From: Mesorhizobium loti R88b
Lineage (GTDB): Bacteria > Pseudomonadota > Alphaproteobacteria > Rhizobiales > Rhizobiaceae
Direction: 5' to 3'
Assembly (NCBI RefSeq): GCF_013170845.1
Contig: NZ_CP033367.1
Coordinates: forward strand, 2,109,001-2,173,000
Length of the DNA stretch: 64,000 nt
The first letter of the stretch is position 1, and each line of letters starts with the position of its first letter. Shown one piece after another: positions 1-64,000 of this stretch. The notes beneath the pieces are model-generated. The model saw nothing but the letters and a program-made list of their open reading frames with translations, was not told the origin of the DNA and searched no databases. The translations under genes and the position numbers were made by a program.

Positions 1-51
1 TACAGGCATGAAGGCGCGGCCAAAGCCGCCACTGAGAAAGTTCAGCCATGA
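1..51 (+). CDS. C-terminal end of an upstream gene, probably siroheme synthase CysG (partial)
   Basis: An open frame runs from the window edge to a TGA at 49-51, giving the last 16 residues of a protein, ending in EKVQP. The stop overlaps the ATG of the next gene in an ATGA junction, so the two are probably translationally coupled. In rhizobia the gene before DUF2849 and cysI is normally cysG (siroheme synthase), which makes the cofactor used by CysI. The visible tail is too short to prove this, so the name is an inference from gene order alone. Confidence 0.5.
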   Translation, partial: YRHEGAAKAATEKVQP

Positions 52-341
52 AGATACTGACCGCCAACCGCCTGACCGATGGCATCGCCGTCTGGTACGC
101 CGATGGCGGCTGGGCCGAGACCGTGGACCACGCCGACCTCGCCCATGACAAGGCCGCCGAGGACCGCCTGGAGGCGATCGGCGCCAAGGCCTATGCCGAC
201 AATGAAGTGGTCGACGTCAATCTGATCGACGCGGACGTCGTGAACGGTGTGGTCGAGCCGGTGCGGCTGCGTGAAAAAATCCGCGCCGCCGGACCGACCA
301 TCCGCAGCGATCTCGGCAAGCAGGCCGAGCGGGCGGCGTAG
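48..341 (+). CDS. DUF2849 domain protein of the sulfite reductase operon
   Basis: This is a 97-residue protein beginning MKILTANRLTDG. I recognise it as the DUF2849 family, short proteins found almost only between cysG and cysI in alphaproteobacteria. It has no signal peptide or membrane segment and is acidic, so it should be cytosolic. The ATG overlaps the upstream stop, and cysI starts 45 bases downstream, so it belongs to the assimilatory sulfate reduction operon. Its biochemical role is unknown. Context suggests an accessory function in sulfite reductase maturation or siroheme handling, which is inference only. Confidence 0.8.
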   Translation: MKILTANRLTDGIAVWYADGGWAETVDHADLAHDKAAEDRLEAIGAKAYADNEVVDVNLIDADVVNGVVEPVRLREKIRAAGPTIRSDLGKQAERAA

Positions 342-386
342 CCAGGATTTAAGTGAAACGGGCGGACGCGCCCTGAAAGACGAAAC

Positions 387-2057
387 ATGTACCGTTACGA
401 TGAGTTCGATCACGATTTTGTCCAGGCCCGTGTCGCCGAGTTCAGCGACCAGGTCGAGCGCCGGCTGTCCGGCGAGATATCAGAAGACCAGTTCCGGCCG
501 CTGCGGCTGATGAACGGCGTCTACCTGCAGCTGCACGCCTATATGCTGCGCATCGCGGTGCCCTATGGCACGCTGAGCGGCAGGCAGCTGCGCATGCTCG
601 GCCACATCGCCCGCAAATACGACAAGGGCTACGGCCATTTCACGACGCGCCAGAATATCCAGTTCAACTGGCCGGCGCTGTCGGACATTCCGGCGATCCT
701 GGCCGATCTGGCGAGCGTCGAGATGCATGCCATCCAGACCAGCGGCAATTGCATCCGCAACGTCACCGCCGACCATTTCGCCGGTGCTGCCGCTGATGAG
801 GCCGCAGATCCGCGCCCCTATGCGGAAATCCTGCGGCAATGGTCTTCGGTGCATCCGGAATTCTCGTTCCTGCCCCGGAAATTCAAGATCGCGGTGACGG
901 GTGCCGAGCGCGACCGCGCCGCCATCCAGACGCATGACATCGGCCTGCATGTGAAGAAGAACGCAGCCGGCGAGCTTGGCTTTGCCGTCTATATTGGTGG
1001 CGGCCAGGGCCGCACGCCGATGGTGGCGAAGAAGATCCGTGACTTCCTGCCGGAAGCCGACCTTCTGTCCTACTGCACGGCGATCCTTCGCGTTTACAAC
1101 CTCTATGGCCGCCGCGACAACAAGTACAAGGCGCGCATCAAGATACTGGTCCATGAGACCGGCGTCGAGGAAATCACCCGTCAGGTCGAGGCCGAATGGC
1201 AGGAGTTGAAGGACGCCGAACTGAAGCTGCCGGATGCCGACATCCGCGCCATCGAGACCTATTTCGCGCCGCCGGCGCTGACTGAACGGCCGGAAGGCGA
1301 CCAGGCGGTGAAGCTGGCGCGCCTCGACTCCAAGGGTTTTTCCGAGTGGCTCGACCAGAATGTGGTGACACATCGCCATCCCGATTATGCAGCGGTGACC
1401 ATCTCGCTGAAGGGCATCGGCGAGGTGCCGGGCGACGCTTCCGACAGCCAGATGGAAGCGGTCGCCGACATCGCTGAGAAATACGCTTTCGACGAGCTGC
1501 GTGTCAGCCATGAGCAGAACCTGATCCTGCCGCATGTGGCGCGCGCCGACCTCAAGGCGGTCTATGACGCGCTGGTCGACATCGGGCTGGCGACGGCCAA
1601 TTCCAATCTGATATCGGACATCATCGCGTGCCCGGGGCTCGACTATTGCGCGCTGGCGACGGCACGCTCGATCCCGATCGCGCAGGAAATCTCGCAACGC
1701 TTCGCCTCGCTGGAACGGCAGCGCGAGATCGGCGAGCTGAAGCTGAAGATTTCAGGCTGCATCAATGCCTGCGGCCACCACCACGTCGGCCATATAGGCA
1801 TCCTCGGCGTCGAGAAGAAGGGCTCCGAGCTCTATCAGGTGACGCTGGGCGGTTCGGCTGACGAGAACACATCGGTCGGCGAGATCATCGGCCGCGGCTT
1901 CTCGTCGGAAGAGATCACCGATGCCATCGAGCAGATCGTTGAGACTTATCTCGGGCTTCGGCTCAACCCCAGTGAAAGATTTATCGACGCCTACCGCCGT
2001 GTCGGTCCCGCGCCGTTCAAGGAGGCGCTCTATGCTGGCGAAACCAAGGCCGCTTGA
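387..2057 (+). CDS. cysI: Nitrite/sulfite reductase hemoprotein (assimilatory sulfite reductase)
   Basis: This 556-residue protein belongs to the siroheme and 4Fe-4S sulfite/nitrite reductase family. It catalyses six-electron reduction of sulfite to sulfide for cysteine synthesis in the cytosol. The cluster and siroheme ligands are visible as C415-x5-C421 (CPGLDYC) and C458-x3-C462 (GCINACG). The family duplication is also clear: ferredoxin-like half-domains near residues 45-130 and 300-390, with the RQNIQFNW motif near residue 85. The length is normal for the single-subunit enzyme. No flavoprotein CysJ partner lies next to it, so the electron donor may be ferredoxin (inference). cysH overlaps its 3-prime end. 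Confidence 0.95.
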   Translation: MYRYDEFDHDFVQARVAEFSDQVERRLSGEISEDQFRPLRLMNGVYLQLHAYMLRIAVPYGTLSGRQLRMLGHIARKYDKGYGHFTTRQNIQFNWPALSDIPAILADLASVEMHAIQTSGNCIRNVTADHFAGAAADEAADPRPYAEILRQWSSVHPEFSFLPRKFKIAVTGAERDRAAIQTHDIGLHVKKNAAGELGFAVYIGGGQGRTPMVAKKIRDFLPEADLLSYCTAILRVYNLYGRRDNKYKARIKILVHETGVEEITRQVEAEWQELKDAELKLPDADIRAIETYFAPPALTERPEGDQAVKLARLDSKGFSEWLDQNVVTHRHPDYAAVTISLKGIGEVPGDASDSQMEAVADIAEKYAFDELRVSHEQNLILPHVARADLKAVYDALVDIGLATANSNLISDIIACPGLDYCALATARSIPIAQEISQRFASLERQREIGELKLKISGCINACGHHHVGHIGILGVEKKGSELYQVTLGGSADENTSVGEIIGRGFSSEEITDAIEQIVETYLGLRLNPSERFIDAYRRVGPAPFKEALYAGETKAA

Positions 2058-2796
2058 CCGTATCGTCGATGTCGATGACGGCGTCGCCGCCAAGGCGGCG
2101 GGGCTTGACGCGCTTTACGGTCATCTGAAGCCGCTCGAGATCATCGAACGCGCGGCCCGCGAACTGTTTCATGACGAAATCGCTGCCGTGTCGTCCTTCG
2201 GTGCGGATTCGGCGGTGCTGCTGCATATGATTTCCGAGATCGACCGGTCGCTGCCGGTCATCTTCCTCGACACCGGCAAGCATTTCGAGGAGACGCTCGG
2301 CTACCGCGACGCGCTGGTCGCCGATTTCGGGCTGACCAACATCCAAGTGATCAAACCCGACGAAGCCGCGCTCGAACGGATCGACCCGACGGGCAATCTG
2401 CACCAGAGCAACACCGACGCCTGCTGCGGCGTGCGCAAGGTCGAGCCGCTGGCGCGTGGCGTGGCGCCGTTTCGTGCCTGGTTGACCGGCCGCAAGCGCT
2501 TCCAGGCCTCGACGCGGGCTGCGCTGCCGGTGTTCGAGGCGGTCGGCGCGCGCATTCGCATCAACCCGCTGGCGCACTGGACGACATCGGATCAGGCCGA
2601 CTACATGCGCGCGCATGCGCTGCGCGAAAATCCGCTGGTCGCCTATGGCTACCTGTCGATCGGCTGCTTTCCCTGCACGCAACCGGTCCAGCCGGGCGAG
2701 GACGCGCGCAGTGGCCGCTGGGCCGGTCATGCCAAGACCGAGTGCGGCATTCACCTGTCGGGACTGGAAGTTTCGCTGACCGACGCATCACTATAG
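2032..2796 (+). CDS. cysH: Adenylyl-sulfate (APS/PAPS) reductase
   Basis: This 254-residue enzyme reduces activated sulfate to sulfite, the step before CysI. I chose the ATG at 2032 because AAGGAGG lies just upstream, inside the end of cysI; an ORF from 1921 is open but would overlap cysI more. The protein has C131-C132 (DACCGVRK), C212-x2-C215 (GCFPC) and the catalytic Cys238 in ECGIHL. The CC...CxxC set ligates a 4Fe-4S cluster and is the mark of plant/bacterial-type APS reductases rather than enterobacterial PAPS reductases. The 26-base overlap with cysI suggests coupled translation. Confidence 0.95.
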   Translation: MLAKPRPLDRIVDVDDGVAAKAAGLDALYGHLKPLEIIERAARELFHDEIAAVSSFGADSAVLLHMISEIDRSLPVIFLDTGKHFEETLGYRDALVADFGLTNIQVIKPDEAALERIDPTGNLHQSNTDACCGVRKVEPLARGVAPFRAWLTGRKRFQASTRAALPVFEAVGARIRINPLAHWTTSDQADYMRAHALRENPLVAYGYLSIGCFPCTQPVQPGEDARSGRWAGHAKTECGIHLSGLEVSLTDASL

Positions 2797-2804
2797 GATG
2801 TGCT

Positions 2805-2928
2805 GATATTCAGGTGAGGCTGGCCTGCAAACGGCGGCTTCCTGCGCTTCCGGTGCTCACGTACTTCAAGTACGCTCCGCTCCGGTTCTCGGAAGCCGCC
2901 ATTTTCGGCGCAGCCTGACCTGAATCTC
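2805..2928. repeat. Long imperfect intergenic palindrome (REP-like element)
   Basis: The whole gap between cysH and the DUF934 gene is one dyad centred on about 2867. The outer arms GATATTCAGGT (2805-2815) and ACCTGAATCTC (2918-2928) pair with one mismatch. The middle arms GGCGGCTTCC (2833-2842) and GGAAGCCGCC (2891-2900) pair perfectly. The centre is CGTACTT-C-AAGTACG (2860-2874), also perfect. The element could fold into a roughly 124-nt hairpin in the operon transcript. From memory it resembles a dispersed palindromic repeat of Mesorhizobium and relatives. No second copy was seen in this window. Confidence 0.75.
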
Positions 2929-2969
2929 AATACATCCTCGGCTTGTTTGAATATTTAGGAATTTTTTTG

Positions 2970-3503
2970 ATGACTGAATCGACGACACCGGAGACCCGGC
3001 TCTGGACCCCGGAGGGTTTTCGCGAGGATGAGTGGGCCCATGCCGAAAGCGCTGACGCGCTGTCGGGCAATGGCCGCTTCATCCTGCCGCTGCAGGCGTT
3101 CCTCGACCTTGATCCAGAGGTACGCCGCTCGGCCAAGGAGCGGCTCGGCGTCGTTTTGCAGCCTGGTGATCAGCTTGAGAAGATCGCCGACCTGCTCGAC
3201 CAGCTGTCGCTGGTGGCGCTGGTGTTTCCGGCCTTCAGCGACGGGCGTTCGTTCTCCAAGGCTGAACTGCTGCGCAGCCGCTATCATTTCGAAGGCGCCG
3301 TTCGTGCCACTGGCCAGGTGCTGGTGGACCCGCTGCCGCATATGCTGCGGCTGGGCTTCGACGAGTTCGAGATTTCGAACCCGGTGCTGTTGAAGCGTCT
3401 GGAAGAGGGCCGCACCGGCGGGTTGGGGCTCTACTACCAGCCGACCGCCGTGCCGGAGCCCAACGGCCCGAAATATTCCTGGCGGCGCGTTCGCGGCAGC
3501 TGA
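2970..3503 (+). CDS. DUF934 domain protein of the sulfate assimilation cluster
   Basis: This 177-residue protein starts at the ATG at 2970, preceded by AGGA at nine bases. A TTG-initiated extension from 2943 has no comparable site. The DUF934 family is found next to cysI/cysH in proteobacteria and is often labelled an oxidoreductase, but no reaction is established. Conserved-looking blocks include LPLQAFLDLDP near residue 35 and a C-terminal GLYYQP near residue 155. There is no signal peptide. It is separated from cysH by the 124-bp palindrome, so it may be expressed differently from the upstream genes. Confidence 0.8.
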   Translation: MTESTTPETRLWTPEGFREDEWAHAESADALSGNGRFILPLQAFLDLDPEVRRSAKERLGVVLQPGDQLEKIADLLDQLSLVALVFPAFSDGRSFSKAELLRSRYHFEGAVRATGQVLVDPLPHMLRLGFDEFEISNPVLLKRLEEGRTGGLGLYYQPTAVPEPNGPKYSWRRVRGS

Positions 3504-3598
3504 CGCTGCGGTAATTGCGCCCGTCTTTACATCAGCTCTGATCAGGCCTTCTCTTGGCTGTCCGGACGGAAACATCCGCCGGGTGCGAGGAGGAAACC

Positions 3599-5205
3599 AT
3601 GGCTTTCGACTATGTCATCGCCGGCGGCGGGTCCGCCGGCTGCGCGCTCGCCGCACGGCTTTCCGAAGACCCATCGAAAACGGTCTGTCTGATCGAGGCC
3701 GGCGGCGAGGGCAGGGACATGCTGATCCGTGCTCCGGCCGGCATTATCGGTATGCTTTCGGGCCGGCCGAAGATCAACAACTGGGCTTTCGAGACGGTGC
3801 CGCAAGACGGGCTTGGCGGCCGCAAGGGCTATCAACCGCGCGGCAAGGCGCTGGGCGGCTCCAGCGCCATCAATGCCATGCTTATGTCAGGGGCCATTGC
3901 AGTGACTATGACGAATGGGCCGATCTCGGCTGTGACGGCTGGTCATGGGACGAGGTGCTGCCCTATTTCCGGCGCGCCGAAAGCAATGAGCGCGGCACCG
4001 ATGCCCTGCATGGCGGCGACGGACCGCTGAAAGTGTCGAACCAGCGTTCGCCGCGGCCGATCGCAAAGGCCTTCATCGAGGCCTGTGCGGAAAACCAGAT
4101 CCGCATGACGGACGATTTCAACGGGCCGGAGCAAGAGGGCGCCGGCTATTTCCAGGTCACGCAATTTGCCGGCGGCGCGCGCAATGGCGAGCGATGTTCG
4201 GCGGCGGCCGCCTATATCCATCCGGTGATGCAGCGACCCAATCTGACCGTCATTACGCGGGCGCATGCCACGGGCGTCGTCCTTGACGGCAAGCGCGCCA
4301 CGGGCGTCCGCTACCGCACCCGCCAGGGAGAGGCGGTGGCGCAGGCGTCGCGCGAGGTGATCCTGTGCGGCGGTGCCTTCGGCTCACCGCAACTGCTGCT
4401 GTTATCCGGTATCGGTCCGGCCGCCGAACTTGCCATGCACGGCATTCCCGTCACCCACGAATTGCCGGGTGTCGGCAAGAATTTGCAAGACCATCTTGAT
4501 TTCATCGTCGGCTGGAAATCCAGGGATACCGACATGCTTGGCATGAGCCCGCGCGGCGCGGTCGGTTTCCTCAGGCATATCCTGCAGTGGCGGCGCGATG
4601 GCACCGGACTGATCGCCTCGCCGGCGGCCGAAAGCGGCGCGTTCGTGAAATCCGATCCGACGCTCGATCGTCCCGACCTGCAATTGCAGTTCATTATCGG
4701 GCTGGTCGAGAACCATGCGCGCACGCTGCACTATGGCTTTGGTTTCTCCTGCCATGTCTGCATCTTGCGGCCGCACTCACGCGGTGAGGTCGGCCTGGTC
4801 AGCGCCGATCCGCTGGCCGCGCCGCGCATCGATCCACGCTTCCTCGCCGACGAACGCGATGCCGAGTTGTTGCTCAAGGGCGTGAAGCTCACCCGGCAGG
4901 TGCTGGGTTCACCAGCGCTGGCGCGCTATCGGCACAAGGAAATGCACATCGCCGGCGCGCCAGGCGATGCCGACTTGATGGGACATATCCGCGCCCGCGC
5001 CGACACTGTCTATCACCCGGTCGGCTCTTGCCGCATGGGCGTCGACGAGATGGCGGTGGTCGATCCGCAATTGCGGGTCCACGGGCTTGACGCCTTGCGG
5101 GTCGTCGATGCCTCGGTGATGCCGACGCTGATCGGCGGCAACACCAATGCGCCAACCATCATGATTGCCGAAAAGGCGGCGGATATGATCAAGGCTGCCG
5201 CCTGA
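3599..5205 (+). pseudogene. GMC-family FAD oxidoreductase (choline/alcohol dehydrogenase-like), frameshifted
   Basis: The gene starts at the ATG at 3599 after GGAGGAAACC and encodes the GMC fold in two frames. Frame one gives the FAD-binding start ([14 protein letters not shown]) and runs through [14 protein letters not shown] to about 3883. The family sequence then continues one base out of phase as [15 protein letters not shown] and proceeds to the stop at 5203-5205. Restoring one T in CTTATGTC (3881-3888), giving CTTTATGTC, rejoins the frames. Later motifs are intact: GAFGSPQLLLLSGIGP (GMC signature 2), the active-site YHPVGSCRMG, and GGNTNAPT. The repaired length is about 535 residues, normal for the family. 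It is either a recent pseudogene or a homopolymer sequencing error. Confidence 0.85.
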
Positions 5206-5397
5206 CCATCATGTTGGTCTAACCAGTATCGTTATTTTTGCTCCCGGCTATAGCTGTAAGCAGATATATGCCTCGAAAGAGGCAGAACTGGTCGTACCAA
5301 TTGTGCGATTTGCGCTTTCCCTTTGGCCATCCTGCCCTTAGGATAGGTCCATTATTTCGCACTCCGAAATAAATGGCCACAAGGGAGGAACCAGGAA

Positions 5398-6018
5398 ATG
5401 GCTGGCAAGAAGATATTGATGCTCGTTGGCGAGTTCAGCGAGGAGTATGAGATTTTCGTCTTTGAACAGGCCATGCATGCGGTAGGCCACACCGTGCATG
5501 TCGTCTGCCCGGACAAGAAGGCGGGCGATATCCTGAAGACGTCACTGCACGATTTCGAAGGCCATCAGACCTATACCGAAAAGCTCGGCCACGACTACAT
5601 CCTCAACAAGACGTTTTCCGAGGTCGATCCGGCGCAATACGATGCGGTCTACGCAGCAGGTGGGCGCGGCCCCGAATACATCCGCATCGACAAGCGGGTG
5701 CAGGCGCTGGTGCGGCATTTCCACGAGGCCGGCAAGCCGATCTTCACCATCTGCCATGGCGTGCAGATCCTGATCGCGGTCGATGGCGTGGTCCGGGGCA
5801 GGGAAGTGGCCGCACTCCACTATTGCGAGCCGGAAGTGACGCTGGCCGGCGGCATTTACATCGATGTCGCGCCGACCGGTGCCCATGTCGACGGCAATCT
5901 CGTTTCAGCCAAGGGCTGGCCGGGCCTGTCCAACTTCATCCGAGAATGCCTGAAAGTGCTGGGCACGGAGATCCGCCATGGCGAAATCCTGATGCGCGAT
6001 GAGCGCCAGGCGGCCTGA
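5398..6018 (+). CDS. DJ-1/PfpI family protein
   Basis: This 206-residue cytosolic protein has the DJ-1/PfpI class-I glutamine amidotransferase-like fold. The first strand is KKILMLVGEFSEEYE, with the conserved Glu in the EEYE region. The nucleophile elbow is the Cys in FTICHGVQIL near residue 120, and AAGGRGPEY sits around residue 88. Members act as glyoxalase/deglycase-like enzymes, proteases or chaperones, and the substrate cannot be read here. GGGAGGAACCAGGAA lies just before the ATG. The gene has its own 192-base upstream gap and is followed by a hairpin shared with the convergent desaturase. Confidence 0.85.
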   Translation: MAGKKILMLVGEFSEEYEIFVFEQAMHAVGHTVHVVCPDKKAGDILKTSLHDFEGHQTYTEKLGHDYILNKTFSEVDPAQYDAVYAAGGRGPEYIRIDKRVQALVRHFHEAGKPIFTICHGVQILIAVDGVVRGREVAALHYCEPEVTLAGGIYIDVAPTGAHVDGNLVSAKGWPGLSNFIRECLKVLGTEIRHGEILMRDERQAA

Positions 6019-6037
6019 TCCCAGGATTTCCAGGGCT

Positions 6038-6063
6038 GCCGCGCCCATGGCGCGGCGGTCTTT
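6038..6063. terminator. Candidate bidirectional terminator hairpin
   Basis: A perfect 7-bp GC-rich stem, GCCGCGC (6038-6044) and GCGCGGC (6050-6056), with a 5-base loop is followed by GGTCTTT. It lies 20 bases past the DJ-1 stop and about 50 bases before the end of the convergent desaturase gene. The T-rich tail is short, so the call rests on position and stem strength. Confidence 0.5.
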
Positions 6064-6109
6064 CCAGAGCAATTCCGGACGGACCGTTCACACTTTTTCT
6101 GGGATTGGC

Positions 6110-7132
6110 CTAAACAATCGCCCGTGCCTCGCGGAACGACACCAGCTTGCGGCGGCTTTCATCCCACAGCGCCAGTTTGACGCAACGCAGGCTGTCGAGC
6201 AGCGTGACGCGACCGATGCCGCGCAGTTCCGGATAGTCGCGCAGCACTTCCTGCAGCCGGTAGCCCGGGACCTTGGCGGAGAGGTGGTGGACGTGGTGGA
6301 CCCCGATGTTGCCGGTGAACCAGTTCAGCACCGGCGGCAGGTCGTAATAGGACGAGCCGTGCAAGGCGGCATGCTGGAATTCCCAGTCTTTGTCCTTTTC
6401 CCATTCCGTCTCCTCGAACTGGTGCTGGACGTAGAACAGCCAGACGCCGGCCGAACCGGCGAGGATGACGATCGGCAGGTGGACGACCAGGAAGGCACCG
6501 GGGCCGACGGCCCAGATAAGCAGGGCTGCCGCAAGCGCGATGGCGAGATTTGTGGTCATTGACGACACCCAGGGCGTCAATCCGCCGCGCATCATGCCGA
6601 TCGGCAGCCTTTGCGAGAAGATGAACAGCCAGATCGGTCCCAACCCGAACATCACCAGGGGATGGCGATAGAGACGATAGCCAAGACGACCACGCCATGA
6701 CAGCTGCCGGTATTCGGCAACGGTGAGCGTCCTGATGTCGCCCATGCCGCGTTCGTCGAGATTGCCGGCACTGGCATGGTGCACGGCGTGGGCGCGCCGC
6801 CAGCAATCGTATGGTGTCAGCGTCAGGACGCCGAGCGCACGGCCGATCCAGTCGTCGGCGTAGCGGTTGGCGAAGAAGGAGCCATGGCCGCAATCGTGCT
6901 GGATCATGAAGATGCGCACCAGGAACCCGGCCGCTGGAAGGATCAGGATCAGGCCCCACCAGTGGCCATAGGCATAGGCGGCCGAGGACAGCGCCCAGAG
7001 CGTGGCAAACGGAATGAGGGTGATGGCGAGCTCGATGGTGCTGCGCCGCCGGTCCGGCTTCTTGTAGCGCGCCAGAATCTTCAACCAGGCGCGCTTGCTG
7101 TTGGCGGCCGCATCGGGGGAAATCATGTTCAT
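6110..7132 (-). CDS. Membrane fatty acid desaturase
   Basis: This 340-residue integral membrane di-iron desaturase carries the three histidine boxes: HDCGH near residue 78, HAVHH near residue 115 and HHVHH near residue 275. Hydrophobic helices lie around residues 35-75 and 155-225. The family introduces a double bond into acyl chains (acyl-lipid desaturases such as DesA/DesC). The order and spacing of the boxes fit acyl-lipid delta-9 or delta-12-like enzymes, but regiochemistry cannot be read. The start at 7132 (MNM) has no strong Shine-Dalgarno site; the ATG at 7126 is an alternative. It is convergent with the DJ-1 gene. Confidence 0.9.
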   Translation of the reverse strand: MNMISPDAAANSKRAWLKILARYKKPDRRRSTIELAITLIPFATLWALSSAAYAYGHWWGLILILPAAGFLVRIFMIQHDCGHGSFFANRYADDWIGRALGVLTLTPYDCWRRAHAVHHASAGNLDERGMGDIRTLTVAEYRQLSWRGRLGYRLYRHPLVMFGLGPIWLFIFSQRLPIGMMRGGLTPWVSSMTTNLAIALAAALLIWAVGPGAFLVVHLPIVILAGSAGVWLFYVQHQFEETEWEKDKDWEFQHAALHGSSYYDLPPVLNWFTGNIGVHHVHHLSAKVPGYRLQEVLRDYPELRGIGRVTLLDSLRCVKLALWDESRRKLVSFREARAIV

Positions 7133-7236
7133 CAGGAAGCATAGGCGGGGCGTGTGGCCGCCGCAAGGCGAGGATCACGTGAAATTACTGCGCGTAATTG
7201 ACGCGCGATAGGCCGGGCAGGCTGCGGAAAGATGAT

Positions 7237-7437
7237 TTACTGATCGCGCCGGTCGACATTATCGTTCTCCGCGCCATCGAGGCGGTCAAGCAATTCCCGG
7301 AAGCGGTCTGGTATGTCGGCTTCAGGGCGGAAGGCCGGTAAAGTGCGCAGAAAGCGCGTCATCGCCTCGGCACCAAATTGGCGCCTGACTTCGCTGGCGA
7401 GTCCTTCTCCCTTTTCGAACTTGTGGTTGGTCATCAT
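7237..7437 (-). CDS. Small protein with a NepR-like C-terminal helix
   Basis: This 66-residue protein (or 65 from the second ATG at 7434) is preceded on the minus strand by AAGGA at about seven bases, which supports real translation. Its second half, DIPDRFRELLDRLDGAE, resembles the helix of NepR, the anti-sigma factor of the alphaproteobacterial general stress response, whose usual form is P-[IV]-PDRF-x-[ED]-LL-x-x-LD. The N-terminal half does not match NepR. No phyR or ecfG homologue is adjacent. It could be a stand-alone NepR paralogue or simply an uncharacterised helical protein. It is probably transcribed separately from the desaturase, about 105 bases downstream. Confidence 0.6.
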   Translation of the reverse strand: MMTNHKFEKGEGLASEVRRQFGAEAMTRFLRTLPAFRPEADIPDRFRELLDRLDGAENDNVDRRDQ

Positions 7438-7603
7438 CTCAAAATCCTTTGTCGGTTTCGAAACTCCTCCAGCTAGGGAATGGTTCCCCCATCGCTCTAT
7501 CAGGGCAAGTAAAGCCGGCGGTTACGGTAAAATTTGAATTAAAATTGAAATGGCTTGATCTCCGCCTGAATATCCATCAGATCGACGCCTCCGGCGCTTA
7601 CCC

Positions 7604-7632
7604 CTTGATTTTTGGCTGCCAAACCTCGATAT
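7604..7632 (+). promoter_or_regulatory. Possible heat-shock (RpoH/sigma-32-like) promoter of grpE
   Basis: CTTGAT at 7604-7609 is followed after 14 bases by CCTCGATAT at 7624-7632, about 43 bases before the grpE ATG. The alphaproteobacterial RpoH consensus is CTTGA followed at similar spacing by CCTATNT-like sequence. The -35 match is good and the -10 match only partial. grpE is a classical RpoH target, which raises the prior. Confidence 0.35.
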
Positions 7633-7674
7633 CGGGCACAAAATCCACACCATTCGAGATGACGGGAAACGGCG

Positions 7675-8307
7675 ATGAGCGACCAGGCAAAAGACGAACG
7701 CGCGCCCAGTGAAGCCGAAGCGGCCGAGGCCAATGCCGAGCGCACGGAAGGCAGCATCGACGGCGACTATGAAGCGCTTGTGCGGCTGCTGAAGGAGAAT
7801 GAAGAGCTGAAGGACCGCGCGCTGCGCGTCGCGGCCGAGATGGAAAATCTGCGCCGCCGCACCGCGCGCGACGTGCATGACGCCCGCACTTACGCGGTTG
7901 CGAATTTCGCCCGCGACATGCTGTCGGTGTCGGACAATCTGCGCCGCGCGCTGGACGCCATTCCGGCCGAGGCCAAGGGGTCGGGCGACGCCGGCTTCAA
8001 GGCGCTGATCGAAGGCGTCGACCTGACCGAGCGCGCCATGCTGTCTGCGCTGGAAAGGCATGGGGTCAAGAAGCTCGAACCCGAAGGCGAGAAGTTCGAC
8101 CCCAATTTCCATCAGGCAATGTTCGAAGTGCCCAATCCCGATGTTCCGGCCAACACGGTGGTCCAGGTCGTGCAGCCGGGCTATTCGATCGGCGAGCGCG
8201 TGCTGCGTCCGGCCATGGTCGGCGTCGCCAAGGGTGGCCCGAAAGTCGCCGCTGAGGCGCCGGTCGAACCGGGACCGGTGAATGAGCAGGCCGAGAAGGA
8301 TGCTTAG
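7675..8307 (+). CDS. grpE: Nucleotide exchange factor GrpE
   Basis: This 210-residue cytosolic co-chaperone releases ADP from DnaK in the heat-shock folding cycle. The layout is typical: a charged disordered N-terminus (residues 1-30), a long coiled-coil helix ([23 protein letters not shown], residues about 35-65), then the four-helix and beta-wing region with [13 protein letters not shown] and the conserved end [12 protein letters not shown]. The ATG at 7675 follows GGGAAACGGCG. hrcA, which often sits directly before grpE in rhizobia, is not present here, and dnaK is not in the window. The gene is followed by an inverted array of 7-bp repeats. Confidence 0.95.
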
Positions 8308-8319
8308 TTAGGGATTGGG

Positions 8320-8413
8320 CAGTAGTCAGTAGGCAATAGGAAACCAACGCAGTCGTATCAAACGCGCGGCTTCGTGCTATTCATACGCAGTTCCTAATCC
8401 CTATTGCCTATTG
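8320..8413. repeat. Inverted pair of short 7-bp repeat arrays (CAATAGG/CTATTGC type)
   Basis: Between grpE and the TRIC gene, 8320-8342 (three degenerate heptamers of the form CARTAGK) and 8391-8413 (CTATTGC units) form an inverted repeat matching at about 18 of 23 positions by my alignment, with a 48-base centre. The second arm ends four bases before the TRIC start codon. The unit length and the CTATT core are shared with the array at 9113-9174, so both probably belong to one dispersed family. Confidence 0.65.
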
Positions 8414-8417
8414 CCTC

Positions 8418-9056
8418 ATGCCCTTGAACCCCATCGCCCTTCTCGACTATGCCGGTGTCGCGGTTTTCGCGGCGACGGGGGCGCTGGCTGCGTCGCGCAA
8501 ACAGCTCGACATCATCGGGTTCCTGTTCCTGGCCAGCGTCACCGGCATTGGCGGCGGCACTTTTCGTGACCTCATCCTCAATGTTCCGGTGTTCTGGGTG
8601 ATAAACCGCGACTATGTGCTGATCTGCGCGGTGGTGGCGGTGCTGGTCTTCTTCACCGCGCATCGGGTCGAATCCCGCTACAAGCTGCTGCTGTGGCTGG
8701 ACGCCATCGGGCTGGCCGCCTTTTCGGTGATGGGCGCGGCAAAGGGCCTGGCCATCACCGGCTCGCCGGTCGTTTCGATCATCACCGGCATGCTGACCGC
8801 GACCTTTGGCGGCATATTGCGCGATCTGCTGGCCGGCGAGCCATCGGTGCTGCTGAGGCCGGAAATCTACGTCACGGCCGCGCTCGCGGGCGCCGCCATC
8901 TTCACGCTTGCTGACGTCGCCGGATTGCCGCAGATTGTCTCGGGCCTGGCCGGTTTCTTCGTGGCGCTTGCCGTGCGCGGCGGTGCACTGCGTTTCGGCT
9001 GGTCGTTTCCGTCCTACAAGAGCCGGCCGGGAAGGCGGCCTGAGGATATTCCGTGA
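8418..9056 (+). CDS. TRIC cation channel family protein (former UPF0126)
   Basis: This 212-residue inner-membrane protein has seven predicted hydrophobic segments in two repeated halves. Each half carries the family glycine motif followed by Arg-Asp: GIGGGTFRDLILN near residue 42 and TFGGILRDLLAGE near residue 130. Prokaryotic TRIC proteins are trimeric cation channels related to the sarcoplasmic reticulum TRIC channels; the physiological role in bacteria is unclear. No good ribosome binding site precedes the ATG, because the region upstream is occupied by the 7-bp repeat array. The gene is convergent with olsB. Confidence 0.85.
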   Translation: MPLNPIALLDYAGVAVFAATGALAASRKQLDIIGFLFLASVTGIGGGTFRDLILNVPVFWVINRDYVLICAVVAVLVFFTAHRVESRYKLLLWLDAIGLAAFSVMGAAKGLAITGSPVVSIITGMLTATFGGILRDLLAGEPSVLLRPEIYVTAALAGAAIFTLADVAGLPQIVSGLAGFFVALAVRGGALRFGWSFPSYKSRPGRRPEDIP

Positions 9057-9063
9057 AAAGGAA

Positions 9064-9175
9064 GCGAATAGCGAATAGGGATGACAGCCGCAGGATCGCG
9101 ACGTAGCTCTCTCGCTATTCGCTATTCGCTATTCGCTATTCGCTATTCGCTATTCGCTATTCGCTATTCGCTATG
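9064..9175. repeat. Tandem 7-bp repeat (CGCTATT) with short inverted copies
   Basis: Eight perfect copies of CGCTATT run from 9113 to 9168, followed by a partial ninth copy to 9174. Two inverted copies (GCGAATA-type) lie at 9064-9078, so the region can also form a hairpin. The array sits between the convergent TRIC gene (ends 9056) and olsB. The olsB stop codon (CTA on the plus strand, 9171-9173) lies inside the last unit, so the array marks the exact end of the coding region. Confidence 0.9.
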
Positions 9176-10058
9176 CCGCGAAACGTTGCGCTTCCCCGCC
9201 GTAATAGTTGACGTAGCGGGCACCGATCTCCTTGACCGGCATCACCACGAAGACGTCGACGGTCGAGAATTCGCGGTCGATGACGCAGCCGTCGCCGATG
9301 CGGGCGCCAACCCTCAGATAGCCCTTGACCAGAGGCGGCATCGCCGCGATCGCGGCCTTGGCGTTGACCGCCTCGATCGGCATCAGGTCCATGGAGCAGT
9401 ACCGATCGGACACGGCGCGCACGTCCCAGGCCGAATTGGTGCGGCAGTGATGGGCGAGATAGGTGAGAGCCTCGGCATGCGCTGCCGGCACGATGCCATG
9501 GAAGGAGGCGCAGCCGGTCATCACGCCGATTTCGTAGTGATTGATGTAGGCCCAGATGCCTTGCCACAGCGCCTCGATGGTGCGCTTCGAACGGTATTGC
9601 GGCAAAACGCAGGAACGGCCGAGTTCGAGAAAACGCTGGCCGGGGTGACGGGCGATGAGCTTGGTCAGCTCGAATTCGCCTTCGGAATAGAAGCCGCCGG
9701 CGGTGGCCGCGATTTCCTGCCGCAGCAGGCGGTAGGTGCCGACGATGCGGCGATGTTCGGGGCCGGAAAGCGTGGTATCCAGGACCAGCAGATGGTCGCA
9801 GAGCGGATCGAACCGGTCGGCGTCACGGCGGTCGTGCGCCTGGAACAGGTCCTTCCTGGCGCCAAGTTCGTCGTAAAATACCCGGTAACGCACTTCCTGA
9901 GCGGCCGCGATCTCGGCCTCGTTGCGGGCGAGCCGCACTTCGAGATTGCCGATACGGCCGAGTGCTGCGCCCTTTATGACGGAATCGACGTTACGTCCGG
10001 CAAGCAAGGCGCTGCTGGCGTTCGGCCGAGTGTCACATTCCGGCATAACTGTATGCAC
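9171..10058 (-). CDS. olsB: L-ornithine N-alpha-acyltransferase (ornithine lipid synthesis)
   Basis: This 295-residue GNAT-fold acyltransferase (formerly hemolysin-like) transfers a 3-hydroxyacyl group from ACP to ornithine, forming lyso-ornithine lipid. OlsA then completes the membrane lipid; olsA is not in the window. Recognisable blocks are VRLARNEAEIAAAQEVRYRVFY near residue 42, DHLLVLD, IVGTYRLLR and ELGRSCVLPQYR near residue 155. The start is a GTG at 10058, preceded by AAGGAG at eight bases, which decides it over the later ATG at 10046. A Pho-box-like sequence lies 52 bases upstream, in line with the known phosphate-starvation control of olsB in Sinorhizobium. The stop codon falls within the CGCTATT array. 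Confidence 0.92.
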   Translation of the reverse strand: MHTVMPECDTRPNASSALLAGRNVDSVIKGAALGRIGNLEVRLARNEAEIAAAQEVRYRVFYDELGARKDLFQAHDRRDADRFDPLCDHLLVLDTTLSGPEHRRIVGTYRLLRQEIAATAGGFYSEGEFELTKLIARHPGQRFLELGRSCVLPQYRSKRTIEALWQGIWAYINHYEIGVMTGCASFHGIVPAAHAEALTYLAHHCRTNSAWDVRAVSDRYCSMDLMPIEAVNAKAAIAAMPPLVKGYLRVGARIGDGCVIDREFSTVDVFVVMPVKEIGARYVNYYGGEAQRFAA

Positions 10059-10109
10059 GAGTGATTCTCCTTCGAGCCATCCCTCTTGGCACGGGGATAC
10101 GGTGTAGGT

Positions 10110-10127
10110 GCAACAGGATTGTGACAG
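10110..10127 (-). promoter_or_regulatory. Candidate Pho box (PhoB site) upstream of olsB
   Basis: On the minus strand the sequence reads CTGTCAC-AATC-CTGTTGC, two 7-bp repeats in direct orientation with a 4-bp AT-rich spacer. This is the classical Pho-box arrangement CTGTCAT-AAAT-CTGTCAT: six of seven positions match in the first repeat and the CTGT core in the second. It lies 52 bases before the olsB GTG. PhoB control of olsB is documented in Sinorhizobium meliloti; here it is inferred. Confidence 0.55.
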
Positions 10128-10333
10128 TACCGTGATACGGCGGCGCGGGCAATACTTCGTCGGCTGGCGAAAACGGTCAACCGGCTACGTTCGGTGAGGA
10201 AACATGAAGTGCGGCGCATCTCGATCGGGTAGGGCGACGCGCTCCAGGCCCTTCTTTTTCATACCTGTCATCCGCCCAGAACTCAGGCAATTTTTGGCCG
10301 ACATGCATCGGCCGCACGCCGGAAAAAGGCGGC

Positions 10334-12616
10334 TCAAGCGGCGACCTGGCCCTCGACGGCGTTGACCAGCGCCTCGGGGTCGAGCGGCTTGGTGACGAAG
10401 CCGCTGGCGCCGTGGGCGAGCACCGCATGGCGGGTCTTTTCCTGGCTGTCAGCCGACAGCACCATGATCGGCACGGGTGGCGCCGACGTTTCCTCCTCAT
10501 GGCGACGGATCGCCGCAATCGCGTCAAGCCCATCCATCACCGGCATATGCAGATCCATCAGCACCACGTCGAAGCGGTTCTTGTGCCCGGCGCTGGTGAC
10601 GGCCTCGACGGCAGCCTTGCCATTGCCGACCACCTTGACGCGGTGCCCTGCCTTCAACAGCGTAGCGCGCGCCAGCATGGCATTGATGTCGTTGTCTTCG
10701 GCGATCAGAACGGACAGGCCCTGCTGGCGGTCACCTGAGGCGCGAAGCGCCGGGACGCGGCGCTTTTCCGGCTGCGGCTGGGCAAGGCCCGGCGCATGGC
10801 TGGTCAAAAGCACACGCAGAAGCGTTGCCCCGCGCACCGGCCGGGCAAGGAAGGTCGCATAGCCGCTGGCGCGGAACTCGCCAAGCATGCCGCGGTCGGT
10901 CGGCGCGATCAGCGTAATGGCTTCGCAATCGGAAAAGCCGCTTTGGCGCAACCGCTTAAGCAGCCTCCCGTCACTTTCCTCCATGGAGGCGTCAACCAGC
11001 AGCACGTCGCAGCCGTCGGCAAAGGGCGCGGCCTGCGCCACGCTGGTGGCGATACCGGCGGTGCCGCCATTGGCGCGGATGGTGCGGGCGATGGCGTCAG
11101 CCTCGATGGCGTTCCTGGACAGGATCACCGCGCGCCTGCCGATGAGCGCGTTCAGCCGGCCCTGCGGCGCCTCGGTGGCCTCCGTGGCTGGGATTTCGAA
11201 TACGAATTCCGACCCTTGGCCAAGCCGGCTGGAGACCGAGATCGTGCCGCCCATGGCGGCCACCAGGCGTTTGGAGATGGCAAGTCCCAGCCCCGCGCCG
11301 CCATGCGTGCGTGTCGAGGTGCCGTCGGCCTGCTCGAACTCCTCGAAGATGCGCTCCATGTCCTCGTCGCGCAGGCCGGGGCCGGTGTCGGTGATGGTGA
11401 AGCAGATGCGGTCGCTGGTTTCGGTGCGGGCACGCGCAACGCTGACCAGCACGCCGCCGCCGTCAGTGAACTTGATGGCGTTGCCGATGAGGTTGAGCAA
11501 CACCTGCCTGACCCGGCCCGGATCGGCGGTGATCAATTGTGGTACATCCGGTTCGACGTGGCAGCCGAGGCCGATATCCTTGGCGAAGGCGCGCGCAGCC
11601 AGCAATTCGATGATGTTGTCGGCGATCTCACGCACCGACATCGGCTGCGGTTCCGGATCGAAGCGACCGGCCTCGATCTTGGAGTAGTCGAGCAAATCCT
11701 CGATCAGGGCGAGCAGGGCGCTGGCCGAAGTCGAGACGGCGCCGACATAGGTTTGCTGCTCCGGCGACAGGCTGGTATCGGCCAAGAGCCTCGCCATGCC
11801 CATGATGCCGTTCATCGGCGTGCGGATTTCATGGCTGACGGTGGCGAGAAAGCGCGATTTGGCTTGGCTGGCGTATTCGGCCCGCTCGCGCGCGGTGATC
11901 AGTGAGGATTCGGCGCGCTTGCGGGCGGTGATGTCGCGGGCGATGGCGCGATGCGAAACCGCGCCGCTGTCCTTGTCGCGCACCGACAGTTCGATCCAGG
12001 AGAACCAGCGCGGGCCGCTCGGCGTGCGGATGGCGACGTCGGTGGAACTCAGGCACTCATGGTCGGAAAAGGCGGCATCGGGCACGATGCCGACCTCGAC
12101 GCCGAGTTCGGCCAGGGTCTTGCCGGCAAGATCACGCTGATCGGTTTCGACCAGATCGGCGAACACCTTGTTGGCGTATACGATGTAGCCGTCGCGGTCG
12201 CGATGGATGACAAGATCGCCAAGCGCGTCGATGAGACCGCGAAAACGCTCCTCGCTCTCCTGCATCTCCCACATGCGGTCGGCCAGCGTCTCGATCTCGG
12301 CGCGGCTGCGGGCGGTGGTCTCGTCAAGCAGGACCACGGTACGGTGGACGCTGCGTCTGGCATGCAGATGCAAGCCAAGGCCGGCGAGGCCGGTGGCCAG
12401 CAAAGCCAGGCTGATGAAGATCGGCGCCCCGGTCAGATGCGCGAGGCCGGCCAGTATCATGATGGCACCGTAGGTCAGCAGCGGCAGACCTTCGGGCCTT
12501 ACCACTTGCTGCTCGGGCACCAGCGGCGGCGCGGCGATAAACCGCCGTGTCGCTGCGGGTGCCGCATCGACGTCGTCGCCAATATCTGCCTGTTGCGTGC
12601 CGGATTCCGCGATCAT
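10334..12616 (-). CDS. Hybrid sensor histidine kinase with PAS and two receiver domains
   Basis: This 760-residue membrane-bound phosphorelay kinase has two hydrophobic segments near residues 48-85 and a PAS domain at about 120-230 ([20 protein letters not shown]). HisKA follows with the phosphorylated His in [15 protein letters not shown] near residue 265, then HATPase with N-box [14 protein letters not shown] and G-boxes near 420-440. The first receiver domain (about 500-615) is degenerate: the acidic pocket is replaced by SRNAIEA and the Lys by Arg (ARPV). The second (about 640-755) is intact, with [17 protein letters not shown] and VTKPLD. The signal and target are unknown and no DNA-binding regulator is adjacent. 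Confidence 0.9.
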
Positions 12617-12772
12617 GCGAAACCATTGCCAGACAGAGATTATGGAAAATTGCGGCGGATCGTTCGAATTTTAGCGGATGCGAATCTTTTTACCCGGTGT
12701 GCCGGATTTGTCGCCAGACAGTGTCAATTCCGCCAGCCCTTCGGGACGGCGAACTCACCCCAATCGGCGAAC

Positions 12773-13762
12773 TCACATGTCGACGACGACGCGTCCGCGG
12801 ATCTTGCCGTCGACGATGTCGCGTGCGGCATCGATGATGCCGTCGAAGCCGATGGTCGTGGACAGGCTGGCGAGCTTCTGCAGGTCGAGATCGGAGCCGA
12901 TGCGCCGCCAGGCCTCGATGCGCACAGCCTTCGGTGCCATCACCGAATCGATGCCGAGCAGCGAGACGCCGCGCAGGATGAAGGGGGCCACGCTCGACGG
13001 CAGATCCATGCCGCCGGCCAAGCCGCAGGCCGCGACCGCGCCGCCATAGGAGGTCATCGACAGCACATTGGCCAGCGTGTGGCTGCCGACCGAATCGATG
13101 CCGCCGGCCCAACGCTCCTTGGCCAGCGGCTTGGCGGGCTGGTTGAGCTCGTCGCGCGATATCACCTCGGCGGCGCCGAGGTTGATCAGATAGGGGCTTT
13201 CGGCGTTGCGACCGGTCGACGCAATGACATGGTAACCGAGGCTGGACAGGATGGAGACCGCGACCGAACCTACGCCGCCGGCGGCACCCGTCACCACCAC
13301 CGGGCCGCGATCGGGCAAGATGCCATGCCGCTCCAGCGCCATGACGCTGAGCATGGCGGTGTAGCCAGCGGTGCCGACCGCCATCGCGTCATGCGTGCTG
13401 ATGCCTTGCGGCAGCGGCACCAGCCAGTCGCCCTTGACACGGGCGTGCCCGGCATAGGCGCCGAAATGCGTTTCACCGACGCCCCAGCCATTCAGGATGA
13501 CCTTGTCTCCCTGGCGCCAGTCGGGGTTGGAGGACGAGATCACCGTGCCGGCGAAATCGACGCCCGGCACCAGAGGCCAGCGGCGGACCACCGGCGCCTT
13601 GCCGGTGATGGCCAACCCATCCTTGTAGTTCACCGTCGTTGCCTCGACCGCGACGGTGACGTCGCCTTCCATCAGGTCGGCGTCGGTGAGATCGGTCACG
13701 GTGACCGACTGCTTTTTGTCGGCGTCGCGCGAGACGAGGATGGCTTTGAAGGTTTCGGACAT
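12773..13762 (-). CDS. acuI: Acrylyl-CoA reductase AcuI / YhdH-type quinone oxidoreductase
   Basis: This 329-residue medium-chain dehydrogenase/reductase is of the YhdH/AcuI type. AcuI reduces acryloyl-CoA to propionyl-CoA with NADPH and detoxifies acrylate. Family features are TVNYKDGLAITGKAPVVR near residue 45, PGVDFAGTV near residue 67, the nucleotide-binding loop VVVTGAAGGVGSVAV near residue 150, and a lack of zinc-binding cysteines. The specific substrate is by family resemblance only. It lies between the kinase and lspA, all on the minus strand. ATG at 13762 is preceded on the minus strand by GAGAAAAAG, a usable site. Confidence 0.85.
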   Translation of the reverse strand: MSETFKAILVSRDADKKQSVTVTDLTDADLMEGDVTVAVEATTVNYKDGLAITGKAPVVRRWPLVPGVDFAGTVISSSNPDWRQGDKVILNGWGVGETHFGAYAGHARVKGDWLVPLPQGISTHDAMAVGTAGYTAMLSVMALERHGILPDRGPVVVTGAAGGVGSVAVSILSSLGYHVIASTGRNAESPYLINLGAAEVISRDELNQPAKPLAKERWAGGIDSVGSHTLANVLSMTSYGGAVAACGLAGGMDLPSSVAPFILRGVSLLGIDSVMAPKAVRIEAWRRIGSDLDLQKLASLSTTIGFDGIIDAARDIVDGKIRGRVVVDM

Positions 13763-13816
13763 CTTTTTCTCCGCGAGCTTGCTCGGTGTGGACTGTGCGG
13801 CGAAGGGCGCGCGGGG

Positions 13817-14344
13817 TCAATCTATGGAAGGCTTGGCTTTGGAAGGCTTGGCTTCGGAAGGCTCGGTGTTCGAAGGTTTGGGCTCGCGCCGCCAGCCGAT
13901 GAGTTCGTCGAAGACGACCAGTGCCGCGCCCACGGAAATGAAGGCATCGGCGAGGTTGAAGACGGCAAAGGACCAGACCGGCGTGTGGAACAGGATGTAA
14001 TCGATGACGTGGCCGTAGACGGCGCGGTCGATCAGATTGCCCAGCGCGCCGCCGATGATCAGGGCAAAGCCGATGCGGGCGACGACGTGGCCGGCCGGTG
14101 TGCGGGTGGCGAGATAGAGCACGAAAGCGACGACCAGCACGGCGATGACCACCAGTCCGGTGTCACCGAAGGAGGAGAACATCGAAAAGGCGATGCCGGT
14201 GTTGTAGGTGCGAAACAGCGCCAGGAATGGCACAAGGTCGAGCTTTTGCTGAAACGGCAGGCCGGTCTCGACCAGATGCTTTATCCACTGATCGAGTGCG
14301 ACGGCCGCGACGACGAGCAGTGCGTAGGGGGACCATGATCTCAA
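13817..14344 (-). CDS. lspA: Lipoprotein signal peptidase (signal peptidase II)
   Basis: This 175-residue inner-membrane aspartic protease cleaves the signal peptide of diacylglyceryl-prolipoproteins. Four transmembrane helices are visible at about residues 7-25, 62-80, 88-105 and 125-150. The two catalytic Asp motifs are present: GGALGNLIDR near residue 108 and FAVFNLADAFISVG near residue 128. FRTYNTGIAFS is also typical. The C-terminal 25 residues are a hydrophilic five-residue repeat (P/A-K/E-P-S-x) encoded by a 15-bp tandem repeat and are not part of the enzyme. The gene starts 13 bases after the stop of the RNA methyltransferase upstream in the same operon. Confidence 0.95.
   Translation of the reverse strand: MRSWSPYALLVVAAVALDQWIKHLVETGLPFQQKLDLVPFLALFRTYNTGIAFSMFSSFGDTGLVVIAVLVVAFVLYLATRTPAGHVVARIGFALIIGGALGNLIDRAVYGHVIDYILFHTPVWSFAVFNLADAFISVGAALVVFDELIGWRREPKPSNTEPSEAKPSKAKPSID
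13826..13885. repeat. In-frame 15-bp tandem repeat at the 3-prime end of lspA
   Basis: Four consecutive 15-bp units start at 13826, 13841, 13856 and 13871. The first two, GGAAGGCTTGGCTTT and GGAAGGCTTGGCTTC, differ at one base and the other two are more diverged. On the coding (minus) strand they encode Ser/Lys/Glu/Pro-rich pentapeptides near the LspA C-terminus. Confidence 0.85.
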
Positions 14345-14357
14345 GGGCGGGCAACCT

Positions 14358-15215
14358 TCATTGCTGATCGTTGATCGGTTCGAGCTTCAGCGCGCCGCGC
14401 CGGATCTCGAACAGCATGATGCCGGTGGCGACGGCGAGATTGAGCGAATCGGCGCGGCCCGCTTGCGGAATCCGGAGCAGCCTGTCGCAACTCGCCGCCA
14501 GGCTCTCGGGCAGGCCCTGCTGCTCATTGCCCATCATCAGCAGCACCGGCCCGCGGGAAAAATCGACCGAGCGATAGTCGACGGCGCCTTTCAGATGCGT
14601 GCCGGCGACGAGGCCCGAAAAGCCGCCACGCCAGGCAAGAAATCCCTCGGTCGTTGCCTTGGCTACCGGAACGGCGAAGATCGAACCCATGGTGGCGCGC
14701 ACTGTCTCCACGGAAAAAGGATCGGTGGTGTCGCCGACAAGGATAACGCCCTTGGCGCCGACCGCATCGACGGTGCGGATGACGGTGCCGAGATTGCCGG
14801 GATCGCGCACCCGGTCGAGTGCCACCCAGACATCGCCATTGTCGGCGCGGATATCCCTGAGGGCGAGGAATCTCTGCGAGAAGACACCGACCACCATTTG
14901 CGGGTTGTCGCGGCGGGTGATGGCGACAAGCACCTTTTCCGAGACTTCGAGCACCGTGCCGCCGGCGGCGACTGTGCGCGCCGCGACCTTTTCCACCGCA
15001 GCATTGCCGCGCCCGGCCTTGGCGAACACAAGCGTCCTGATCTGCCAGCCGAGATCGAGCGCATCGATGACCAGCTTCAGCCCCTCGGCCATGAAGGCGT
15101 TCTGCTGGTCGCGGAATTTCTTCAAGGCGAGCGCCTTGATGTCCTTGATCAGCGGATTGGCAAGGCTGGTGACTTCCTTCACCTGGCCCGGTGCGCCGGC
15201 ATGCCGTTCGTTCAT
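14358..15215 (-). CDS. TrmH/SpoU-family 2-prime-O RNA methyltransferase
   Basis: This 285-residue methyltransferase has the trefoil-knot SPOUT fold and modifies the ribose 2-prime-O of tRNA or rRNA using S-adenosylmethionine. All three motifs are visible: RDPGNLGTVIRTVDAVG near residue 130, LLMMGNEQQGLPE near residue 220, and RIPQAGRADSLNLAVATGI near residue 245. An N-terminal SpoU substrate-binding domain (KFRDQQNAFMAEGLKLVIDAL) precedes the catalytic domain. I chose the ATG at 15215, preceded by GGAG at six bases, over one at 15245 that would overlap the upstream gene. The RNA target cannot be read. Confidence 0.88.
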   Translation of the reverse strand: MNERHAGAPGQVKEVTSLANPLIKDIKALALKKFRDQQNAFMAEGLKLVIDALDLGWQIRTLVFAKAGRGNAAVEKVAARTVAAGGTVLEVSEKVLVAITRRDNPQMVVGVFSQRFLALRDIRADNGDVWVALDRVRDPGNLGTVIRTVDAVGAKGVILVGDTTDPFSVETVRATMGSIFAVPVAKATTEGFLAWRGGFSGLVAGTHLKGAVDYRSVDFSRGPVLLMMGNEQQGLPESLAASCDRLLRIPQAGRADSLNLAVATGIMLFEIRRGALKLEPINDQQ

Positions 15216-15232
15216 TCGGGACTCCGGGGCAT

Positions 15233-16318
15233 TCAGGCCACCCAACGCGAAAACAGTGAGGTCGAGAGCGCCCTGCCAGCGGATTTTTCGCGGATGATCA
15301 GCTCACCCGATTCAACCCTGCCGCCCATGCCGGCGAAGGTGTCGCGCATCAGAGCATGGATGGCGAAGAAGGAGGCGCGGATCGAATAGGCGGTCAGCAC
15401 CACAGCGAGCGGTTTTGGCGTCAGGATCGCGCGGCAGAGGTCGGTCAATGCCGGCAGGTCCTCGAACAATTGCCAGACCTCGCCCTTGGGCCCACGGCCA
15501 TAGGCCGGCGGGTCGAACAGGATGATGTCGTAGCGGCTGCCGCGGCGCTCCTCGCGCTCTGCGAATTTCACCGCATCATCAACGATCCAGCGGATCGGCT
15601 TGCTGCCAAGCCCGGCCATTTCCTGGTTTTCACGCGCCCAGCCGATCGCCTTCTTCGAGGCATCGACATGGGTGACTTCGGCGCCGGCGCGGGCCGCCAC
15701 CAGCGAGGCAAGGCCGGTATAGCCGAACAGGTTGAGCACCTTGACCGGCCGCCTGGCCGACGCGATCAGGCCCGCCATATGATCCCAATGCGAGGCCTGT
15801 TCGGGAAAGACGCCGACATGGCGAAACGAGGTGAAACGGCCGAGATAGTCGATGCCGTCATGCTTCATCGGCCAGGTTTCGCCAAGCGGCGTTTTCGGGA
15901 AACGCCAGCGGCCGATCCCTTCCTCGTCGGTGTCGCCGGTGAAGATAGCGTCGGCACGCTCCCAGTCCCTTGCCGGCAAGGCCTTCTGCCAGATCGCCTG
16001 GCCCTCGGGCCGCACGATGCGGTAGGGGCCGTATTGTTCGAGCTTTTCGCCGGCGCCGCTGTCGAGCAGGGCATAATCCGCGTTGGGTGCTACTTCCAGG
16101 ATGACCGGAAGTTGCTCGGCGGGCAGCGCCCCTTCGCGGCGGGCGAGGATGCGCGGTACGGCTTTCGGTTCGGTGCGATCGTCGGGTCTGGCCTCGGGCC
16201 GCTCGCGCGGCCTGGTGTCCGGCCGGGCCGCGCCACGCGCCTCGTGCGGACGTGCGTCTCCCGTTCCGCCTTTTGCGGGCGGGCGGCTGTCGCGGCGTTT
16301 GTCGCGAAAAGACTTCAA
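15233..16318 (-). CDS. Class I SAM-dependent RNA methyltransferase (RlmI-like)
   Basis: This protein of about 361 residues has a Rossmann-fold methyltransferase domain: VLNLFGYTGLASLVAARAGA (SAM motif I) near residue 190, HVDASKKAIGWARENQE (motif II) and ILFDPPAYGRGPKGEVW (catalytic DPPAY motif) near residue 265. The layout is that of the RlmI/RlmK group of 23S rRNA cytosine or guanine methyltransferases. The start is uncertain: no ATG lies in the N-terminal region, and the frame is open to 16378 with a TTG there. I chose the TTG at 16318 because GGAG lies about ten bases before it. The first 70 residues are Arg/Pro-rich and low in complexity. It is in operon with the SpoU gene (17-base gap). 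Confidence 0.75.
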   Translation of the reverse strand: MKSFRDKRRDSRPPAKGGTGDARPHEARGAARPDTRPRERPEARPDDRTEPKAVPRILARREGALPAEQLPVILEVAPNADYALLDSGAGEKLEQYGPYRIVRPEGQAIWQKALPARDWERADAIFTGDTDEEGIGRWRFPKTPLGETWPMKHDGIDYLGRFTSFRHVGVFPEQASHWDHMAGLIASARRPVKVLNLFGYTGLASLVAARAGAEVTHVDASKKAIGWARENQEMAGLGSKPIRWIVDDAVKFAEREERRGSRYDIILFDPPAYGRGPKGEVWQLFEDLPALTDLCRAILTPKPLAVVLTAYSIRASFFAIHALMRDTFAGMGGRVESGELIIREKSAGRALSTSLFSRWVA

Positions 16319-16450
16319 GCGGGAGCATCTCCGAGCGGCGTGCCGCTTTTGGCATAGGGCAACCGGCTTCGCAACCAAGTCTGCCGCTACCTCTCCTGTT
16401 CATGTCGGCCAGCGATGGACCAATGTCAAAGAAACAGGCAAATCTGCTGG

Positions 16451-17140
16451 ATGTCCCGCTCCGAACGCCTGCTTGATCTCATCCAGTGCCTGCGCCGGCA
16501 CCGCCGGCCGGTGAGCGGGCGCACGCTTGCCGATGAGCTCGGGATCTCGATCCGCACACTCTATCGCGACATCGCCACGCTGCAGGGGCAGGGCGCGCCG
16601 ATCGAGGGCGAGGCGGGGCTCGGCTATGTGCTCAAGCCCGGCTTCATGCTGCCGCCGCTGATGTTCAGCGACGAGGAGATCGAAGCCATCGTGCTCGGCT
16701 CGCGCTGGGTCGCCAAGCAGCCGGACCGCCGTCTTTCAGCCGCCGCCGCCAACGCACTGGCCAAGATCGCCGCCGTGCTGCCCGACGATCTGCGCGAGGA
16801 TCTCGATGCCTCGACGCTGCTGGTCGGGCCGCCCATGACGGTCATTGAAGGCATCGACCTCGGCATCGTGCGGCAGGCCATCCGCAACGAACGAAAACTC
16901 GGCTTTCTCTATCGCGACGCAGGCGGCGCCGGATCCGAGCGCGTGGTGTGGCCGTTCGCGCTCGGCTTCTTCGACAAGGTGCGGGTGGTGGTGGCGTGGT
17001 GCGAGATGCGGCAGGATTTCCGCCATTTTCGCGCTGATCGCATCTCCGGCCTCAACACAATCGATACGCGCTATCCGCGTCGCCGCCAGGCGCTGCTCAA
17101 GGAATGGCGGGCGACGTTCGACAAACCGCGTGGGTCTTGA
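16451..17140 (+). CDS. YafY-type transcriptional regulator (HTH plus WYL domain)
   Basis: This 229-residue regulator has an N-terminal HTH (RPVSGRTLADELGISIRTLYRDIATLQGQG, about residues 20-48) of the type found in DeoR-like WYL proteins. A central region follows, then a WYL ligand-sensing domain in the second half (about 135-225) with RKLGFLYRDAG and WPFALGFF. Such proteins usually control an adjacent gene. A 23-bp dyad begins four bases past its stop codon and precedes the VOC-EVE pair, so it probably regulates these. The ATG at 16451 has only a weak ribosome site; the frame is open back to 16415. Confidence 0.88.
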   Translation: MSRSERLLDLIQCLRRHRRPVSGRTLADELGISIRTLYRDIATLQGQGAPIEGEAGLGYVLKPGFMLPPLMFSDEEIEAIVLGSRWVAKQPDRRLSAAAANALAKIAAVLPDDLREDLDASTLLVGPPMTVIEGIDLGIVRQAIRNERKLGFLYRDAGGAGSERVVWPFALGFFDKVRVVVAWCEMRQDFRHFRADRISGLNTIDTRYPRRRQALLKEWRATFDKPRGS

Positions 17141-17143
17141 ATG

Positions 17144-17166
17144 CTACTGCCAGAAACTGACAGTAG
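17144..17166. promoter_or_regulatory. Candidate operator: 10-3-10 inverted repeat before the VOC-EVE genes
   Basis: CTACTGCCAG (17144-17153), AAA, CTGACAGTAG (17157-17166) form a dyad with one mismatch in ten pairs. It lies between the WYL regulator stop and the VOC gene ATG, 49 bases upstream of the latter. There is no T-run, so it is not a terminator. It is well placed as the binding site of the regulator next to it. Confidence 0.6.
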
Positions 17167-17215
17167 CCCGGCCTATATCGAGCGCATCGAAACGCCGAAC
17201 CCTGGAGAGCCGATC

Positions 17216-17596
17216 ATGACCACCCCGAATTTCGTCATTCTCTATGTCGACAAGCCGCTTGAGAGCGGCGCCTTCTACAGCGCGTTGCTGGGGCGCGAGC
17301 CGGTAGAAAGCGCGCCGACCTTCGTGTTGTTCGTGCTCGACAACGGCTTCAAGCTCGGCCTCTGGTCACGCCATACGGTGGAGCCGGCGGCAGAGGCGGC
17401 CGGTGGCGGCGCCGAGATCGTGTTTGCGCTGGAGACACCCGGCGCGGTCGATGCCACCCATGCCGACTGGGCCGGGCGCGGGTTGAAGATCCTGCAGGCA
17501 CCGACCGACCTGGATTTCGGCCGCACCTTCGTTGCGCTCGATCCAGACAATCATCGTCTGCGTGTTTACTGGCTGTCCGATGGGGAACAGAAATGA
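17216..17596 (+). CDS. VOC (glyoxalase/bleomycin-resistance) superfamily protein
   Basis: This small cytosolic protein of 126 residues has the vicinal-oxygen-chelate fold of paired beta-alpha-beta-beta-beta modules. It starts [22 protein letters not shown] and ends with [15 protein letters not shown], where the family often places a metal ligand. The substrate is unknown: relatives include glyoxalase I, drug-binding resistance proteins and dioxygenases. The ATG at 17216 has GGAG at eight bases. It overlaps the EVE gene by four bases (ATGA), so the two are translationally coupled and probably controlled by the neighbouring WYL regulator. Confidence 0.85.
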
Positions 17597-18018
17597 GCGC
17601 ATACTGGATCGCGGTTGCGTCGGCCGAGCACGTCCGCCGTGGCCGGAAGGATGGCTTCATGCAGGTCAACCACGGCAAAGCGGCACCTCTGCGCCGCGTC
17701 AAGCCCGGTGACGGCATTGTCTACTATTCGCCGACCAACGTTTTGGGCGAGAAAGACGGCCTGCAGGCTTTCACGGCAATCGGCACCGTGCGGACGGGAG
17801 AACCCTATCAAGGCGACATGGGCGCCGGCTTCACGCCGTTCCGCCGCGATGTCGACTGGGCGACGGCTGAAGAAGCGCCGATCAAGCCATTGCTCGACCG
17901 GCTGGAGTTCACCGCCGGCAAGTCGAACTGGGGGTATCAGCTACGCTTTGGCCTGTTTTCGGTCAGCGCGGCTGATTTCACAGTGATCGCCGAGGCGATG
18001 GGCGCCAAATGGCTGTGA
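17593..18018 (+). CDS. EVE domain protein (PUA-like fold)
   Basis: This 141-residue protein is essentially one EVE domain, a PUA-like fold related to YTH and ASCH domains that binds modified bases or RNA. It begins [26 protein letters not shown], has the central [13 protein letters not shown] near residue 36, and ends in [15 protein letters not shown] proteins have been proposed to read modified cytosines in DNA and are linked with restriction/defence genes, but this one has no such neighbours. It is coupled to the VOC gene by an ATGA overlap. Confidence 0.88.
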
Positions 18019-18025
18019 CCGGGAG

Positions 18026-18991
18026 CTAGGCCTTGAGTGCGTTGTAGACGGCAATGCCGGCGGCGAGGTCCTCGAGCGCGGCACCGACCGACTTGAACAA
18101 CGTGATCTCGTCGGAGCTCTCCCGGCCCTTCTTCTGGTCGCGCGTCAGTTCGTGCAGATCGGCGACAATGGCTTCCGGCTTCAGCAGACCGGAGGCCAGG
18201 GGCTGGACGATGTCGCCGGCCTCCTTGGTGGCACCGGCGCGGGTATCGACATAGACACGAGCGCGCGCGATCGCTTCGTCATCGCTTTCGCGCATCGTCG
18301 GGGTAAAGCCGCCGACCAGATCGACATGGGTTCCCGGCCGCAGCATCGCGCCCTTGACGAGCGGCGTGGTGGTGATCGTCGCCGAGGAGACGATGTCGGC
18401 CTGGGCAAGCTCGGCATCGAGATCGGTCGCGGCGCTGGCCGAAAAACCTTCGGCACGCAAATCGGCCGCGACTTTCTCGGCATTGGCCGGGGTCCGGTTC
18501 CAGATGCGGATGGTCTTGATCGGCCGCACGGCCGAATGTGCCTTGGCAAGGAACGGCGACAGGGCGCCGGCGCCGACCACAAGCAGCCGCGAGGCATCGT
18601 CGCGGGCGAGGTAGGATGCCGCCAGCGCCGAAGCGCAAGCGGTGCGCCACTGCGTCAGTCGCTGGCCGTCAATCAAGGCTTCCGGTTCGCCGGTGCTGCC
18701 ATTGAGCAAGAGATAGAGCCCCATCACCGCCGGCTTGCCGATGGCATTGTTGTCGGGCGAGACGGTGACGATCTTGACGCCGACATGACCGCCGGCCGAG
18801 GTACCGGCGGCGTGGAAATCCGTCCATGCCGGCATCAGCAACAAGGTCGAGGCCGCACCATCCGGTCGCTCGACCGCGTGATGATGCCTGACAGGTTGCA
18901 CCGCACCTTCGCGAAATGCTGTTCTCAACGTCTCGACCAGTCCGGGAAAGGTCAGCGCACGATCGACCTCGGTGGCCGAAATGGTCAGCAT
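18026..18991 (-). CDS. Ornithine cyclodeaminase / mu-crystallin family protein
   Basis: This 321-residue NAD(P)-dependent enzyme has the OCD/mu-crystallin fold. Typical blocks are an N-terminal ATEVDRALTFPGLVETLR, the substrate-binding LIDGQRLTQWRTACASALAA near residue 105, the Rossmann loop LLVVGAGALSPFLA near residue 128, and DLVGGFTPTMRESDD near residue 215. Family members convert ornithine to proline or reduce/deaminate other amino and imino acids; the substrate is not determined. The ATG at 18991 has GGAG at six bases, and a frame extension to 19138 is not supported. It is followed by the convergent EVE gene. Confidence 0.88.
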   Translation of the reverse strand: MLTISATEVDRALTFPGLVETLRTAFREGAVQPVRHHHAVERPDGAASTLLLMPAWTDFHAAGTSAGGHVGVKIVTVSPDNNAIGKPAVMGLYLLLNGSTGEPEALIDGQRLTQWRTACASALAASYLARDDASRLLVVGAGALSPFLAKAHSAVRPIKTIRIWNRTPANAEKVAADLRAEGFSASAATDLDAELAQADIVSSATITTTPLVKGAMLRPGTHVDLVGGFTPTMRESDDEAIARARVYVDTRAGATKEAGDIVQPLASGLLKPEAIVADLHELTRDQKKGRESSDEITLFKSVGAALEDLAAGIAVYNALKA

Positions 18992-19028
18992 GAAAAGCTC
19001 CGTGGAAAGAAAGCCGCCGGCCGGCGGC

Positions 19029-19385
19029 TCAAGTGGTCGGCTTCGGCAATACCGGTCCTTGGGCTGACCCCTGGACCGGCCTCTGCGGTGCCGATGGTGC
19101 GCGACTGACCGCCTGGCGCAGGTTTTCCGCCTCGACACCGCGCTGGCGCGCCAGCTTGCGGTAGCGGCCCTGTTTGACCCAGGTGGCCAGGCTGCCGACG
19201 ATCATGCCGATGGCGAGCGCCAGGAACAGGAAGATGAACAGCGGCAAGGTAAGCGTCAGCTTCGGATTGCCGGGATTGAACGGGTCCAGCGTGAAGGCGA
19301 CGAGTTCGCGGTTGGCGACTGCGAGCGCGATCAGGATGATCGCCAGGGGCACGAAGACCACGATGAGCACGAAACGATTGAGCAT
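19029..19385 (-). CDS. LapA-domain (DUF1049) inner-membrane protein
   Basis: This 118-residue protein has two transmembrane helices, at about residues 4-24 and 47-68, followed by a basic cytosolic segment (KQGRYRKLARQRGVEAENLRQ) and a Pro/Gln-rich tail. The arrangement is the LapA/YciS type (lipopolysaccharide assembly protein A domain). In gamma-proteobacteria LapA works with LapB to adjust LpxC degradation. Alphaproteobacterial versions are usually found next to ihfB, as here (31-base gap). Only the fold and position support the name. Confidence 0.8.
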   Translation of the reverse strand: MLNRFVLIVVFVPLAIILIALAVANRELVAFTLDPFNPGNPKLTLTLPLFIFLFLALAIGMIVGSLATWVKQGRYRKLARQRGVEAENLRQAVSRAPSAPQRPVQGSAQGPVLPKPTT

Positions 19386-19416
19386 TGTGTTTTCCGTCGG
19401 AAGCTGGCGCTGACGC

Positions 19417-19701
19417 CTACTTGCCGCCGTTCAGCCTTTCACGCAGTTCCTTGCCGGTCTTGAAGAACGGCACCCATTTCTCCTCGACCTCGACGGATTC
19501 GCCGGTGCGCGGGTTGCGGCCGGTGCGGGCGGGGCGGTTTTTCACCGAAAAAGCGCCGAAGCCACGCAACTCGACCCGGTTGCCCTCGGCAAGGGCGTCG
19601 GTGATCTCATCGAAGATCGCGCCGACAATGTTTTCGACGTCGCGCAGGAAAAGATGCGGATTGCGCGTGGCAATAATCTGCACAAGTTCGGACTTGATCA
19701 T
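19417..19701 (-). CDS. ihfB: Integration host factor subunit beta
   Basis: This 94-residue DNA-bending protein of the HU/IHF family begins [17 protein letters not shown]. It carries the beta-arm signature [22 protein letters not shown] near residue 47, with the intercalating Pro at the arm tip (RNPRTG). It pairs with IhfA (not in the window) to introduce sharp DNA bends used in transcription, replication and sigma-54 activation. rpoN is also in this window. It sits in the usual rhizobial order sppA-ihfB-lapA. Confidence 0.95.
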
Positions 19702-19782
19702 CAGACGGGTCCCCGAGAAAGCGATGCGGTCAAAATTATCAGGATGATTTTATTTGCTTTTTTACTCGCCCCAACCGGCATC

Positions 19783-20739
19783 TCAAGGGTGCCAGACGGA
19801 AACGAGACCGTCAAGAAACAAGCGGTCGGCGCCAAGTTCGTGGATCACATCGCCGCTGTAATCCGGCAGGCCGAGCGCGCTGCCGATCGTTTTCACCATC
19901 GACTTGGACCACAGGAAGCTCCCGCGCCGGTCCGTGTCTTTCCATTCGACCACCTTGAGCTTGGCGTCGACGCCCTTGGTCGCCAGCCAGTCGATCGCCT
20001 CGGTTTCGCCGCCGACGGCATCGATCAGCCCGTTGGCGAGGCCCTGGCGGCCGGTGAAGATCGACCCATCAGCCAGAGCCAGCGCCTGCTCATGCGTCAT
20101 CTTGCGGCGGTCGGCGACGATGCCGACGAACCAGTCGTAGCTGTCGAGGATGAGCTTGCGGACCATGGCGCGCTCGTCGTCATTGGTCGGCTTGAAGGGC
20201 GAGGGCGAGGCTTTGAGCGGCGAGGATTTCACCTCCTCCAGCTTGATGCCGAGCTTGTCCATCAGGCCGCTGACGTCAGGATACTGGATCAGCACGCCGA
20301 TCGAACCGACGATCGAGGTCTTGCGGGCAACGATATGGTCGGCCGCACTTGCGATCATATAGCCCGCCGAGGCGGCGAGCGTACCGACTTCGGCCACGAC
20401 AGGCTTGTCGGCGGCCACCTTGCGGACCTCCTCAAAGATCGATTCGCCGCCGACGGTGGTGCCGCCGGGTGAATCGATCGCCAGGATCACGCCTTTCACC
20501 TTCGACGATTTGCGGATGTCCTCCAGCCGCTTGATCAGTTCCTCGTCCTCGGTGATCGTGCCTTCGATCCTGACCTTGGCGATATGGTCGACGGACGAGC
20601 CGCCGAGATCGTCGCCATAGAGCCATGCCGACAGCCCGATCACGCCGAGTGCGACGATGCCTATGGCCGCAACACGCCAGAATGTCAGCTTGCGCCGCAA
20701 ACGGCGGCGGTCGATCAGGTCGTCGGCTCTCAATGCCAT
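19783..20739 (-). CDS. sppA: Signal peptide peptidase SppA (short type)
   Basis: This 318-residue inner-membrane serine protease has an N-terminal transmembrane helix (about residues 22-42) and a periplasmic S49 peptidase domain. IDSPGGTTVGGESIFEEVRK (about residue 95) and AASAGYMIASAADHIVA (about residue 138, containing the catalytic Ser) are the family motifs, with the catalytic Lys near residue 190. It degrades cleaved signal peptides. The ATG at 20739 has GAGG at six bases; a GTG at 20751 is less likely. Expression is probably from the divergent region shared with lptC. Confidence 0.93.
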   Translation of the reverse strand: MALRADDLIDRRRLRRKLTFWRVAAIGIVALGVIGLSAWLYGDDLGGSSVDHIAKVRIEGTITEDEELIKRLEDIRKSSKVKGVILAIDSPGGTTVGGESIFEEVRKVAADKPVVAEVGTLAASAGYMIASAADHIVARKTSIVGSIGVLIQYPDVSGLMDKLGIKLEEVKSSPLKASPSPFKPTNDDERAMVRKLILDSYDWFVGIVADRRKMTHEQALALADGSIFTGRQGLANGLIDAVGGETEAIDWLATKGVDAKLKVVEWKDTDRRGSFLWSKSMVKTIGSALGLPDYSGDVIHELGADRLFLDGLVSVWHP

Positions 20740-21097
20740 GGTCAGCCTCACAGTCGGCGGGAAGAGACGCTTTTAGACCATGATGTCTTGATCGGGAAGC
20801 TGTTCCGTCTTCCATGTGGCGCGGCAATCCGCGCGCGGCCATCCCATGCTGTCTGTTTTGTGACTGGCCTGCGCAACGGACGCAAGGTAAGTGGGAGCAA
20901 TGGCGGTGACGAAAAACGACGCAGGCGCGTCCATTTCTGCTATGAAGTACCGGCTGTTGTGCTGACCTCGTTTTCGTTTGTACAACGGCAGTTGTCACAT
21001 TTTTGCGGTTTTCGTGGGCTTGTGCTTGCTTGAGGGCACCGGCCCCCCACCTATAGGCGGTGCTCGCTGGCGGGCAGGGGTTTAGAAGAAAGCAGTC
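20740..21097. other. Divergent intergenic region between sppA and lptC
   Basis: This is a 358-base gap with no convincing gene. A 70-codon minus-strand frame at 20773-20985 lacks a ribosome site and any recognisable domain. The stretch must hold the promoters of both sppA (leftward) and lptC (rightward). It contains a locally AT-richer part around 20960-21010, but no consensus element clear enough to name. Confidence 0.5.
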
Positions 21098-21811
21098 ATG
21101 TTAGCGCGACCGAATGAATCGACCAGCCCAGAAATGGAGTTGGCTCCCCCGGCGGATGGCCCGACGCGGAGCGATGCGTTCGACCGCGCGCAGCGTCATT
21201 CGCGCCGCGTGCGCGTGCTCAAATTCGCCGTGCCTCTGGCTGCCGCGTTGATCGCCGTCGCCTTCCCGGTCTATTCCTATCTGGCGGCACCCATCAAGAT
21301 AGCGGTGCAGACGGAAGGCACTGCCTTTTCCAATGGCAAGCTGGTGATGGCCAATCCCAAGCTCAACGGTTTCACCAAGCAGAAGCAGCCTTATTCGATG
21401 ACGGCCCTGCGGGCGATTCAGGATGTCAACACGCAAGGCATCATCGAGCTGGAAGGCATAGACGCCAAGGTGCCGGTCGGGCCAGACAATGTGGCGGCGG
21501 TCAAAGCCTCACACGGGACCTACGATCGCGACGGCAATACGATGAAACTGACCAGCGACGTCACGATCACCACGACCGACGGCATGCAGGCCAAGTTCAA
21601 ATCGGTCTTCCTCGACATGGGCAAAGGCACTATGAAGACGGATGATCCCGTCGATGTCAGCCGTGGCGGGTCACAAATCACAGCGAATTCCATGTCGGTC
21701 CAGGACAATGGCAAGGTCCTGGTGTTCGAGAACAGGGTGCGCGTCAACATAGATCCCGCCGTTCTGAAGGCGGCCGAGGCAAAGGGCGAGGAAGCGAATG
21801 TGGCTCAATAG
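21098..21811 (+). CDS. lptC: LPS export ABC transporter periplasmic protein LptC
   Basis: This 237-residue bitopic inner-membrane protein has a transmembrane helix at about residues 42-64 (LKFAVPLAAALIAVAFPVYS) and a periplasmic beta-jellyroll that accepts LPS from LptB2FG and passes it to LptA. Family features are PKLNGFTKQKQPYSMTA near residue 85 and repeating strand patterns up to VLVFENRVRV. The 45-residue cytosolic N-terminus is longer than in enterobacteria, as usual in rhizobia. The stop overlaps the start of lptA by 14 bases, so they are coupled. Confidence 0.9.
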   Translation: MLARPNESTSPEMELAPPADGPTRSDAFDRAQRHSRRVRVLKFAVPLAAALIAVAFPVYSYLAAPIKIAVQTEGTAFSNGKLVMANPKLNGFTKQKQPYSMTALRAIQDVNTQGIIELEGIDAKVPVGPDNVAAVKASHGTYDRDGNTMKLTSDVTITTTDGMQAKFKSVFLDMGKGTMKTDDPVDVSRGGSQITANSMSVQDNGKVLVFENRVRVNIDPAVLKAAEAKGEEANVAQ

Positions 21812-22396
21812 TTCAATACGGCTTGCGGCCGCGACTTCGGCACTGCTCCTGCTGGGGCTGGGACCGTCGCTGGCACAGTCCGGCGCCGAAAGCCTGTCCG
21901 GCCTGAAATTGACCGGCGACAAGCCTATCCAGATCGAGAGCGACAAGCTCGAGGTTCGGCAGGCTGACAATGTTGCCGTGTTCACCGGCAATGTCACCGT
22001 CGTGCAGGGGCCAACCCTGCTCAAGGCCGGCAAGATGATGGTGTACTACATCAAGGACCCCAAGGCTGCCGCCAAGGGCACCGAAGCGGCGGGTGCCGCG
22101 ATGACCGGCTCCGCCAACATCGATCACCTCGAAGTCAGCGACAGGGTCTATATCAAGTCGAATGACCAGGTGGCGACCGGCGACAACGGCACTTTCGACA
22201 TGAAGACGCAGGTGCTGGTCCTGTCGGGCAAGGAAGTGGTGCTGTCGCAAGGCCCTAACGTGCTCAAGGGCTGCAAGCTGACCGTACAGATGAAGACTGG
22301 CCTCGCCAACGTCGATGGTTGCGGCGGTCGTGTCATCATGTCGATGACGCCGCCACCGAAAGCGGATGCGGCGAAATCGGGAGCGACGAACCCCTG

Positions 22397-22397
<1 letters not shown>
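21798..22397 (+). CDS. lptA: LPS transport periplasmic protein LptA
   Basis: This 199-residue secreted protein has a signal peptide ending near PSLAQS (about residue 27). The jellyroll of OstA/LptA repeats follows: DKPIQIESDKLEVRQADNVAVFTGNV near residue 40, then DHLEVSDRVYIKSNDQVATGDNG. It forms the periplasmic bridge carrying LPS from LptC to LptD. The stop TGA overlaps the lptB ATG (TGATG), which indicates translational coupling in the lptC-lptA-lptB unit. Confidence 0.92.
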
Positions 22398-23215
<818 letters not shown>

Positions 23216-23260
23216 ACCTTCCTGTGCTTTTTCCGGGAAAACAATATACGCTTTTCCAGG

Positions 23261-23398
23261 AATTGCCTTGTCGTGCAGAATTGCCTTGGGCGTGAAATTT
23301 GTTTCCTGACGCGATTTTTCGCGCGCTGTAACCTCTTTTTGTACGGTTTTACTCCGAGATAACGCTCCGGTAAGTGAGTTTTGCTAGCTATTGCCTTG
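23261..23398 (+). repeat. Three direct copies of ATTGCCTTG before rpoN
   Basis: ATTGCCTTG occurs at 23262-23270, 23280-23288 and 23390-23398 in the 271-base gap between lptB and rpoN. The first two are preceded by GA or GAA and lie 18 bases apart. They could be a regulatory site for rpoN. An AT-rich, T-run-containing stretch follows lptB (23216-23260) that could act as a weak terminator. I see no other feature in this gap. Confidence 0.45.
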
Positions 23399-23486
23399 AC
23401 AAGCAAAAGCCGGGCCAGTTTCTATGGGCGGCTGCAAAATTTCTGTCCGCGTGCGGATGCGTAGACGAGGCGTTTGAAACCGAACC

Positions 23487-25019
23487 ATGGCGTTGGCGGC
23501 AAAACTACAGCTCCGACAGTCGCAGTCGCTGGTGATGACGCCGCAGCTGATGCAGTCGATTCGGCTGCTGCAGTTCACCCATGGCGAGCTAGAGCATTTC
23601 ATCGACGAGGAGATCGAACGCAACCCGCTGTTGGAGCGCGCCGAGCCGCAGGATGATGCCGCCAGCGACCAGGCGCAGAAGGCCGAGGCGGAGCCGCAGG
23701 GGACCGCTGATGGCGACTGGTTCGAGAATGAGACGCAGTGGAGCGCCGAGGCGATCTCGGAGAAGCTCGATACGTCGCTGGAGAATCTGTTTCCCGACGA
23801 TCCCGGCACCAGCGAACGGCTCGGACCCGACCTGACGGCGCAATGGAAATCGGCTTCCGGCAATGGCAGTGGCGGCGGCTCCTCGTCCGAGGGGCTCGAC
23901 GCCGGCGACATGGCGGCGGGCGCGATTACGCTGCGCGACCATGTCGCCGAGCAGGTCGCACTCGCCTTCGCCGATCCAGCGGCGCGGCTGATTGCAGGCG
24001 AACTCGCCGATGGCCTCGACGAAACCGGCTATGTCAGGGTCGATCTCGCCGAGATCGCGACGCGTCTAGGCACGGACGCAGCGGCCGTCGGCAAGGTGCT
24101 GGCGGTGTGCCAGACCTTCGAGCCGGCCGGCCTTTTCGCCCGCGACCTTGCCGAATGCCTTTCCTTGCAGCTTGCGGTGCGCGACCGTCTCGATCCGGCG
24201 ATGAAGGCCCTGGTCGCCAATCTCGAACTGCTGGCGCGGCGCGATTTCCAGACGCTGAAACGGATCTGCGGCGTCGACGAGGAAGACCTGCTCGACATGC
24301 TGGCCGAGATCCGCGCGCTCGATCCGCGTCCGGGCATGGCGTTTTCGGGCGGCGCCAGCGACGCCATCGTCGCCGATGTCGAGGTGCGTGCGGCCAATGA
24401 CGGCAGCTGGACCGTCGAACTCAATGCCGAGACGCTGCCGCGCGTGCTGGTCGACCACATCTATTTCGCCCAGGTGTCGCCGCATGCGAAGAACCAGGCG
24501 GAAAAGGATTTCCTGGCTGAGTGCCTGCAAAACGCCAACTGGCTGACGCGCAGCCTCGACCAGCGGGCAAAGACGATCCTGAAAGTGGCCTCGGAAATCG
24601 TGCGCCAGCAGGATGCCTTCCTGGTCCATGGCGTGCGCCAGCTGAAACCGCTCAACCTGCGCACGGTGGCGGATGCCATCGGCATGCACGAATCGACCGT
24701 CAGCCGGGTCACCGCCAACAAATACATGCTGACCCCGCGCGGCGTGTTCGAATTGCGCTATTTCTTCACCGCTTCGATCGCCGCATCGGGCGGCGGCGAC
24801 GCGCATTCGTCGGAAGCGGTGCGTGACCGCATCAAACAGCTGATCGATGAGGAGAAGCCCGTCGATGTCCTTTCGGACGACGCGATCGTCGACATGTTGC
24901 GCGAAAGCGGCGTCGATATTGCCCGGCGCACGGTCGCCAAGTACCGGGAAGGCATGAATATTCCGTCTTCCGTGCAGCGCCGGCGCGAAAAACGGGCGCT
25001 GGCCAGCGCCGGGCGTTAA
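23487..25019 (+). CDS. rpoN: RNA polymerase sigma-54 factor
   Basis: This 510-residue alternative sigma factor binds -24/-12 promoters and needs enhancer-binding ATPases. In rhizobia it controls nitrogen assimilation, nif/fix genes and C4-dicarboxylate transport. The N-terminal Gln-rich activator region is present (MALAAKLQLRQSQSLVMTPQ), followed by an acidic linker (about residues 55-125), the core-binding domain and the RpoN box ARRTVAKYRE at residues 479-488. The length is normal. It stands between lptB and hpf, as in most rhizobia. Confidence 0.96.
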   Translation: MALAAKLQLRQSQSLVMTPQLMQSIRLLQFTHGELEHFIDEEIERNPLLERAEPQDDAASDQAQKAEAEPQGTADGDWFENETQWSAEAISEKLDTSLENLFPDDPGTSERLGPDLTAQWKSASGNGSGGGSSSEGLDAGDMAAGAITLRDHVAEQVALAFADPAARLIAGELADGLDETGYVRVDLAEIATRLGTDAAAVGKVLAVCQTFEPAGLFARDLAECLSLQLAVRDRLDPAMKALVANLELLARRDFQTLKRICGVDEEDLLDMLAEIRALDPRPGMAFSGGASDAIVADVEVRAANDGSWTVELNAETLPRVLVDHIYFAQVSPHAKNQAEKDFLAECLQNANWLTRSLDQRAKTILKVASEIVRQQDAFLVHGVRQLKPLNLRTVADAIGMHESTVSRVTANKYMLTPRGVFELRYFFTASIAASGGGDAHSSEAVRDRIKQLIDEEKPVDVLSDDAIVDMLRESGVDIARRTVAKYREGMNIPSSVQRRREKRALASAGR

Positions 25020-25282
25020 GGCTGCCGGGTTCTCCACAGGCGGGCTGTTCATTGACAAGCTGCGGTGAAGTGGCTAGAAGCCCGCCCGCATGAGACGGGC
25101 TGACGCCCGCAGCGGATGGTCCGTCACGACAATGGTTTCGGGACGGTCAAAAAGGCGGCTTGTGATCAACCGGAAAGTTCGGATTTAAATCGGCGTTAGT
25201 GGCGCCGCAAAGCTTGTGCGCACGGACCACGAGTATAAACTCGGGCGAGTTTGAAGCCTGAGCAAGGAAGGTCAGTTTTCAG

Positions 25283-25867
25283 ATGAATTTGCGCATATCG
25301 GGAAAGCACATGGATATCGGCGATGCGTTCCGCACACGCATCAACGATCGTGTCGGCGAAGCGATCGGCAAATATTTCGATCGCGGCTTTGCGGGACACG
25401 TCACTGTCATCAAATCGGGTTCTCGCTATCAGGCGGATTGCATGATCCGGCTGGATTCCGGCGCTTCGCTGCAGGCCACCGGCGATGCTCAGGAGCCGAC
25501 GCTGGCCTTCGAGGCCGCGGCCGACCGGCTGGAGACCCGGCTCCGGCGCTACAAGCGCCGTCTCAAATCGCACAATTCGGGCAATGGCAATGGCGAGTTG
25601 ACCGACATCGCCTATACGGTGATGGCGCCGCTTGCCGATGACGACGAGGAGATCGCGGAGGACTACGCGCCCGCCATCGTCGCCGAATCAACCATGACGC
25701 TGAGGACCATGTCGGTGGCCTCGGCGGTCATCGAACTCGATACCAAGGACAGTCCGGTGTTCGTTTTCCGCAACGCCGGAACCGACCATCTCAATATCGT
25801 CTATCGCCGGCCCGACGGAAACATTGGCTGGATCGACCCGTCCACGACCAAGGTCGCGCAGGGATAA
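25283..25867 (+). CDS. hpf: Ribosome hibernation-promoting factor, long form
   Basis: This 194-residue protein inactivates and dimerises 70S ribosomes in stationary phase. The N-terminal S30AE domain (about residues 1-100) begins MNLRISGKHMDIGDAFRTRI and has the basic ridge ETRLRRYKRRLKSHN. The C-terminal dimerisation domain starts at about residue 130 and contains PVFVFRNAGTDHLNIVYRRPDGNIGWIDP. The link to rpoN upstream and ptsN downstream is the usual arrangement. The 263-base gap before it probably carries its own promoter. AAGGAAGG lies about nine bases before the ATG. Confidence 0.95.
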   Translation: MNLRISGKHMDIGDAFRTRINDRVGEAIGKYFDRGFAGHVTVIKSGSRYQADCMIRLDSGASLQATGDAQEPTLAFEAAADRLETRLRRYKRRLKSHNSGNGNGELTDIAYTVMAPLADDDEEIAEDYAPAIVAESTMTLRTMSVASAVIELDTKDSPVFVFRNAGTDHLNIVYRRPDGNIGWIDPSTTKVAQG

Positions 25868-25926
25868 ACGCCGGCCGCACGAGGGGTGGGGACTGGTGAC
25901 GGCAGGCGAACAAGGGATTTTCAAGC

Positions 25927-26391
25927 ATGGATCTGAGCGATCTTATCAGCGTTCCGGCGATTTTGCCGGCGTTGAAGGCGAACTCCAAGAAGCAGCTTCT
26001 GCAACTGCTGTCCGAACGGGCAGCGGCGATTTCGGGCATTCCGGAGAGGGAAGTGTTCGATACCATCCTGCAGCGTGAGCGGCTGGGCTCGACCGGCGTC
26101 GGCAACGGCATCGCCATTCCGCATGGCAAGCTCGCCGGCGTGAAGCGCATCGCCGGTGTTTTCGCCCGGCTGGAAACGCCGGTCGATTTCGAATCACTGG
26201 ATGACCAGCCTGTGGATCTGGTGTTTCTGCTGCTGGCGCCGGAAGGCGCGGGCGCCGATCATCTCAAGGCGCTGTCGCGCATCGCACGCGTGCTGCGCGA
26301 TGCCGACACGGTGGCCAAGGTCAGGGGGACGCGCGACGCAACGGCGATCCACGCGCTGTTGTCGGACACGCAGGCCTCGCACGCCGCCTGA
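25927..26391 (+). CDS. ptsN: PTS IIA-Ntr nitrogen regulatory protein
   Basis: This 154-residue phosphocarrier is the last protein of the nitrogen-related PTS relay. His66 in GNGIAIPHGKL is the phosphorylation site, and the rest matches the mannitol-type IIA fold (ERLGSTGVG, DLVFLLLAPEGAGADHLKALSRIA). EIIA-Ntr does not move sugars but regulates potassium transport, ABC transporters and PHB metabolism according to its phosphorylation state. It is co-located with rpoN and hpf and followed by a strong terminator. Confidence 0.95.
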   Translation: MDLSDLISVPAILPALKANSKKQLLQLLSERAAAISGIPEREVFDTILQRERLGSTGVGNGIAIPHGKLAGVKRIAGVFARLETPVDFESLDDQPVDLVFLLLAPEGAGADHLKALSRIARVLRDADTVAKVRGTRDATAIHALLSDTQASHAA

Positions 26392-26413
26392 ATTTCAACA
26401 ATCATACCGCCAC

Positions 26414-26443
26414 AAGGGCCGCTGCGGCGGCCCTTTCCGTTTT
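26414..26443 (+). terminator. Rho-independent terminator after ptsN
   Basis: A perfect 9-bp stem, AAGGGCCGC (26414-26422) and GCGGCCCTT (26427-26435), with a 4-base loop is followed by TCCGTTTT. It lies 22 bases after the ptsN stop. It could also stop the convergent DUF1150 transcript, which reads towards it and ends at 26460. Confidence 0.8.
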
Positions 26444-26459
26444 CAACCGGATATTGCCG

Positions 26460-26714
26460 TTAGTGAATAGCGACGGTGGTCAGGTCGTTTTCCATGGCAC
26501 CGGCCAGTGCGCGGTCACGCGCATCGGCCAGCAGGATCGGCTGGCCGTTGGCGGCAAACAGCGCCCACAGTTGCATGCCGGGCGCGATTTCGCCGAGATT
26601 GGGGAAGCGGCCGAGCAGTTCATCGCTCGAGACCTTGCGCAGATATGCAACCGAGCCCTCGCCGAGATGGGCGAATTCGCCATTGGTCATGGTGATGTTT
26701 TCAGTTCTGGTCAT
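26460..26714 (-). CDS. DUF1150 family protein
   Basis: This 84-residue cytosolic protein belongs to DUF1150, a small family restricted to alphaproteobacteria. It has EFAHLGEGSVAYLRKVSSDEL near residue 12 and a C-terminal LWALFAANGQPILLADAR. The ATG at 26714 has a full AAGGAGG at six bases, which decides it over a longer frame. In rhizobia it normally follows an hsp20 gene, as here (64-base gap, same strand), so it is probably co-induced by heat. The function is unknown. Confidence 0.85.
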   Translation of the reverse strand: MTRTENITMTNGEFAHLGEGSVAYLRKVSSDELLGRFPNLGEIAPGMQLWALFAANGQPILLADARDRALAGAMENDLTTVAIH

Positions 26715-26778
26715 TTCAAGCCTCCTTGGCGCGAGGACGCCGCTCAAGGCCATCCCGCATGAGAGCTATCGGCAAAGA

Positions 26779-27204
26779 TCAGTCTTTCACCGATATGTTT
26801 ATTTTCCGTACCAGCCGTTCGGACTCAGGCCGATCAAGGTCGATCGACAAAAGACCGTTCTTCAGCTCCGCCGCGATCACCCGCATGCCGTCGGCCAGCA
26901 CGAAACAGCGCTGGAACTGGCGTGCGGCGATGCCGCGATGAAGGAATTCGCGCTCGGTGTCGTCGGTCTGACGGCCGCGCACGACCAGCTGGTTTTCCTC
27001 CGTCGTCACATCGAGATCGCTTTCGGCGAAACCGGCGACGGCCAATGTGATGCGCAACCTTTCGGTCGTGCCGTCGGGGCCGCTGAGGCGTTCGATGTTA
27101 TAGGGAGGGTAGCTGTCACCGGATTTCGCCAGGCGTTCCAGGGTCTTTTCCATGGCGTCGAAGCCAAGCAGAAGCGGGCTGGAAAAAGGCGTCATTCGGC
27201 TCAT
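26779..27204 (-). CDS. Small heat shock protein, Hsp20/alpha-crystallin family (HspH-like)
   Basis: This 141-residue ATP-independent holdase has the alpha-crystallin domain at about residues 40-130, with PYNIERLSGPDGTTERLRIT, the EENQLVVRGRQ turn and the A-x-x-x-NGLLSIDL motif (ELKNGLLSIDLDRPE). Class A rhizobial Hsps start with SRMTPF-type sequences, as here. The ATG at 27204 has AGAGGA at nine bases. The DUF1150 gene follows in the same direction. A rhizobial ROSE-type RNA thermometer could lie in the short leader, but I could not identify one with confidence. Confidence 0.9.
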   Translation of the reverse strand: MSRMTPFSSPLLLGFDAMEKTLERLAKSGDSYPPYNIERLSGPDGTTERLRITLAVAGFAESDLDVTTEENQLVVRGRQTDDTEREFLHRGIAARQFQRCFVLADGMRVIAAELKNGLLSIDLDRPESERLVRKINISVKD

Positions 27205-27324
27205 GTTACACTGTCCTCTCAAGAGCGACATAAAGTGGAAAAACCCGGATGGCATTTTTCCCGATGCTCTTGATATGGTCCGCCCCGCGACCAAGTTCAA
27301 GCCACCAGAAGACCCGCCCAAAAA

Positions 27325-27389
27325 GACCCGGCCTTGGACCCACAGGAATAACCAAAAAAGGATCAGGTCGTGGACTCACAGGAACAATC
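27325..27389. repeat. Imperfect 36-bp direct repeat
   Basis: The stretches 27325-27353 and 27361-27389 match at about 22 of 29 positions in the same orientation, sharing GGACYCACAGGAAYAA. They lie in the 292-base gap between hsp20 (leftward) and the nucleoside hydrolase (rightward). I find no gene in this gap, which should contain both promoters. Confidence 0.45.
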
Positions 27390-27496
27390 GACATGGCGCT
27401 TGAAACGACGCTTGGATGCAGGGAGAAGCGCCAAGGTCGTCCTTCGGCCGTGCGATCGGCCCGGTGAGCTCACGGCCAGCCAAACAAGGAATTGAA

Positions 27497-28438
27497 ATGC
27501 CCCAATCACGCAAGATCATCATCGACACGGACCCCGGCCAGGACGATGCTGTCGCCATCCTGCTGGCGCTCGGCAGCAGCGAGCTGGAGATCGTCGGCAT
27601 CACCGCCGTTGCCGGCAACGTGCCGCTGAAACTGACCCAGAACAATGCCCGCAAGATCTGCGAACTGGCCGGCCGGCCGGAGATCAAGGTCTATGCCGGC
27701 GCCATCCGTCCGCTGGCGCGCACCCTGGTCACGGCCGAGGAAGTGCATGGCAAGACCGGCCTCAACGGGCCGCAACTGCCGGAACCGACGATGAAGCTGC
27801 AGGAGCAGTACGCCGTCGATTTCATCGTCGAGACGTTGATGAAGGAAGAGAGCGGCACCATCACGCTCTGCCCGCTCGGGCCGCTCACCAACATAGCGCT
27901 GGCGCTGATCCGCGAGCCACGCATCGCGCCGCGCATCAAGGAAATCGTGCTGATGGGCGGCGGCTTCTTCGAGGGCGGCAACGTCACGCCCGCGGCCGAG
28001 TTCAACATCTATGTCGATCCGCAGGCCGCCGACCTGGTGTTCAAGTCCGGCATCCCGATCGTGATGATGCCGCTCGACGTCACCCACAAGGCGCTGACCA
28101 CGAGCAAGCGCATACAGGCTTTCCGCGCGCTTGGCACCAAGGTCGGCACCGCGACCGCCGAAATGCTGGAATTCTTCGAACGCTACGACGAGGGCAAGTA
28201 CGGCACCGACGGCGGGCCACTGCACGACCCCTGCGTCATCGCTTATCTCTTGAAGCCAGAGCTGTTCAAGGGGCGCCACTGCAACGTCAGCGTGGAGACC
28301 GCCTCCGAACTCACCATGGGCATGACCGTGGTCGACTGGTGGGGTGTGACCAAGCGGGAAAAGAACGCCATGGTGATGCGCGACATCGACCATGACGGGT
28401 TTTTCGCCCTGCTGGTGGAGAGGCTGGGAAGGCTTTAG
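27497..28438 (+). CDS. Inosine/uridine-preferring nucleoside hydrolase family protein
   Basis: This 313-residue enzyme hydrolyses the N-glycosidic bond of ribonucleosides to free base and ribose. The calcium-binding signature DTDPGQDDA near residue 10 is intact, as are the later metal ligand (LCPLGPLTNIALAL near residue 125) and the AEFNIYVDPQAA block near residue 167. The His-containing LHDPCVIAYL near residue 240 is typical. The ATG at 27497 has AAGGA at six bases. A ribokinase gene 2.3 kb away on the other strand could use the ribose released. Confidence 0.92.
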   Translation: MPQSRKIIIDTDPGQDDAVAILLALGSSELEIVGITAVAGNVPLKLTQNNARKICELAGRPEIKVYAGAIRPLARTLVTAEEVHGKTGLNGPQLPEPTMKLQEQYAVDFIVETLMKEESGTITLCPLGPLTNIALALIREPRIAPRIKEIVLMGGGFFEGGNVTPAAEFNIYVDPQAADLVFKSGIPIVMMPLDVTHKALTTSKRIQAFRALGTKVGTATAEMLEFFERYDEGKYGTDGGPLHDPCVIAYLLKPELFKGRHCNVSVETASELTMGMTVVDWWGVTKREKNAMVMRDIDHDGFFALLVERLGRL

Positions 28439-28450
28439 ACGTCTTTTTTC

Positions 28451-28600
28451 CTTCTCCCCTTGCGGGAGAAGGTGGCCTCGCGAAGCGAGGTCGGTTGAGG
28501 GGTGTTCCAGGAACACCAACGCCTCACTCCGCTGGAACATCCCTCAACCGTCTCGGCGCTGCGCGCCGATCCACCTTCTCCCACAGGGGGAGAAGGGAAG
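28451..28600. repeat. Mosaic palindromic element between convergent genes
   Basis: The 165-base gap is almost filled by nested hairpins: CCTTCTCCCCTTGCGGGAG-type (28451-28473), CCTCGC-GAA-GCGAGG (28476-28490), GGTGTTCC-AG-GAACACC (28501-28517), CGGCGC-TGC-GCGCCG (28555-28568), and an outer CCACCTTCTCCC-type copy inverted to the first. Part of GGTTGAGGG also pairs with CCCTCAACC. I recognise the CTTCTCCC..GGGAGAAGG motif as a common dispersed repeat of Mesorhizobium-type genomes. It can also end transcription of both flanking genes. Confidence 0.8.
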
Positions 28601-28603
28601 GCG

Positions 28604-29218
28604 TTACTTCGATCGCGAAAACGCCAGCCACAGGCCGCCACCAACCATGAAGCTGCCGCTGATCCTGGACAAAAGCTTGATGCGGCTGGCCGAGAGCATG
28701 CGACCGGCGCGGCCGGCGGCGAGCGCATAGGTCGAATCCGACATCGCGGCGAAGATCATGGCGGTCAGGCCCATGACGACGATCTGCAGCGAGTAGTTGC
28801 CTTGCGGCGAAATGAACTGCGGGAAGAATGCGCCGAAGAAGATAAGCGTCTTTGGATTGCTGAGTGCCACCAGCAGGCCCTGCAGGAAGAAGCCACCACG
28901 CGGCTTCCTGGCGGTGCCATCCGCATTCAGCGTGCCCTTGGAGCGGAACATCTGCACGCCCATCCAGATCAGGTAGGCGGCGCCAATCAGCCTGACCCAT
29001 TCGAACCAGTGGCCCATGCCCGAGATCAGCGTGTTGAGGCCGATGCCGACGATGGCGATCATGATCGCAAGCCCGGCCTGCGTGCCGGCGACATTGGCGA
29101 GGCCAGCGCGGGCGCCATGGCGGATGCTGTTGGCGATGATCAACGTGACCGTCGGACCGGGCACCAGGATGATGACGATGCAGGCAAGGACATAGGCGGC
29201 GTAGAGTTCGAGCGACAT
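28604..29218 (-). CDS. LysE family amino acid exporter
   Basis: This 204-residue inner-membrane protein is of the RhtB/LysE type with six hydrophobic segments. The family signature is VPGPTVTLIIANSIRHGARAG near residue 19, and NPKTLIFFGAFFPQF (about residue 122) is the conserved second-half motif. Members export lysine, homoserine, threonine or homoserine lactones; the substrate cannot be read. The ATG at 29218 has AAGGGA at six bases. It ends within four bases of the mosaic palindrome. Confidence 0.88.
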   Translation of the reverse strand: MSLELYAAYVLACIVIILVPGPTVTLIIANSIRHGARAGLANVAGTQAGLAIMIAIVGIGLNTLISGMGHWFEWVRLIGAAYLIWMGVQMFRSKGTLNADGTARKPRGGFFLQGLLVALSNPKTLIFFGAFFPQFISPQGNYSLQIVVMGLTAMIFAAMSDSTYALAAGRAGRMLSASRIKLLSRISGSFMVGGGLWLAFSRSK

Positions 29219-29324
29219 GGCTTTTCCCTTGGAATGCCGCTGACGCGGCGCGACTGGGACAATCAATGCATGACGACAGTTTCCGCGCAAGACATGCGCG
29301 AAGTGCTGCGTTGTTGCACTCGGG

Positions 29325-30770
29325 TCAGGCGCCAGTCTGCCAGGGCAGTGTCGCCTCGTAGGCCGCCGCCGCCTTCAGCACGGCAAGGTCGCCGCGCGGG
29401 CGGCCGATCAACTGCATGCCCATTGGCCGGCCCATGTCGTCGAAACCGACGGGAACATTGACCGCCGGACAGCCGCCCAGCGTGGCGTAGGCGGAAACCT
29501 GCATCCAGCGGTGATAGCTGTCCATCGCCCGTCCGGCGACCTCGCGCGGCCAGTGGGTACCGACTTCGAAGGGGAAGACCTGTGCGGTCGGCAGGGCGAT
29601 GAGGTCGAAGCGGTCGAAGATCGACAGCAGCGTGCGGTGCCAGGAGGTGCGCACGACCGAGGCCGCGCGGATTTGCGGCGCTGTCAGCCGCATCGCATTC
29701 TCGACTTCCCAGATGGCTTCGGGCTTCAGCAGGCCGCGTCTGGCGGGATCGTCGTAGTGGATTTTGAGCGCGCAGCCGCTGCTGGCCTGGCGGAGCGTCA
29801 CGAAGGCCTGCCACAGCGCTTCGAAATCGAAGTCCGGCAACAGGGGTTCGGCTGGGAAGGATGCATCCGAGAACCGGCCGAGTGCCGTCTCGCACAGCTC
29901 AAGTATGCCGGGTTCGATCGGCAAATGGCCGCCGAGGTCACTGAGCCAGGCGATGCGACCGCCGGCTGACGGGACTGCGAGCCCTTCGAGGAACGAGCCG
30001 GGTTTCTCATAGGACAAGGGCGCCCGCGGGTGGTAGCCCGACTGCACGTCGAGCAGCAGCGCCATGTCGGCGACGTTGCGGCCCATCGGCCCCTCGACGC
30101 CCATCTGCGCATGAAAGACCTCGAAGTCCGGCCCGCCGGGCACAAGCCCTTGCGACGGTCGGAAGCCGTAGACATTGTTCCAGGCTGCGGGATTGCGCAG
30201 CGAGCCGCCGAAGTCGCTGCCGTCGGCGACGGGCACCATGTCCAGCGCCAGCGCCACCGCCGCACCGCCGCTCGACCCACCGGCGGTGAGCGCCGGATCG
30301 AATGCGTTCAGCGTCGGCCCGAAGACGTTGTTGTAGGTGTTGGATCCCAGCCCGAATTCGGGGACATTGGTCTTGCCGATGATGATGGCGCCGGCGTCGC
30401 GAATGCGCTCGACGAAGAAATCGTCTTCATGCGGCACGAAATCGGCGAAGATCGGCGAGCCGAAGGAGGTCCTGAGCCCGGTGGTCGAGGCGAGGTCCTT
30501 GATAGCGATCGGCAGGCCGAAGAGCGAACCGGTTTCGCCCTTCCGCTTGTTATCGGCTGCGTCGGCCTCACGCAGGATGTCGCTGCGGTCGCGCAACGAG
30601 ACGATGGCGTTGACCAGCGGGTTGACCGTCTCGATGCGGTCGAGGAAGGCGGTCACTACCTCGCGTACGGAAAGCTTCTTGTGGCGGATCGCGTCGGCCA
30701 GTTCGACAGCGGACAGGCGGCAGGTGTCGCCGGCCGGCGGCACGGAATGTTTGGTTTGGGGGCGCATCAT
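29325..30770 (-). CDS. Amidase (amidase signature family)
   Basis: This enzyme of about 481 residues belongs to the amidase-signature family. The Ser-cisSer-Lys triad is visible: GLPIAIKDLAST near residue 83 (Lys), TAGGSSGGAAVALA near residue 155 (cis-Ser) and DGSDFGGSLRNPAAW near residue 178 (nucleophile). No signal peptide is present. The family includes fatty-acid amide, indole-acetamide and glutamyl-tRNA amidases; absence of gatC/gatB nearby makes GatA unlikely. ATG at 30770 (or 30767) lies one base after the ribokinase stop, so the pair is co-transcribed. Confidence 0.88.
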   Translation of the reverse strand: MMRPQTKHSVPPAGDTCRLSAVELADAIRHKKLSVREVVTAFLDRIETVNPLVNAIVSLRDRSDILREADAADNKRKGETGSLFGLPIAIKDLASTTGLRTSFGSPIFADFVPHEDDFFVERIRDAGAIIIGKTNVPEFGLGSNTYNNVFGPTLNAFDPALTAGGSSGGAAVALALDMVPVADGSDFGGSLRNPAAWNNVYGFRPSQGLVPGGPDFEVFHAQMGVEGPMGRNVADMALLLDVQSGYHPRAPLSYEKPGSFLEGLAVPSAGGRIAWLSDLGGHLPIEPGILELCETALGRFSDASFPAEPLLPDFDFEALWQAFVTLRQASSGCALKIHYDDPARRGLLKPEAIWEVENAMRLTAPQIRAASVVRTSWHRTLLSIFDRFDLIALPTAQVFPFEVGTHWPREVAGRAMDSYHRWMQVSAYATLGGCPAVNVPVGFDDMGRPMGMQLIGRPRGDLAVLKAAAAYEATLPWQTGA

Positions 30771-30771
30771 C

Positions 30772-31677
30772 TCAGCGGGTTTCCTGCAAAGCCTGATCGA
30801 CATCCATGGCCAGCGGGATCGCCGGCTGGGCGCCAGGCTTCAGGCAGGCCAGCGACCCAGCCGCACCGGCGCGCGCCAGTGCCTTGTCGAGGGCCAAGCC
30901 GGACGACAGGCCGGCGGCGAAATAGCCGCAGAAGGTGTCGCCGGCGCCGACCGTGTCGACAGGGGCGATCTTCATCGCCGGAATAGTAAGGAAATCGGTC
31001 GGGGTCGCGGCCATCACGCCGTCGCCGCCGAGCGTGACGACGATGGTACGGCCGGTTTTCGCCGCGAAGTCACGCATGCGTGCCGCCCGATCGCGGCCAT
31101 TCAGCTTCAGCGCCTCGCCATAGAGGTCGAACTCGGTCTCGTTGGCAACGGCATAGTCGGCCTTGCCGAGAAACGCGGCTGCTTGACCCTGGAAGGGTGC
31201 GGTGTTGAGCACGGTGATGGCGCCGGCGGCTCTTGCCTGGTCGAGCGCGGCATCGACGGTCGCCAGCGGGATCTCATGCTGCAGCAGCACGACATCGCCC
31301 TTTTTCAGGAAAGCCTTGGAAAGGTCGCCGGGCAGAACCGAAGCGTTTGCGCCGGGGACCACGGCGATGATGTTTTCGCCGTCGTCGCCGACCATGATCA
31401 AGGCCGTGCCGGTCGAGGCAAAGGTTTCTCCCACGCCAGACAGGTCAACCTTGGCTTCGCGCAGCAACGCCAGCGCCTCGGCGGCGAAACTGTCCTTGCC
31501 GACCGCGCCGACCATGCGCACCGAGGCGCCGGCGCGCGCGGCAGCCAGCGCCTGGTTGGCGCCCTTGCCGCCGGGTGCTGTGGCGAAACCGGAACCGCTG
31601 ACCGTTTCGCCGGGGCTCGGTAAACGGTTGACATTGGCGATAAGGTCGAGGTTGATCGAGCCGATGACGATAATCAA
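30772..31677 (-). CDS. rbsK: Ribokinase (PfkB family)
   Basis: This 301-residue cytosolic kinase makes ribose-5-phosphate from ribose and ATP. The first PfkB signature GGKGANQALAAARAGA is near residue 37. The second signature, DTVGAGDTFCGYFAAGL (about residue 240), contains the catalytic Asp in GAGD. The N-terminus IVIGSINLDLI and the substrate segment SPGETV are ribokinase-like rather than fructokinase- or adenosine-kinase-like. No rbs transport genes are adjacent; ribose could come from the nucleoside hydrolase encoded nearby. The amidase gene follows immediately. Confidence 0.9.
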   Translation of the reverse strand: MIIVIGSINLDLIANVNRLPSPGETVSGSGFATAPGGKGANQALAAARAGASVRMVGAVGKDSFAAEALALLREAKVDLSGVGETFASTGTALIMVGDDGENIIAVVPGANASVLPGDLSKAFLKKGDVVLLQHEIPLATVDAALDQARAAGAITVLNTAPFQGQAAAFLGKADYAVANETEFDLYGEALKLNGRDRAARMRDFAAKTGRTIVVTLGGDGVMAATPTDFLTIPAMKIAPVDTVGAGDTFCGYFAAGLSSGLALDKALARAGAAGSLACLKPGAQPAIPLAMDVDQALQETR

Positions 31678-31819
31678 GCAAGGCCTCCTGCCAGTCCAAA
31701 TTCAAGATGTCGGAGCGTTCGGGCGAACGCCGATCGTTCCAATCGCGCGGGAAGCTAGCCTGTAAGGCCGCGGCTTGCCAGACCACGCGAATGGTCCAGC
31801 TCAATTTGTGGCGTCGTGC

Positions 31820-32311
31820 CTATTCACAGCGCACGGTGACCGTGCCCTGGTAGTTGCCGGCAGGAAAAATACCGCTCGACTTGGTGGCGGTGAGATCGAC
31901 CTGCATGGGGTGGGTGCCGTTGACCACCCTTTGCGGCACGCTGCCGTTGACATCGACCCCCGAGCCATCGAGACGGAAGACCGAGGCGAAGGTCACATTT
32001 GTGCCGCCGCCGCTGGGCGCCGATGAGAATGCGGCAGGCGCCGGCGCTGAAACAGAATAACAATCAAGCAAATTAAGTATTGAGCACAGCAGGGAGTTTG
32101 CCACCACCGTGGCGCTGGCGCTCGATCCGCCTGCCTGTTTGGAGCCCAGTATGCTGATGGCGGGATTTGCGGTCATTTTTCCCGATGCCCCGACCATGAT
32201 GGTGCAGGTGCCGATGATCGCCGCCTGCACCGGAAGGCAGAAGCCGGCGAGGGCTGCCACCGCAAGCAGCGCGCGGCTATTTCTTCTTCCTCTTTTTCTT
32301 GCCATCGCCAT
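31820..32311 (-). CDS. Small secreted pilin-like protein, second paralogue
   Basis: This 163-residue protein has a basic N-region (MAMARKRGRRNSR) and a signal peptide ending near LPVQAA (about residue 30). The mature part is a Ser/Gly/Thr/Ala-rich beta protein. It starts with a Cys in GTCTIMVGASGKM and ends with PAGNYQGTVTVRCE, with a penultimate Cys. The paralogue at 33175-33645 has the same pattern. A disulfide between the first and last strands, as in chaperone-usher pilins, is inferred. The ATG at 32311 has AGGA at six bases and overlaps the preceding gene by 35 bases. I cannot assign a family; SCPU or DUF4402-like folds are the nearest I can suggest. Confidence 0.65.
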   Translation of the reverse strand: MAMARKRGRRNSRALLAVAALAGFCLPVQAAIIGTCTIMVGASGKMTANPAISILGSKQAGGSSASATVVANSLLCSILNLLDCYSVSAPAPAAFSSAPSGGGTNVTFASVFRLDGSGVDVNGSVPQRVVNGTHPMQVDLTATKSSGIFPAGNYQGTVTVRCE

Positions 32312-32795
32312 TTCCAGTCCTGAGGCTCCAGCCCTCGTTGGCCCATCCGGGTGATGCGGCCGCGGGAGCAGTTGTGGCAACGCTTGCCGTCGTGCCACCG
32401 TCGACATTAACGCCCATCTTCAACAGTTTGAGCTCCATCTGCAGGCGCTGCACCTCAAGTTCATAGAGCCGGCTGCAGTCGAGACGCTTCGGCGTCCGGC
32501 CAATCGGGATCACCACCCGGCCATAGGTGGCGACGTCATTGTTCGACTGGTTGTTGCCCCTGATGACGCCCAGATCGAGATAGGCACCGCTTCCGGAAAC
32601 CGCCGAGCGGCAGGTGGTGCCGTCGGCAGCGTGTACCTCGTCCTGGCCCTGGGGCAAGGTAACGCCGGGCAAATTGAAGCCTGTCTCGTTCTGGTTGAGG
32701 TTGTAGACATCCTGGGCCAGAGCCGGCGCGGCGCTTGCGGTGGCAACCGCGAGTGCCAGCGTCAGGACTTGCGATGTCCAAAGAACTTTCCGCAT
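32277..32795 (-). CDS. Secreted protein of unknown function with a lysine-rich tail
   Basis: This 172-residue protein has a signal peptide ending near ALAQD (residue 28). The mature segment YNLNQNETGFNLPGVTLPQGQ is followed by a region with two Cys (TTCRSAV and RLDCSRL) that may form a disulfide. A short amphipathic helix (ELEVQRLQMELKLLKMG) follows, and the C-terminus is extremely basic (KKKRKKK). I recognise no family. The ATG has AAAGG at seven bases and lies inside the 3-prime end of the chaperone-like gene (34-base overlap). Its own 3-prime end overlaps the next gene. The tight packing argues that the four products act together. Confidence 0.6.
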   Translation of the reverse strand: MRKVLWTSQVLTLALAVATASAAPALAQDVYNLNQNETGFNLPGVTLPQGQDEVHAADGTTCRSAVSGSGAYLDLGVIRGNNQSNNDVATYGRVVIPIGRTPKRLDCSRLYELEVQRLQMELKLLKMGVNVDGGTTASVATTAPAAASPGWANEGWSLRTGNGDGKKKRKKK

Positions 32796-33154
32796 ATCTG
32801 TGCCTTTATCTGGGTCTGCTGATTGGGAAAGGGGATGCTTTCGGTACAGATACGCACCTTGCGGTCGGGGGCGCCGTCAAAGGGCACGACCACAAGGACG
32901 GGGCGGGAAGCCTGCGAAGGCAGCTGGAAGACGCTGGGAGAGATTTTGGCCTCTACCGGCTGAAAATCCTGGTCGTAGACGTGGACTTCGATCTTGATCT
33001 TCTGGTCGTAGGGATTGGCCGGAAAAACGCGGACCGCGAAGACGTCGGTGAAACTGTTGACCTCGCCTCGCATCGGCGACATCGACTGGGCCACGGCGGC
33101 AACAGGTATCAGGCCGACGGCCAGTGCCGTCGCCATAGTTCCAAAAAATGTCAA
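32762..33154 (-). CDS. Periplasmic PapD-like chaperone, single N-terminal domain
   Basis: This 130-residue secreted protein has a signal peptide ending near AVAQS (about residue 23). The mature protein, about 105 residues, resembles the N-terminal Ig-like domain of pilus chaperones: VFAVRVFPANPYDQKIKIEVHVYD, a FQPVEAKISPSVFQL segment and SRPVLVVVPF in place of the usual donor-strand region. It has two Cys (RICTES, QICGKF). The second domain of classical PapD chaperones (about 220 residues in total) is missing. The start is a TTG at 33154, supported by AAGGAGG five bases upstream; an ATG at 33136 would truncate the signal peptide. Confidence 0.6.
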   Translation of the reverse strand: MTFFGTMATALAVGLIPVAAVAQSMSPMRGEVNSFTDVFAVRVFPANPYDQKIKIEVHVYDQDFQPVEAKISPSVFQLPSQASRPVLVVVPFDGAPDRKVRICTESIPFPNQQTQIKAQICGKFFGHRKS

Positions 33155-33174
33155 GGATGCCTCCTTCCCGAGGG

Positions 33175-33645
33175 CTATTCGCAGCGCACCGTCACCGTTG
33201 CCTGATAGTTTCCGGAGGCGAAGCGGTTGCTGCCGCCCTTGGTGCCGGCGAGGTGGACCGAGACGAGATCGGCACCGGGGGCAGTCAGGCTGGTGGCCGA
33301 GCCTGTCTCCGCGATCGTGTGGGTACCGCTGGCCGAATAGGTTGGCGTCCAGGTGATGGCGGTGGTGTCGGCGGCTGGCACCGTGGTGGTGGTGACCGGG
33401 TCTACGCTCAGCGACACACCTCCGGTGGTGGTAAGCGTGACCGTCCCCGCTGACCCGCCGCTGTTGTGCGAGCTCAGCGACTGGAGATCGGGGCTGACCG
33501 TCATCGTGCCGTTGGTGGCGACCACCAGGGTACAGGTCGCGGTGATCGTGCCGTTGAAAATGACATTCTGCGTCGTGGCCAACGCCGCTTGGTCCATACA
33601 GGCGACCAGCATGGCTGCACCAAAAGCGGTGCGAAACAACTTCAT
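33175..33645 (-). CDS. Small secreted pilin-like protein, first paralogue
   Basis: This 156-residue protein has a signal peptide ending near AALAT (about residue 24). The mature region is Thr/Ser/Gly-rich with predicted strands. It starts NVIFNGTITATCTLVVATNGTM and ends SGNYQATVTVRCE. Cys near the start and a penultimate Cys match the paralogue at 31820-32311. The ATG at 33645 has AGGAGG five bases upstream. It is the first gene of the four-gene operon and probably the most highly expressed. The nearest folds I can suggest are chaperone-usher pilins, SCPU or DUF4402 proteins. Confidence 0.65.
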   Translation of the reverse strand: MKLFRTAFGAAMLVACMDQAALATTQNVIFNGTITATCTLVVATNGTMTVSPDLQSLSSHNSGGSAGTVTLTTTGGVSLSVDPVTTTTVPAADTTAITWTPTYSASGTHTIAETGSATSLTAPGADLVSVHLAGTKGGSNRFASGNYQATVTVRCE

Positions 33646-33862
33646 CAAGACCTCCTATTAAGTCGGATCGCCCGAATTAATATTGGGTCATCATCGCTTT
33701 ATCATGGTTAATTTAGCGTAAACTAAAATATCATGTTAAAGTATCGACTGCGCAAACCGTGGGTTGTCTCAGGTTGCAATCAATAAAGCCGACATAATAA
33801 ATCTTATCAATACTTCCTGTATTTCTTCGATTTTTACGGTAATAGTCTGAAAAATCGATATT
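33646..33862 (-). promoter_or_regulatory. AT-rich upstream region of the pilin-like operon
   Basis: This 217-base gap is strikingly AT-rich (from about 33660 to 33860) in a GC-rich region. It contains runs such as TTAATATT, TAAATC-like and AATATCATG and is the only place for the operon promoter. Such composition is typical of regions bound by nucleoid-silencing proteins such as MucR/Ros in rhizobia, which is inference. No gene is seen within it. Confidence 0.5.
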
Positions 33863-34741
33863 TCAAGACGACACCTGACCTGCTTCCCAGCCCAGGATGG
33901 CCCGCTTGCGGGTCAGGCCCCAGTGATAGCCGGTGAGATCGCCGGATTTGCCGATGGCGCGATGGCAAGGCACCACGAAGGAGAGCGGGTTGGCGCCGTT
34001 GGCGGCGCCGACGGCGCGGCTGGCGCTCGGCGCGCCGATGCTGGCCGCGATCGAGGAATAGGTGCGCGCCTTGCCCATCGGAATCTGCAGCAGCGCCTCC
34101 CAGACGCGAACCTGGAAGTCGGTGCCGATCATGACGACATGCAGCGGCTGGTCGGGGCGCCACAGCGTCTGGTCGAAGATGCGCGCGGCATAGGGACCGG
34201 TCGCCGCCATGTCCTCGACATAGATGGCATTCGGCCAGCGGCTGGACATATCGGCGAACGACGCACGTTCCTCGCCCGGGTCGCTGAAGGCAAGGCCGGC
34301 AAGCCCGCGGTCGGTGGCCATGATCAGGGCGGTGCCGAAGGGCGAGGGGTGGTAGCCGTAGCGGATGGTGAGGCCAGCGCCGCGCGTCTTGTAGTCGCCA
34401 GGCGACATCGCCTCATGGGTGACGAACAGGTCATGCAGCCGGCCGGGACCAGACATGCCTAATTCGAATGAGGTTTCGAGCAGCGGCATGCCGGAATCCA
34501 GCAACCGGCGCGCGTGGTCCAGCGTCACCGCCTGCAGGAAGGCTTTGGGCGACAGGCCGGCCCAGCGGGTGAAGAGTTTCTGCAGGCCGGTCGGCGTCTC
34601 GCCGACTTCCTCGGCCAGCTCTTCCAGCGATGGCTGGTCGCGATAGTCGAGGCTGATCTTCTCGATGGCGCGGCGCACGATCTCGTAGTCGCTGCCTTGC
34701 GGCGTGATGTCCTTCTTGAGGACTGCGGCGTGTGTGCTCAT
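33863..34741 (-). CDS. Ada-like methylated-DNA-protein cysteine methyltransferase with AraC HTH
   Basis: This 292-residue protein has an N-terminal AraC-type HTH (about residues 20-115) and a C-terminal O6-alkylguanine-DNA alkyltransferase. The acceptor Cys lies in FVVPCHRAIG (about residue 262), preceded by the DNA-binding helix-turn-helix ASRAVGAANGANP. The N-terminal Ada domain with the phosphotriester-accepting Cys cluster is absent, so it is the shorter Ada type common in rhizobia. It repairs alkylated guanine and may activate its own gene. The ATG at 34741 has GGAG at eight bases; the frame is open to 34864. Confidence 0.9.
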   Translation of the reverse strand: MSTHAAVLKKDITPQGSDYEIVRRAIEKISLDYRDQPSLEELAEEVGETPTGLQKLFTRWAGLSPKAFLQAVTLDHARRLLDSGMPLLETSFELGMSGPGRLHDLFVTHEAMSPGDYKTRGAGLTIRYGYHPSPFGTALIMATDRGLAGLAFSDPGEERASFADMSSRWPNAIYVEDMAATGPYAARIFDQTLWRPDQPLHVVMIGTDFQVRVWEALLQIPMGKARTYSSIAASIGAPSASRAVGAANGANPLSFVVPCHRAIGKSGDLTGYHWGLTRKRAILGWEAGQVSS

Positions 34742-34875
34742 GGGACGATCTCCTTGATCGAAATATCGCCCCTTGGGGCGGCGATCGCCACCCGAAACTT
34801 GCCTTCTTGCCGATGGCTGACGAAAAAATCCTGGCGAGGCCAAAAACAGCAGGCTTCTGCGCACCGGTTCGAGGC

Positions 34876-35370
34876 TCAGCGCGCCTTGGCGGTAGCCAGC
34901 GCGCGTGAAAAGGCGGTGGCAAAACTCTCGCGGGATTCGGGATCGAGAAAGCCGCCGATCGGCACGTTCTGGCCTTGTCCTTCCACCGTCATCTTGGTGA
35001 TGCCGATCTCGGCGTGACGGGAAACCGAAAACCGCGCCCAGAACGGGTTGAAGCGATGCGCTTCCGATTTTCCCGAGGGTGCGGTCTTGCGGATATCGAG
35101 GCTGGTGCGCGAGACCGAAACCTCCTCGCGGGCGCGGGCGGCGCGATAGTTGGCGCGGAAGGCGATGTAGACCGCGATCACGTCTAGGCCGAAGAAGCCG
35201 AACACCGGCCAGGCGCCGCGCGACAGGAAAAACGCGCCGGTCACCAGCCAGCCGAACAGCAGCGCACCCATCAGGATCAGGAAGCCTGTCCTGCCCAGCG
35301 ACCGGTGTGGGGTCAGCAATGCGTGAAAGAAGGGCTCGTCAGCCTTAAACGAGGCGTTTGTGTCGCTCAT
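34876..35370 (-). CDS. DUF2244 domain inner-membrane protein
   Basis: This 164-residue protein has two transmembrane segments (about residues 28-48 and 53-72) and the DUF2244 family pattern, including FFHALLTPHRSLGRTGF at the N-terminus and FWARFSVSRH near residue 110. The family is found in alphaproteobacteria and has no known function. It is divergent from nth: the starts overlap in the 35360-35393 region, so the two share a promoter region of almost no length. Confidence 0.85.
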   Translation of the reverse strand: MSDTNASFKADEPFFHALLTPHRSLGRTGFLILMGALLFGWLVTGAFFLSRGAWPVFGFFGLDVIAVYIAFRANYRAARAREEVSVSRTSLDIRKTAPSGKSEAHRFNPFWARFSVSRHAEIGITKMTVEGQGQNVPIGGFLDPESRESFATAFSRALATAKAR

Positions 35371-35392
35371 GACGGGATATTATAGGAGGGAA

Positions 35393-36199
35393 ATGGCGAG
35401 CCCCAAGTCCAAAGATTCTTCCATGCCCAAAAATAAACCGTTGCCCGGACGGCGCGATGGTTCGAATGCCAAGCCGCGCCCACGGCCGGTGCGGCGAACG
35501 TCGCGCTACAGTCCGGCCGAAGTGCATGAGATTTTCCGGCGCTTTTCCGTGCAGCGGCCGGAGCCGAAGGGCGAACTCGAACATGTCAACGCCTTCACCC
35601 TGCTGGTGGCGGTGGTGCTTTCGGCGCAAGCAACCGACGCCGGCGTCAACAAGGCGACACGGGCGCTGTTCAAGGTTGCCGATACGCCGCAGAAAATGCT
35701 GGCGCTGGGTGAGGCCAAGGTCGGCGACTATATCAGGACCATTGGGCTGTGGCGCAACAAGGCCAAGAATGTCGTCGCATTGTCCGAGGCGCTGATCCGC
35801 GACCATGGCGGCGAGGTGCCTGATGACCGCGACGAGTTGGTCAAGCTGCCGGGCGTCGGGCGCAAGACCGCCAATGTCGTGCTCAACATGGCCTTCGGCC
35901 AGCACACGATGGCGGTCGACACGCATATTTTCCGGATCGGCAACCGGCTTGGCCTGGCGCCCGGCAAGACGCCCGAACAGGTCGAGCAGGGGCTGCTGAA
36001 GATCATCCCAGACGAATATATGCGTCATGCGCATCACTGGCTGATCCTGCATGGCCGCTATGTCTGCAAGGCGCGCAAGCCGGATTGCCCGGCCTGCGTC
36101 ATTGCCGACATCTGCAAGGCGCAGGAGAAGACGTCCAGCATTCCGGCGCCGCTGGTGCCGATCGCTCCGCTCGAAGCGGTCGCTGCTGACGATCAGTAG
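35393..36199 (+). CDS. nth: Endonuclease III (base-excision DNA glycosylase/AP lyase)
   Basis: This 268-residue protein removes oxidised pyrimidines and cleaves abasic sites. The helix-hairpin-helix is LPGVGRKTANVVLNMA (about residue 160), and the catalytic Asp is in AVDTHIFRIGNR (about residue 180). The 4Fe-4S cluster is C-x6-C-x2-C-x5-C, in VCKARKPDCPACVIADIC (about residue 225). The catalytic Lys lies in the HhH helix. The 45-residue basic N-terminal extension is longer than in E. coli but usual in rhizobia. ATG at 35393 has AGGAGG only four bases upstream. It ends inside the DUF2214 gene on the other strand (7-base overlap). Confidence 0.95.
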   Translation: MASPKSKDSSMPKNKPLPGRRDGSNAKPRPRPVRRTSRYSPAEVHEIFRRFSVQRPEPKGELEHVNAFTLLVAVVLSAQATDAGVNKATRALFKVADTPQKMLALGEAKVGDYIRTIGLWRNKAKNVVALSEALIRDHGGEVPDDRDELVKLPGVGRKTANVVLNMAFGQHTMAVDTHIFRIGNRLGLAPGKTPEQVEQGLLKIIPDEYMRHAHHWLILHGRYVCKARKPDCPACVIADICKAQEKTSSIPAPLVPIAPLEAVAADDQ

Positions 36200-36648
36200 C
36201 CGTAACCGCGTGCCATCGCTGCCGCGAAGACCGGGATCAGCAGGAAGACGAAGGCCTCGGCGCGGATATAGGTCTTCACCGAAGCCAGCTCGCTCGCGGG
36301 TACAGTGAAGGAGGGATTGGCATTGGCCTGCCGGTTCCAGGAAATGAAGCGCACGGTCGGGATGATCGACAGCAGGCCGACAATGCCAAACGCCGCCATC
36401 TTGGCCCAGAACACCCAGTTGTAGACGTAGAATTCCCAGCCCTTGAGGCCCCAGACGACACGGCCGATACCGACGATGATGATGAGCGCGGCGATGATGC
36501 CATAGTGACGGTCGATGCCGGCGAGCCGCTTGAGCGTCACGGCGGGCAGGTCGCCCCGGATCAGCACGAATTCGGCGCCGATGATCCCGGCCAGGGAAAA
36601 CACCAGCAGATGATGGACAATGGCAAGCACAAGGTCGGTCGTGTCCAT
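36193..36648 (-). CDS. DUF2214 family membrane protein
   Basis: This 151-residue protein has four hydrophobic segments (about residues 5-30, 48-68, 75-95 and 125-148) and resembles DUF2214 (COG3556). Two His sit in the first helix (IVHHLLVF). The function is unknown. The ATG at 36648 has AAGGGA at six bases. It ends within the last codons of nth on the opposite strand, so transcription of the two genes can interfere. Confidence 0.75.
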   Translation of the reverse strand: MDTTDLVLAIVHHLLVFSLAGIIGAEFVLIRGDLPAVTLKRLAGIDRHYGIIAALIIIVGIGRVVWGLKGWEFYVYNWVFWAKMAAFGIVGLLSIIPTVRFISWNRQANANPSFTVPASELASVKTYIRAEAFVFLLIPVFAAAMARGYGY

Positions 36649-36858
36649 GGTTTTTCCCTTGGGTTTGAGCATCAGCCCGCGTTGAGGAGGTTGCATCGCA
36701 AATGGGCTGAATCAGCCTGCCGGAAAAATAGCACCGTCGACCAGAATTCCCATAGCGGGCATGAGTATCGCCTCCCTGGATGATGGCGCGTCTTCTGCTG
36801 GCCCTTGCACCGCCGGGCCGATTTGCTAAGCGCGGACACCATCAGCGAGGCAAATCCC

Positions 36859-37398
36859 ATGAACAATTCGCAAGCGACCGTCGCCCCCGTCATTGAAACG
36901 AAGCGGACTATCCTGAGGGCGCACCGGCTGGAGGATTTCGACGCCTATGCCGCCATGTGGGCCGACCCGACCGTCACCCGCTTCATCGGCGGCAAGCCGC
37001 GCACGCGTGAGGAAAGCTGGATGCGTTTCCTGCGGCACGCCGGCCTGTGGTCGCTGCTCGGCTACGGCTTCTGGGCCATTGAGGAGAAGGCGACGGGCCG
37101 CTTCGTCGGCGAGGCCGGGTTTCACGATCTGAAGCGCGATATCGAGCCGTCGATCGAAGGCATTCCCGAGGCCGGCTGGGCGCTGGCGCCAGCCGTGCAT
37201 GGGGCAGGCCTCGCCACCGAGGTCGTCGGCCGGGTACTCGCCTGGGGCGAAGAAACCTTCGGGCGCGAGAAAACCGTCTGCATCATCGATCCGGAGAACA
37301 CCGCATCGTTGAATGTCGCTGGCAAGGTCGGCTACCACGAAGTGATGCGGACCACTTATCACGATGCTCCGACTGTTCTGCTTGAGCGGCGCCCCTGA
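36859..37398 (+). CDS. GNAT family N-acetyltransferase (RimJ/RimL-like)
   Basis: This 179-residue acetyltransferase has the GNAT fold. It begins with IETKRTILRAHRLEDFDAYAAMWADP, has FWAIEEKATGRFVGEAGFHDL near residue 75, the acetyl-CoA loop GWALAPAVHGAGLATEVVGRVL near residue 108 and PENTASLNVAGKVGYHE near residue 150. The pattern is that of the RimJ/RimL subgroup acting on protein N-termini or small amines. The acceptor is unknown. GAGG lies eight bases before the ATG at 36859. Confidence 0.88.
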   Translation: MNNSQATVAPVIETKRTILRAHRLEDFDAYAAMWADPTVTRFIGGKPRTREESWMRFLRHAGLWSLLGYGFWAIEEKATGRFVGEAGFHDLKRDIEPSIEGIPEAGWALAPAVHGAGLATEVVGRVLAWGEETFGREKTVCIIDPENTASLNVAGKVGYHEVMRTTYHDAPTVLLERRP

Positions 37399-37461
37399 GG
37401 CGTCATCGACTGGACATACCCGCTCTGCTAAGCATCGATCATCAAGCGAGGGGGATGATCG

Positions 37462-38562
37462 ATGCATGCATTCAAGACGATAGTCATGAAATTTTTCTGG
37501 GCAGGGCTGGTGCTCATGCTGACGATGCGGCTTGCGGCGGCCGACGCGACGGTGCCGACCGCCGATATCGACGGCGCCGCCGACAATCAGCTGGCCAAGC
37601 GCTATGAAGGCTCCTTCATCGTCTCCTACCAGAAGCTCGCCTTCACCGATTTCAGCGTACCGCTGTCGCCCTTGAAGCCAAGTGCCGACCCGGACGCGCA
37701 TGATGCGATGAACAACCGCGTCTTCGCGCCTGACAAGAAGGCCGAGGTCGAGGGCGCCTTGACCCGCATCGCCTATGTGCTGCCCGCCGAGCGCTCGCCG
37801 CTCGAGGTGCTGCGCAATTATCAGGATGTGATCAAGGCGGCCGGCGGCGAAGTGCTGTTCGAATGCAAGAAGGAGGAGTGCGGCGGCGCTGCCGACCGTT
37901 CGTCGAGCGGTGGCGGTGGCGACATGAGCCTGACGATGTATTCCTTCCACGAGAGCGATCTCAAGGATGCCGCCTTCTCCAACGGCGCCTGCGCGTTGGC
38001 CACAGGCATCAACGACCAGCGCTACTTCGCGGCCAAGGTGCCGCAGGATGGCGGCGACGCCTATGTCACCGTGCAGACCTATTCGTTGACCGACGATCTC
38101 TACTGCAAGGCGCTCAACGGCCGCACCGTCGCCGTCGTCCAGGTGCTGGAGCCCAAGGCGCGCGACAAGAAGATGGTGGTCGTCGAGGCGGCCAAGATGG
38201 CGGATTCGATTTCCGCCACCGGCAGCATTTCACTCTACGGCATCTTCTTCGACACCGACAAGGCGGTCATCAAGCCGGAATCGGAACCGACGCTCAAGGA
38301 GATTTCGACGCTTCTGGCAAACGAACCCGACATGGCGGTGATCGTCGTCGGTCACACCGACAATCAGGGCGCCTTCGACTATAATCTCGATCTGTCGTCG
38401 CGGCGTGCGCAAGCGGTCAAAAAAGCGCTGGTGTCGAAATATGGCATCGACGGCAAGCGGCTGACGGCGGCCGGCGCCGGCATGATGGCGCCTGTCGCCA
38501 GCAATGATGACGAAACCGGTCGTGCCAAGAACCGCCGGGTGGTTCTGGTCAAGCTGAACTGA
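37462..38562 (+). CDS. DUF4892/OmpA family outer-membrane-associated protein
   Basis: This 366-residue protein has a signal peptide ending near LAAADA (about residue 27). A DUF4892-like N-terminal domain follows, with YVLPAERSPLEVLRNYQDVIK near residue 100. The C-terminal OmpA/MotB peptidoglycan-binding domain (about residues 250-366) contains the motif VVGHTDNQGAFDYNLDLSSRRA. Two adjacent Cys-containing segments (FECKKEECGG) may form a disulfide. It probably anchors the outer membrane or a partner to peptidoglycan. The ATG at 37462 follows GAGGGGGATG-type sequence. Confidence 0.85.
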   Translation: MHAFKTIVMKFFWAGLVLMLTMRLAAADATVPTADIDGAADNQLAKRYEGSFIVSYQKLAFTDFSVPLSPLKPSADPDAHDAMNNRVFAPDKKAEVEGALTRIAYVLPAERSPLEVLRNYQDVIKAAGGEVLFECKKEECGGAADRSSSGGGGDMSLTMYSFHESDLKDAAFSNGACALATGINDQRYFAAKVPQDGGDAYVTVQTYSLTDDLYCKALNGRTVAVVQVLEPKARDKKMVVVEAAKMADSISATGSISLYGIFFDTDKAVIKPESEPTLKEISTLLANEPDMAVIVVGHTDNQGAFDYNLDLSSRRAQAVKKALVSKYGIDGKRLTAAGAGMMAPVASNDDETGRAKNRRVVLVKLN

Positions 38563-38565
38563 GCT

Positions 38566-41058
38566 TCAGCTGGCCTTGCGGCGCAGCGTTCGTGCCAGAT
38601 CGCCCCATGGATCGGTGGTGTCCTTGGCCGCCGATTTAACGCTCGGGCCGAGCAGCACCGTCGAAGCATCGAAAGGCTTCGGTCTGGCGATCCCATAACC
38701 CTGGGCATAGTCAACGCCGATCGTCTTCAGGGCGGCGATGATGCCGTCGCTTTCGACGAACTCGGCGATGGTGCGCTTGCCCATGACCTTGCCGATGTGG
38801 TGGATCATCTCGACCATGGCGCGGTCGATGCGATCCTCCACCATGTCCTTGACGAAGCTGCCGTCGATCTTGAGGTAGTCGACCGGCAGGTGCTTGAGAT
38901 AGGCGAAGGATGACATGCCGGAGCCAAAATCGTCGAGTGCGAAACGGCAGCCCAGCCCGCGCAGATCGGCAATGAAACGCATGGCGTTGGTGAGATTGGC
39001 GATGGCGCTGGTTTCGGTGATCTCCAGGCAGATCATGGCAGGCGAAATGCCATGGACGAGGAACTGCTCGCGCAGGAAGCCGAGAAAGGTCTCGTCGCCG
39101 AAAGTCGCGCCGGAAAGATTGATGGCGCATGTCGTGATCGGCGGCATGCGCGGATCGGCTTGCCGTGCGGCCAGGATGCGGAAGGTGTTGCGCACCACCC
39201 AGCGGTCGATCGACGGCATCAGGCCGTAACGCTCGGCCGCGGGAATGAAGCTCTGCGGGGTGACGAAGCTGCCGTCTTCGTCGGTCAGCCGCAACAGAAT
39301 CTCGATATGCGCTCCGGCCTCGGCTGCGTCGTCGTTGAGCGGCCAGATTTCCTGGGCATGAAGCCTGAAACGATTTTGCTCCAATGCGGCGTGCAGGCGC
39401 TGCACCCAGGCCATCTCGCCGAAGCGCTCACGCAAGGCCATGTCACCGTCGCTGTGGATCTGGACGCGGTTGCGGCCCTTTTCCTTGGCCATGTAGCAGG
39501 CGACATCGGCGGCCCGCAGCGCTTCCTCGATGGTCACTTGCGCATCGGCGATCTGCACCATGCCGATGCTGACGCTGGTGTTGAAGGGTCTGCCATCCCA
39601 GGCGAAATGCATGTCCTGCACGGCCGTGCGCAGCCGTTCAGCGGTGTCGGCGGCGGTTTCGCAGTCGCTGTCCACCAGCAGCACACCGAATTCGTCGCCG
39701 CCCAGCCTGGCCAGCACGTCGCCCGGCCGCAATTCGTGGGTCAGCAGCGCGGAGATCTGGCGCAGCAACTGGTCGCCAGCGGCATGGCCGCAGGTATCGT
39801 TGACCAGCTTGAACTGGTCGAGATCGAGATACATCAAGGCGTGCTGCCGGGGCTGGCTCTGCAATTCGACGATCGTCCTTTCCAGCCGGCTTTCGAAATC
39901 GCGCCGGTTGGCGAGCCCGGTCAATGCGTCATGCGACGCCTGCCACGAAAGCCGCTCGATATAGTCCTCTTCGCGCGTCATGTCGTGGAAGGCGAGCACC
40001 GCGCCGACGACTTCACCGGAAACGAGCAGCGGTGCGCCGGTCAGCGCGACGGGAACAACAGAGCCGTCCGGCCGCTGCAGCAATTGCGGCCGGGCGCTGG
40101 AACGGCGCGGTTCGCCGGCCAGCAGGCATTCAATCAGTCGGGGTTCTTCAACGCTGGTGTCTTTGTCCACCAGCCGGAACAACCAAGCGATCGGTTTGCC
40201 CTTGGCACCGCTGAACGGGCATGCCAGCAATTTCTCGGCGACCGCATTCATATAGTCCAGCCGTCCGTCAGCCCCGGTGCTGATGACGGCCTGGCCGATC
40301 GAAGCCAAGGTTATCTGGGCGCGCTCGCGCTCGGTATTGAGCGCCAGCTGGAAGGCCTGGCGCTGCGCCAGAAGCTTGCGTGTGCGCCACACGGCAAGCA
40401 GGATCAGCAAGGCGGCGGTGACGAGATTGGCAAAGGTGAGCAGCACGCGGATGAAGCGTGATCCCTCGCCAAGACTGTCCGAGAAGGCCTTGGAAAGAGG
40501 GCTGATCTGACGATCCAGCTGATGGATATCCGTCTTCCAGGCGTTGATCTCAGCCGGTGACGCCTGTCCCTTGCTCAACGTCGCGTGCATCGCGTCGCCG
40601 AGCTGCTGGATTGCGAGGATCATCGTGTCGGCGGCGGTCCAGTGGCGGATAGCTGTGTCGAGATAGATGAAGCTGCGGAAATTCTGGAACAGCCAGATCA
40701 TCCCGGCAACGTCGTCTGGATGGTTTCTGCCCTGCAGAAAGCCGGCCCGCGCCGCCTCTATATCGGGAACGGGCTGCTCGAGCGCCAGACGGGCCGAGCG
40801 GTCGGCCAGCGGAACGGCGATCGCTGCACGATACTCGCCGAAGAATTCTTCATTGCCGTTGTCCGCATAGAGGCTGAGGAAGTAGATGGCGTGCTTTTGG
40901 CCCTTGGACCATTGGCTTTCGCCGCCGACATAGGCGCGAACCGCCGACAGGGTGTAGAGGCTGAGGCTGGCGACCAGCGCCTGGATGAGGACGACGGCGA
41001 TGAACGGCCAGACGAGCCCGAGAAGACGGGGGCTGGCGTTCCTCGATGACAGCTTCAT
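38566..41058 (-). CDS. GGDEF/EAL cyclic-di-GMP protein with PAS domain
   Basis: This protein of about 830 residues has transmembrane helices at about residues 12-35 and 210-230 around a periplasmic sensor region. A cytosolic PAS domain follows (about 255-375), then GGDEF (about 385-545) and EAL (about 565-805). GGDEF is intact (RLGGDEFGVLL). In the EAL domain the first motif reads EILLRL instead of EALLR, but LEITET, DDFGSG, KIDGSF and the late Glu (FVESD) are present, so phosphodiesterase activity remains plausible. It could be bifunctional. The ATG at 41058 has no strong ribosome site; a GTG at 41067 is the alternative. Confidence 0.9.
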   Translation of the reverse strand: MKLSSRNASPRLLGLVWPFIAVVLIQALVASLSLYTLSAVRAYVGGESQWSKGQKHAIYFLSLYADNGNEEFFGEYRAAIAVPLADRSARLALEQPVPDIEAARAGFLQGRNHPDDVAGMIWLFQNFRSFIYLDTAIRHWTAADTMILAIQQLGDAMHATLSKGQASPAEINAWKTDIHQLDRQISPLSKAFSDSLGEGSRFIRVLLTFANLVTAALLILLAVWRTRKLLAQRQAFQLALNTERERAQITLASIGQAVISTGADGRLDYMNAVAEKLLACPFSGAKGKPIAWLFRLVDKDTSVEEPRLIECLLAGEPRRSSARPQLLQRPDGSVVPVALTGAPLLVSGEVVGAVLAFHDMTREEDYIERLSWQASHDALTGLANRRDFESRLERTIVELQSQPRQHALMYLDLDQFKLVNDTCGHAAGDQLLRQISALLTHELRPGDVLARLGGDEFGVLLVDSDCETAADTAERLRTAVQDMHFAWDGRPFNTSVSIGMVQIADAQVTIEEALRAADVACYMAKEKGRNRVQIHSDGDMALRERFGEMAWVQRLHAALEQNRFRLHAQEIWPLNDDAAEAGAHIEILLRLTDEDGSFVTPQSFIPAAERYGLMPSIDRWVVRNTFRILAARQADPRMPPITTCAINLSGATFGDETFLGFLREQFLVHGISPAMICLEITETSAIANLTNAMRFIADLRGLGCRFALDDFGSGMSSFAYLKHLPVDYLKIDGSFVKDMVEDRIDRAMVEMIHHIGKVMGKRTIAEFVESDGIIAALKTIGVDYAQGYGIARPKPFDASTVLLGPSVKSAAKDTTDPWGDLARTLRRKAS

Positions 41059-41328
41059 CGAATTCACGGACGGGCCATGATCCTGTCAGCGCGTCTGTCC
41101 GACTGTTACATCCGTCGGTTTAAGACGCTGTTCTTCCCTCATGTCGCTCATCCGGCGACAGCAATCCGGGTATCACGGTTGGGCTTAACAGCGAATAAAG
41201 ACTTCAAACATTTATAAGGTTGATTATTACTCGGAGCGGTCGAATATTACGCCGCGTCATGTGACTGTTTTGAGTTGAATAAGATTGTATTCAAAAACGT
41301 ATCGAGCCAATCGGCGAACCGATCAGCA

Positions 41329-42096
41329 TTAAAGCATCTCGGTCGCAAAACTTGCTTGCTCAAGCATCGAAGCGTCTTCGCCGAAGGCTCGCGTGGCGCG
41401 AGCCGCCGCCTCGAGCAGCGGACGTTTCATGCTCTGAAGGAAGGCAGTGTCGACGCGCGAGCTCGGACCAGCCAGCGTCAAGGCGCCAAGCAGCACGCGT
41501 CCCGGCCCGAATACCGGCGCCGAGACGCCTGCCGTTTCGGGGTCGCGGTCACCGACGGCGAGGCAGTTGCAGGTCCTGCGAATGGTCTCGTAGGGTTCGC
41601 CCGGCTGGCCGGAAAACGCTGCGAGCACGCGTCCGCCCGAGCCGACCAGCAAAGGCAATACGTCGCCCTCGCGTATCGTGTAGCGGATCGGATGCTTGGA
41701 TTCGACACGATAAAGGCAGGTGCGGACGTCGCCCGAACGAACATAGAAGGCAACACTCTCCCAGCTGCGCTCGGAAAGATCGCGCATGATCGGCAACAGG
41801 ATATCGATCGCCACGACGGAACGTTGATAAAGCGCGCCGAGCCGGAAGGCGGCAGGCCCGACCCGGTAGCGCCCGTCGTCCAGCCGCTCGAGCAGTTGCC
41901 CGCGCAGCAGCGAATTCGACAGCCGTAGGATCGTGCTTTTGTAGAGGCCGGTGCGTGCCGCGATTTCGGCCAGGCTGAGCGACCGGTCGGCCGTGGTGAA
42001 GGCATCGAGGATGGCAATCGCCCGATCAAGTGCTGCAACACCGTCGGCGGATGCGCGCCGGCTTTCCGCATCAGTCGATCTGTGTGGCAAGTCCAT
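41329..42096 (-). CDS. IclR family transcriptional regulator
   Basis: This 255-residue regulator has an N-terminal winged HTH (LDRAIAILDAFTTADRSLSLAEIAARTGLYKSTILRL, about residues 20-60) and a C-terminal IclR effector domain (PIMRDLSERSWESVAFYVRSGD, GSGGRVLAAFSG). It is divergent from the tctCBA-CoA-transferase-lyase operon and probably controls it, as IclR regulators usually do for an adjacent catabolic operon. The ATG at 42096 (or a TTG at 42108) is not supported by a clear ribosome site. An inverted repeat in the shared promoter region is the probable operator. Confidence 0.9.
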   Translation of the reverse strand: MDLPHRSTDAESRRASADGVAALDRAIAILDAFTTADRSLSLAEIAARTGLYKSTILRLSNSLLRGQLLERLDDGRYRVGPAAFRLGALYQRSVVAIDILLPIMRDLSERSWESVAFYVRSGDVRTCLYRVESKHPIRYTIREGDVLPLLVGSGGRVLAAFSGQPGEPYETIRRTCNCLAVGDRDPETAGVSAPVFGPGRVLLGALTLAGPSSRVDTAFLQSMKRPLLEAAARATRAFGEDASMLEQASFATEML

Positions 42097-42151
42097 TGCA
42101 GTTCCCAATCCGGAGAAACCCAGGCGGGCAACTCTGTCGCGCCGCTAGATC

Positions 42152-42188
42152 GTTCTGTCCAGCAGAATATCGTTCCCGTTGACAGAAC
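42152..42188. promoter_or_regulatory. Candidate IclR operator in the divergent promoter region
   Basis: GTTCTGTC (42152-42159) and GACAGAAC (42181-42188) form a perfect 8-bp inverted repeat over 37 bases. Nested inside is TTCTG-TCCAG-CAGAA (42153-42167), itself a 5-5-5 dyad. IclR-type regulators bind short palindromes of this sort. The position, between the regulator start and the transporter operon, is appropriate for both autoregulation and control of the operon. Confidence 0.5.
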
Positions 42189-42280
42189 TCGGTAACATCT
42201 GCTTGAAGTCGATCACGGGTCTGTGAACACAGGCGCGTTTGGCAGGCACCGGAGGAGGTGTCGTGATCTGGAGGAATCCC

Positions 42281-43258
42281 ATGCTGAACAGACGCAGATT
42301 TTTGATGAGCACTGCGGCGGCAGGCGCTGCCGGCCTTGCAGGACTTCATTACACTTCCGCTTTCGCCGAAGGCGCACCGCAGATCCAGATTTTCGTACCG
42401 GCGGCACCGGGCGGCGGCTGGGACCAGACGGGACGCACTATGGATCAGGTGCTGCGCGGCGAGAAGCTGATCTCCGGCTCGCAGATCACCAATGTCGCCG
42501 GCGCCGGCGGCACGGTCGGGCTGCCGCAGTTCATCAGCCAGTGGAACGGCAAGGGCAATTCGCTGATGGTTGCCGGCATGGTCATGGTGGGCGCCATCAT
42601 CGCCAACAAGGCCGCCAACAATCTGACGCAGGTCACGCCGATCGCCCGCCTAACCGGCGAGTTCGAGGCTCTGGTGGTGCCGGCGGAATCGCCGTTCAAG
42701 ACCGCCGCCGATTTCGTCGCGGCGCTTAAAGAGGATCCGACGAAGGTTCCCGTCGCCGGCGGCTCTGCCGGTGGCTCCGACCACATATTGTTCGGCCTGA
42801 TCGCCAAGACGGTCGGCGTTCCGGCTCCCAGCCTTTCCTACGTGCCGTTCGCCGGCGGCGGCGAGGCCTTGTCGGCGCTGCTCGGCAACCAGGTCGCGGC
42901 CGGCATCTCCGGCTTTGGCGAGTTCTCCGAACAGGTCAAGGCGGGTGCGCTCAGGCTGCTTGCCATCTCGGCCGACAAGCGCCAGGACGGCATCGACGCG
43001 CCGACGCTGAAGGAAGCCGGCATCGATGTCGAACTGTTCAACTGGCGCGGCGTCTTCGCGCCTCCGGGCGTGTCCGACGCCGACAAGGCGGCGATGATCA
43101 CGCTGGTCGAAACCATGGCCAAGAGCGATGCCTGGGCGAGCGAGTGCAAGAACCGCAACTGGACGTCCATCCTGCTTACCGGTGACGACTATGCGAAATT
43201 CGTCGCCGAGGACTCGGCGCGCATCGAAGCCATTCTCAAGGATCTTGGCCTCGCCTGA
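42281..43258 (+). CDS. tctC: Tripartite tricarboxylate transporter substrate-binding protein (TctC)
   Basis: This 325-residue periplasmic receptor carries a Tat-type signal (NRRRFLMSTAAAGAAGLAGL) ending near SAFAEG. The body has the TctC/Bug fold: QIFVPAAPGGGWDQTGRTM near residue 35, VAGAGGTVGLPQF near residue 68, and PVAGGSAGGSDHILFGLIAK near residue 165. Ligands of the family include citrate, tricarballylate and other carboxylates. The ATG at 42281 has GGAGG at six bases. It heads the operon tctC-tctB-tctA and is likely the most abundant product. Confidence 0.9.
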   Translation: MLNRRRFLMSTAAAGAAGLAGLHYTSAFAEGAPQIQIFVPAAPGGGWDQTGRTMDQVLRGEKLISGSQITNVAGAGGTVGLPQFISQWNGKGNSLMVAGMVMVGAIIANKAANNLTQVTPIARLTGEFEALVVPAESPFKTAADFVAALKEDPTKVPVAGGSAGGSDHILFGLIAKTVGVPAPSLSYVPFAGGGEALSALLGNQVAAGISGFGEFSEQVKAGALRLLAISADKRQDGIDAPTLKEAGIDVELFNWRGVFAPPGVSDADKAAMITLVETMAKSDAWASECKNRNWTSILLTGDDYAKFVAEDSARIEAILKDLGLA

Positions 43259-43390
43259 TTTTCCCCAGGGGGACGGCGCGAGCCGTCCCTCATTTTTCAG
43301 TTCCAGCCGATCGCAGGGGAGTGCGGTCAGTCAACGAGTGAAGGTACGTGAAGCCGGCAGCAGGATGCCGGCTATCTTGGGAGGACATCC

Positions 43391-43927
43391 ATGAGCACCA
43401 TCAACCAGCCGGCGGCGCCATCGCGTCTTGCCGTGCCGGAATTGCTTGTTGGCATCGGCCTTCTGGCCTGTGCTGGCGCCGTTGCCTGGCAGACGCTGGC
43501 GATCCCGGTGTCGCCACTCTATTCCAAGGTCGGCCCGACTGTCTTTCCCTATCTCACCATGGCCGGCCTGGTGGTGCTCTCCCTGCTGCTTATCCTCGCC
43601 GCGCTTCGCGGCGGCTGGCAGCCGGAAGAGGAAAAGGAAACGCCGACCGATTGGAAGGCGATGGGCTTCGTCGTCATCGGCCTGGTCGCCAACCTGCTGC
43701 TCATCCGGACGCTCGGCTTCACGGCGTCGTCGGTCATCATGTTCGTTCTCGTCTGCTATGGCTTTGGCAGCAAGCGTACGCTGCGCGATGCGCTTACCGG
43801 TCTCATCCTGGCGCTGGCCGCGTATTTCGGTTTCGCCAGGGCGCTCGGCGTCAACATTGGTGACGGCTTCATCGAGAACCAGCTGAACGCGGTGATCGAT
43901 GCGATCATCGGCGCGTTGGGAGGCTGA
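43391..43927 (+). CDS. tctB: Tripartite tricarboxylate transporter small membrane subunit (TctB)
   Basis: This 178-residue inner-membrane protein has four hydrophobic segments (about residues 18-36, 52-72, 92-118 and 130-150), the TctB layout. A long cytosolic loop ([12 protein letters not shown]) links the second and third. TctB stabilises TctA in the transporter complex and its sequence is poorly conserved, so the identification leans on position between tctC and tctA. GGGAGGACATCC lies before the ATG. The stop overlaps the tctA ATG (TGATG). Confidence 0.85.
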
Positions 43928-45456
43928 TGCCCATGGACACGCTTGGCCATCTCGCACACGGATTTTCAGTCGCCTTCACGCCGATGAACCTGATGTGGTG
44001 CCTGCTCGGCACCACGCTCGGCACCGCCATCGGCGTGCTGCCCGGCCTCGGGCCGGCGCTGACCATCGCGCTGCTTTTGCCAATCACCTACCAGGTGGCG
44101 CCGGAAGCGTCCTTCATCCTGTTCGCCGGCATCTATTACGGCGCCATGTATGGCGGCTCGACGACATCGATCCTGCTCAACACGCCCGGTGAGAGCGCTA
44201 CTATCGTTACCGCGCTGGAAGGCAACAAGATGGCGCGGTCCGGGCGTGGCGGGGCGGCCCTGGCGACCTCGGCGATCGGCTCGTTCGTCGCCGGCACGCT
44301 CGGCACGCTCGGCGTTGCCTTCCTGGCGCCGGTGGTGGTCAAGTTCGCGCTGGCCTTCGGCCCGGCCGAGTATTTCTCGCTGATGGTGCTCGCCTTCATC
44401 ACCGTTTCGGCCGTGCTCGGCTCGTCCTCGGTGCGAGGACTGACCAGCCTGTTTGCCGGCTTCGTCATCGGCATGATCGGCGTCGACCTGCAGACAGGCC
44501 AGCCGCGCTTCACCTTCGGCACATCAGAACTGCTCGACGGCGTCGACGTCATCATCGCCGCTGTCGGCCTGTTCGCCGTCGGCGAGACGCTCTACATGGC
44601 CTCGCGCCGCTATGCCGGGAAGGACGAGATCGTGCCGCTGAAAGGCTCGCTCTACATGACCGCGGCCGAGTGGGGCCGCTCATGGAAGGCCTGGCTGCGC
44701 GGTGCAGCGATCGGCTTTCCGATCGGCGCCATGCCGGCCGGCGGCGCCGAAATCCCGACCTTCCTGTCCTATGCCATTGAGAAGAAATTATCGAAGCACA
44801 AGGAGGAGTTCGGCACGGTCGGCGCCATCGAGGGCGTTGCTGGTCCCGAGGCCGCCAACAACGCGTCCGCCGCCGGCGTGCTGGTGCCGATGCTGACGCT
44901 CGGCCTGCCGACCTCGGCGACGGCGGCGATCATGCTATCGGCCTTCCAGAGCTACGGCATCAATCCCGGGCCGCTGCTTCTGACGACGCAGGCGGACCTG
45001 GTCTGGGGCCTGATTGCCAGCCTGTTCATCGCCAACGTCATCCTCGTCATCCTCAATTTGCCGTTGATCGGGCTGTGGGTGCGGCTGTTGAAGATCCCGG
45101 CGCCACAGCTCTATGCCGGCATCCTGGTGTTCGCGACCGTCGGCACCTATGGCATCTCGCAGTCGCCTATCGACCTTGTCATCCTCTATCTGCTCGGCGC
45201 GGCAGGCTTCCTGATGCGGCGTTTCGACTTCCCGACCGCGCCTGTCATCATCGGCATGATCCTGGGGCCGCTCGCCGAAACCCAGTTCCGCCGGGCAATG
45301 ACGATCTCGAACGGCGATTGGTCGGTGTTTTATACGCACAAGCTGTCGCTGACGCTGCTGACGCTCGCTTTCATCGGCCTCGCCGGGCCGCATATATGGG
45401 CCTTCATCGAGCATCGCCGTCGGAGCGGCCCGGAGCATGTGCCGGGCGATGCCTGA
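43927..45456 (+). CDS. tctA: Tripartite tricarboxylate transporter large membrane subunit (TctA)
   Basis: This 509-residue permease has about twelve transmembrane segments in two homologous halves. The family glycine motifs are [22 protein letters not shown] near residue 35, [15 protein letters not shown] near residue 75, and the second-half mate [23 protein letters not shown] near residue 310. It imports the substrate bound by TctC using an ion gradient. The ATG at 43927 overlaps the tctB stop, indicating coupling; MDTL at 43933 is an alternative. Confidence 0.93.
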
Positions 45457-45471
45457 GCGGTCTGAAAAGAT

Positions 45472-46656
45472 ATGACAGACCTGCTTTCCGGTATCCGAGT
45501 CCTCGACCTGACGAATGTGCTCGCCGGGCCTTATTGTGCCTACCAGCTAGCGTTGCTTGGGGCCGACGTTATCAAGGTCGAAGGACCGCAAGGCGGCGAT
45601 CTGGCACGCCAGCTTGGCGGCTCGCCAAAGCTCAACAAAGCCGGCATGGGCGCCTCGTTCCTGGCGCAGAATGCCGGCAAACGATCGGTGGTGCTCGATC
45701 TCAAGAAAGAAGCGGATCGCGAACGCTTCCTCGACCTGGTCGCCAGCGCCGATGCGCTGGTGGAGAATTTCCGCCCGGGCGTCATGGATCGGCTTGGCCT
45801 TGGCCATGAGGCGCTGCAGGCGGTCCGTCCCGGCCTCGTCTATTGCGCGATCTCGGGTTTCGGCCAGACCGGGCCGATGCGCGGCAATCCCGCCTATGAC
45901 CAGATCATCCAGGGGCTTTCCGGTATCATGAGCATCACCGGCACGCCAGAAACCGCGCCGCTGCGTGTCGGCTATCCCGTTGCCGATACGCTTGGCGGGC
46001 TGGTCGGTGCGTTCGCGATCGCATCGGCGCTGGTCAGGCAGAAGATTTCTGGCGAGGGCGCCTTCCTCGATGTCTCGATGCTCGAATGCACGCTTTCGGC
46101 GCTTGGCTGGCCGGTGTCGAACTATCTGACGGCAGGGGTCGATCCCAAGCCGATGGGCAATGAAAACATGACCGCGGCACCTTCCGGCGCCTTCCACACC
46201 GGCGACGGACTGCTCAACATCGCCGCCAACAAGCAGGAGCAGTTCGTGGCGCTGTGCCGGCTGATCGGTAGGCCGCAGCTGGCGTTGGACGCGCGCTTTG
46301 CCGAGCGCGAGACACGCAAGCGCAACCGAGCGGCGCTCAAAGTCGAGATCGAGGAGGCCTTGGCGGGTGCTCCGGCGGCGGCCTGGGAGGAAATCTTCAA
46401 CGGTGCCGGCGTCCCCGCCGGCCGGGTGCTGACGATCCCGCAAGTGCTGGCCGAGCCGCAAGTGCTCGAACGCCAGGTAACCGCCAATTTTGACGATGTG
46501 GCCGGGATGGACACGCCGCTGACCGTGCTGCGCGGCGGCTTCATGGTCGATGGCGCGGCACCCTTGCCGACGAAACCGCCACCGGCACTGGGCGAGCATA
46601 TGGACGAGGTTTTCGCCCATCTGCCGCCACGCGCCAGGGCAAAGGCACGGGCATGA
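45472..46656 (+). CDS. CaiB/BaiF family CoA-transferase
   Basis: This 394-residue cytosolic enzyme is a type III CoA-transferase. Features are LSGIRVLDLTNVLAGPYCAYQLALLGADVIKVE (residues about 5-35), the catalytic Asp in RGNPAYDQIIQGLSG near residue 147, and FLDVSMLECTL. Type III enzymes move CoA from succinyl-CoA or a similar donor to a carboxylate. The gene follows tctA by 15 bases and overlaps the downstream lyase gene by four bases (ATGA), suggesting it activates the imported tricarboxylate as its CoA ester. Confidence 0.9.
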   Translation: MTDLLSGIRVLDLTNVLAGPYCAYQLALLGADVIKVEGPQGGDLARQLGGSPKLNKAGMGASFLAQNAGKRSVVLDLKKEADRERFLDLVASADALVENFRPGVMDRLGLGHEALQAVRPGLVYCAISGFGQTGPMRGNPAYDQIIQGLSGIMSITGTPETAPLRVGYPVADTLGGLVGAFAIASALVRQKISGEGAFLDVSMLECTLSALGWPVSNYLTAGVDPKPMGNENMTAAPSGAFHTGDGLLNIAANKQEQFVALCRLIGRPQLALDARFAERETRKRNRAALKVEIEEALAGAPAAAWEEIFNGAGVPAGRVLTIPQVLAEPQVLERQVTANFDDVAGMDTPLTVLRGGFMVDGAAPLPTKPPPALGEHMDEVFAHLPPRARAKARA

Positions 46657-47504
46657 GCGGCTCGGATGAGACGTCAGGCCGTGAGCGCGGCGAGGAATGG
46701 TGGCAGACCGCCATCATCGAGATGAGCCCCGGCGTCATCAGGCTGCGCGGCTATGAGATCCAGGACCTGATCGGCCGCGTCAACTTCCCAGCCATGATCT
46801 GGCTGATGCTGCGTGGCGAATTGCCCAGCGAGGAACAGGCGGCATTGCTCGGCATTGCGCTGGGTGCGGCTGTCGACCACGGCCCGCAGGCGCCGTCGAT
46901 CGCCATTGCCCGCATGGCGGCGACATGCGGCGTCGGCATCAACAGCGCCATGGCTTCGGCCATCAACGTGCTGGGCGACGTGCATGGCGGCGCCGGCGAA
47001 CAGGCACTGTCGTTCTATGGCGATGTCGCCGTGTCGATCGACGGCGGGGCGGCACTGGACGAGGCGGTCTCGGTGCGGCTCGACCGGTTCTTCGCCGAGG
47101 ATAAGGGCTATGTGCCGGGTCTGGGCCATCGCTTCCACCCGATCGATCCGCGCGCCCCGCGCCTGCTGCAACTGACCCGCGATTTTGCCGCGCGGGGCGT
47201 TGTCGGTGGACGCTTTGCCGACATCGCCGAGGCCGTCGAGGCTGATGTGGCGCGGCGCAAGGGCAAAAAGATTCCGCTCAACATCGATGGCGCCACCGCC
47301 GTCATCTATGGCGAGCTCGGCTTTCCACCGCCGCTGACACGCGGGCTTTTCGTGCTGTCGCGGTCGGTCGGCATCCTGGCGCATGCCTGGGAACAGTCGC
47401 AACAGAGCGAGCGCAACAAGGGGCCGCTGCCACGCGAATGGCTGTGGGCCTATACCGGCACGCCGCTGCGGCCTTTTCCCGAAGATGGTGACAAGGGCGG
47501 GTGA
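46653..47504 (+). CDS. Citryl-CoA lyase-like citrate synthase homologue
   Basis: This 283-residue protein belongs to the short citrate-synthase superfamily group usually called citryl-CoA lyase, without the N-terminal domain of true citrate synthase. The catalytic triad is visible: His in GDVHGGAGEQ near residue 111, His in GLGHRFHPIDP near residue 157 and Asp in LNIDGATAVIYG near residue 212. It would cleave citryl-CoA, or a similar acyl-CoA, to acetyl-CoA and an oxo-acid. No citrate lyase alpha/gamma genes are present; the coupled CaiB/BaiF transferase could supply the CoA thioester instead. This pairing is an inference. Confidence 0.85.
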   Translation: MSGSDETSGRERGEEWWQTAIIEMSPGVIRLRGYEIQDLIGRVNFPAMIWLMLRGELPSEEQAALLGIALGAAVDHGPQAPSIAIARMAATCGVGINSAMASAINVLGDVHGGAGEQALSFYGDVAVSIDGGAALDEAVSVRLDRFFAEDKGYVPGLGHRFHPIDPRAPRLLQLTRDFAARGVVGGRFADIAEAVEADVARRKGKKIPLNIDGATAVIYGELGFPPPLTRGLFVLSRSVGILAHAWEQSQQSERNKGPLPREWLWAYTGTPLRPFPEDGDKGG

Positions 47505-47513
47505 GATCCTGCC

Positions 47514-47990
47514 TCAGGCGGGGCCGATCGGTGCTGGCCGGGGGATCGTCAAGGTCGCCACCAGCGTCGAGAGGTCAGGTTCGTCGATTAGCATCGCCGC
47601 GTCGGCCGGCGTCAGCCAGGCCCGCTGCCGCCGCTTGGCTTCCTGCCATTTGGCCAGTTCCTCGGTCACCTCCAGCAGATAGACGATGACGTCGACACGA
47701 ATGAAGTTGTTGGCCAGCCGTTTCCAGTAGGAATAGGTGCCCGCCGGGTCCTTCAACGTTTTGCCGAGCACGCCGGCTTCTTCCATCGCCTCGATGGTGG
47801 CTGCCTTGCGGCCGCTCTTGCCCTTCATCGGCCACCCCTTGGGGACGATGAAGCGCTGCGTCGTCCTGGATGTGACCAGCATCACCTCGATGTCACCAAG
47901 CGCGTTCCGCCGAAAGGGGATGGCCGCGACCTGGCGGATCCGCTCGCCCTTCTTGGCCTTGCGCACGGCCTTTTTCCTGGTGGCTGCCAT
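47514..47990 (-). CDS. NUDIX hydrolase
   Basis: This 158-residue protein has a basic N-terminus and a NUDIX fold: RQVAAIPFRRNALGDIEVMLVTSR, then VPKGWPMKGKSGRKAATIEAMEEAGV. The Nudix box GX5EX7REUXEEXGU is imperfect: G and the EAMEEAGV part are in register, but the first Glu is Lys and the Arg of REU is Ile. The PKGWPMKG start is typical of the diphosphoinositol polyphosphate/Ap(n)A-type group. It is convergent with the lyase gene (9-base gap). Confidence 0.85.
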   Translation of the reverse strand: MAATRKKAVRKAKKGERIRQVAAIPFRRNALGDIEVMLVTSRTTQRFIVPKGWPMKGKSGRKAATIEAMEEAGVLGKTLKDPAGTYSYWKRLANNFIRVDVIVYLLEVTEELAKWQEAKRRQRAWLTPADAAMLIDEPDLSTLVATLTIPRPAPIGPA

Positions 47991-48113
47991 CGGTTAAACC
48001 CAGTCGCTCAAATGCCCATAACGTGATCTGGCACCGTTGCAAGGCAAAACTGCCGCAACGACACCCGAAGGCGCCTACCATGTAAGTCGGCTAAATAAAA
48101 GAGTGCTCGCCTG

Positions 48114-48419
48114 TCAGTGGCAGGTGCTCACGGCGGTGCTGCCGATTATCTGCGTCTGGCAGCTTGGCCTGACCTGCGGCACGACCGGCGGCTGCTGGAC
48201 GATCACGCGGTCCTGGGCACGATACTGCTGTTGCTGCTGCTGAAATTGCTGCCGCTGCACCCGGTTCTGCAAGGTCTGCAGATCGTTCTGCTGAACCTGA
48301 ACCCTGCCGTTGGTCGAGGGGATGGTTATCTGCGCGGAGGCGGGCGAAGCCAGGCACGCCAGAGCCGCCGTGGCCAATACTGCCGATGCGAAAACCGTTG
48401 AGAGGCGAAGCGACGACAT
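48114..48419 (-). CDS. Small secreted glutamine-rich protein of unknown function
   Basis: This 101-residue protein has a signal peptide ending near PASAQI (about residue 30). The mature chain has a Gln-rich coiled segment (LQTLQNRVQRQQFQQQQQQY) followed by a Pro/Val region and two Cys (RPSCQTQ and VSTCH, the latter three residues from the end). The ATG at 48419 has GGA at eight bases. I recognise no family. It is transcribed away from the giant autotransporter gene. In other rhizobia, similar short Q-rich exported proteins are annotated only as hypothetical. Confidence 0.6.
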   Translation of the reverse strand: MSSLRLSTVFASAVLATAALACLASPASAQITIPSTNGRVQVQQNDLQTLQNRVQRQQFQQQQQQYRAQDRVIVQQPPVVPQVRPSCQTQIIGSTAVSTCH

Positions 48420-48870
48420 CCGTTCATTCCCGTACGAAACAGAACCCTTCAGCAATATAGGGCGTTTGTCCGGCGCTGCCATGATTTCATGGCTCCAGCG
48501 GAATGGAATTGATGCGTTGGCGCCGGAAATCAAGCCATCAACCATCGCATGCCGGACGTACGGTCGAAGCATTGTCGTCATATGACGACTATGAATCGTC
48601 AAATGTGTCGGTCAGTGTCCTGAATTGAGGGCGGTCTCCACCAAACGGCTGACGTCGCGCGTTCGGGCATGGGCTAAACGTAACTTTCGATTCCATCTGG
48701 TAAAATTTAATGTATTCTAAATTAGCCAGGACTGCACAAGCGGGAGTGCGGATTTTCTTGTGTTGATGCATGAAGACAGTTTCAGAGAACAGCATTTTCA
48801 GTGCGTACACGGGTGACTTCGGCGCCAGCCTCTCGGGATAAGGGGAAGCGCCGACAGCGGGGGTAAGTGC
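48420..48870. other. Promoter region between the Q-rich protein and the autotransporter gene
   Basis: This 451-base gap holds no gene I can support. Its middle (about 48680-48730) is AT-rich, with a TTTAATGTATTCTAAATTAG-like core, and it must contain the divergent promoters of the Q-rich protein gene and the autotransporter gene. The minus-strand frames around 48589-48810 and 48782-49045 show no ribosome site or domain. Confidence 0.5.
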
Positions 48871-51800
48871 ATGGCTTTGTTGTCAATGCGTGCTGTTGCG
48901 CGTTCTCTGACCAGCGGGTCAACCCGCCATGAACCAGGCAATGCGCTTGCCTTGGGAAGTTCCGAAAATCGGGAAGCGGCTTCGCCCAAGGAGTGCGCGG
49001 GCCGTGCGAACCGGCGTTTCGCCATTTTGCCCAAACGCCTCGCATTGTTGCTTGGCGCGACGGCGCTGGTAGGGCTTTCCTCGCTTTCGACCGGAATAGT
49101 CCACGCTCAGGTTGTGATCGATCAAAATGGCGCGGCGGCGCCCGATCGTGGCGGCGGCTACGATGTCGATGGCGACAATGGTGACGACGGCCATGCCATT
49201 GTCGACACCAACAACGCGGATCAACTCAATGTCGGAGCTTCCGGCTATGTTGGTACCGCCAATGGCGGCAAGGGCGGCAATGGCGGCGAAGGCAGCATCG
49301 GTACTCCCTTGCATACCAATGGCGGTGAGGGCGGGAATGGCGGTCATGGCGGGACCGTCGACATTACCAATAACGCCCATCTTTCGACCAATGGGGACAA
49401 TCACTTCGGTGTCGCCGCGACCGCCAAAGGCGGTAATGGCGGCGATGGCGGATCAGCCGATGCGGCAGCGACCGCCGAGTCCGGTGATGCCGGCAGTGGC
49501 GGGGCCGGTGGCACCGCCAGCGCTAAAGCCTCATCCACCAGCACAATCGTTACTACCGGCAATCGGTCATACGGTATCTATTCGGATGCAAGCGGTGGCA
49601 ATGGCGGTCAGGGCGGCGATTTCGATGTGACCGTCATCGGCGCCGGCGGAAACGGTGGCAACGGGAATTCGGGCGGCGCCGCTTCGGCCAACAATGCGGG
49701 ATCGGTCGATACAGGTGGAATGTTCTCCTACGGTATGCTGGTTCGTTCGGCCGGTGGGACCGGAGGCAACGGCAGGGGCGGTCCAGGCATCATATCCAAT
49801 GGCGGTAATGGCGGAGCTGCGACCAACGGCGGAACCGTCGACGGTACCAATACCAGCACCGGCAGCATCATCACCAGAGGTGATTTCGCTAGCGGTATGG
49901 TCGTGCAGTCTATCGGCGGCGGCGGCGGCGACGGCGGCGGTGCATTCGGTCTTTTCGGTGGCGGCGGCGCCGGGGCCGCCGGCAACAATGGCAACACCGC
50001 CACCGGCACAAATGATGGCACGATAACCACCAACGGCACCGGCGCAATCGGCATGCTTGTCGAATCGGTGGGCGGCGGCGGTGGCGATGGCGGCGGCGCC
50101 GTTGGTGTCGTCGCGTTAGGCGGCAGGGCGGGGGGCGGGGGTACCGGCGGTACGGTCAATGCCAATGTCGGTGGCACCATCACCACCGGCGATGACGGCC
50201 GCGGCGACGGGGCAACCGGCGTGCTGGCACAATCAGTCGGCGGCGGCGGCGGCAATGGCGGATTTGCTGTTTCCGCGGGGGCCAACATCGCTGTTTCCAT
50301 CGGCGGCGGTGGCGGTACGGGCGGCGATGGCGGTATCGTCAATGTCAATCAGGCCGGATCCGGGGCTACTGTACACACTCATGGCAGTTCAGCAGTCGGC
50401 ATTCTTGCGCAGTCCGTGGGCGGTGGCGGAGGCAATGGCGGCGGCAGCATAAGCGCCGGCGTCTTCGTGTCGGTTGGTATCGGAGGAAGTGGCGGCGCGG
50501 CCGGTGCCGGCCAACAGGTCAACTACAACATCGCCAACGTGAATGTGACGACCGACGGCACCGATTCCGCCGGCATCATCGCACAGTCGATCGGCGGTGG
50601 CGGCGGCAATGGCGGGTTCGCGATAGGCGCTGCCACTCTCGCAACAATCGGCGTGGGCGGCAGCGGCGCCGCCGGCGGCGGCGCCAACAAGGTCGACATG
50701 ACCACGGGCGGCATCGTGGAGACGAAGCAAGACCGGTCCATCGGCATCATCGCGCAATCAATCGGCGGTGGCGGCGGCAACGGTGGATTCACCATAGGCG
50801 CCAGCCTTCTTGCGACGGTTGGGGTCGGCGGCACGGGAAGCAAGGGTGGCGATGCGGGCGAGGTATCTTTCCGCACGGTGGATGGCGGCCTTCAGAACAT
50901 CACGACCCACGGGTTCGATTCGACCGGACTGGTCGTGCAATCGATTGGCGGCGGCGGCGGCAATGGCGGCTTTTCGGGAGCAGTAGGCGCTGTCGCAGCC
51001 GTGGCAGTGGGCGGCAGCGGGGCCGGCGGCGGCGACTCGAAAGCCGTGGATGCCACTTTCAACGGCACGGTCGATACATCGCTTGACCGGTCGGCGGGCA
51101 TTATCGTGCAGTCGGTCGGTGGTGGCGGCGGCAATGGCGGTGGTGTGTTCACGGGCAGCTTTGCGGTTTCGGTTGGCATTGGCGGCGATGGCGGCGTGGG
51201 TGGTGCCACCAACACGGTCAAATACACATCCGACACCACGACGATCACCACCGGTGGCAACGATTCAGCCGGCCTTATCGCTCAGTCGGTCGGCGGCGGT
51301 GGCGGTAATGGCGGCTTCTCGGTCAACATCTCGGCAGGGGTTGCCGTCGGCATCGGCGGCGGCTCCAGCAAAGGCAGCGATGGCAAACGTGTAGATGTCG
51401 ACATCGGCACAGCCACAGTCACCACCACCGGCGATCGCTCGATAGGCGTTCTTGCTCAGTCGGTTGGCGGCGGCGGCGGAAGCGGCGGCTTCACGCTTGC
51501 AGGGTCCCTGGCCGTTTCTGTCGGCATCGGCGGAAAAGGCGCCGGCGGCGGCAACGGTGGCGAGGTGGTAGCCACGGTTCGCGGCGGCCTCATCTCGACT
51601 TCGGGCGAATATTCCCATGCCTTCGTCGCGCAATCCATCGGCGGCGGCGGCGGTGCCGGCGGCTCGACGATCTCGGCCGGTCTGGGCGTCAATGTCGGCG
51701 TCGGTGGCAATGGAAGCGTCGGTGGCATCGGAATGAACGTGACCGCGACGAATGGCGCGGAGTTGAAGACGGATGGTATCTTCTCGCATGGCTTCCTGGT

Positions 51801-54800
51801 TCAGTCCGTGGGCGGCGGCGGCGGTTCGGGCGGGTTCTCGATCGCAGCCGGTCTCGGGCCGGCTGTATCCGTCGCCGGCAGCGGGGATGGCGGCGGCAGC
51901 GGCGGCGAGGTTCGCGCAACAAACACCAACAACATTACCACCCTTCAGTACGGATCAATGGGCCTTTTCGCCCAGTCGGTCGGCGGCGGCGGTGGCGATG
52001 GCGGCTTCAGCTATGCCGTCGGCACGACGGCAGCCGTTTCGGTTGGCGGTGGCGGCGGGAAGGGCGGCGACGGGAAGTTGGTGGATGTCGAGAACACCGC
52101 CAATCTCATCAAGACTTATGGCGGCCTTTCGCATGGCATCCTGGCGCAATCGGTGGGCGGCGGCGGCGGCAATGGCGGCGCCTCGAACTCCGTGGCCGTT
52201 GGTCTGGCGGCCATTTCCGTGTCGATCGGCGGCGGCGGCGGCGGCGGCGGCGTCGGTGGTGACGTCATCGTTAACCACACCGGGGACATATCTGTCTATG
52301 GCGGCGGTTCCAAGGGCATCTTCGCGCAGTCGGTCGGCGGCAATGGTGGCAGCGGCGGTGACGCCTTCTCCCTGTCTGCGGCGGCAAACATCTACCCCTA
52401 TCCGGCAGGCGCACTTTCGGTGTCCGTCGGCGGAGCGGGTGCTGCCGGCGGTAGCGGCGGAACGGTGGAGGTCACCGGCAACGGTCACATTGCCTCGGTG
52501 GCTAATCCCGATGTTTTGGGAAGCAACAATCCCGACAATGGCGGCGGCATATTAGCACAATCTGTAGGCGGTCGCGGCGGCGATGGTGGCCGCAGCCGCA
52601 CCTATTCCGGCAGCTTCAGCCCCACGGTCAGCATCAATCTGGGCGCCTCTATTGGTGGCAAGGGCGGCGGCGGTGGCAGCGGCAACACTGTAACAGTGAA
52701 ATACGGTCTCAATGATCCGACCAGTACGATCGTAACCACGGGCAACAATTCGAATGGCATTCTCGCCCAGTCTATCGGCGGTGGCGGCGGCAATGGTGGC
52801 GACTCCATGGCTGGTGCCGGAGGTCTCGGTGGCACCGTCACCGTCAACGCTACCGTAACGGTCGGCGGTTGGGGCGGCTCCGGCAACATAGGCGGAACGG
52901 TCATTGTCACCAATGCCGGTAAGATCAACACGAGCGGCAATACCAGCAACGCTATCCTTGCCCAGTCGATCGGCGGTGGCGGCGGCTCCGGCGGTTCGGC
53001 CAGCGGCACGACGGCATCGGTCAGCACCGGCTCGAACGTGAACGTCAACGCCAATGTGGCGATCGGCGGCCAGGGCGGCGATGGAAACAATGGCGGCGCT
53101 GTCACCGTCACAAACTCCGGCATACTCGACACCGCGGGCGATTTCTCCAATGGTATCCTGGCGCAGTCGATCGGCGGCGGCGGCGGCGCCGGTGGCTCGG
53201 CTGACGCAAAGGCGCTTAATCTCGGCGACAGCGAGGGCACCACGATCGATGCCAATCTCGCAATCGGCGGGGGCGGCGGCGACGCCACCGGAGATCGCGA
53301 TCACGACGGCGTCACCAACCAGGCTGAATGGGCCACCTACGCGCTCGGGCTGGACAGCGGCAGCAGCGGCATGAAGGTCATTGTGGACAATTCCGGCAAT
53401 ATCCATACGCACGGGTATGGATCGGCCGGCATCGTCGCGCAGTCGGTGGGCGGCGGCGGTGGCGTCGCCGGTGCCGCAACGGCGGGCAGCCAAGGCAAAT
53501 ATGGCGGCAGCGCGACGGTTTCGGTTGGCGCGGGCATCGGATTGGCGGGTGGCGACGCCGGCAATGGTGGCGAAATACAGGTCAGCAACTCCGCCAACAT
53601 CCACACGGACCTCGATGAATCGAACGGCGTAACCGCAAGTTCCGTCGGCGGCGGCGGCGGCATCGGCGGCGCGGCATCGTCGGGCGTAAAAGCCGATTAT
53701 GCGATTGGCGGTTCCGTGGGTGGACTTGGTGGCGCGGCGGGCATAGGTGGTCTTGTCCACGTCACCAACACAGCCACCGGTGAAATCCGCACACTTGGTA
53801 ATCGGTCCGTCGGCATCTTCGCGCAATCGATCGGCGGCAGCGGCGGCGCTGGCGGTGGTGGCGAGAGTCATGGCTCCGGCGCAACCCTGACGGTAAATCT
53901 GGTTGTCGGCGGCTTTGCCGACGGCGGTGGCATGGGCGGCAACGTCATCGTTGAAAATTCCGGCGTCATCACCACCGGAACACTAGACCCCACGACGCTC
54001 GCACGCACCGGCCACGGTTCGCATGGCATCCAGGCGCAGTCCATCGGTGGCGGTGGTGGCAGTGGCGGAGCGGCAGGAACGACCAGCGAGGCGGCTGATT
54101 ATCAAATCGCAGCAACACTCAGCGGCAAGGGCGGCAAGGGTGGCAAGGGTGGCGATGTAACGGTCACCAACAATGCAACGGGCGTCATAACGACCGCCGG
54201 TGACAATGCGGATGGTATTTTCGCGCAATCCGTAGGCGGCGGCGGCGGATCGGCCGGCGCGGGCAACAGCCAGGCCAAGGGCGGCGATACGACAGTGACC
54301 TTGCAGCTTGGCGGAACCGGTGCGGGCGGTGCCAACGGTGGCACTGTCCGTGTTACGAATTACGGCGATATCACCACGCTCGGCGTCATGTCGCACGGCA
54401 TCTTCGCCCAATCGATCGGTGGTGGTGGCGGCGCGTCCAGTTCGTTGACGCAGGCTTCGGACGGCAAGACCGCCATCGGCATTCAGTTGGCGCTTGCCGA
54501 TACGATCGGCCCCAACAAGGTGGTTGGCGCGGGGGCTGACGGCGGCGACGTCTATGTCCATCACAACGCAGGCACCATCAATACTTCCGGCGCCGGCGCC
54601 TTTGGCATCTTCGCACAGTCGGTCGGCGGTGGTGGCGGCTTTGGCGGCTCGATGACCAACGCGTCCGCGGGTGACGGTTCCTACTCGCTTCAGGTCGGCG
54701 TGAACGGCGGTTTCGGCGGCAATGGCGGGAATGTGGAAGTGCTGGTCGCGGGTGACATCCACACCACCGGCGCCCTTGCACATGGCGTGGTTGCACAATC

Positions 54801-57387
54801 CGTTGGGGGCGGCGGCGGCTTTGGCGCCGATGCCTCCGGCAAGGCTCAGGTATCCCTCGGCGTCGGCGGGCTCGGTGGCGCGGGCGGTAACGGCGGCAAT
54901 GTTTATGTCGAACGCACCGGCACGATCGTTACCGAAGGCACGGACTCGGTGGCCATTATCGCACAATCCGTAGGCGGCGGCGGCGGCATAGGCGGCACCA
55001 GCTTTGGCCGGTTCGCGACCAGTGACGATGGCGACGGCCCTGATGGATTGACCCTGGAGATGCTGGACGGTTCAAAGGGCGTCAGTGGCACCGTGACCGT
55101 TATCCAGACCGGGGAGATCGAAACATTCGGTCTGCGCTCGCATGGCATAGTCGCGCAGGCGGTGGGAGGTGGCGGCGGTATCGCTGGCGGCCTGAACAAG
55201 GGCGCCGGCTCAGCGGGCGGCGTAGGCGACGCCAACGCCGCTTCGGCAACGGCAAACAGCTTGATAGTGATCCACGGCGATGAGAGCTACGCAATGTTCG
55301 GCCAGAGCGCTACTGGTCAAGGCAATTCCAATACGGTCACACTGACGGCGCAGGACAGCCTGTTTGCCCAAGGCGCGGATTCCGTGGCTGCTTATGGCGA
55401 AAGCACGGCCAGCGGCGTGAAGGGCAACATCGCCATAAACCTGAATGGCCAATACACGATCGGCGGCGCCGGTACCGGCGTGGCCGCGATGCTGGTTGGC
55501 GGCGCCGATAACACGCTGACCAACCACAGCCTGCTCTACGCCATGGGGGCAACGCCGACATTCGAGGTCCAGGCTTCTCAGTTCCAAGCGTTGAAAGCCT
55601 TACTTGTGGCGCCGGGTCCGGATCCGGTGGTGCCGACGAACGCGATCCTGGAGTCGCTGCTGGATGATTTCAGTCCATTCGCCATCACCGGCACCTCTGG
55701 TGATGACCATGTCGACAATTCGCCGCTGGGCGGCACACTTGGCCGCGTCATCGGCAATATCGATCTCGGCGGCGGCAACAACAGCTTCCATAACTTCGCC
55801 GATGCCTCGATGGTCGGTCTGAAGACCATCGATCTCGGCGGTGGGCTGTTCACCAATGACGGACTCTACACCAACCAGGGCATTGGTGTGGTTGCGACGG
55901 TCAATGTCGGCGGCGGATTCAAACAGGACAGTACCGGCAGTTTCGTTACCGACGTCGACCTCAACAACCAGATCACCGATGCTGTGGCGCTTACCGGCGC
56001 GGGCAACTTCAACGGCGAAGCGCCGCTGAACTTCCTTTCGATTGACAAGCTGTTCACGACGTATGTGGTTGCTAACGGCTCGGCGATGACCGACTCCGGC
56101 ATAACAGCGACGACCTTGCATCCGGCGGCAGGCTTCAATTTCGTGTTCAAGGTCGAAAACGGCACCGATCTGGTGCTGACCACCGACAACCAGACTTTCC
56201 TCCAACTCGCGCAAGATCCGCAAGCCGGCGTCAACGATCCGGGCGTGTACCAGATGGCGCAGTATCTCGACGACGTCGAGGCGTCGTCGAGCCCCGACAA
56301 TCCGATGGCGCGTTTGATCAATCTGTTGCGCTTCCTGCCGAGCGAGGCAGAGATTGGTGCCGCGTTGACCCGGCTGACGCCGCACTATGCCGTGCATACG
56401 TTCGACATGATCAATCGCGAAGCCGAAACCATGCTGGATACAGCGCGCGAGTGCACCGGTCCGGCCTCCAAGAATCAAGATGGGCGCTGCATCTGGGCAA
56501 CGATAACCCCGCAGGGCGAATACAGCCGTGACGCGGGTGCGGGAACCACCAGCCGCGATGATACCGAAAAAACAATGTCGCTTGGCGGCATTGGCGAGAT
56601 TGGCCAGAACTGGTCGCTGGGTGCCACCATCGGCCGCACCGAGTTCGATTCCAAGATTGGCTTTAATGGAGACCTGCTGTCGGAGACCACCGGTGAGGCC
56701 TGGCAGGCCTACGCGCTGGCCAAATACACCAACAAGAATTACTTCGTGGACTTTGCAGTCGGTGGCGGCACCGGTTCGTTCAAGGGCGAACGCGATACCC
56801 ATATCGATCCTGCGTTCTTCATTCCCGGTGAAACTTTAGACGGGACCTACCTGCCGGAAGAAGAGCTGCCTGGCATCGGCAGCAGCGTCACCTACACACA
56901 GAAGACAGCCATGTTCGGCGGTTCGGCACGGCTCGGCTTCACCCAGGAGATGGGTGCGTTCTATGTGCAGCCGACCGTGCAATTCGACGCGCGATGGTTG
57001 CGTGTCTCAGGCACGGAGGAGGGCTCAGTCGCAGCCTTCAACTTCGACGGCTCGGCCAATACCTACTATTCCGCAACGCCGGCGCTCGAGATCGGCGCCG
57101 ACATTCCGATCAGCGACCTTGCCAGTGTGCGCATCTACGGCAAGGCCGGGGCGGAGTTTTCCAACAAGGAGTGGGAAATCGAAGGCCGCTTCGCTGCGGC
57201 GGAGAATCTGCCCGGCAATCCCGCATTGCACTTGACGGAAGCTGTCGATTCGCCGCTCTATCGGGTCGGCGCTGGCATCGAGCTGAATGGCGTCAATGGC
57301 GTCGGCCTGTCGGTCAGATATAATGGCGCCTTCGGTGAAACGGTAAAACAGAACGCAGTCAGCGCGTCTCTCAAGGTCAGTTTCTAG
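48871..57387 (+). CDS. Giant glycine-rich-repeat autotransporter (type V secretion)
   Basis: This 2838-residue surface protein has a long signal sequence with a basic stretch, a hydrophobic core and a cleavage site near residue 79 (VHA|QVV). The passenger (about residues 80-2540) is a Gly/Asn/Thr-rich beta-helix of repeats of about 55-90 residues, each with AQS[VI]GGGGG-x-GG; I count about 29 copies. The C-terminal barrel (about 2540-2838) starts near CIWATITPQGEYSRD and ends in ASLKVSF with the terminal Phe required for Bam insertion. Residues 1475-1486 form a perfect EF-hand loop. The role (adhesion, biofilm or host contact) is inferred. IalB follows 36 bases later. Confidence 0.9.
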   Translation: MALLSMRAVARSLTSGSTRHEPGNALALGSSENREAASPKECAGRANRRFAILPKRLALLLGATALVGLSSLSTGIVHAQVVIDQNGAAAPDRGGGYDVDGDNGDDGHAIVDTNNADQLNVGASGYVGTANGGKGGNGGEGSIGTPLHTNGGEGGNGGHGGTVDITNNAHLSTNGDNHFGVAATAKGGNGGDGGSADAAATAESGDAGSGGAGGTASAKASSTSTIVTTGNRSYGIYSDASGGNGGQGGDFDVTVIGAGGNGGNGNSGGAASANNAGSVDTGGMFSYGMLVRSAGGTGGNGRGGPGIISNGGNGGAATNGGTVDGTNTSTGSIITRGDFASGMVVQSIGGGGGDGGGAFGLFGGGGAGAAGNNGNTATGTNDGTITTNGTGAIGMLVESVGGGGGDGGGAVGVVALGGRAGGGGTGGTVNANVGGTITTGDDGRGDGATGVLAQSVGGGGGNGGFAVSAGANIAVSIGGGGGTGGDGGIVNVNQAGSGATVHTHGSSAVGILAQSVGGGGGNGGGSISAGVFVSVGIGGSGGAAGAGQQVNYNIANVNVTTDGTDSAGIIAQSIGGGGGNGGFAIGAATLATIGVGGSGAAGGGANKVDMTTGGIVETKQDRSIGIIAQSIGGGGGNGGFTIGASLLATVGVGGTGSKGGDAGEVSFRTVDGGLQNITTHGFDSTGLVVQSIGGGGGNGGFSGAVGAVAAVAVGGSGAGGGDSKAVDATFNGTVDTSLDRSAGIIVQSVGGGGGNGGGVFTGSFAVSVGIGGDGGVGGATNTVKYTSDTTTITTGGNDSAGLIAQSVGGGGGNGGFSVNISAGVAVGIGGGSSKGSDGKRVDVDIGTATVTTTGDRSIGVLAQSVGGGGGSGGFTLAGSLAVSVGIGGKGAGGGNGGEVVATVRGGLISTSGEYSHAFVAQSIGGGGGAGGSTISAGLGVNVGVGGNGSVGGIGMNVTATNGAELKTDGIFSHGFLVQSVGGGGGSGGFSIAAGLGPAVSVAGSGDGGGSGGEVRATNTNNITTLQYGSMGLFAQSVGGGGGDGGFSYAVGTTAAVSVGGGGGKGGDGKLVDVENTANLIKTYGGLSHGILAQSVGGGGGNGGASNSVAVGLAAISVSIGGGGGGGGVGGDVIVNHTGDISVYGGGSKGIFAQSVGGNGGSGGDAFSLSAAANIYPYPAGALSVSVGGAGAAGGSGGTVEVTGNGHIASVANPDVLGSNNPDNGGGILAQSVGGRGGDGGRSRTYSGSFSPTVSINLGASIGGKGGGGGSGNTVTVKYGLNDPTSTIVTTGNNSNGILAQSIGGGGGNGGDSMAGAGGLGGTVTVNATVTVGGWGGSGNIGGTVIVTNAGKINTSGNTSNAILAQSIGGGGGSGGSASGTTASVSTGSNVNVNANVAIGGQGGDGNNGGAVTVTNSGILDTAGDFSNGILAQSIGGGGGAGGSADAKALNLGDSEGTTIDANLAIGGGGGDATGDRDHDGVTNQAEWATYALGLDSGSSGMKVIVDNSGNIHTHGYGSAGIVAQSVGGGGGVAGAATAGSQGKYGGSATVSVGAGIGLAGGDAGNGGEIQVSNSANIHTDLDESNGVTASSVGGGGGIGGAASSGVKADYAIGGSVGGLGGAAGIGGLVHVTNTATGEIRTLGNRSVGIFAQSIGGSGGAGGGGESHGSGATLTVNLVVGGFADGGGMGGNVIVENSGVITTGTLDPTTLARTGHGSHGIQAQSIGGGGGSGGAAGTTSEAADYQIAATLSGKGGKGGKGGDVTVTNNATGVITTAGDNADGIFAQSVGGGGGSAGAGNSQAKGGDTTVTLQLGGTGAGGANGGTVRVTNYGDITTLGVMSHGIFAQSIGGGGGASSSLTQASDGKTAIGIQLALADTIGPNKVVGAGADGGDVYVHHNAGTINTSGAGAFGIFAQSVGGGGGFGGSMTNASAGDGSYSLQVGVNGGFGGNGGNVEVLVAGDIHTTGALAHGVVAQSVGGGGGFGADASGKAQVSLGVGGLGGAGGNGGNVYVERTGTIVTEGTDSVAIIAQSVGGGGGIGGTSFGRFATSDDGDGPDGLTLEMLDGSKGVSGTVTVIQTGEIETFGLRSHGIVAQAVGGGGGIAGGLNKGAGSAGGVGDANAASATANSLIVIHGDESYAMFGQSATGQGNSNTVTLTAQDSLFAQGADSVAAYGESTASGVKGNIAINLNGQYTIGGAGTGVAAMLVGGADNTLTNHSLLYAMGATPTFEVQASQFQALKALLVAPGPDPVVPTNAILESLLDDFSPFAITGTSGDDHVDNSPLGGTLGRVIGNIDLGGGNNSFHNFADASMVGLKTIDLGGGLFTNDGLYTNQGIGVVATVNVGGGFKQDSTGSFVTDVDLNNQITDAVALTGAGNFNGEAPLNFLSIDKLFTTYVVANGSAMTDSGITATTLHPAAGFNFVFKVENGTDLVLTTDNQTFLQLAQDPQAGVNDPGVYQMAQYLDDVEASSSPDNPMARLINLLRFLPSEAEIGAALTRLTPHYAVHTFDMINREAETMLDTARECTGPASKNQDGRCIWATITPQGEYSRDAGAGTTSRDDTEKTMSLGGIGEIGQNWSLGATIGRTEFDSKIGFNGDLLSETTGEAWQAYALAKYTNKNYFVDFAVGGGTGSFKGERDTHIDPAFFIPGETLDGTYLPEEELPGIGSSVTYTQKTAMFGGSARLGFTQEMGAFYVQPTVQFDARWLRVSGTEEGSVAAFNFDGSANTYYSATPALEIGADIPISDLASVRIYGKAGAEFSNKEWEIEGRFAAAENLPGNPALHLTEAVDSPLYRVGAGIELNGVNGVGLSVRYNGAFGETVKQNAVSASLKVSF

Positions 57388-57422
57388 CTGGCTCGAGACG
57401 GAGCCGGGCGGGAGGGGTCTTG

Positions 57423-58004
57423 ATGAGGAAATACGCGTATTTTGCAGCGATGCTGGGTGTTGCCGCTATTGTCGGTCTGCCAGCTCTTGCCGCCCAGACC
57501 AAGGGCGACAAGGTGGCGGCAACGCCGCCTGCGGCAGCGGATGTTCCGCAACTGCCCGGCGGCGCATCGGCCTTGTCCGAAACCCATGGCGACTGGACGG
57601 TCAATTGCCAGATATCGGGCACGACTAAGGTCTGCAGCCTGTCGCACCAGCAGTTCAACAAGCAAAACAACCAGCGCCTGCTGGCGATCGAGTTGTCGAG
57701 CAAGACCGGTGACGATGCGACCGGAACCCTTGCGCTGCCGTTCGGCCTGGCCTTGGCCAAGGGCGTCAACCTGACCATCGATGACCAGAAACTGGATGGC
57801 AGCCTGCCGTTCAACACCTGCCAGGTCGTCGGCTGCCTGGTGCCGGTGGCTTTCGATGGCAATGTCACGCCACTGCTCAAGGCAGGCACCACGCTGAAGA
57901 TCGACGCCTTCGCGGCGGATACGGGGCAAGCGGTGAGCTTTTCCATTCCGCTCAATGGTTTTAGCGGGGCGCTCGCCCGCACAGCGGAACTCCTGGCCAA
58001 CTGA
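57423..58004 (+). CDS. Invasion-associated locus B (IalB) family protein
   Basis: This 193-residue secreted protein has a signal peptide ending near ALAAQ (about residue 25). The IalB/DUF domain follows: THGDWTVNCQISGTTKVCSLSHQQF near residue 55, LPFGLALAKGVNLTIDDQKL near residue 100, and a second Cys pair in FNTCQVVGCLVPVAF near residue 128. IalB was named for Bartonella erythrocyte invasion; rhizobial homologues are usual periplasmic or surface proteins of unknown role. The ATG at 57423 has GGAGGGG at about five bases. Its gap to the autotransporter is only 35 bases, so it may be co-transcribed with it. Confidence 0.85.
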   Translation: MRKYAYFAAMLGVAAIVGLPALAAQTKGDKVAATPPAAADVPQLPGGASALSETHGDWTVNCQISGTTKVCSLSHQQFNKQNNQRLLAIELSSKTGDDATGTLALPFGLALAKGVNLTIDDQKLDGSLPFNTCQVVGCLVPVAFDGNVTPLLKAGTTLKIDAFAADTGQAVSFSIPLNGFSGALARTAELLAN

Positions 58005-58029
58005 CGGCTTAGACCACTGTAAGCAACAG

Positions 58030-58060
58030 GGTGTTGACGGCAGACGCTTCCGCCAACACC
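58030..58060. terminator. Candidate bidirectional terminator between ialB-like gene and coaBC
   Basis: GGTGTTG (58030-58036) pairs with CAACACC (58054-58060), and the inner CGG pairs with CCG across one mismatch, for a ten-pair stem with a 9-base loop. It lies between convergent genes, one base before the coaBC stop codon. There is no strong T-run on either side, so the assignment rests on position. Confidence 0.45.
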
Positions 58061-59530
58061 TCACACGACAATCGTTTTCAACCGCTCGGCAATGAGGGCG
58101 GCGAGCCGCGCCGCCACCTCGTCCTTGGTCATCTCGGGCCATTCCTCGACGCCGGCCTTCGATACGATCCGCACCCGGTTGCGGTCACCGCCCATCACGC
58201 CTGAAGGGCCGATACCGCTTTCGTGCGACACATCGTTGGCGACGATGAAATCGGCGCCTTTCTTCCTGAGCTTGGCCTCGGCGTTACGCAAAAGATCCTG
58301 CGTCTCGGCGGCGAAGCCGACGACGAGGCCAGGTCGCTGGCTGTGATGACCGACGCCAGCCAGGATGTCGGGATTTTCGACCATGCGCAGCATGGGCGGG
58401 CCGTCGCCGGCCACCTTCTTGATCTTCTCATCCGCTGAATTCTCGGTGCGCCAGTCGGCAACGGCGGCGACGAACACCGCGGCTTCAGCGGGCAGAAGCT
58501 GTTCGACCGCATCGCGCATTTCCTGCGCACGCTCGACATGGATGGTTTTCACCCCGACGGGATCGGCGATGCTGACCGGACCGGAGACGAGATGCACGTC
58601 GGCACCAAGTCTTGCCAATGCCGCAGCAATCGCATGGCCCTGCTTGCCGGACGAGCGGTTGGCGATATAGCGCACCGGGTCGATCGGTTCGCGCGTCGGA
58701 CCGGACGTGACGATGATCTTGCGGCCCGCCAGCGGTTTGGGGCCGGCATCGAGCAGCGCCTCGATAGCGGCGACGATCTCCAGCGGTTCGGCCATGCGGC
58801 CATCGCCGGCTTCATTGCTCTCGGCCATCTCGCCCCTGGCCGGGCCGACGAAGGCAATGCCGTCCTTGCCCAGTGTCGCGCGGTTGCGGCGGGTCGCCGG
58901 GTGTGCCCACATCCTGGGGTTCATCGCCGGCGCCATCAGCACCGGCTTGTCGGTGGCGATGAGCACGGTCGAGGCGAGATCGTTGGCATGGCCGTTGGCA
59001 AGCTTTGCCATCAAATCGGCGGTGGCGGGAGTGACCACCAGAAGGTCGGCCTCGCGCGACAGTCTGATGTGGCCGACATCATGTTCGTCATTGCGGTCGA
59101 ACAATTCGGTGAAGACGTGGTCGGCCGAGAGTGCGCCGACCGACAGCGTGGTGACGAATTCCTGCGCCGCCGTAGTCATGACAACCCGTACCGCAGCACC
59201 GCGCTCGCGCAGCCGGCGGATCAGGTCGAGCGCCTTGTAGGCGGCGATGCCGCCGCCAATGATGAGCAGGATGCGCTTGCCGGAGAGGGTACCGCGCGGG
59301 AAGGTCTTGCCTGCCGGAGAGGCAGCCGGCGTCACTGGGCTGTGTACGCTCGTCAGTTCGCGCAGTGTCTGTTCGATCCGGTCGATGCGGTCTGGTTCGA
59401 TCTGACCGTCGACGGCGGCCCGGATCATCACCCGCGCTTGTTCTTCCATCGAGCGGTTGTTCTCGGCCGCCAGCCGGCGCAGCAGTTCCTTGACCTCGTC
59501 ATCAAGGTTGCGGATCGTGATGCTTGCCAT
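58061..59530 (-). CDS. coaBC: Fusion: FitA-like ribbon-helix-helix domain plus CoaBC
   Basis: This is a 489-residue protein. Residues 1-42 (MASITIRNLDDEVKELLRRL, with NNRSMEEQARVMIR) are a ribbon-helix-helix of the FitA/VapB antitoxin type. A 45-residue linker follows, then complete CoaBC. CoaC has GKRILLIIGGGIAAYKALD near residue 85, the His of DVGHIRLSREADLLVVTPAT near residue 155 and PAMNPRMWAHP near residue 200. CoaB has VTSGPTREPIDPVRYIANR near residue 265. CoaBC makes 4-phosphopantetheine for coenzyme A. No internal start with a ribosome site precedes CoaC, so the fusion is read from the ATG at 59530. No toxin gene is adjacent. Confidence 0.9.
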   Translation of the reverse strand: MASITIRNLDDEVKELLRRLAAENNRSMEEQARVMIRAAVDGQIEPDRIDRIEQTLRELTSVHSPVTPAASPAGKTFPRGTLSGKRILLIIGGGIAAYKALDLIRRLRERGAAVRVVMTTAAQEFVTTLSVGALSADHVFTELFDRNDEHDVGHIRLSREADLLVVTPATADLMAKLANGHANDLASTVLIATDKPVLMAPAMNPRMWAHPATRRNRATLGKDGIAFVGPARGEMAESNEAGDGRMAEPLEIVAAIEALLDAGPKPLAGRKIIVTSGPTREPIDPVRYIANRSSGKQGHAIAAALARLGADVHLVSGPVSIADPVGVKTIHVERAQEMRDAVEQLLPAEAAVFVAAVADWRTENSADEKIKKVAGDGPPMLRMVENPDILAGVGHHSQRPGLVVGFAAETQDLLRNAEAKLRKKGADFIVANDVSHESGIGPSGVMGGDRNRVRIVSKAGVEEWPEMTKDEVAARLAALIAERLKTIVV

Positions 59531-59532
59531 GC

Positions 59533-59580
59533 GATTGCACTCTGCTCCTCCATCTCGATGGCAATGATAGCAATGCAATC
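59533..59580. promoter_or_regulatory. Inverted repeat upstream of the coaBC fusion
   Basis: GATTGCA (59533-59539) and TGCAATC (59574-59580) are perfect inverted copies, and GCAATGATA and GCAATGCAA lie in tandem at 59561-59578. Ribbon-helix-helix antitoxins bind such short dyads to repress their own operon, so this may be an autoregulatory site of the fused domain. The stretch is the 86-base gap between the ubiB stop and the coaBC start. Confidence 0.35.
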
Positions 59581-59616
59581 AAATCATCGCAAGTTGGGGA
59601 CAAGGCCGCGACGGAG

Positions 59617-61191
59617 CTAGAGCAACTTCCACGCGATATAGACCAGCGTCAGCGCGATCACCCACAGGGCCGCGCGGCCGGAGCGGCTGTAGCGGGCCTC
59701 GGCCTTGCCGATGGCGTGGGCGGTGGTTTCGTCGAAGCGCAGGCCGTGCTCGGCCATCAGGTCGATCTCGCGCGACAGCCGGTCGGTGCGCGCCGCAAGT
59801 TCGGGTATCTGGCGGGCGAGCGTCAGTAGCGCCTTGGCGCCGTCACGGGCATCGATCATCATGCCGCGCGGGCCGAGGTTGCCTGATATCCAGCCGCCGA
59901 CCACCGGTTCGGCCGTCTTCCACATGTTGAAGGCCGGGTCGAGCGTGCGCGCCACGCCTTCGACCACGACCATGGTCTTTTGCAGCAGGATGAGCTCCGG
60001 GCGCGTTGCCATGTCGAAGAGTTCGGTCACCTCGAACAGCAGCGTCAAAAGCTTGGCCATCGAAATGGTCTCGGCCGGCTGGCCATGGATCGGCTCGCCA
60101 ATGGCGCGGATGGCTTGCGCGAAAGCCGCGACATTGTGCTGGCGCGGCACATAGCCGGCCTCGAAATGCACCTCGGCGACGCGCAGATAATCGCGGGTGA
60201 TGAAGCCGTAGAGGATCTCGGCGAGGAAGCGGCGCTCCTTCTTGCCGAGACGCCCGGCGATGCCGAGATCGACGGCGACGATGGTGCCGTTTGCTTCGAC
60301 GAAAAGGTTGCCCGGATGCATGTCGGCGTGGAAGAAACCGTCGCGCAGCGTATGGCGCAGGAAGGACTGGATCAGATTGGCGGCTATCGCCTTGAGATCG
60401 TGGCCGGCCTCCTCCAGACCGGCGATGTTGTTCATCTTGATGCCGTCGACCCACTCCATGGTCAGCACGTCGCGGCCGGTTCGCTCCCAGTCGACGGATG
60501 GCACGCGAAAGCCGGGGTCGTCCCTGGTGTTTTCGCCGAGTTCGGAGAGTGCCGCCGCCTCGAGGCGCAGGTCCATCTCGATCTTGGTGGTCTGCGCCAG
60601 CGTCTCGGTCACCTCGACAGGGCGCAGCCGGCGCGAGGAGGGGATGTATTTCTCCTGCAGGCGGGCGGCGAGGAAATAGCTTTCGAGATCCTGGAAGAAG
60701 CGGCGCCGCACGCCTGGCCGGATCACCTTGACCGCGACCTTGGTGGCAACGCCGTCATGGACGGTGTCGGCGGCATGGACCTGGGCGATGGAGGCGGCTG
60801 CGACCGGGTCGCCGAACGCAGCATAGAGATCGCCGATCTTGCGCCCGAGCGAGGCTTCGATGGCAGCGACCGCCTCGGCCTTGGGGAAGGTGTGCATCTT
60901 GTCCTGCAGCATGGCGAGATCGAGCGCCATGTCGTTGCCGACAACGTCTGGCCGCGTCGCCAGGAACTGGCCGAGCTTGACATAGGATGGGCCAAGCCGG
61001 ACCACGGCCTTGGCCAGCCGGTCGCTGCGCTCATAGTCGAGCGCGCGGCGGCGGGTGAACAGCCGCGCCAGCCGCCAGCCGAGTTTCGGCAGGCCGGTCA
61101 GTTCCTCGCCCGGCAGAGCGGCGACGACGCCTTCGCGCACCAGTACCCAGCCGGCCCGTACGAGCCGAAATCCTGCGCTGACGGTGCTCAT
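59617..61191 (-). CDS. ubiB: Ubiquinone biosynthesis kinase-like protein UbiB
   Basis: This 524-residue atypical kinase of the ABC1/ADCK family is required for ubiquinone synthesis. The KxGQ-type motif is YVKLGQFLATRPD near residue 78. The kinase core has the lysine in VAVKVIRPGVRR near residue 165, EAAALSELGENT near residue 225 and the catalytic loop FFHADMHPGNLFVE near residue 303. Two hydrophobic segments lie at the C-terminus (about 500-524). The ATG at 61191 has no good Shine-Dalgarno site; an ATG at 61203 is possible. It follows ubiE and precedes coaBC, as in many rhizobia. Confidence 0.95.
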   Translation of the reverse strand: MSTVSAGFRLVRAGWVLVREGVVAALPGEELTGLPKLGWRLARLFTRRRALDYERSDRLAKAVVRLGPSYVKLGQFLATRPDVVGNDMALDLAMLQDKMHTFPKAEAVAAIEASLGRKIGDLYAAFGDPVAAASIAQVHAADTVHDGVATKVAVKVIRPGVRRRFFQDLESYFLAARLQEKYIPSSRRLRPVEVTETLAQTTKIEMDLRLEAAALSELGENTRDDPGFRVPSVDWERTGRDVLTMEWVDGIKMNNIAGLEEAGHDLKAIAANLIQSFLRHTLRDGFFHADMHPGNLFVEANGTIVAVDLGIAGRLGKKERRFLAEILYGFITRDYLRVAEVHFEAGYVPRQHNVAAFAQAIRAIGEPIHGQPAETISMAKLLTLLFEVTELFDMATRPELILLQKTMVVVEGVARTLDPAFNMWKTAEPVVGGWISGNLGPRGMMIDARDGAKALLTLARQIPELAARTDRLSREIDLMAEHGLRFDETTAHAIGKAEARYSRSGRAALWVIALTLVYIAWKLL

Positions 61192-61261
61192 GGCCGGGCC
61201 CATCCTGCCGGTTCTTCGAACCGGCACAAGCCATAGCCAGGATGGGAAATGCGGTGCAGCC

Positions 61262-62038
61262 TCAAAGCTTCCAGCCCGAATGCAGGGCCGCGATGCCGCC
61301 GGAATAGTTGCGGAAGGAAACGCGGTCGAAACCGGCGCGGGAAATCATCGCCGCGAAGTTCTGCTGGTTGGGGAATTTCGCGATCGATTCGACCAGATAG
61401 GAATAGGGCTCGCCGTCACCGGTCACCATCTTGCCGATCCTGGGAATGGCGTTGAACGACCAGGCTTCATAGACCTTGTCGAGCAGCGGCATCTCGACCT
61501 CTGAAAACTCCAGGCACAGGAACCGCCCGCCCGGCTTCAGCACGCGGAACGCTTCGCTGAGCGCGACATCGATGCGCGGCACGTTGCGAATGCCGAAAGC
61601 GATGGTGTAGGCGTCGAATGTTGCGTCAGGGAAGGGCAATTCCTCGGCATTGGCTTCGACGAAATCCGTATTCCCGGACAGGCCCTTCTTTTCCGCACGG
61701 TCACGGCCGACGGTGAGCATCGAGCCATTGATGTCAAGCACGGTGGCATGGGCATGGCCGTGGCTGGCGTCGACAATGCGGAAGGCGATGTCGCCAGTGC
61801 CGCCGGCCACATCCAGAACCTTCCAGCCGGCGCGCTTCGGCGGATTGAGCCATGTCACCATGGCGTCCTTCCACAGCCGGTGCAGGCCAGCCGACATCAG
61901 ATCGTTCATCAGGTCGTAGCGGTTGGCGACCTTGTGGAAAACATCGTTGACCAGGGACTGCTTCTCGCCTTCCCCTACACGCTTGAAACCATAAGAGGTT
62001 TCCATGCCGCCCGCGGCCGTGGTTCTCTCAACTGACAT
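61262..62038 (-). CDS. ubiE: Demethylmenaquinone/ubiquinone methyltransferase UbiE
   Basis: This 258-residue SAM-dependent C-methyltransferase acts in ubiquinone synthesis. SAM motif [16 protein letters not shown] is near residue 72. The UbiE signatures are [18 protein letters not shown] near residue 41 and the C-terminal [44 protein letters not shown] near residue 148 is also typical. The ubiE-ubiB-coaBC order is the usual one; the DNA glycosylase mutM that often lies upstream is replaced here by a divergent adenosine deaminase gene. Confidence 0.95.
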
Positions 62039-62172
62039 TTTTTTGATCCGTCATAAAACCGGCGGGACCATAGCCGATCGATGATGCGGGCGCTATTGTT
62101 TAAGGCGCGGTGTTCAGCCGCGCTTCCAGGTGGTGGGTTTTCAAGACCTGGACTGACCGACGGGATGTTTGA

Positions 62173-63147
62173 ATGCCTTTGAAAGCGGAACTGCACTGCC
62201 ATATTGAAGGGGCAGCGGCGCCAGAGCTCGTCATCAGCCAGGCGCAGAAATACGGCAAGGATACCTCGCCCTATATCCAGAATGGCTCGTTTGTCTGGCA
62301 CGATTTCACCTCCTTCCTCGCGGCCTACGATTTTTCCGCCGACCTGTTCCGGAGCGAGGAGGATTATGCCCGGCTGGCCGACCACTATCTGACCAGCCTG
62401 GCCCGCGATGGCGCCATCTATTCCGAGGTCTTCACCTCGCCGGACCATGCGACAAGGGCGGGGCTGTCGCCCAAGGCCTATACCGACGCGCTTGGCGAAG
62501 GCATGGCCCGCGCCAAGGCCAAGACCGGCATAGAGGGCCGCATGATCGTCACCGGCGTGCGTCATGTCGGTGTCGAATCGATCGAACGGGCGGCGCGCTT
62601 CGCGGCGCGCTGCGGGCACCCGCTGGTCACCGGCTTCGGCGTTGCGGGCGATGAGCGCATGGGCGAGATGGAAGACTATGTCAGGGCCTTCGAGATCGCC
62701 CGCGAGGCCGGGCTCGGCATCACCATCCATGCCGGCGAACTGACGGGATGGGAGACCGTGCAGTCGGCGCTCGATCATATCAAGCCTTCGCGTATCGGCC
62801 ACGGCGTGCGCGCCATCGAAAACCCGGACCTTGTGCGGCGCATCGCCGACGAAGGCATCGTGCTGGAATGCTGCCCCGGCTCCAACATCGCGCTCAAAGT
62901 GTTCGACAGTTTTGCCGACCATCCATTTCCGGCGCTGCAGGCGGCCGGCTGCAAGGTGACGCTCAACTCCGACGATCCGCCCTATTTCTGGACCTCGCTG
63001 AAGCGCGAATACGACATCGCCGCCGAGCATTTCTCGATGAACGAGAAAGCGCTGGCAGCTGTCACTAAAACGGCTATCGAGGCCGCCTTCGTCGACCGGA
63101 AGACCAAGACCGCACTTCTTGCCCGGCTGAACGGCGCCTCTCGCTGA
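62173..63147 (+). CDS. add: Adenosine deaminase
   Basis: This 324-residue zinc enzyme deaminates adenosine or deoxyadenosine to inosine. The zinc ligands are HCHIEGAA near residue 8 (HxH) and HAGE near residue 190. The catalytic GHGVRAIE near residue 210 and NSDDPPYF near residue 268 are also present. The product could feed the nucleoside hydrolase elsewhere in this window. The ATG at 62173 follows a divergent 134-base promoter region shared with ubiE. It is followed by upp, giving a nucleoside-salvage pair. Confidence 0.92.
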   Translation: MPLKAELHCHIEGAAAPELVISQAQKYGKDTSPYIQNGSFVWHDFTSFLAAYDFSADLFRSEEDYARLADHYLTSLARDGAIYSEVFTSPDHATRAGLSPKAYTDALGEGMARAKAKTGIEGRMIVTGVRHVGVESIERAARFAARCGHPLVTGFGVAGDERMGEMEDYVRAFEIAREAGLGITIHAGELTGWETVQSALDHIKPSRIGHGVRAIENPDLVRRIADEGIVLECCPGSNIALKVFDSFADHPFPALQAAGCKVTLNSDDPPYFWTSLKREYDIAAEHFSMNEKALAAVTKTAIEAAFVDRKTKTALLARLNGASR

Positions 63148-63295
63148 TTTCTTCCGACAAAGCTGTGGTCGATGCCGGCCAGGCGGTTCCTTGGCCGATG
63201 CATTGCCGCTAGGGTTCGCTCAAGCAGCTTGAAGCGCGACACATCCGAAAGGATTGATGCGTGCAGTTTCGAGCGACACGCATCAGGAGTACACC

Positions 63296-63925
63296 ATGAA
63301 GGGCGTCACCGTCGTCGACCATCCGCTTGTCCAGCACAAGCTGACCATCATGCGCAAGAAGGAGACCTCGACGGCCGGCTTCCGGCGGCTGCTGCGCGAG
63401 ATCTCACTGTTGCTCGGCTACGAGGTCACGCGCAATCTTGAACTGACGACGACGACGATCGAAACGCCGATGGAAACCATGGAAGCGCCGACGCTGGAGG
63501 GCAAGAAGCTGGTCTTCGCCTCGGTGCTGCGCGCTGGCAACGGCTTGCTGGAAGGCCTGCTCGATCTGGTACCGGCAGCCCGCGTCGCCCATGTCGGCCT
63601 CTACCGCGACCACGAAACGCTGGAGGCGGTCGAGTATTTTTTCAAGGCGCCGAGCGATCTCGCCGACCGGTTGGTGATCGTCGTCGATCCGATGCTGGCA
63701 ACCGCCAATTCGGCGATCGCGGCGATCGACAAGCTGAAAGAGCGCGGCGCCACCAATATCCGCTTCCTCTGCCTTTTGGCGGCGCCCGAAGGCATAGAGC
63801 GCTTCACCAAGGCGCATCCGGACGTTCCGGTGTTCACCGCTTCCATCGACCGCCAGCTCAACGAAAAGGGCTACATCATGCCCGGCCTCGGCGACGCCGG
63901 CGACCGCATGTACGGGACGAAGTAA
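63296..63925 (+). CDS. upp: Uracil phosphoribosyltransferase
   Basis: This 209-residue enzyme makes UMP from uracil and PRPP. The PRPP motif is [21 protein letters not shown] near residue 125, and [19 protein letters not shown] is near residue 76. [28 protein letters not shown] at the N-terminus and the C-terminal [18 protein letters not shown] are typical. The ATG at 63296 has AGGAG at six bases. It lies 148 bases after add and may have its own promoter in the gap. Confidence 0.95.
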
Positions 63926-63928
63926 TAC

Positions 63929-63943
63929 CAGGCAAACTGCCTG
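63929..63943 (+). terminator. Short hairpin after upp
   Basis: CAGGCA (63929-63934) and TGCCTG (63938-63943) make a 6-bp perfect stem with an AAC loop three bases after the upp stop codon. It is followed by TTGCGATTT rather than a clean T-run. It could be a weak terminator; the rest to 64000 shows nothing else. Confidence 0.3.
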
Positions 63944-64000
63944 TTGCGATTTACCAAATGTTTACGCAAAGACATGGTTTCGACGCCCGTTAAAGCGACG

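Follow-up and report, generated by a model that had tools for sequence, protein, structure and literature searches.

The chaperone–usher pathway relies on the joint action of an usher and a chaperone with two domains. Strand-exchange fibers that form without an usher are known as well, e.g. TasA with TapA and archaeal threads; for the archaeal cannulae (CanA) and threads, we know of no PapD-like partner. In the archaic Csu system, CsuA/B polymerizes together with its chaperone via a donor strand and the tip subunit CsuE does not, as reported in PMC4654587, and FimA deprived of its usher is reported to self-assemble in vitro, more slowly and less stably (PMC11001860). A literature search covering titles, abstract openings and top matches returned no description of a one-domain or usher-less PapD-type system.

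Here we describe a four-gene operon in the complete 7.2-Mb genome (one contig) of Mesorhizobium loti R88b, a soil bacterium with legume symbionts among its relatives. Our preferred reading, to which we assign a probability of about 0.55, is that of a minimal usher-less donor-strand system, in which protein B would lend a strand to proteins A and D and exchange would then join the subunits.

Layout of the operon

All coordinates refer to the window, i.e. the whole 64,000-nt stretch that was analyzed. Four genes lie close together on its minus strand:

33645–33175, minus strand: gene A, 156 aa, ATG at 33645 and stop at 33175, with a TTG one codon upstream of the ATG
33154–32762, minus strand: gene B, 130 aa, TTG start at 33154 and stop at 32762
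32795–32277, minus strand: gene C, 172 aa, ATG at 32795 and stop at 32277
32305–31820, minus strand: gene D, 161 aa, ATG at 32305 and stop at 31820

A gap of 20 nt separates A from B, and the B–C and C–D junctions overlap by 34 and 29 nt, respectively, in keeping with a preliminary description of genes that overlap or nearly touch and all encode signal peptides; signal-peptide-like starts were indeed recognized, by eye, in each of the four. The TTG start of B is preceded by GGAGG (read by eye) and recurs at the same position in most Mesorhizobium loci, and a longer reading of D, a 195-aa ORF, begins upstream within C. The four-gene operon is confirmed as an observation, and the preservation of its order in 79 of 80 loci together with median dN/dS values of 0.14–0.31 on 15 chosen loci (see below) makes it more than a chance arrangement.

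Pfam and NCBIfam yielded no credible match for any of the four proteins (a handful of rows with E ≤ 10 fell far short of the cut-offs), Rfam gave nothing at the gathering threshold within 30000–36000, and a terminator-like site was not found. Profile searches of the genome itself at E ≤ 1 retrieved one B and two A/D-type genes, all from the operon.

Distribution, gene order and selection

Scanning named genomes with C gave 124 loci, the best 80 of which were analyzed; their hosts comprise Mesorhizobium, Aminobacter, Aureimonas, Fulvimarina, Consotaella, Antarcticirhabdus and MAGs. The order A-B-C-D is kept in 79 of these 80 fetched loci, with L079 being cut by a contig end. The script output gave A-B-C-D in 75 loci, the printed order deviating in four because an over-long ORF was picked. 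Co-occurrence of the four genes, the point on which the preliminary description had declared itself open to refutation, is thus conserved in the loci examined, and the suggested search for the same operon in relatives located it in other genera and its A-B-C core in two further families of the order and in one genome of another order. As the 80 loci are the best matches, D may be less constant than it appears, and locus sets overlap since some loci stem from the same genomes (e.g. L027 and L088, L023 and L110). A-B-C without D was seen in L020, L026, L036, L037 and L150. Further arrangements include a tandem A-B-C-A-B-C (L019:8653–11343) and an A-B-C set extended by two additional A/D-like genes (L018:8955–11655, L028:935–3665). 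The genes flanking the operon vary between genera (15 loci, compared by eye).

Within the bacterial family, B occurs in 12 of 101 genomes, window included, and all 13 strong B loci (relatives plus window) have an A-type gene before B and C after it; two weak B matches, L016 (E = 3.7e-8) and L017 (E = 6.8e-5), have neither A nor C. Order-wide, C was found in 6 of 297 genomes; two belong to other families, each with A-B-C, and four more genomes in that listing, from the same genus, had no C match. Class-wide, the C profile (E ≤ 0.01) matched 2 of 385 genomes, namely the window and G617, a genome of another order (contamination 10%) in which A-B-C is present, and the B profile found the window alone; absences in these class-wide searches weigh little because the first pass scores few candidates per genome. 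A weak C match in G151 was dropped, there being no A or B nearby.

Median dN/dS, calculated for 15 chosen loci from pairs at least 60% identical, amounted to 0.22 for A (71 pairs), 0.14 for B (68 pairs), 0.15 for D (28 pairs) and 0.31 for the core of C (105 pairs; maximum 0.87). Disturbed-looking frames were noticed in gene B of L092 and gene C of L101, reflecting either mutation or sequencing error.

Protein C and its basic end

An alignment with 46 relatives defines a conserved core of C with two cysteines (D-E-x-x-x-x-D-G-T-x-C, Y-x-R and R-x-x-C-x-x-L-Y-x-L-E-x-x-R-x-x-x-E) and a W-A-x-x-G-W stretch near the end. C has at least 696 relatives, 120 of them listed; the window's copy is 100% identical to that of Mesorhizobium loti CJ3sym (L040). 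No family relative turned up in Pfam or NCBIfam, and a C profile compared with PDB sequences gave nothing credible.

The weight that the preliminary description gave to the lysine-rich tail finds no support: a run of four or more Lys/Arg ends C in only 55 of 80 loci, and the DNA concerned (32277–32305 in the window) doubles in a second frame as the basic signal-peptide start of D. Outside Mesorhizobium, no row shown in the C alignment ends in such a run; the tail is lineage-specific. A C protein with 70% identity to that of the window is listed for Bradyrhizobium sp. Arg314 (P0340), outside the usual hosts, by either transfer or mislabeling.

B resembles the first domain of chaperone–usher chaperones

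Both profile comparison and fold search align B, a single domain of 130 aa, to the first domain of chaperone–usher chaperones. With hhalign, B matched seven archaic chaperones at P = 4.1e-6; against the same chaperone profile, the best decoy reached 21.5 and SCPU pilins 24.4, and B scored far higher. The seven were chosen from 18 PapD_N-matching loci (16 from one listing, one each in genomes G021 and G040) for their archaic look and clear ORF; the remaining 11 were set aside, including L131, which lacks the Arg–Pro spacing described below. In the fold comparison, 46 of the 50 listed VIA rows were chaperone–usher chaperones, with B matching domain 1 of FimC, PapD and Caf1M, and VAP MSP domains were among the other structural matches. 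B is a detectable homolog of domain 1 of archaic-type chaperones, as judged from these profiles, decoys and fold rows, bearing out the one-domain PapD-like protein first surmised. The accompanying claim that a two-domain chaperone is missing holds too: B aligns to domain 1 only, and the own genome contains no PapD_N match.

The motif R.C.ES[IVM]P is present in 78 of 79 B proteins, its Arg-to-Pro spacing equaling that of the seven chosen archaic chaperones, so that B keeps the conserved arginine of strand F in domain 1, a residue whose role is known for the chaperone CsuC. Basic residues of B also sit at the classical domain-1 anchor positions (placed by eye). Single-sequence searches of the PDB with B returned chance rows only, and a B profile against PDB sequences placed the chaperone Caf1M on top at E = 1.3, i.e. 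at chance level. The protein collection holds 339 relatives of B; where the 120 listed bear a name, it is 'hypothetical protein', 'uncharacterized protein' or 'transmembrane protein', and the closest of the matches listed is 99% identical. The two weakly matching loci, L016:13382–13906 and L017:9361–9915, encode a secreted, weakly B-like domain that follows an F-x-G-x-V strand motif; 20 kb fetched for them contained no A or C match, and the product is perhaps a self-complemented relative of B.

A and D are paralogous, with a predicted pilin-like fold for A

A and D are paralogs (phmmer E between roughly 3e-11 and 5e-11, searching a small set of ORFs) and both carry C-T-[LI] near the N-terminus and V-R-C-E at the end. 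The shared Cys pattern ascribed to them consequently stands in these motifs and not in number, as D has four cysteines vs. two in A (78 of 79 relatives each), A having one conserved Cys pair. An AlphaFold2 model of mature A reached a pLDDT of 96.7, and the first 14 rows of a Foldseek search with it were chaperone–usher pilus subunits, with CfaB, Caf1, the PapG pilin domain and FimG as best fold matches. This supports a predicted pilin-like fold for A, as anticipated, the model being confident and the match moderate; the other outcome named as refuting, a structure with neither Ig-like nor pilin-like fold, was not obtained either.

The first 11 residues of A sit at the donor-strand position of pilins, and an N-terminal donor-strand-like motif is found in 79 of 79 A relatives vs. 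5 of 79 for D. A would thus bear an N-terminal donor strand and D would mostly be without one; the Ig-like fold of A is probably incomplete. Single-sequence PDB searches with A returned chance rows only, and so did its profile against PDB sequences (mostly antibody chains; best E = 0.034). D has 152 relatives, and some of the 120 matches listed are labeled 'Spore coat protein U domain-containing' in UniRef. Our searches do not support this label: no SCPU row appeared for A or D up to E = 10, and profile comparison with four SCPU pilin sequences gave P = 0.096.

Usher searches and comparison with described fibers

A search with PF00577 detected no outer-membrane usher in the complete own genome, in agreement with the missing-usher claim. 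Extended to 16 operon-bearing genomes (own plus 15 others, G617 being left out), searches with PF00577 and PF00345 (PapD_N) gave no match in 14, the window genome included. The exceptions, G021 and G040, harbor a full archaic cluster on a different contig (L120–L124), composed of an SCPU-like pilin, a chaperone of 243–244 aa, an usher of about 800 aa and a tip-like protein. The distant usher to be sought in relatives was accordingly not detected in 13 of the 15 others and present, elsewhere in the genome, in these two, whose detection shows that the search works in operon genomes.

Archaic (sigma) pili, e.g. Csu of Acinetobacter, resemble the operon in several ways: the homology of B to chaperone domain 1, the F-strand arginine in the same place, a pilin-like A with a donor-strand-like motif and a D mostly without it, like a tip subunit. 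Unlike archaic pili, the operon comes without a detected usher, a second chaperone domain or an SCPU match and includes the extra gene C, and its subunits carry an N-to-C Cys pair and a terminal Cys-Glu. Classical pili (type 1, P, F1) share the likeness of B to domain 1 of FimC/PapD/Caf1M and of A to CfaB/Caf1/PapG/FimG, but again possess the usher and second domain not found here; the profile comparison used archaic chaperones only. TasA/TapA of Bacillus, judging by its published description, is an usher-free donor-strand-exchange fiber, like the one proposed below, with a small strand-donating partner, but it is Gram-positive and was not among the 50 fold-search rows listed for A. Cannulae and threads are archaeal, and a match to them may merely reflect a common arrangement.

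A candidate usher-less donor-strand mechanism and its alternatives

In the mechanism we propose, Sec would carry all four proteins to the periplasm, in line with their signal-peptide-like starts. A, by its predicted fold, would be the pilin-type subunit. By homology, the last strand of B may fill the groove of A and D, and its basic residues may grip their conserved C-terminal Cys-Glu end. The N-terminal strand of A would then replace B in the next subunit, such that A polymerizes; D, mostly devoid of a donor strand, would be an acceptor only and hence a terminal or tip subunit. C would be a constant partner and, as a guess, an anchor or exit factor, and the product might either cross the outer membrane or remain periplasmic. 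Polymerization in the cell and the way out are the weakest steps. Given no sign of an outer-membrane pore, the operon may represent a stripped-down fiber-making route. A fuller version—a Gram-negative usher-free fiber, with B as one-domain chaperone charging A and the acceptor-only D, C anchoring or exporting it, and CtrA switching it on in one lineage—is tentative, and the odds are somewhat against it as a whole.

Alternatively, A and D could be self-complemented secreted or periplasmic Ig-like proteins with B as permanent partner or inhibitor and no fiber at all. A alone is modeled confidently, N-terminus included (mean pLDDT 87 for residues 1–10), the N-to-C Cys pair might act as a staple across the domain, there is no known way out and the pilin match is just moderate; yet B is a detectable homolog of chaperone domain 1, and the donor-strand-like segment is precisely what separates A from D. 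In an A–B single-chain (read-through) model (pTM 0.59), A residues 1–11 fall to pLDDT < 50 and the end of B forms a strand of 15 residues, which fits strand donation weakly because its alignment differs from that of the A-alone model (35 rows; an 85-row mixed alignment was discarded, as the C-terminal part of A-only rows fell onto B). We consider this explanation unlikely, with a real chance of being right.

An ordinary chaperone–usher system whose usher is encoded elsewhere or too divergent is distinctly improbable: although an archaic cluster lies on a separate contig in G021 and G040 and a very distant usher may escape PF00577, the blank PF00577/PF00345 results in 14 of 16 operon genomes, from a search that detects the G021 and G040 ushers, and the lack of a second domain in B argue against it. 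Decay of a chaperone–usher operon by loss of the usher and the second chaperone domain would account for the missing usher, for the sequence relationship of B to archaic chaperones and for the disturbed-looking frames of L092 and L101; we regard it as very improbable in view of the dN/dS medians, and the kept order, the occurrence of A-B-C in other families and another order, and the constancy of the extra gene C also speak against it. The most improbable reading makes B a periplasmic single Ig domain of other function (assembly inhibitor, envelope sensor) with A, C and D as partners. The lone B-like proteins of L016 and L017, which have neither A nor C, and the VAP MSP matches would suit it, but A and C flank B in every strong locus, chaperones dominate the VIA rows and the F-strand arginine is nearly invariant.

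For the preferred donor-strand reading, a pilin-like subunit beside domain 1 alone, mostly in genomes without a detected usher, makes the need for domain 2 and the usher directly testable, and a mechanism is proposed for four nearly unnamed protein families of Mesorhizobium, Aminobacter and Aureimonas. If the fuller version, with its roles for C and CtrA, is true, no smaller donor-strand set of this kind would be known, and the operon would be a candidate early or reduced form of the chaperone–usher pathway.

Promoter region and a CtrA-type box

Upstream of A, two features were distinguished:

33708–33722, minus strand: CtrA-type box TTTA-N7-TTAA, 63–77 nt before the ATG of A, one mismatch to TTAA-N7-TTAA
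33656–33856, no strand assigned: AT-rich promoter region of the operon, GC 0.35 vs. 0.63 for the window

The conserved TTAA-N7-TTAA emerged from an alignment of 18 upstream regions, where it was noticed upon inspection rather than predicted beforehand; the CtrA consensus is given as the same sequence in PMC11264516. Of 88 upstream stretches from relatives, 41 contain the exact box, many of the 41 being close relatives, compared with 0.5 on average (maximum 3) in 50 mononucleotide shuffles and 1.0 on average (maximum 4) in random pieces of the same loci. In Mesorhizobium, Aminobacter and some relatives, A thus has a CtrA-type box upstream. Among the 41, L021, L026, L096, L104, L106, L112 and L118 have the box with differing spacers at –58 to –79, and L037, like the window, has one mismatch. 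The best match shows two to four mismatches in the Aureimonas, Fulvimarina, Antarcticirhabdus and Consotaella loci and in L100, L107, L109, L018, L019, L020, L028, L036 and L150. In Sinorhizobium meliloti, pilA1 and flaA are reported to be directly activated by CtrA (PMC4433202), and the operon may likewise be under this cell-cycle regulator in part of the family. The AT-rich region (201 nt) stands out locally, every other 200-nt piece of the window having a GC content of at least 0.365 (50-nt steps), and in 71 of 79 relatives the upstream GC content lies more than 0.08 below that of the respective locus.
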